Source: Bdellovibrio sp. (GTDB lineage: Bacteria; Myxococcota; SpSt-1050). Taken from it: a DNA stretch of 22,211 nucleotides. Positions 1 through 22,211 of this stretch are shown piece after piece. The stretch lies in the NCBI GenBank assembly GCA_020725805.1, contig DYEF01000110.1, forward strand, positions 1 through 22,211. The letters run 5' to 3'. The translations under genes were made by a program, and so were the position numbers. Numbering within the stretch: position 1 is the first letter of the stretch; each line of letters begins with the position of its first letter. Under the pieces are notes generated by a model. The model was not told the origin of the DNA. It was given only the letters and a program-made list of their open reading frames with translations, and did no database searches.

Positions 1-380
1 ATATGGAGGACAACCCACCTTTCATAAATACAGGTATACAGCAATATACAGCAATACAGCAATAATTACAGCGGGGAGGCAGACAGACATAATTTGTGGC
101 TCGGGGTACAAAAATCAGTACGCCAAACTACGCTACTCCTCTTGCCGGAAATAATTAGGATATACAGAGCCTGTTCAAAAACAAAGCCCGGATTACCGTA
201 TCAAGATTCGTATATTAAGATTTTGCATCGGGTTATTAAGATGCTGTGGTATTTATGTTGTTATTCGGTCCGGCTGTTTTCTGACACACTTTTACTCAAG
301 ACGATTTGTTGTTTTAATGAAGTTGAAATGAATAATAATAATTTGAAAAAATTAATATTTATGTTAAATGAATCAAGCCT
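1..380. other. Non-coding left edge, upstream of hypA
   Basis: I find no convincing gene here. A 101-codon TTG-initiated frame at 94-399 runs through it and overlaps hypA, but its translation is Leu/Ile/Cys-rich without family features, so I treat it as chance. The segment holds a short tandem repeat at 35-62 and becomes very A/T-rich from about 310. A weak promoter-like pair, TTGAAA (343-348) and TTAAAT (364-369) with a short 15-base spacer, would start RNA close to the hypA ATG, which has no SD sequence. That promoter is only a guess. Confidence 0.5.
35..62. repeat. Short 10-bp tandem repeat
   Basis: TATACAGCAA occurs twice exactly, at 35-44 and 45-54, followed by a truncated third copy TACAGCAA at 55-62 and a weaker TTACAGC at 66-72. 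It lies in the non-coding left edge. No function is evident; it could be slippage or the border of something to the left. Confidence 0.7.
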
Positions 381-725
381 ATGCATGAGTTCGGGATAGC
401 ACAGAATATTGTTGAGAGCATCAGGGATGTTATAGGGGAGAAGATGCTTTGTAAGATAGATAAGATATTTATGGAGATTGGCAGATTCTCGGGTGTTTCG
501 GTGGAATCTCTTGAGTTTTCCCTTCAGGTCCTTCTGGATAAAAAGGGCCAGAAGATTCTCTATGTAGATGAGATAGAACCCGAAGTGAAGTGTACTTCAT
601 GTCAGAAATCATACTCCCCTGAGGATATGATATGGGTATGCCCGGTCTGCGGAGATATGCATGCCGAGCTGATTAAAGGGAATGAAATACGAATTTTAAA
701 TGTGGAGGTAAAAGATGAAAATTAA
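381..725 (+). CDS. hypA: Hydrogenase/urease nickel incorporation protein HypA
   Basis: HypA is a small zinc protein that works with HypB to deliver Ni(II) to the large subunit of [NiFe]-hydrogenase. The protein has 114 residues, the family's usual length. It begins MHEFGIAQNIVES, and His2 (with Glu3) is the known nickel-binding end. Two CxxC pairs, Cys71/Cys74 and Cys87/Cys90, form the structural zinc site. The start is fixed by this conserved N-terminus; no SD sequence precedes it, so the mRNA may be nearly leaderless. It overlaps hypB by 11 bases, with the hypB ribosome site inside hypA, which indicates translational coupling. No hydrogenase structural gene is visible, so the substrate enzyme must lie elsewhere. 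Confidence 0.95.
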   Translation: MHEFGIAQNIVESIRDVIGEKMLCKIDKIFMEIGRFSGVSVESLEFSLQVLLDKKGQKILYVDEIEPEVKCTSCQKSYSPEDMIWVCPVCGDMHAELIKGNEIRILNVEVKDEN

Positions 726-1365
726 GGTCGTAAAGGACATTGTTGAGGCCAATGACTCAATTGCGAGAGCAAACAGGGAATATTTCATAAAGACGGGTAC
801 GACTGTATTTAATTTAATGAGTGCGCCCGGTGCCGGCAAGACGACACTTCTGAAAACGGCCCTGAAAGAACTTAAGAAAGAATATAAAATAGGAGTGATA
901 GAGGGCGATATCGCAACGACTCTGGATGCTGAACAGATCAAGAAGGCCGGTGTCCCTGTTGTTCAGATTAATACCGGTGGTGCCTGTCATCTGGATGCCA
1001 ATATGATAAAAAACGCACTTGCGGGGTTCGGCAGAAAAAGACTGGATATAATCATTATCGAGAACGTCGGAAATCTGGTCTGTCCAGCCGAATTTAAGGT
1101 AGGTGAGGATTACAAAATAATGATTCACTCGATTACCGAAGGTGAGGACAAACCCCTGAAATACCCTCTTATGTTCAAGGAATCTTCATTGCTAATCATC
1201 TCCAAGATAGACCTGAAGGAGCATCTGGATGTAAACCTTGACAAAATAAAAAAGGACGCATTGAGTCTCAATCCTGATATTGACATAATTGAGGTCTCTT
1301 CGAAGACCGGAGAGGGGATTGAAAAATTCATTAAATGGATAAAGGCACATTTAAGAAAGAGATAA
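715..1365 (+). CDS. hypB: Hydrogenase nickel incorporation GTPase HypB
   Basis: HypB is a SIMIBI-class GTPase that drives nickel transfer into [NiFe]-hydrogenase with HypA. It has 216 residues. The P-loop SAPGAGKT is at about 36-43. The switch region carries the family's EGDIATTLDA, and the metal site at the dimer interface is GGACH with Cys91-His92. ENVGNLVCP follows, and SKID stands where the NKxD guanine-recognition motif is usual. It lacks the His-rich N-terminal nickel store and the CxxCGC motif seen in some HypB proteins, so it is the minimal form. GGAGGT at 704-709, five bases before ATG, supports the start. The next gene overlaps its 3' end by 31 bases. Confidence 0.95.
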   Translation: MKIKVVKDIVEANDSIARANREYFIKTGTTVFNLMSAPGAGKTTLLKTALKELKKEYKIGVIEGDIATTLDAEQIKKAGVPVVQINTGGACHLDANMIKNALAGFGRKRLDIIIIENVGNLVCPAEFKVGEDYKIMIHSITEGEDKPLKYPLMFKESSLLIISKIDLKEHLDVNLDKIKKDALSLNPDIDIIEVSSKTGEGIEKFIKWIKAHLRKR

Positions 1366-2144
1366 TTTTCAGCGTATTATTTTTACTGGCTCTGGAAATC
1401 AATGTAAGACCTTACAGCAAGAATTTCTTCCTGCCTTATGACGCCGGGGAGAATCTGATTGATAAGATATCCGGTATCAGCCGCAGTTTCATAACATTCG
1501 AGATAAACGACAGATGGATTGACAGCCGTCTTCCGGCAATGCTCAGTTCGAGGCAGCAGGTTAATTATAATATCATTATTTCCGGTGATACAGGCAAAAC
1601 AAGGATAAAGAACATAAAACAGCTCAGTCCGAAAAAGGTCGGGTATGTAGTAAATGAATTTATTGATGCAAAGAAGATTGAAGAACTCAATATGCTCAAA
1701 CCTTATAACGTCTTCCTGATTTTCAAGAGAATTCCTGAGAGTTTCGAGTTGTTTTATATCAGGGAAGGGAGAATAAGGGAGCTGGTAATCACTCTGGATG
1801 CCCCGTCTGCTGCGGAATTTGTTTTACGAGACGATTTGTTTTCTGACTTCAGACTGGTATTAAGACCGGCCGACAGGGATGCTCTTCAGATTCTCTGCAA
1901 GATTGATTTTCCGAATGAATGGGTAAAGATAATTGCCGATTCAAGGATAATCGGCAGCGAAGATATATTCAATACAGGGGAAAAATGTTCTAAAAGGATG
2001 ATTTATGAGTTGTCTTCCCTGACATACTACAATAACTTTATGAAATTTATCAAATCCGGTATTACCGAACTGAATATCTACTACAGTCATCTTACACCTA
2101 AGAGAGACAACATATTTGACTGGATAAATAAGACAGACCCCTAG
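1335..2144 (+). CDS. Hypothetical protein with N-terminal hydrophobic segment
   Basis: I do not recognise this 269-residue protein. It starts MDKGTFKKEIIFSVLFLLAL: two lysines followed by a hydrophobic stretch at about 9-22, which looks like a signal peptide or membrane anchor, without a clear cleavage site. The rest is mixed alpha/beta in character, with only two cysteines (LQILCK and GEKCSK) and no obvious catalytic motif. The chosen ATG lies inside hypB (31-base overlap). No good SD precedes it, and I see no better in-frame start. Overlap with hypB suggests co-transcription with the nickel chaperones, but a related function cannot be inferred. Its stop codon interlocks with that of the convergent patatin gene. 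Confidence 0.7.
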   Translation: MDKGTFKKEIIFSVLFLLALEINVRPYSKNFFLPYDAGENLIDKISGISRSFITFEINDRWIDSRLPAMLSSRQQVNYNIIISGDTGKTRIKNIKQLSPKKVGYVVNEFIDAKKIEELNMLKPYNVFLIFKRIPESFELFYIREGRIRELVITLDAPSAAEFVLRDDLFSDFRLVLRPADRDALQILCKIDFPNEWVKIIADSRIIGSEDIFNTGEKCSKRMIYELSSLTYYNNFMKFIKSGITELNIYYSHLTPKRDNIFDWINKTDP

Positions 2145-3391
2145 CCGGACTGGACTGATTCCTCTGAATCTTCACCTTTTTTGAGCCTTCTGAGAAACGG
2201 GACTGATGAGAGTATGTTTACAACGGAATTCAGGTTGAACTGGGAACGTTTCATCGAATCATATTCCTGATTCAGAAGCCGCGTACTTATAATAATGCCG
2301 TGTCTTGAAAATTTCTCCCTGAGACTCTCGAAACTGTTTTCGATCTGCTTTCTGGTATTCAGAAATCCGTACCTTGCAAGAATGATTTTCGTGGAATATC
2401 TCATAACATTGTACGAAAAGAGGGTGGCATCTTCCCGCTCGGGCTGAATGATAATAAAATCCACATCCGGGTATCTCTCTGTCAGGTTTCCGTAGATATC
2501 ATCGATTCTCTTCTGAAGTATTATTCTCAGGGTCTGGGATAGTATGTCCACAAGGCCTTTCTGACTGAGATAGGCCGTCCTTCCTGAAATCAGTCTTATT
2601 GCCATCTGTTCGGGGTTATTATATATAGGGATGACCGGATTTATGCAGACAACCAGTTTTGCGCCGTGTTTTACGGCAAGGTCGACGTATAGGTTTCTGT
2701 CGATACCTCCGTCTACGTATTCTGTGTTATTGATTACGGTAGGGCTGTATAGTCCGGGCAGTGAAATTGAGGCGCTGACGGCCTTTGAAATCGGTACATC
2801 TCTGTAACCCGGCTCGCCGAAGACCACGGTCTCTCCGGTATTCAGGTCGACCGCGGGAATGTAGAGCTCCCTTTTCAGACTCCTGAAGTCATTTGTATAT
2901 CCGTTCAGCCCGAATACGAATCTCAGATACTCCTCGATTCTCTGTGTGCTGAATATCCCGCTCGGCAGGAGCTCCGTCAGAGAGAAGAGCATATCGGTAA
3001 AACTCATATCCTCGCGTGATCTCAGATAGTTGAGCCAGGCGTAAATAATGGTATAAGGAGCCTTTCTGAGTCTTCTTCTGAATTCCCTGATGTTCGGATA
3101 GAAGATATACTCACGTCTGAGGACAGGAATCTGAGCGGATGTCTCGATAAGGGACTTAAACATCTCCTCTGCCGATATGCCGTTTGCAAGACACGAGGCT
3201 ACAAAGGAACCGGCGCTGACACCCGTATAGATATCAAAATCGTTTATTGTGAAATTGTCGAAGATATCGTTGAGAGCCCTTGCTGCGCCTATCTCGAATA
3301 CGCCACCTGTAAATCCGCCGCCCGCGAGCACAAGTGCGGTCTTCCCCTCTCTTCTGTATCTGACCTGTCTTGTAAAATCAGTTATCTCCAT
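2141..3391 (-). CDS. Patatin-like phospholipase/acyl hydrolase
   Basis: This is a patatin-family serine lipase of 416 residues. Patatins use a Ser-Asp dyad to hydrolyse acyl esters of phospholipids or neutral lipids. The oxyanion-hole glycines are GGGFTGG at about 24-30. The nucleophile elbow GVSAG places Ser59, and the dyad Asp227 sits in YVDGG. There is no signal peptide, so it is probably cytoplasmic or peripherally membrane-bound. The C-terminal 190 residues extend beyond the core, are charged, and match nothing I know. Its start overlaps the upstream PhaR-like gene by 14 bases, so the two are one operon. This context makes a role in polyhydroxyalkanoate granule or storage-lipid turnover plausible, but that is inference. 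Confidence 0.9.
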   Translation of the reverse strand: MEITDFTRQVRYRREGKTALVLAGGGFTGGVFEIGAARALNDIFDNFTINDFDIYTGVSAGSFVASCLANGISAEEMFKSLIETSAQIPVLRREYIFYPNIREFRRRLRKAPYTIIYAWLNYLRSREDMSFTDMLFSLTELLPSGIFSTQRIEEYLRFVFGLNGYTNDFRSLKRELYIPAVDLNTGETVVFGEPGYRDVPISKAVSASISLPGLYSPTVINNTEYVDGGIDRNLYVDLAVKHGAKLVVCINPVIPIYNNPEQMAIRLISGRTAYLSQKGLVDILSQTLRIILQKRIDDIYGNLTERYPDVDFIIIQPEREDATLFSYNVMRYSTKIILARYGFLNTRKQIENSFESLREKFSRHGIIISTRLLNQEYDSMKRSQFNLNSVVNILSSVPFLRRLKKGEDSEESVQSG

Positions 3392-3932
3392 CCTTCTTTT
3401 TCTTCTCCATCCTCTCTATGATGGAATCAAGTCTGCTCTCAAGTCTGACCAGTCGTTCCGAAATTCTGTCCAGTTCCTCCCGGATCTTCCTGACAGCCGG
3501 AAATGTGTTTATGAAGTCATCAATATTGAGTCTGAACTGACGCTCCAGATTATCAAGTGATGTCTTGAGAAATGATGTTATCTCGACAGAACCCTCCGAA
3601 TCAGAGTCATTCGGCTGTCCTTTGGTGCCTTTTTCCTTGCTTATCTTGGGAAGAACCTTTTTGTGATAGTAGTCGGAGAGTGTCTCCTGTCCGCTCTGTA
3701 TCAGTTCCTTGAGTGTCCCTATTGACAGATTCGACCGGGACTTTTCTTCGTTGAAAAGGACGTGAGCCAGTACAGCGGAGGTTATGTCTTTGTTTGTCTG
3801 ATTGTCAATTATCTTAACGTCAGTACCGCTGCGAATCATTTCCGATATATCATTTAAGGTTACGTATTTGCTCTCTATTGTGTCATAGAGTTTTCTGTTG
3901 GAATACCTCTTTATTATTTTTGGCTCATTCAT
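3378..3932 (-). CDS. PhaR-like polyhydroxyalkanoate synthesis regulator
   Basis: This 184-residue protein begins with the PHB/PHA accumulation regulator DNA-binding domain: IIKRYSNRKLYDT, then YVTLNDISEMI and VKIIDNQTNKDIT, spanning about residues 5-65. In family members such as PhaR this domain binds DNA and granule contact relieves repression. The middle (about 100-120) is Ser/Glu/Gly-rich. The C-terminus from about 120 is strongly heptad-like and charged, consistent with a coiled coil, and ends in a lysine-rich tail. AAGGAG (minus strand, 3944-3939), six bases before ATG, fixes the start. A strong promoter lies upstream. No phaC, phaP or phaA/B gene is present in the window, so PHA metabolism itself is not shown. 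Confidence 0.85.
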   Translation of the reverse strand: MNEPKIIKRYSNRKLYDTIESKYVTLNDISEMIRSGTDVKIIDNQTNKDITSAVLAHVLFNEEKSRSNLSIGTLKELIQSGQETLSDYYHKKVLPKISKEKGTKGQPNDSDSEGSVEITSFLKTSLDNLERQFRLNIDDFINTFPAVRKIREELDRISERLVRLESRLDSIIERMEKKKKDGDN

Positions 3933-3995
3933 TTACTGCTCCTTAATAGAAATAATACTCTTCTTTGGCCAAACCCTCCCGCTTATCAAGAGGAT

Positions 3996-4023
3996 ATTTT
4001 ATTTAGCTTTCTCTGCTTGTCAA
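3996..4023 (-). promoter_or_regulatory. Promoter of the PhaR-like/patatin operon
   Basis: On the minus strand, TTGACA (4023-4018, all six consensus bases) and TAAAAT (4001-3996, five of six) are separated by 16 bases. The predicted start near 3989 gives a leader of about 57 bases before the ATG at 3932. Confidence 0.6.
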
Positions 4024-4032
4024 TCTTATTTT

Positions 4033-4073
4033 ACGCAATGCGTCAAATATGAAATTCTGCCAAAAATTTGACG
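4033..4073. promoter_or_regulatory. Paired inverted repeats between divergent promoters
   Basis: Two dyads sit between the PhaR-like and PilZ promoters. The first is ACGCA-A-TGCGT at 4033-4043. The second is CGTCAAAT (4041-4048) with its exact complement ATTTGACG (4066-4073), 17 bases apart. The right arm contains the -35 hexamer TTGACG proposed for the PilZ gene. The layout fits a repressor or activator operator controlling both genes; self-regulation by the PhaR-like protein is one possibility. Confidence 0.45.
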
Positions 4074-4095
4074 ATTTGTTCTTCTGTGTTAAAAA
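4068..4095 (+). promoter_or_regulatory. Putative promoter of the PilZ gene
   Basis: TTGACG (4068-4073, five of six consensus bases) and TAAAAA (4090-4095, four of six) are 16 bases apart. The predicted start near 4102 would place the ribosome site GGAGGT (4107-4112) almost at the 5' end of the message. Confidence 0.4.
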
Positions 4096-4117
4096 TGGAC
4101 TCATCCGGAGGTGCGGT

Positions 4118-4555
4118 ATGAAACTTAATCTCGTAGACAGAAGACAGGGCAGAAGAGGCAGTTCCGTTCCCTCAAGTGGCAGGCGAACATTCCCGAGATA
4201 TGATGCTCCGGTTGACTGCATCTATATATCGGATAACCAGACATTTACTACAAGATTTATCAATCTGAGTCTCAGGGGGATATATATCGATACAAAGACA
4301 CCCGACAAGCCGGGTACAAAGGTCAGAATCAGGCTTGTCCTGCCGAATTCGGAAATCCCGCTTGACATCGTAGGTGAGGTCATCTGGGCCACCAATAATT
4401 CGATGGTATCCCCTGTAAAAGTCAGAGGAATGGGGATAAAATTTACGGATATGGATGATTTTTCGAGAAGGAAGATAGCGGCATATCTCTTGTCAAGAGC
4501 CGGCATTTCGGCAATACCCCAGATAAAGAATAAATATTTCAGATTTATGGATTAG
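4118..4555 (+). CDS. PilZ domain protein, probable c-di-GMP receptor
   Basis: This is a single-domain PilZ protein of 145 residues. PilZ proteins bind cyclic di-GMP and alter motility, exopolysaccharide or secretion functions. Both ligand motifs are present: RxxxR as RTFPR near residue 23, followed by the (D/N)xSxxG motif as NLSLRG near residue 50. The domain continues through GEVIWA and GMGIKF. The open frame extends back to an ATG at 4049, but GGAGGT at 4107-4112, five bases before the ATG at 4118, decides for the shorter form. The extra 23 residues would also run across the promoter. It is transcribed alone, ending at a strong terminator. Confidence 0.88.
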   Translation: MKLNLVDRRQGRRGSSVPSSGRRTFPRYDAPVDCIYISDNQTFTTRFINLSLRGIYIDTKTPDKPGTKVRIRLVLPNSEIPLDIVGEVIWATNNSMVSPVKVRGMGIKFTDMDDFSRRKIAAYLLSRAGISAIPQIKNKYFRFMD

Positions 4556-4588
4556 ATTGCCCTCCGGACCTTCCCGGGTCCCACAATT

Positions 4589-4623
4589 GGGTCGAATGAG
4601 TCCCTCCATTCGACCCTTTTTTT
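4589..4623 (+). terminator. Intrinsic terminator after the PilZ gene
   Basis: A perfect 10-bp stem, GGGTCGAATG (4589-4598) with CATTCGACCC (4607-4616), has an 8-base loop and is followed by seven T (4617-4623). It lies between the stop of the PilZ gene and that of the converging lipoprotein gene. The other strand lacks a U-tract, so it acts mainly on rightward transcription. Confidence 0.9.
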
Positions 4624-4631
4624 ATTCTCTG

Positions 4632-5885
4632 TCAGTTTGAGACATCTATGATGACCGTATCAGGACGCGAGGTGACATATCCGTCACTGACGGTCAGAAG
4701 AAATATCAGTTTTCCCAGAAGTCTCGGTGCCGTAAAGGTGGGAAATGCGGTGTCGCTGTCTCTGAGTGTAACAGAATTTCCGTAGACCTGCTTCCATTTA
4801 TAGGTTATCTTGCGGGGATAGCTTACGGTGCTCTTTGAACCATTCAGCCTGACTTCAGAGAGCGTCTTCACTTTCTGGTCCGAACCTGCATTTGCGACCG
4901 GTGGTTCCATGCCGGTGCTCCTGCCGGATATTATCCTGAAAAGTACCGGTGGGGAAAAGAGGCCGTCGACCCTAACAAAGGCCGCAAATACAAGGTCATC
5001 TACATATTGCGGGGTATATACCGTTGCACCCCGTTCTGTCTTTCTCAATTCAGCACTGTTTCCGGAAAGCTGATACCACAGAATTTCGGATGCATTATAG
5101 TTTTCGATATTTTTTATTTCCAGCTCGACCTTTGAATTTGCCGTGGCGTAGATCACGGACTGAACCGGCCAGAACCTTGGTGCCGTTATAACCGATTTTG
5201 TTTCGGTGTTTGAATAAATCAGTTTGATATTCCGGCTCGACCGGAGACCGTTCTCCATAACTTCAAGGAGCAGAATCTGAGGGACAACCGATTCCTGATT
5301 CAGTGTAACCGTTGTCTCTATCTTTTCGCAATCTCCGGTTGTGAGCAGGGGATTTGACTCCGGCAGGGTAATCCAGAGGTATTTCATATTCGTCCGGTCT
5401 GTACCCTGTGAATAATTTGCGGAGACGTTATGAGCGTAATTAACAGGTATTTTAATATCTCCTTCAGCATCCGCATATGGTGCAATCTTTTCAACCCTGT
5501 CAACAACCCGCAGAAGCACCGAATCCTCGTAATTCTGGTCCCTTCCCTTTATTCTGACTCGCAGGATAATATCCTCATATTCGGGAGGTGCAATGAAGCT
5601 TGTATTGTCGGAGCCGTTATTCGTCAGATAAACAGCGGGACCCGATATCTGTGACCACTCAAATCCCGTGATTTCATCAGGGCATACAAGAGGGTGTACA
5701 AGAAGTCTCAGATATACGGTCTCTCCGGGAATCACTTCCCTGTCAGACGGCATAAGAACCACCGGATATCTGAGGCAGTCCTGAATCTGTTGTCCTGAAT
5801 CAATACTCTCGGACGAGATTATTTCTGTGGAATAACATCCGCATATGTATAACAGAAGGAATATTTCTGAAACTGACTTTTTCAT
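4632..5885 (-). CDS. Probable lipoprotein with four PKD/Ig-like repeats
   Basis: This is a 417-residue predicted surface or periplasmic protein. It opens with a lipoprotein-type signal: MKKS, a hydrophobic run IFLLLYI, then CGC, with Cys17 the likely lipidated residue. The mature part reads as about four beta-sandwich repeats of 85-95 residues (about 38-130, 130-225, 232-320 and 331-417). Each has the pattern W/Y-x-Q-x-x-G...V-x-L...A-P, and the last begins PPVANAGSDQKV, a signature of PKD/REJ-like domains. Such domains usually mediate adhesion or spacing; no catalytic module is attached. No strong ribosome site precedes the ATG. It lies downstream of alaS on the same strand, 120 bases away, with no evident functional link. 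Confidence 0.8.
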   Translation of the reverse strand: MKKSVSEIFLLLYICGCYSTEIISSESIDSGQQIQDCLRYPVVLMPSDREVIPGETVYLRLLVHPLVCPDEITGFEWSQISGPAVYLTNNGSDNTSFIAPPEYEDIILRVRIKGRDQNYEDSVLLRVVDRVEKIAPYADAEGDIKIPVNYAHNVSANYSQGTDRTNMKYLWITLPESNPLLTTGDCEKIETTVTLNQESVVPQILLLEVMENGLRSSRNIKLIYSNTETKSVITAPRFWPVQSVIYATANSKVELEIKNIENYNASEILWYQLSGNSAELRKTERGATVYTPQYVDDLVFAAFVRVDGLFSPPVLFRIISGRSTGMEPPVANAGSDQKVKTLSEVRLNGSKSTVSYPRKITYKWKQVYGNSVTLRDSDTAFPTFTAPRLLGKLIFLLTVSDGYVTSRPDTVIIDVSN

Positions 5886-5914
5886 AGCGATTCTGCCTGA
5901 AAAGATTTTACTAT

Positions 5915-5926
5915 CACAACCTTGTG
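5915..5926. promoter_or_regulatory. Small palindrome upstream of the lipoprotein gene
   Basis: CACAA-CC-TTGTG is a 5-2-5 inverted repeat about 30 bases upstream of the lipoprotein ATG on the minus strand. TAAAAT-like sequence lies just downstream of it on that strand. It could be an operator, but it is short enough to be chance. Confidence 0.2.
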
Positions 5927-6005
5927 TTTATGTCATCAGAGAAAAAAATAATTTTTAGGCACTGAAAAATATATCAGAGTCTGTAAAAGGCAGATTTGCT
6001 GTATG

Positions 6006-8645
6006 CTATTGCGGTTTTATAAGGGCCTTTTTGAGTAGTGTTATAACATTATCCCGTATCAGGTTCATCTTTGCAAGATCCGTTCCGCCTCCCTGTGCCA
6101 TATCCTTTCTTCCGCCGCCTGTCCCGCCTATAATCTTCGATACCTCCCTGACTGTAGCGGAGGCATCTATTCTGTCTGTAAGTTCCCGCGGCACATTCAT
6201 AACAAGAGAGATTTTCTCATTGATTTTTGAATAGAGAAAGATTACCGATTTCTTCTCCTTCTCCCGAATCATATCCATCTTTTTGCGCAGATCCGTTACA
6301 TCCTTTGCCTTAACCTCCGAGACTACGGTTATTATACCACCAATATCCTCGGATGAAGAAATGATATCCTGTACATAACATGAGAAGAGTCTGTCTTCAT
6401 AGCCGGATATCTCCTTTTCGAGGTCCGATATTCTTTCCCTCAGTCCCTCAACGGCCGCCGTCAGGTTATCCTCGCTGACTTTCAGCATCTCGGCAGTCCT
6501 TCTCAGAATTCTCCTCTCTTTTTCGACGAGTTTTAGCGCGTTCATCCCGCAGACCGCCTCAATCCTTCTGATACCGGATGCAACGGCCGATTCCTTCAGG
6601 ATATAAAACAGACCTATCTCGCCTGTTGATTTAACGTGAGTACCGCCGCAGAGTTCAACAGAGTCACCCATACTTACAACTCTGACATTCTCACCGTATT
6701 TCTCTCCGAATAGTGCAACAGCTCCGCTGCCTATTGCCTCACGGATATCCTTTATCTCCGTTTTGGAATTCAGGTTCTCTATGATTGTTCTGTTCACCTC
6801 TTCCTCGATTCTCTCCAGAACATCCTCCTGTATTTGTTCGAAGTGCGAAAAGTCAAACCTGAGTCTGTCTGCCTCGACAAGACTGCCGGCCTGTTTGATA
6901 TGTTCTCCGAGAATCTTTCTGAGGGCTCTGTGCAGAAGGTGTGTCGCTGAATGTGCGGCACGGATTCTTGACCTTCTGTGTGAATCTATCCTCAGCTGGA
7001 GTTCATCACCGGTTTTAATTTTTCCGACTCTGAGTCGTCCGCGGTGGATTATAATATCTTCCACCTTCTTTGTGTCCTGCACCTCGAATACAGCAGTCGC
7101 ACCTTCGATTATTCCTGTGTCTCCTACCTGTCCTCCGGATTCACCGTAGAAAGGGGTTTTATCGAATATGAGCTCTGCATCCGATTCTGAACCGAGAGAG
7201 TCGGTCAGATTTCCGTTGTGAATTATTGCCAGAAGTTTTCCGGTCTCTTCTTCGGACTCGTACCCCCTGAAAAGAGTCGAAATGTTTTTTCCTTTCAGTT
7301 CCTTGTAAATCTGTTCGACGGCTCTCTCGCCGGAGCCCTTCCACTCCGACCTCTCTCTCTGCTTCTCCATCTCCTTCTCGAATCCGGCTAAGTCAATTAC
7401 AAATCCGTTTTCCTGAGCAATGATTGATGTCAGGTCTGCAGGAAATCCGTATGTGTCGTATAGTCTGAATACCGTATCTCCCGGCACTGTATTTAGATTG
7501 TTCTTTTTGAGTCTGTCGAATTCGGTTTTGAGTATCTCGAGTCCCTTTTCGAGGGTCTCTCTGAATCTCTCCTCTTCATAGCGTGTAGCCTTTGTAATCA
7601 GGTCGAGGCTCCTTACAAGCTCTGAATAATGTCCTCCCATCTTCTTTACAACAGATTCACAGACTTTATAAAAGAAGATATCCTTTATGCCCAGCAGATG
7701 TCCGTGTCTTATCGCCCTTCTGATGATTCTTCTCAGGACATACCCTCTGCCTTCATTTGAAGGAAGAACCCCGTCTGATATCAGAAAGGATGCAGCTCTT
7801 GAATGGTCTGCGATTACCCTGAGGGAGGTATCGGTTGACGATTCCTTGTGATATGCGACCTTAGCTATCTCTGCCGCGGTTTCTATGATCTCTCTGAAAA
7901 TGTCGGTATCGAAATTGCTGAGCTTGCTTTGCAGAACTGCTGTCAGCCTCTCAAGTCCCATCCCCGTATCTATCGATGGTCTGGGGAGGGGCTTCATCTG
8001 TCCGTCCGAATCTCTCTCGTACTGCATAAAGACGAGATTCCATATTTCAAGAAATCTGTCACAGTCGCAGCCGACGGTGCAGTCGGGTCTTTTGCACCCC
8101 ACATTACTTCCCTGATCATAGATTATCTCGCTGCACGGACCACAGGGGCCGGTATCCCCCATCGCCCAGAAATTATCCTTCTCTCCCATTCTGAAGATTC
8201 TGGAAGGTTCGAATCCTGCTACCTCCTGCCATAGTCTGAAAGCCTCTTCGTCATCTCTGTAAATCGTTATATATAGTCTGCTTTTGTCAAGGCCAGCTAC
8301 CTTTGTCAAAAACTCATAGGCAAAAGCGATTGCATCGTTCTTAAAGTAGTCGCCGAAGGAAAAATTGCCGAGCATCTCAAAGAATGTATGGTGTCTTGCC
8401 GTGTGTCCCACATTCTCGAGGTCATTGTGTTTTCCTCCCGCCCTCATACACTTCTGTGAGGTGGTGGCCCTTTTAATCTGACTTGTCTCTCTTCCTGTAA
8501 AGATATCCTTGAACTGAACCATACCGGCATTTGTAAAGAGAAGTGTAGGGTCATTCTGGGGTACGAGGGGACTCGACGGCAAAATTTTGTGTCCTTTTGA
8601 TTCGAAATATTTCAGAAAGGCATCTCTGATTTCATTTGAAAGCAT
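6006..8645 (-). CDS. alaS: Alanine-tRNA ligase (alanyl-tRNA synthetase)
   Basis: AlaS charges tRNA-Ala in the cytoplasm. At 879 residues it has the full family length. The class II catalytic domain carries MRAGGKHNDLENVGHTARHH and GDTGPCGPCSEI, the GMGLERL motif follows, and GRGYVLRRIIRRAIRHG marks the tRNA-recognition region. The editing domain has HSATH near residue 565 and CGGTH near 666, the zinc ligands. The C-Ala domain contains GGTGGGRKDMAQGGG. Two ATG codons are adjacent, at 8648 and 8645. GGAGGT (8656-8651) is two bases from the first and five from the second, so I use the second. It has its own promoter, divergent from the glycosyltransferase. An intact essential gene like this marks the region as core chromosome. 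Confidence 0.98.
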   Translation of the reverse strand: MLSNEIRDAFLKYFESKGHKILPSSPLVPQNDPTLLFTNAGMVQFKDIFTGRETSQIKRATTSQKCMRAGGKHNDLENVGHTARHHTFFEMLGNFSFGDYFKNDAIAFAYEFLTKVAGLDKSRLYITIYRDDEEAFRLWQEVAGFEPSRIFRMGEKDNFWAMGDTGPCGPCSEIIYDQGSNVGCKRPDCTVGCDCDRFLEIWNLVFMQYERDSDGQMKPLPRPSIDTGMGLERLTAVLQSKLSNFDTDIFREIIETAAEIAKVAYHKESSTDTSLRVIADHSRAASFLISDGVLPSNEGRGYVLRRIIRRAIRHGHLLGIKDIFFYKVCESVVKKMGGHYSELVRSLDLITKATRYEEERFRETLEKGLEILKTEFDRLKKNNLNTVPGDTVFRLYDTYGFPADLTSIIAQENGFVIDLAGFEKEMEKQRERSEWKGSGERAVEQIYKELKGKNISTLFRGYESEEETGKLLAIIHNGNLTDSLGSESDAELIFDKTPFYGESGGQVGDTGIIEGATAVFEVQDTKKVEDIIIHRGRLRVGKIKTGDELQLRIDSHRRSRIRAAHSATHLLHRALRKILGEHIKQAGSLVEADRLRFDFSHFEQIQEDVLERIEEEVNRTIIENLNSKTEIKDIREAIGSGAVALFGEKYGENVRVVSMGDSVELCGGTHVKSTGEIGLFYILKESAVASGIRRIEAVCGMNALKLVEKERRILRRTAEMLKVSEDNLTAAVEGLRERISDLEKEISGYEDRLFSCYVQDIISSSEDIGGIITVVSEVKAKDVTDLRKKMDMIREKEKKSVIFLYSKINEKISLVMNVPRELTDRIDASATVREVSKIIGGTGGGRKDMAQGGGTDLAKMNLIRDNVITLLKKALIKPQ

Positions 8646-8698
8646 CATAAACCTCCGAGACCGGCAATAACGAACATTTCCCTACAAAATAATTCTGT

Positions 8699-8715
8699 GG
8701 TGATAAAATCTCACC
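8699..8715. promoter_or_regulatory. Hairpin in the alaS leader
   Basis: GGTGA (8699-8703) and TCACC (8711-8715) flank a 7-base A/T-rich loop, within the predicted alaS 5' leader just downstream of its start point. E. coli AlaS is known to repress its own gene through a palindrome near the promoter. Whether this small dyad does the same here is speculation. Confidence 0.25.
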
Positions 8716-8733
8716 TCAGAAAAATATCCGGCA

Positions 8734-8761
8734 ATTATATTCACAAATGGCTACTATTCAA
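8734..8761 (-). promoter_or_regulatory. Promoter of alaS
   Basis: On the minus strand TTGAAT (8761-8756) and a perfect TATAAT (8739-8734) are separated by 16 bases. The predicted start near 8727 gives a leader of about 80 bases before alaS. Confidence 0.55.
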
Positions 8762-8783
8762 GAGAATATTTGCTCAAGGATTT

Positions 8784-8814
8784 TTGATGACAAAATGTGT
8801 TTTTGCTGTATAAT
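8784..8814 (+). promoter_or_regulatory. Promoter of the glycosyltransferase gene
   Basis: A perfect TATAAT lies at 8809-8814, preceded by TTGATG (8784-8789) with a long 19-base spacer. Transcription would begin near 8821, only a few bases before the ATG at 8825, implying a nearly leaderless mRNA. Confidence 0.4.
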
Positions 8815-8824
8815 CATTTCTGCA

Positions 8825-10183
8825 ATGGAGAATAAGATTCTTATAGTCAGCTTCGAGTGTGTCCCGGATGCATCGTACACTTCAACAAAGATACTGATGC
8901 TGACAGATTGTCTGACACGCGCCTTTAATGTGGATGTTCTTACGTTGAAATATGAAGGTCTTGCACACCTCGAGAAGTGGCTCGGGGCAAGAATTTACAG
9001 GGTTCCGGTAGAGAATATGAACTTTAAGGAGCGGGTAAGCACATTCAGGAGGGCATTGTCGAGACAGCTTGAGGGAGGGATGTACGATGTAATTCATTTT
9101 ACCGACCCCTTCGGCGGTCTTGTTGCAAGCAATTTCAAGGAGGATTACGGGTTCAGTATCATATACGACATCTACTCACTCTCGTCGTGGGAACTCAAGT
9201 TTTCAGGCCTGTCCCAGAGCCTTTATAATCAGATAAAGGAGGAGGAGAGCCAGTGCCTTGAAAAGGCAGACAGAATACTGGTGCCGTCACTTAAAATGAT
9301 GGAATACTTTTCGCAGAAAGGGTTCGGGGATAAGATCAGGTTTATCCCGGGCGTTGTGAAACTGAGGAAGCTGGATGAACGCAAGAAGGAGGATGTATTT
9401 AATATACTGTATATCGGGAGCTTTTCGGAGTGGGAGGATACCGATACGTTTTTCAGGGCGGTTAAGAAACTGAAAAAAAACCGCAACATACAGGTAAATG
9501 TGGTTGGCTTTACAAATCCGGAAAAGCTGGGGGACATTGTTACAAAGTTGCAGAAAATGGGGATTGACGATGTGTTCAGGTTTGAGGGTCCTCGGTATGG
9601 TTCCGAATTGGAGTCGATATATAAAAAGACCGATGCAGCGGTTGTTCCCCTCTCTGATACGAACAGAAATGTGATAGGCGGGGTTATTCCTCTGAAGCTT
9701 CTCGATATGATGTCAGCCTCTGTCCCGGTAGTTGCACCAGCCACACCTGCTCTCGAGAGTTCGTTTAAAAACGGTGAAGAGATTCTGCTTTATGATTTTT
9801 CGGATTCAGATATGCTTGCCACACATCTTCTTGCCCTTTCGGATCACCCGACACTGTGTGAACTTATCGGACAGAATGGCAGAAAAAAGGTTGAGGCAGA
9901 ATATTCGGGTGAGCCGTGGAGAAAGCGGATTCTGGTTTATTATTCCGAACTGCTTGATATCAACGTGGAGAATATCTCTATTGCGGGTGAATGGGAGGAG
10001 AGCGAGACAAGAGAGATGATAGTTAAGGAACTGCAGCACGTGGTATCAAGACAGAGAGAGACCACTACCAGTACTACCAACAGGAAACTGAAAAGGAAAT
10101 CCCTCTCTTCGCAGACTTCCACAAAGTCCAGAAAGATAAAGGTCGATTCGTCCGCAGAAGATACGTTCAAGATAAAAAGATAA
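8825..10183 (+). CDS. GT4-type (GT-B fold) glycosyltransferase
   Basis: This 452-residue protein resembles family 4 glycosyltransferases, which transfer sugars from nucleotide donors to glycans or lipids at the inner face of the membrane. The N-terminal Rossmann domain starts KILIVSFECVPDASYTSTK, followed by YDVIHFTDPFGG. The C-terminal domain has FNILYIGSFSEWED, VNVVGF, then the donor-site region DAAVVPLSD with VIPLKLLDMMSASVPVVA. The usual E-x7-E is not obvious. The frame could start at 8747, but that extension is Cys-rich and spans a TATAAT box, so I use 8825, which has no SD. The last 45 residues or so are Ser/Thr/Lys/Arg-rich and probably disordered, an unusual extension. Specific sugar and acceptor are unknown. 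Confidence 0.85.
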   Translation: MENKILIVSFECVPDASYTSTKILMLTDCLTRAFNVDVLTLKYEGLAHLEKWLGARIYRVPVENMNFKERVSTFRRALSRQLEGGMYDVIHFTDPFGGLVASNFKEDYGFSIIYDIYSLSSWELKFSGLSQSLYNQIKEEESQCLEKADRILVPSLKMMEYFSQKGFGDKIRFIPGVVKLRKLDERKKEDVFNILYIGSFSEWEDTDTFFRAVKKLKKNRNIQVNVVGFTNPEKLGDIVTKLQKMGIDDVFRFEGPRYGSELESIYKKTDAAVVPLSDTNRNVIGGVIPLKLLDMMSASVPVVAPATPALESSFKNGEEILLYDFSDSDMLATHLLALSDHPTLCELIGQNGRKKVEAEYSGEPWRKRILVYYSELLDINVENISIAGEWEESETREMIVKELQHVVSRQRETTTSTTNRKLKRKSLSSQTSTKSRKIKVDSSAEDTFKIKR

Positions 10184-10193
10184 AAACCGTTTT

Positions 10194-10222
10194 TTGTTTA
10201 CTTAATCAATGTTGGGTATTAA
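10194..10222 (+). promoter_or_regulatory. Weak candidate promoter of the PEGA operon
   Basis: TTGTTT (10194-10199) and TATTAA (10217-10222) are 17 bases apart, with three and four consensus matches respectively. The predicted start near 10229 would put the palindrome at 10236-10249 at about +8 to +21. The surrounding A/T richness makes other registers possible. Confidence 0.25.
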
Positions 10223-10235
10223 TATTGTAATATAT

Positions 10236-10249
10236 CCTGCATATGCAGG
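10236..10249. promoter_or_regulatory. 14-bp perfect palindrome before the PEGA gene
   Basis: CCTGCATATGCAGG is a perfect palindrome 21 bases upstream of the PEGA-like gene's ATG. It contains CTGC-N4-GCAG, the pattern I recall for PhaR operators in Paracoccus. It could also act as a weak terminator stem for the glycosyltransferase gene, since TGTTTTT follows closely (10251-10257). Confidence 0.45.
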
Positions 10250-10270
10250 GTGTTTTTCAGGAGGTGGACT

Positions 10271-10690
10271 ATGAAAAAGACTCTCTTTTCAGTAATCATT
10301 CTTGTGCTCATCTTTTCGGTCTCTCTATATGCCGGGGAGGAGAAGGCTAAAAAGTCATCCAAAAATGTTACAACGGGTATAAGGTTTGAGGTCATACCGG
10401 CAGAGAATACAATCGCATTTATAGACGGCAAGAAAGTGGGAGAGGTTACAAAGATAGATGTTGTTCCCGTAAAACCGGGGAAACACACAATCAAATTACT
10501 TCACAATAAGGATGAAGTAGAGGTGGATGTAGTAGTCGTCAACAAACAGATTCTCAATTTCAAATATGCCTTTGAGGATTCGGGTAAGGGCATAGGCGGG
10601 TTCAGCGGTGAGGAAAAGGAAGAAGACGGCAAGGAAAAGAAGGAAGGGAAGGGCAAGGAGAAGGAAGATACAGAACAGACAGCAGAATAG
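10271..10690 (+). CDS. Exported PEGA-like domain protein with charged tail
   Basis: This is a 139-residue predicted secreted protein. MKKTLFSVIILVLIFSVSLYA is followed by GEE, a classical signal peptide with a probable cleavage after SLYA. Residues about 38-105 fit a PEGA-like beta-fold: FEVIPAENTIAFIDGKKVGE, then VPVKPGKHTIKLLH. PEGA domains occur in S-layer and surface proteins. The last 30 residues are almost all Glu, Lys, Gly and Asp. AGGAGGT (10259-10265), five bases before the ATG, rules out the longer frame from 10250. The next gene, an NtrC-type regulator, begins six bases after its stop, so it probably leads a four-gene operon. A role as exported partner or output of that operon is a guess. 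Confidence 0.75.
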   Translation: MKKTLFSVIILVLIFSVSLYAGEEKAKKSSKNVTTGIRFEVIPAENTIAFIDGKKVGEVTKIDVVPVKPGKHTIKLLHNKDEVEVDVVVVNKQILNFKYAFEDSGKGIGGFSGEEKEEDGKEKKEGKGKEKEDTEQTAE

Positions 10691-10696
10691 TTTAAT

Positions 10697-12052
10697 ATGT
10701 CCTCCGAAAAATATAATATCCTTATTGTCGATGATGAGAAGAATATCCGCCGTACGCTATCGATGATTCTCTCATCCGAAGGATTTCTTGCGGATGAGGC
10801 CGCAACGGCCAGAGAGGCAACCGAAAAAATCAGAAAAACTCCCTATGACCTCATTTTGCTGGATGTAAAGCTCCCGGATGATGACGGAATAAGGCTTATC
10901 GACGACATTAAGGCAATCAACCCTTCGGCATATATTATAATGATTTCCGGTCACGCCAATATTCAGAATGCGGTAGAGGCCATAAAAAAGGGGGCATATG
11001 ATTTCTTCGAAAAGCCGCTTGACCGGGAGAGAGTGCTGATATCCATTAATCACTGCATCGAAAAGAAGAATCTCTGTGAAGAGCTTGCGGCACTCAAGGA
11101 GATGAAGAGGGATGAAGAGATTATAGGAAGGTCAGAGAAGATTCTGGAGGTTCTGGAGATTATAAAAAAGGTATCACCGACGAACGCCCGTGTTTTCATT
11201 ACCGGGGAGAGCGGCACCGGAAAGGAACTCGTTGCAAAATACATACATCAGAATTCCAAAAGGAAACAGTTTCCGTTTATCAAGGTCAATTGTGCTGCAA
11301 TTCCTTCCGAACTGATCGAGAGTGAACTTTTCGGCTATGAAAAGGGGGCTTTCTCGGGTGCAAACGACTCGAAGAAGGGACTTGTTGAACTTGCAGACAG
11401 GGGAACACTCTTTCTGGACGAGATAGCCGATATGAGTCTTGCTGCACAGGCAAAGATACTTCGTGTAATCCAGACAGGAGAGTTCTCAAGACTCGGCAGT
11501 GAGAGATTTCAGAGTGTCGACATAAGGGTTATTGCGGCAACCAATAAGGATATCAGGAGGCTGATTTCAGAGGAAAAATTCAGGGAAGACCTTTTCTTCC
11601 GGCTGAACGTCGTATCTGTAAATATGCCGCCTTTAAGGGAGAGAAGAGATGACATACCTCTCTTCGTCGAGAGATTCATAGAGAATGTGTGCAGGGAAAA
11701 CGGCCTTATCAAAAAACGAATATCAGAAAATGCCTTAAAAAAACTTGTTGAATATAACTGGCCCGGAAATGTAAGAGAGTTAAAGAATGTCATTGAGAGT
11801 CTAGTTATATTGTCGGAAGAAATTATTGACGAGAAGGACCTGCCTGATTTTATATCCGAAAAGGATGAATACAGCCCGTCAGGTTCATTAAAAAAGACGA
11901 AGGAAGATGTCGAGAGGAAGATGATTCTTGATGCACTCGAAAAATCCGACTGGATTATCGCAAAAGCCGCAAGAATACTCGGAGTTGAAAGGACCACGCT
12001 TCACAAGAGACTCAAGGCGCTCGGGATTAAGAGGGCAAAACAGGGTGAATGA
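10697..12052 (+). CDS. Sigma-54-dependent response regulator, NtrC family (orphan)
   Basis: This 451-residue regulator has the full NtrC architecture. The receiver domain (about 7-120) has acidic Asp12/Asp13, phosphoacceptor Asp56 and a conserved Lys in DFFEKPLD. The AAA+ sigma-54 interaction domain (about 140-365) has Walker A GESGTGKE at 170-177 and Walker B GTLFLDEI. The Fis-type helix-turn-helix IAKAARILGVERTTLHKRL lies near the end. The sigma-54 contact loop reads GAFSGA (217-222) instead of GAFTGA, a conservative change. It would activate RpoN-dependent promoters after phosphorylation. No histidine kinase is in the window. No SD is visible; it follows the PEGA gene by six bases and overlaps the next gene through ATGA, so translation is probably coupled. 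Confidence 0.95.
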   Translation: MSSEKYNILIVDDEKNIRRTLSMILSSEGFLADEAATAREATEKIRKTPYDLILLDVKLPDDDGIRLIDDIKAINPSAYIIMISGHANIQNAVEAIKKGAYDFFEKPLDRERVLISINHCIEKKNLCEELAALKEMKRDEEIIGRSEKILEVLEIIKKVSPTNARVFITGESGTGKELVAKYIHQNSKRKQFPFIKVNCAAIPSELIESELFGYEKGAFSGANDSKKGLVELADRGTLFLDEIADMSLAAQAKILRVIQTGEFSRLGSERFQSVDIRVIAATNKDIRRLISEEKFREDLFFRLNVVSVNMPPLRERRDDIPLFVERFIENVCRENGLIKKRISENALKKLVEYNWPGNVRELKNVIESLVILSEEIIDEKDLPDFISEKDEYSPSGSLKKTKEDVERKMILDALEKSDWIIAKAARILGVERTTLHKRLKALGIKRAKQGE

Positions 12053-13239
12053 GAGTACTCCTCGCTGAACACACAGAAAAGAAAGAGAATCTTGATGTTG
12101 ATGTCAGGATGCCCTATATCAGGGGATTTCTTCTCAGGAATAATATTGAGTCTCTCTATATAAGGCATAATGACATAAGAATATTTGAGAAAACAGTCAG
12201 GGACTTCATACCGGATTTGATGGTAACGAACAAGGATAAATACTCCCGTCTGAGTCCGGACAAAACTATCCTGAGCAGATATTTTCAGACGTTTTATCAG
12301 AAGAGATTCGGAAAGAAGGCTGATATATTCAGAATGATTCCTGTCTTTGATGCAGATATCAGGGAGGAAGAAAATGAATCCGGATATATCCCTCATCTTG
12401 TTTTATCGAACAGCTGCAATTACTCCCGCAGTATCAGGGATAATGTTCTTTATAAAAATCTGATTACAGCAGAAAAGATTAAAATGCGTGGCTGTACATT
12501 CTGTACTGATTCTGACTCGGACGTGAGGTGGGAGATCAGAGATAATACGCACCTTAGAAACATATTTGTCTCAACCCTGAATTATCTCCAAAAGAGGGAA
12601 AACCGCGAGGTCAGAATTATCGGAGAAAAATATATACAGAGGCCGGGCAAAATATTTTCACTTTTAATGCATCTTGGTATAAAAGACCTGAGGGTAATAA
12701 TGACACTCCGTCCCGAAATTCTGATTGATAACAGGAAAGACTTTGCAGAAGCCCTTACGGTTGCATCAGAAACCGGTAATCAGATGATACTCTGTTCTGT
12801 AGGCATCGAAAGTTTTTATGATAAAGACCTGCTTCTTTTCAACAGATATCTTGACAGCAAAGGGGTGCTTGAGGCGATATCGGTAATCTATGAACTCAAA
12901 GATGTTTTCCGCGAATCACTGATTCTGAACAGATATGAGTTGTTCAATTTCATTCTTTTTCATCCGTTTACTACTACTGAATCAATCGAATATAATCTCA
13001 GAATGATGAAGGCAGTCGGTATAAATAAAATAAGCAAACGTACCTTTTTGAACAGACTTATTGCAGAAAGAAACTCGGCTATTTATTATCTTATCAAAGA
13101 AGAAGGTCTGTCTGCTGAAAAAGCGTGCTGGAAATTCAGAGAGAGAAATATAGAGGAATTCCATAACAGATTATTTATGGCTGATACACACTCATTTAAG
13201 ACAGATGATATTCTGCAGGTACTGAGTGAATACAGATGA
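12049..13239 (+). CDS. Radical SAM-like protein with atypical cysteine pattern
   Basis: I place this 396-residue protein near B12-binding-type radical SAM enzymes by architecture, not by a clean motif. The N-terminus resembles their Rossmann domain (RVLLAEH, then PYIRGFLLRNNIESLYI, then DLMVTN). From about 150 it follows the radical SAM barrel: RGCTFC, LGIKDLRVIMTLRPEIL, ILCSVGIESFYDKDLLLFNR, and FILFHPFTTTESIEYNLRMM, the last echoing 'F.LG.PGET.E....T'. The standard CxxxCxxC is absent. Instead Cys123 lies 25 residues before the pair Cys149/Cys152, giving C-x25-C-x2-C. No DxHxxG cobalamin motif is seen. It overlaps both neighbours by 4 bases (ATGA). It may be a divergent enzyme with a rearranged cluster site or a non-catalytic relative. 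Confidence 0.65.
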   Translation: MRVLLAEHTEKKENLDVDVRMPYIRGFLLRNNIESLYIRHNDIRIFEKTVRDFIPDLMVTNKDKYSRLSPDKTILSRYFQTFYQKRFGKKADIFRMIPVFDADIREEENESGYIPHLVLSNSCNYSRSIRDNVLYKNLITAEKIKMRGCTFCTDSDSDVRWEIRDNTHLRNIFVSTLNYLQKRENREVRIIGEKYIQRPGKIFSLLMHLGIKDLRVIMTLRPEILIDNRKDFAEALTVASETGNQMILCSVGIESFYDKDLLLFNRYLDSKGVLEAISVIYELKDVFRESLILNRYELFNFILFHPFTTTESIEYNLRMMKAVGINKISKRTFLNRLIAERNSAIYYLIKEEGLSAEKACWKFRERNIEEFHNRLFMADTHSFKTDDILQVLSEYR

Positions 13240-14399
13240 AAACTAATTTTAAGACAGATTTTTTCAGAAAAGAACTTGAATTTATGCGTCACTCTGACAG
13301 GACTGCCGGCAGAATTGAGTTTTTTGACAGCAGTGAGGTAAGAGAGGCAGAGAAGAATGCAATGAAGTATTTCAGGTATGTGTCTGTTCAGAAGAATTCA
13401 TCCGGTGGTACAGACCTGTTTTATTCTGAAAGGAAAAAGCCGTTTAATCTTCTTATCAGGCACACAAGACTTGTGGAGAAGGGGGATATTGCATCTATCA
13501 GGGTAACAGGGGAGATACTGGGCTATCCGTCCTGCTGCATAGATGCTTATATTAAAGACAGGTTATACCTGACGGTTGACACAGGGCTTAACTGGTTTAT
13601 CAGAAGAGCGGAAGCCGGGGATAAGATTAATCCGTTTATCAATCCGTTTGAGTCTGATATAAGATTTGTTCCCTGCAGACTCGGTTGCAAAGATACATAC
13701 AGGATTGTTCGGCAGATGAAAAAGATATTTCGTTCTGATGCCCGGCACAGCAGTGAAACAGCCTACCTGACACCTGTACCGTTCAGGACGGAGACGGCAA
13801 AAAGTCTATGCATCAGGGATTTTGCAAGAATCAGAATTAAAAAAACCGAAAAAAACATAATCAGATACTCTTTTATAGATAAAAGTCCGTCTATGGATAT
13901 ATCCTCAGTAGAAGAGGGTGACACACTGATATTCGCAAACGGGATTATCTCTGTATTTGCGGGCGGAAAAAGTCTCGGAAGGCTTGTTATGAGCCATCTT
14001 TTATGGTCTCCGCTGGTTTTACCTGACAGAGGCTTCTGTAATGAGCTGTTGAAGGCAATCAGAAATTACAGATTCATTGCCTCTCCCGACGAGGATTCGC
14101 AGTCTTATGTCCCTGATACGGGATATCAGAAGCTCTTTGAGAAGGTAAAAAAGGTTGTTAACAGATTTCCTCAGGGCGGGCCTGTCGGATTCAACAGCCC
14201 GCAACTTGCTGGTAATATGGTAAGAACAGCTGTGTATGTGAAGGGAATCCGGTATAATATAGTACTGCAGTATAATAAAGATGCCAGAAATTACTTTCTG
14301 AGGGGGAGGAATATCTCCCTGTGCATTGAAGGCAGGAGCAGCAATATAACAGCGGCTCTGACAAAAATTCTGCAGATATTCCTGAATCTTATTGATTGA
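13236..14399 (+). CDS. Uncharacterised GYPSCC-motif cysteine protein
   Basis: This is a 387-residue cytoplasmic-looking protein without a recognised catalytic domain. Its most distinctive feature is GYPSCCIDAY, with adjacent Cys100 and Cys101, followed by FVPCRLGCKDTYR, with Cys147 and Cys151. The two motifs resemble those I associate loosely with the DUF483-type group, 'GYPxCC...PCxxxC', and the four cysteines could bind a metal or cluster. A Gly-rich GGPVGF follows near 310, and the C-terminus is hydrophobic. It is joined to the radical SAM-like gene by an ATGA overlap, so the proteins are probably made together and may form one complex or pathway. Only 20 bases separate its stop from the convergent pepF stop, and no terminator is visible. 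Confidence 0.65.
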   Translation: MKTNFKTDFFRKELEFMRHSDRTAGRIEFFDSSEVREAEKNAMKYFRYVSVQKNSSGGTDLFYSERKKPFNLLIRHTRLVEKGDIASIRVTGEILGYPSCCIDAYIKDRLYLTVDTGLNWFIRRAEAGDKINPFINPFESDIRFVPCRLGCKDTYRIVRQMKKIFRSDARHSSETAYLTPVPFRTETAKSLCIRDFARIRIKKTEKNIIRYSFIDKSPSMDISSVEEGDTLIFANGIISVFAGGKSLGRLVMSHLLWSPLVLPDRGFCNELLKAIRNYRFIASPDEDSQSYVPDTGYQKLFEKVKKVVNRFPQGGPVGFNSPQLAGNMVRTAVYVKGIRYNIVLQYNKDARNYFLRGRNISLCIEGRSSNITAALTKILQIFLNLID

Positions 14400-14419
14400 A
14401 TATCTTTTACCGCAGACAA

Positions 14420-16318
14420 TTATTTCTTAACCAGATTCTCGAGTTCCTCGATCCTCTTTGTGAAGATATTGAATGCCTCCTCATAAGGCTTCTTTGACAT
14501 CATATCCGCACCTGAACGTTTCAGAAGCTCGAGAGGATAATCAGAGAATCCGCCCTTGAGCATATTCTCGACATATGGTTTGCGGGCATTCTCTCCTTCC
14601 TTCAATACCTTTTCACTCAGATAAAGGGCAGCAATATAGCCGGTTACGTATTTGTAGACGTAAAAATTGTAGTAAAAGTGCGGGATATATGCCCACTCAA
14701 CGGCATAGAGGTCATCAATCTTTACAACTCCCTTTGAATCACCGTAGTATTTCTTGAGGAGTTCAAGATATGTCCTGTTCAGAAAATCGGCAGTCAGGGG
14801 TTCCTTGTTTTCGGCCGCCCTGTAGATATTATATTCAAACTCAGAAAACATAGACTGCCTGAAAACGGTCGTGCGCATTGTCTCGAGAGATTCCCCGAGG
14901 AGAATCTTACGTTTGGCGGCATCTTTCTCCTTTGACAACATATAATTCAGGAGCAAATTCTCATTGAAGGTCGAGGCGACTTCTGCAACGAAGATAGGAT
15001 AATTGGCCTTTGCAAAGACCTGATTCTTATTTGAGTAATATGAGTGCATTGCGTGGCCCAGTTCGTGAAGCATCGTTGAGACAGAGTTGTAATTATCGTT
15101 GTAATTGAGGAGCATGTATGGGTGAACATCGTAGTGGTCGCCCGTCATATATGCTCCGGACCTTTTGCCTTTATTCGGATATACATCGGTCCAGCCGCTT
15201 CCGGGGCTGAGTGCCTCGATTGCAACTTTTACATATTCTTCTCCCATTGGTTTTAATGTCTCCTGAGCAATCTTTACTGCATCTTCGTAGGAATATGTGT
15301 CCTGTATACCGGTTGTAATCGGTGCATATAAGTCGTAATATCTGAGTTCATTTAGCCCCAGCATATTCTGCTTGAGTTTCAGGTAGCGGTGCAGCACGGG
15401 CAGATTTTCATTTATCATCTTGATTAGATTTTCATATAATTCCACAGGAATATTCTCATAGAAAATGGATGCCTCGAGTGCGGATTTGTATTTCTTTGTT
15501 CTGGCATAGAAAATATTTGCATCTACCTGAGAACCGAGTGACTGGGCAAGAGTATTCTTGTATTTCATATATGTGGAGAAGAATTCGGTAAAGACCTTCT
15601 CTCTGTCTGCCCTTACCGGCGATTCCCTGTATTTTGTATAATTTGCCTGATTCAGAGTCACTTTTTCCTTTGTAGTCAGTTCTATCTCGGGGAAACTGAG
15701 CTCGCCGCCTGTAAATGCCGAATATATATTATAACCGGCACTTGCGAATGTGGCTGTGCGGGCCAAAAGTTCCTCTTCCTGCCGTGAAAGTATATGAGAC
15801 TTTTTTCTTAGCAGGTTCTTCAGAAACATATCATAGTCCTTAAAGTTTTTGTCCGTTATTAGTTTTTTTATAGTAGTCTCTGGAAGTGCAACGAGTTCGG
15901 GCTCGATAAAGGCAGTAGCCTCGCCGAAATCCGCCGAGACCTTTTCGGATATCGATTTTAAGGCAAGAGTGTCAGATACCCGCGTATCCTGGTCATATGA
16001 CATCATTGCATAACCGCTTATGCGATAGAGTTTGTGCATAAGATTAAAGTACAGGTCCAGAACCTTCTTGATGTCTTCCGGTTTTTTTAGCTTCCCCTTG
16101 TATTTCTCGAACTCCTTTAGGCTGTTCAGTATCAGGTCCTTGTCTCTTTTCCACTCATCGGTATTTTTATAAAGGTGAGTAAGGTCCCATTTATACTTTG
16201 ACTCAATCTCATTTCTCTCTTTCATATTACCTTTGGTCATAGATGTTCCTCCTTGCTGATAAGCAGCGGAAAGAATAATTCCTGTTACTATCAGAAGAAT
16301 AAGACTGATTCTTGTCAT
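14420..16318 (-). CDS. pepF: Oligoendopeptidase F, probably exported form
   Basis: This M3B-family zinc metallopeptidase cleaves short oligopeptides. The active site is HELGHAMHSYYS, with the third ligand in the downstream EVASTFNEN. The upstream GAYMTGDHYDVHPYMLLNY and the C-terminal YAVEWAYIPHFYYNFYVYKY are typical of the family. From the ATG at 16318 it has 632 residues and opens MTRISLILLIVTGIILSAAYQQ, a signal peptide with a possible SAA cleavage. That is unusual, as PepF is normally cytoplasmic. GGAGGT at 16330-16325, six bases upstream, supports this start. A second SD and ATG at 16240 would give a 606-residue protein without the signal. The ATG codons at 16354 and 16324 are poorly placed. 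Confidence 0.93.
   Translation of the reverse strand: MTRISLILLIVTGIILSAAYQQGGTSMTKGNMKERNEIESKYKWDLTHLYKNTDEWKRDKDLILNSLKEFEKYKGKLKKPEDIKKVLDLYFNLMHKLYRISGYAMMSYDQDTRVSDTLALKSISEKVSADFGEATAFIEPELVALPETTIKKLITDKNFKDYDMFLKNLLRKKSHILSRQEEELLARTATFASAGYNIYSAFTGGELSFPEIELTTKEKVTLNQANYTKYRESPVRADREKVFTEFFSTYMKYKNTLAQSLGSQVDANIFYARTKKYKSALEASIFYENIPVELYENLIKMINENLPVLHRYLKLKQNMLGLNELRYYDLYAPITTGIQDTYSYEDAVKIAQETLKPMGEEYVKVAIEALSPGSGWTDVYPNKGKRSGAYMTGDHYDVHPYMLLNYNDNYNSVSTMLHELGHAMHSYYSNKNQVFAKANYPIFVAEVASTFNENLLLNYMLSKEKDAAKRKILLGESLETMRTTVFRQSMFSEFEYNIYRAAENKEPLTADFLNRTYLELLKKYYGDSKGVVKIDDLYAVEWAYIPHFYYNFYVYKYVTGYIAALYLSEKVLKEGENARKPYVENMLKGGFSDYPLELLKRSGADMMSKKPYEEAFNIFTKRIEELENLVKK
16247..16254 (-). 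promoter_or_regulatory. Internal ribosome binding site for a second pepF start
   Basis: AAGGAGGA on the minus strand (16254-16247) precedes an in-frame ATG at 16240 by 6-7 bases. It encodes part of the region just after the signal peptide (QQGG). It is as good as the upstream SD and would make a signal-less, cytosolic PepF. Confidence 0.5.
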
Positions 16319-16324
16319 CTCCAT

Positions 16325-16330
16325 ACCTCC
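16325..16330 (-). promoter_or_regulatory. Ribosome binding site deciding the pepF start
   Basis: GGAGGT on the minus strand (16330-16325) lies six bases before the ATG at 16318 and directly abuts the ATG at 16324, so 16318 is the better start. The signal peptide begins there. Confidence 0.6.
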
Positions 16331-16334
16331 TGTT

Positions 16335-16368
16335 TGTGGTGTCGGGAATACCACAGATGTCGGGAATA
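16335..16368. repeat. Direct and inverted repeats upstream of pepF
   Basis: TGTCGGGAATA occurs twice, at 16340-16350 and 16358-16368. The first copy is also framed by the inverted pair TGTGGT (16335-16340) and ACCACA (16350-16355). They lie just upstream of the pepF ribosome site and may be an operator or a small duplication. Confidence 0.45.
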
Positions 16369-16464
16369 TAACTCATTTTTTGTATTGAGCAAGTGTTTTT
16401 GTGTCATCGGTTTCAGGCATTATGGGATATATCTGGCACTGTCCATATAAACAGAAATTTTCTC

Positions 16465-16493
16465 TTTACTTTATGCTGACAAATAAATATTAT
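16465..16493 (+). promoter_or_regulatory. Promoter of the second NtrC-regulator operon
   Basis: TTTACT (16465-16470) and TATTAT (16488-16493) are separated by exactly 17 bases, matching four and five consensus positions. The predicted start near 16500 gives a short leader before the ATG at 16517. The same hexamers recur before the POT transporter gene. Confidence 0.45.
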
Positions 16494-16516
16494 TAGTCCG
16501 TTTTGAGATTATTGTT

Positions 16517-17965
16517 ATGAAAAGTATTCTTGTAATAGATGACCACGAGACCATAAGAATCGGGCTGAAGACCGCAATCGAAAACGAGGAAACCCGAAGA
16601 TTTTTAGGTCTGAATTCGAAGATCGAAGTATATACTGCTGCAAACGGCGAGGAAGGTATTGCTATCTATAAGCAGAAGACACCCGATCTTGTAATTACTG
16701 ATATAAAAATGGAGAGATTATCGGGTATAGATGTAATAAGGGAAATAATGGCAATAGACAAACAGGCCGTAATAATAGCGCTTACAGGAAATGCAAGCAT
16801 CGAAAATGCCGTTGAGGCTATTAAGCTCGGTGCATATGATTATATCCAGAAGCCCTGGCAGATAGCAGATATCAGAAAAAAGCTCAGGCAGGTATTCGGG
16901 ATTCTGAAGGACAGGGAGGAGAAGTCACGTCTTGCGGAAAAGAACAGACTCCTGACAGAGGAATTAAGGAGTCACTTTCTCTTTGAGGATTTCATAGGTG
17001 GTTCAGGTAAAATCAAGGAGATCGTTTCTGTTATTGAAAAGGTGGCAGTAACCGACTCAAACGTTCTTATTACAGGTGAAAGCGGGACGGGAAAGGAGAT
17101 GGTTGCAAGATATATTCATGAATTATCTCCGAGAAAAAGCGGGCCTTTTGTGAAGGTAAACTGCGGGGCTCTTACGGAGACGCTTCTGGAGAGTGAGATG
17201 TTTGGTCACGAAAGGGGGGCATTTACCGGGGCTGTCAGGCAGAAACTCGGAAGATTTGAACTTGCGGACGGAGGCACTATATTTCTGGATGAAATAGGTG
17301 AGATTTCTCTTTCCACTCAGGTTAAACTGCTGCGCGTTTTGCAGGAAAAGGAGTTCGAAAGGGTAGGCGGGGAGAAGACGGTAAAAGTTGATGTAAGAAT
17401 AATTGCAGCCACCAATAAAGACCTGAAGAGGGAGGTAAAGGAAAAGAGATTCAGGGAAGACCTTTATTACCGTCTGTATATTGTGCCGATTGAGATACCA
17501 CCTCTGAGGGAACGGAAGGAAGATATCCCCGAACTTGTCCGCTATTTTATCAGAAAGCACAGGGAAAGGACGCGGTCTCAGGTTGAAGGAATCTCTGACG
17601 ATGCACTGGCGATGCTTAAGAAATATCATTGGCCGGGCAATATCCGTGAACTTGAGAATATCATAGAGCAGACGCTTGTGCTCTCCGCGGGAAAGATTAT
17701 AGAGGCAGAGGATCTTCCCTTCCATATAAGAAGTCCTCTGTGTGACCAGAAAAACGATAAGGGACTGGTGGTCGCCCGTTTCTCTCAGGGAATGAACCTC
17801 GAGAGTTTTATTGCCGATGTGGAGATGAATATTATAAGAGAGACACTTCATCTTACGGGGAACAACAGGGCGGAGGCGGCAAGGCTGCTCGGTATAAAAC
17901 CGTCTGCTCTTCAGTATAAAATTACGAAATATAACCTTTCGGACGGGATACCTCCGGAAGAGTAA
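16517..17965 (+). CDS. Sigma-54-dependent response regulator, NtrC family
   Basis: This is a second full-length NtrC-type activator, of 482 residues. The receiver has Asp8/Asp9 and phosphoacceptor Asp62, with extra residues between helix 1 and strand 2 ([11 protein letters not shown]) that lengthen it. The AAA+ domain has GESGTGKE, the canonical GAFTGA loop (234-239) and [11 protein letters not shown]. The C-terminal Fis-type helix-turn-helix is [20 protein letters not shown]. It should activate RpoN promoters on phosphorylation. No partner kinase is present. It has no SD but a good promoter upstream. It heads a rightward series whose next gene, a lipid kinase, begins 18 bases downstream. It is only moderately similar to the regulator at 10697, so it is not a recent duplicate. 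Confidence 0.95.
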
Positions 17966-17983
17966 TTCTACAGGAATATTTTT

Positions 17984-18916
17984 ATGAAGAAAGGTATAGG
18001 AGTAATAGTAAATCCTTTTTCAAGGCAGAACAAGAAGAATCCTGACAGAATAAACAAGCTTGCATATATTGTAGGTTCTAAAGGGACACTTGCTGCAACC
18101 AGAAATCTGACTGAACTGGAGGAGGTTGCCGTTGAATTCAAGAAACAGGGTATCGAGGTTCTTGCCCTCTCGGGCGGTGACGGTACCAACCACATAACAA
18201 TTACAAAATTTATCGAGGTCTACGGGGATACACCTCTGCCAAAGATTGCCCTTCTCCGCGGCGGTACAATGAATACCATTGCAGATTCTGTCGGCATAAG
18301 AGGTGACAGCAATCAGATTCTCTTTAACATTGTCGAAAAATACCACAACAATATTCCGTTTAAGACAGTAAAAAGAAATGTAATGAATATTGATGGCAGA
18401 TACGGATTTCTGTTTGCAAATGGCGTTGCTTTTAATTTTCTGAAGGAATATTACTCCGGAAGTACTCCTACACCCACAAAGGCTGCTACAATTCTTACGA
18501 GAGCGATTCTGTCTGCGACCCGCGGCGGTGACTTTGCAAAGTGGCTCTTCAGAAAGTTCAGTGCAAAGATAACCGTAGACGGTTATGTCTGGCCGCACAA
18601 GGAATATTTTATGATTGTGGCTGCAACCATTGACAATCTTGGTTTTGGCTTTAACCCGTTTGTTAAGGTCTTTGATAAACCGAGCTGCTTTGATATTATC
18701 GGCGTTTTATGCGAGGCTATGGGTGTCGTAACATCTCTGCCTTCGATAAGACTCGGCAGACCTCTTGACCCGCAGAAATACATTGATGCGGCGGCCGAAG
18801 AGGTAATATTCGAGGCTGACGAGCCGATGAAATATACCATTGACGGAGATATATACGAATCGGGTGAGAAGATGATTATGAAAGCCGGTCCAAAGCTTGA
18901 ACTCATTGTAAGCTGA
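17984..18916 (+). CDS. Diacylglycerol kinase-like lipid kinase
   Basis: This 310-residue protein belongs to the diacylglycerol/sphingosine/YegS-type lipid kinase family, which phosphorylates a lipid hydroxyl with ATP at the membrane. The N-terminus has the family's VIVNPFSRQNKKNP, then LALSGGDGTNHI with the nucleotide-binding GGDG at 64-67, and LLRGGTMNTIADSVG. The C-terminal beta domain ends with YTIDGDIYESGEKMIM, corresponding to the family's substrate-side DGE/DGD motif. The actual substrate cannot be told. It is 18 bases after the NtrC-type gene and one base before the DUF192 gene, so it is in an operon. AGGA lies about nine bases before the ATG, a weak ribosome site. Confidence 0.88.
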   Translation: MKKGIGVIVNPFSRQNKKNPDRINKLAYIVGSKGTLAATRNLTELEEVAVEFKKQGIEVLALSGGDGTNHITITKFIEVYGDTPLPKIALLRGGTMNTIADSVGIRGDSNQILFNIVEKYHNNIPFKTVKRNVMNIDGRYGFLFANGVAFNFLKEYYSGSTPTPTKAATILTRAILSATRGGDFAKWLFRKFSAKITVDGYVWPHKEYFMIVAATIDNLGFGFNPFVKVFDKPSCFDIIGVLCEAMGVVTSLPSIRLGRPLDPQKYIDAAAEEVIFEADEPMKYTIDGDIYESGEKMIMKAGPKLELIVS

Positions 18917-18917
18917 G

Positions 18918-19274
18918 ATGAAAGAGATTAAGATAATCAACCGCACAACAGATAAACTGGTCTTTGAAAGAGCACATCTGACGGAGAATTTCATTGATAG
19001 GTTTACGGGACTTATGTTCAGGAAAACCCCGCTTGGTTTTGATGCGCTTGTAATCGATAAATGTGATGCAGTTCATTCATTCTTTATGCGGTTTGACCTG
19101 GATCTCGTCTTTCTGACGAGAGAGAAGGTTGTAATTAAGGTAGAAAAGAGGCTGTCACCATTCAGGATATCAGGTTTTGTAACAGGTGCCTATTATGTGA
19201 TTGAGATTATCTCGCATGAGAAGACCGATGAATTATTTTCCTGCGGTGATGTAATCGATTTTTCGGAAACATAA
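18918..19274 (+). CDS. DUF192 family protein
   Basis: This 118-residue protein matches the DUF192 pattern: RFTGLMFRKTP at the core, then VHSFFMRFDLDLVFLTRE where relatives have 'FWMKNT..PLDI.F.D', and ending in AYYVIEI. The biochemical function of the family is not known to me. Unlike many relatives it has no signal peptide, so it is probably cytoplasmic. It starts one base after the lipid kinase stop and ends four bases before the endonuclease III-like gene, so it is co-transcribed. Two cysteines (CDAVHSF and FSCGD) have no obvious pairing role. Confidence 0.85.
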   Translation: MKEIKIINRTTDKLVFERAHLTENFIDRFTGLMFRKTPLGFDALVIDKCDAVHSFFMRFDLDLVFLTREKVVIKVEKRLSPFRISGFVTGAYYVIEIISHEKTDELFSCGDVIDFSET

Positions 19275-19278
19275 CAAG

Positions 19279-19944
19279 ATGGATATTCCTCTTCTTCTTG
19301 ACAGAATCTACAAAATACTCAGAAAACACTTCGGTTACCTGAACTGGTGGCCTGCCGAGACACCTTTTGAGATGGCTGTGGGGGCAATTCTTACCCAGAA
19401 TGTTGCGTGGAGTAATGTGGAAAAATCCATTCAAAACCTCAGGAAAAAAAGACTTCTAAATCTGCACAGACTGCTTGAGGCCGAAGAAGAGACCGTTTTA
19501 GAGTGTATCACCCCGTCAGGTTATTACAATCTAAAATACAGGAGATTGTTATCGCTTCTGGTCTTTATAAGAGATGAACTAAATGGTGATATTACTAATC
19601 TGGGAAAATTTGAACTGAATGAGGCGCGCAACAGACTTCTCTCCGTCAGGGGCGTCGGGAAGGAGACGGCGGATTCAATTCTTCTGTATGCTGTGAATTT
19701 TCCGGTTTTTGTCATTGATGCTTATACTAAAAGGGCTTTTTTCAGGATAGGTGTGCTAAAAAGACCGGATATGGATTATGACGAGGTTCAGGCGGTATTT
19801 ATGAAGAATCTGAAGAGGGATGTGAGACTTTACAATGACTATCATGCACAGATCATTGAGCTTTCGAAGAATTACTGCCGTAAAAAACCCCTGTGCAAAC
19901 AATGTCCGGTTGCCGGATTATGCAAGAGGGTGTCCGTTGGTTAG
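19279..19944 (+). CDS. Endonuclease III-related DNA glycosylase
   Basis: This 221-residue HhH-GPD protein is of the endonuclease III-related type that removes damaged bases. WWPAETPFEMAVGAILTQN and the helix-hairpin-helix LLSVRGVGKETADSILLYA are characteristic. The catalytic Asp is in VIDAYTKRAF. The position of the Nth lyase Lys (GVGRKTAN in E. coli) is Glu here (GVGKETAD), which suggests a glycosylase without AP-lyase activity. A C-x5-C-x2-C-x5-C motif at the C-terminus, YCRKKPLCKQCPVAGLC, would hold the [4Fe-4S] cluster, one residue shorter than the classical spacing. It is four bases from the DUF192 gene and overlaps the next gene by eight bases. The damage it recognises is uncertain; a methyladenine glycosylase role is possible. 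Confidence 0.9.
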   Translation: MDIPLLLDRIYKILRKHFGYLNWWPAETPFEMAVGAILTQNVAWSNVEKSIQNLRKKRLLNLHRLLEAEEETVLECITPSGYYNLKYRRLLSLLVFIRDELNGDITNLGKFELNEARNRLLSVRGVGKETADSILLYAVNFPVFVIDAYTKRAFFRIGVLKRPDMDYDEVQAVFMKNLKRDVRLYNDYHAQIIELSKNYCRKKPLCKQCPVAGLCKRVSVG

Positions 19945-20566
19945 CAAAAGACTCAGAAAAGAGATAATTTCCTATATAATTGACCTTATGAAGGATGAGC
20001 TGAGTTTTTCGGAAATAGAGAAAAGGGTCAGGGAAAAGTACGGCCTAAGTGAAAACGAATCTTCTGAATATGTCAGGACGGCATTCGAAACTGTCTCGTT
20101 TCTCGCAAAGAATACAGAGCTTACCTGTAAGGATAAGGTAAAGGTCATAATCAGTGGTCTGATACTGACCGCGGTTTTTGCCTCTTCTTATGCCTTTGCC
20201 GTGATTAAAAGCGGATATAATTTTCTTCTGGTATATGTGGTGTTTGCCTATTTGCTGTCAGCGCTCTTGTATCTTGTGGCACAGAAAAAAGGAGGATTTT
20301 TTCTGGAAGTGATATCCGGTCTTTTTATGGTTTTATGCTATCTTCTTGGAGAATATTCTGTATTTGTTCATGCTTTGGTGAAGGAGTTTCAGCAGAGGAA
20401 TATTCCGGCCGGCGGCGGGTTCGAAGTATTTTACAGATCTTCCGGTCTTTTTTTTACCGAATATCTTCTTTCGAGGTCTGTATATGAATATGTCATTCTG
20501 GGGTGTTCTGTCCTGATAGCATCGAGTTTTTTCTTCCGGATAAGGATAAAGAGAGTAAGAAAATAA
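19937..20566 (+). CDS. Four-helix hypothetical membrane protein
   Basis: I do not recognise the family of this 209-residue protein. The N-terminal 60 residues are charged and helical (EIEKRVREKYGLSENES), probably cytoplasmic. Four hydrophobic segments follow: VKVIISGLILTAVFASSYAF, FLLVYVVFAYLLSALLYLV, FLEVISGLFMVLCYLLG, and YEYVILGCSVLIASSFFF. A lysine/arginine-rich tail ends it. The open frame runs further upstream inside the glycosylase gene, but TTG at 19937 has AAGAGGG six bases before it and gives an 8-base overlap with the preceding stop, so I use that. An ATG at 19988 is an alternative with no SD. It closes the operon that begins at 16517. Confidence 0.7.
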   Translation: MVSKRLRKEIISYIIDLMKDELSFSEIEKRVREKYGLSENESSEYVRTAFETVSFLAKNTELTCKDKVKVIISGLILTAVFASSYAFAVIKSGYNFLLVYVVFAYLLSALLYLVAQKKGGFFLEVISGLFMVLCYLLGEYSVFVHALVKEFQQRNIPAGGGFEVFYRSSGLFFTEYLLSRSVYEYVILGCSVLIASSFFFRIRIKRVRK

Positions 20567-20588
20567 GATAATGCCGAGCCGAAAATTG

Positions 20589-20618
20589 TTTACTTTGTAT
20601 TTCTGAAATGTTTATTAT
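20589..20618 (+). promoter_or_regulatory. Promoter of the POT transporter gene
   Basis: TTTACT (20589-20594) and TATTAT (20613-20618) are 18 bases apart. These are the same two hexamers as at 16465-16493. The predicted start near 20625 gives a leader of about 20 bases. This suggests the transporter has its own promoter, separate from the preceding operon. Confidence 0.4.
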
Positions 20619-20646
20619 TTTCTGTCACTTTTTTTAAGAGGTTAGG

Positions 20647-22014
20647 ATGAGTCAGAAATATGATTTCCCGAAATCCTTCTGGATTGCAAATGTAACCGAG
20701 CTCTTTGAGAGAGCGGCATATTATTCAATGGCGAGTTTTGTCGTTATTTATCTGGGGCAGCTCGGGCTCGGAGACTACTGGCCGAGTACATTAAACGGTA
20801 TTCTGTGGACGCTCGTCTATTTTCTTCCGGTCCTCTCAGGAACTATTGCCGACCAGATAGGGTTCAAAAGGTCGCTGATAATTGCATTTGTCCTTCTTGT
20901 CGCCGGATATTTTATGATGAGTTATCCGGTATTTGTTTCAGGCAGGTCTCTCAATCCCGTCATAGAAAAGGAGCTGACGGCCGGAATAGATGTAATTCTT
21001 CCGGTAATCGTTGCAATTTTACTGATTGGTATCGGAGGCTCTTTTGTAAAGCCTTGCATATCCGGCACTGTTCAGAAGACCGCTTCGGGAAAGGCCACGC
21101 TGGCTTTTGCGATATTCTATATGGTTATAAATATCGGTTCTCTTACAGGTAGAGGTGTAGCGTATTATGTAAGGACCAATTCATCACTTACTTACATTTT
21201 TGTAGTCGCAGCAGTATGTTCTGTGGTGGCACTTCTGGTGGTGTTATCTCTTTATAATGATCCGGAAAAAGAACTCGGAATAAAGAACGATAAGCCCAGA
21301 AAGAGTATAAAAGAGATTCTCGTCAATATGGTACTGGTTCTCAAGAACGTAAGATTTGCTCTCTTTCTGCTTGTCTCAAGCGGATTTTTCTTTTTGTATG
21401 CTCAGGTTTACAACGTGCTTCCCCTGTATCTGAAGAAGACTATCGAAACAAATCCGCCGGTTGATATTTATACAATGGCAAATCCTTTTGTCATAGTTTT
21501 CTTCCAGTTGCTCATAACCAGATTATTCGGTAAGATGAAGCCGATTCGTTCTATTATTGTTGGTATCATTATAATCAGCCTTTCAATGGTAATCAATGTC
21601 ATTCCTTTATTTATCGAGGGCGGTGTTTACAGAGATGTATTCTCTATTCTGCCGCTCGGTTCTCTGTTTATCGTTATGACGGTTGCATTGATTGCGTTCG
21701 GTGAACTCTTTGCCTCGGCGCGAACTTATGAGTATATAGGTGCACTTGCGCCCAAGGGACAGGAAGGTCTCTTTCTGGGTTATGCAAATCTGCCGATGGC
21801 GATCGGAGCATTGCTGGGTGGGCCTGTCGGAGCAGCCATATTCAATGAAATTATGTGTAAGGATTCTGTAAAACTCGAAAACGGCCTATTGAAACTGAAT
21901 CCGGAGAGTGCAATAAAGGGCTGGCTTATCCTTATGCTTATCGGCTTTGCCTCAACGGTCAGTATGTATTTTTACAACAAATGGATCGAAAAGCAGAAGA
22001 CTGATATTTCCTGA
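20647..22014 (+). CDS. POT/PTR family peptide transporter (MFS)
   Basis: This 455-residue inner-membrane protein resembles proton-coupled oligopeptide transporters. The POT signature E-x-x-E-R appears as ELFERAAYY at 18-26 in helix 1. SGTIADQIGFKRSL follows, like the family's 'GxxADxxxGxxxxI' between helices 2 and 3. GIGGSFVKPCISGTVQ and FYMVINIGSL correspond to the conserved 'GxGGxKPxxS' and 'FYxxINxGSL'. The remaining sequence has many hydrophobic helices, consistent with the 12-helix MFS fold. It probably imports di- or tripeptides with protons, but some POT members take other substrates. AAGAGG (20636-20641), five bases before ATG, supports the start. It ends 197 bases before the right edge. 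Together with pepF it suggests peptide use. Confidence 0.9.
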   Translation: MSQKYDFPKSFWIANVTELFERAAYYSMASFVVIYLGQLGLGDYWPSTLNGILWTLVYFLPVLSGTIADQIGFKRSLIIAFVLLVAGYFMMSYPVFVSGRSLNPVIEKELTAGIDVILPVIVAILLIGIGGSFVKPCISGTVQKTASGKATLAFAIFYMVINIGSLTGRGVAYYVRTNSSLTYIFVVAAVCSVVALLVVLSLYNDPEKELGIKNDKPRKSIKEILVNMVLVLKNVRFALFLLVSSGFFFLYAQVYNVLPLYLKKTIETNPPVDIYTMANPFVIVFFQLLITRLFGKMKPIRSIIVGIIIISLSMVINVIPLFIEGGVYRDVFSILPLGSLFIVMTVALIAFGELFASARTYEYIGALAPKGQEGLFLGYANLPMAIGALLGGPVGAAIFNEIMCKDSVKLENGLLKLNPESAIKGWLILMLIGFASTVSMYFYNKWIEKQKTDIS

Positions 22015-22085
22015 ATCTTTCAATATCTTTATCCGTTCTGTCCGGCAAATTATATAGTCTGGAATCTTTATTTTTATATTTGTCT

Positions 22086-22155
22086 GTGGTGCCAGGTACA
22101 CTTCTAATCCCTTGATATCACGCCGAAATTATCTTGTGGTACAATGCCGGTGCCA
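22086..22155. repeat. GTGGTGCC/GTGGTAC paired motifs at the right edge
   Basis: GTGGTGCCAGGTACAC (22086-22101) and GTGGTACAATGCCGGTGCC (22136-22154) lie 50 bases apart in non-coding sequence. The second has the near-inverted arms TGGTAC and GTGCCA. These recall the 'TGGTGCC..GGCACC' ends I associate with REP/Y1-transposase elements. No transposase is visible before the edge, so the assignment is tentative. Confidence 0.3.
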
Positions 22156-22211
22156 TCTATGAAAGTGGGTTGTAAAGAGAAAAATCGTTTCTATCCATAA
22201 TCATATTGGAA

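Follow-up and report, generated by a model that had tools for sequence, protein, structure and literature searches.

A probable split radical SAM–DUF483 enzyme in a Myxococcota genome and its nitrogenase-like company

Four tightly packed genes of a Bdellovibrio sp. raise the question of whether they form one unit and, if not, to which system the two downstream genes belong. The window, i.e., the whole stretch of 22,211 nucleotides that was analysed, is part of a 3.3-Mb draft genome (G000) and has a GC content of 0.43. Its open reading frames reproduced the geometry given in the initial annotation: four frames, P1 to P4, occupy positions 10271-14399 on the plus strand, with a gap of 6 bases between P1 and P2 and an ATGA overlap at both the P2/P3 and the P3/P4 junction (Table 1). 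Because adjoining bacterial genes very commonly overlap by four bases, such tight packing alone says little about shared function. G000 was the only genome that carries the split P3/P4 pair in this geometry. The codon usage of P3 and P4 resembles that of the neighbouring genes and does not support a recent foreign origin, despite the low GC content of P3 (0.380, the lowest among the genes of the window).

Table 1. Positions of the four genes and of the P3/P4 junction in the window.
Feature	Position	Strand	Description
P1	10271-10690	+	small exported protein, sub-threshold PEGA match, acidic/lysine-rich tail
P2	10697-12052	+	NtrC-family response regulator: receiver, sigma-54 AAA+, HTH_8
P3	12049-13239	+	radical SAM protein; corresponds to the N-terminal half of fused RS-DUF483 homologues
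P4	13236-14399	+	DUF483-type four-cysteine protein with C-terminal alpha/beta domain; corresponds to the C-terminal half of fused homologues
P3/P4 ATGA overlap	13236-13239	+	where homologues continue as a single protein; probable gene-fission point

Neither Pfam nor NCBIfam gave a match for P3, and its homologues that are fused to a DUF483 domain also score under the Pfam Radical_SAM cut-off, a threshold by which the superfamily is usually detected though not defined. The profile of the P3 family matches OxsB (E 7.9e-6). The AlphaFold (AF2) model of P3 (pLDDT 87.6, pTM 0.87) was superposed by VIA on OxsB with a Z of 19.6 (349/396 residues) and on AprD4 with a Z of 18.8 (338/396 residues), followed by TsrM (15.5) and MiaB (15.2). 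According to this model and the OxsB profile match, P3 has the partial or full TIM barrel characteristic of radical SAM proteins, which is predicted to lie behind an N-terminal Rossmann domain of the cobalamin-binding type. As AprD4 illustrates, a Rossmann fold alone is no proof of B12 use. The three cysteines expected of a putative SAM-binding [4Fe-4S] cluster are present as Cys123, Cys149 and Cys152, each at least 90% conserved in 13 homologues, and their spacing (C-x25-C-x2-C) is unlike the classical CX3CX2C but similarly long in most members of the family. P3 lacks approximately 18 residues and several motifs that are common to the family (alignment A1), and its branch is very long (2.39), so that its placement in the tree is unsure. 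The reaction of P3 may thus differ from that of the family, or P3 may be decaying.

P4 scores 25.2 bits against DUF483 (PF04467), just over the Pfam cut-off of 25.0, and carries the GYPxCC...C...C residues of that family. Its GYPSCC motif spans residues 96-101, and G96, Y97, P98, C100, C101, C147 and C151 were invariant in 16 sequences. A search of the genome contigs with the single P4 sequence returned no match because P4 is too divergent; with a tighter alignment (A2) as the query, five loci were recovered. In the fold search with the AF2 model of P4 (pLDDT 82), the N-terminal part resembled 2guk, a protein of unknown function (Z 8.6), and the C-terminal part gave middling matches only. The last 100 residues (approximately 290-387) form an alpha/beta domain that also terminates the fused homologues of the P4 group and is present in further radical SAM proteins. 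A paralogue of P4 is encoded elsewhere in the same genome (L019, 8017-9618 on contig C65); its N-terminal part is unrelated, and it has no radical SAM half as a neighbour. PHROGs and PADLOC yielded nothing convincing for P3 or P4, and literature matches for DUF483 such as PMC7112168 actually concern DUF4832.

Used as separate queries, P3 and P4 match different parts of the same long frames. In a profile search, the radical SAM (RS) and GYPxCC (DUF483) domains were found fused in 19 loci of two phyla and encoded by adjacent genes in two more (L025 and L155); in the window, the two are adjacent with a 4-base overlap. The initial annotation had supposed that the radical SAM-like and GYPSCC proteins serve a shared process, and this part of it is borne out by these fusions and adjacencies. 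Because P4 clusters in the tree with fused homologues from G034 and G001 and the paralogue encoded in G000 (support 98/99), gene fission in this Myxococcota lineage is the simplest reading. Several loci vary the arrangement. In L157 (123-3380, G428), the two domains are fused in reversed order with DUF483 first, and in L061 a second, broken-up RS-DUF483 copy (5376-7868) stands directly before the intact one. In G001, a fused RS-DUF483 gene, broken off by the contig end, terminates an array on both strands that comprises one HxsC-like and five B12-binding-type radical SAM genes (L020, 465-10665 on contig C93).

The fused homologues repeatedly keep company with nitrogenase-like genes. Their order is RS-DUF483, SPASM, NifH, NifBig and NifSmall in L060, RS-DUF483, NifH, NifBig, NifSmall and SPASM in L061, and RS-DUF483, NifH and NifBig in L147. 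A fused homologue is likewise linked to NifH-like, NifD/K-like and SPASM radical SAM genes in L023 with L106, and fused homologues lie near such genes in L024 and L022/L105. Among 195 Myxococcota genomes, each of the two families was present in 13 and both were present in 8 (p 3e-8, with phylogeny ignored). In the phylum of G195, for which the groups were hand-picked from the match list, NifSmall occurred in 8 of the 15 genomes with RS-family hits versus 1 of the 20 genomes with none (p 0.002, again with phylogeny ignored). G000 itself encodes a NifH-like ATPase (one gene, on contig C85) together with a NifD/K-like pair (one NifBig-NifSmall pair, on contig C47); these genes and P3/P4 are on different contigs, and the two sets are linked only in the homologous loci. 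The partnership is not obligatory because NifH, NifBig and NifSmall are present in G002 in the absence of RS-DUF483, and RS-DUF483 is present in G133 and G135 in the absence of nitrogenase-like genes.

The C-terminal domain of P4 offers a second connection. In hhalign comparisons, it resembled N-terminal domains of two proteins: that of the SPASM enzyme at 90% (E 1.9e-6) and that of the large nitrogenase-like subunit at 68% (E 4.6e-5). These two domains resembled each other at 74%, and the control for all these comparisons gave 0.1%; scores in this range (68-90%) are moderate. Should this likeness hold, one domain would recur among the enzymes of a single pathway, suggesting that they have a substrate or carrier in common. 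A 1148-residue frame of another genome (L159, 2928-6374, G397:C131) consists of a SPASM radical SAM domain fused to the large nitrogenase-like subunit. This fusion is a further sign that the SPASM enzyme and the large subunit work together.

The predicted fold, the conserved cysteines, the fusion elsewhere and the linkage and co-occurrence with nitrogenase-like genes lead us to the view that P3 and P4 are probably the halves of one RS-DUF483 radical SAM enzyme that is split, translationally coupled and partnered with a nitrogenase-like complex. In such an enzyme, Cys123, Cys149 and Cys152 of P3 would hold a [4Fe-4S] cluster that binds SAM, and the barrel, with the OxsB/AprD4-like Rossmann domain in front, would generate a 5′-deoxyadenosyl radical. 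The four cysteines of P4 would serve as ligands of a metal or of an auxiliary Fe-S cluster, and docking of the substrate or a carrier would fall to the C-terminal domain of P4. The enzyme would work together with the NifH-like ATPase, the large and small NifD/K-like subunits and further radical SAM enzymes, all on the same substrate; its partners in G000 would be those encoded on C85 and C47. More tentatively, as a proposal that we hold to be plausible but somewhat short of likely, these components may belong to an undescribed nitrogenase-like pathway that occurs in Myxococcota and in a second phylum. Its NifH/NifDK-like complex and at least two radical SAM enzymes, one of them RS-DUF483, would have a small docking domain in common and would act successively on a single substrate that is either large or carrier-bound; the window would then contain the split form of the RS-DUF483 enzyme.

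Among the alternatives, P3 and P4 could be decaying or repurposed RS-DUF483 duplicates that at present play no part in the nitrogenase-like pathway, as might be suspected from the long branches of both proteins, the deletion in P3 (alignment A1) and the second P4-like gene on C65, which has no radical SAM half. We consider this unlikely: all cluster cysteines and all invariant residues of P4 are retained, both frames are open and coupled, their codon usage is like that of their neighbours, and the fold of P3 is predicted with confidence.

The initial annotation had taken P1 to P4 for a single operon, possibly serving a modification pathway that the NtrC-type regulator P2 would turn on through RpoN. 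This reading draws on the tight packing, on the ATGA overlap between P2 and P3 and on P2 itself, which by its Pfam domain content is an intact NtrC-type response regulator and sigma-54 activator, with GAFSGA in place of GAFTGA. A second response regulator of the NtrC family is encoded 4.5 kb downstream, at 16517-17965 of the window, and shares 47% identity with P2 across the greater part of its length. P1 starts at the ATG at 10271, which is preceded by CAGGAGG; its N-terminus is signal-peptide-like, and its PEGA match (15.8 bits) is below the Pfam cut-off of 20.8. We compared the locus with G001, the genome of a sister species and the sole other one of the genus in the comparison, and with G002 of the same order. 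G001 keeps the order of the window from a patatin gene through AlaRS and a glycosyltransferase to P1 (70%) and P2 (84%), and the synteny stops directly after P2. P3 and P4 are absent at that place in G001; a gap of approximately 450 bases is followed there by a gene for a 1806-residue secreted protein of cysteine-rich repeats (L079, 10713-16133 on contig C12). Because synteny ends on the P2 side and the M3 peptidase gene, which lies 3′ of P4 in the window, is on a different contig and in a different setting in G001, P3/P4 lie at a breakpoint between two blocks.

This break removes the conservation argument for a four-gene unit. The homologues of P1 and P2 were found scattered relative to those of P3 and P4, while those of P3 and P4 stay together: among the loci examined, P1 or P2 homologues adjoin P3/P4 homologues nowhere outside G000. 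Homologues of P2 do occur in other RS/DUF483 or nitrogenase-like loci, but none is joined to an RS/DUF483 pair. In G002, the homologues of P1 and P2 are on different contigs. No GG-N10-GC match (the -24/-12 element) was present in 10150-10275 before P1 or at the P1/P2 or P3/P4 junction, and the lone match, of bare spacing only, is located at 12023 inside P2. Comparison at the sequence level thus indicates that P1-P2 is a conserved pair and a unit distinct from P3/P4, with P1 outside the RS-DUF483 system. Co-transcription of all four genes in G000 is possible, the comparison having one genome per side, and we judge a single functional operon controlled through RpoN to be improbable.

A coupling of radical SAM and DUF483 proteins has already been published, so that the statement in the initial annotation that no described system has this composition is not quite right. 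The Thermus phages Cumys and phiMa carry a module of a radical SAM and a DUF483 protein with a possible role in DNA modification, and RS-DUF483 fusions in InterPro are cited in the same account (PMC11437467). That RS-DUF483 modifies nucleic acid, with an incidental nitrogenase-like link, would accord with this module and with the deazapurine DNA-modification context described there for cyanobacteria, and is nevertheless improbable in view of the repeated operons with NifH/D/K-like genes and of searches of phage and viral sequences that returned no relatives of P4, of a fused homologue or of another DUF483 protein.

The reading of P3 and P4 as a split RS-DUF483 enzyme with nitrogenase-like partners gives DUF483, a domain with no known function, a catalytic partner of the radical SAM type and connects it with a branch of nitrogenase-like enzymes that is unexplored. 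Some of the most difficult biological reductions are performed by known relatives of nitrogenase, so a branch whose genes accompany those for radical SAM enzymes, and which seemingly has a docking domain in common with these enzymes, points to chemistry not yet known. The split pair provides two small, separate subunits in which the role of each half is testable.

Compared with known systems, the locus resembles the Cumys/phiMa module in that a radical SAM protein is coupled to a DUF483 protein. That module differs in being phage-borne and read as possible DNA modification, and neither P4 nor a fused homologue has a detectable match in phage records; nitrogenase-like genes are unmentioned in the passages on it in PMC11437467. 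P3 resembles OxsB and AprD4 in its fold, including the Rossmann domain of the cobalamin-binding type, and OxsB also by profile; it differs from them in its low identity (12-14%), in having C-x25-C-x2-C instead of a short motif and in the fusion of its homologues to DUF483. A nitrogenase-like enzyme that works with a radical SAM enzyme is already known (NflHDK; PMC11423573). In the literature searched, which lay mostly outside subscription journals, we came across no account that combines RS-DUF483 with a nitrogenase-like complex. As in DPOR BchLNB, CfbCD and NflHDK (PMC11423573), a NifH-like reductase and a NifD/K-like pair occur near radical SAM genes. Unlike in those systems, all scores are far under the curated equivalog cut-offs, an RS-DUF483 protein is present, and the large subunit is extended at its N-terminus by an additional domain similar to one present in the radical SAM partners.
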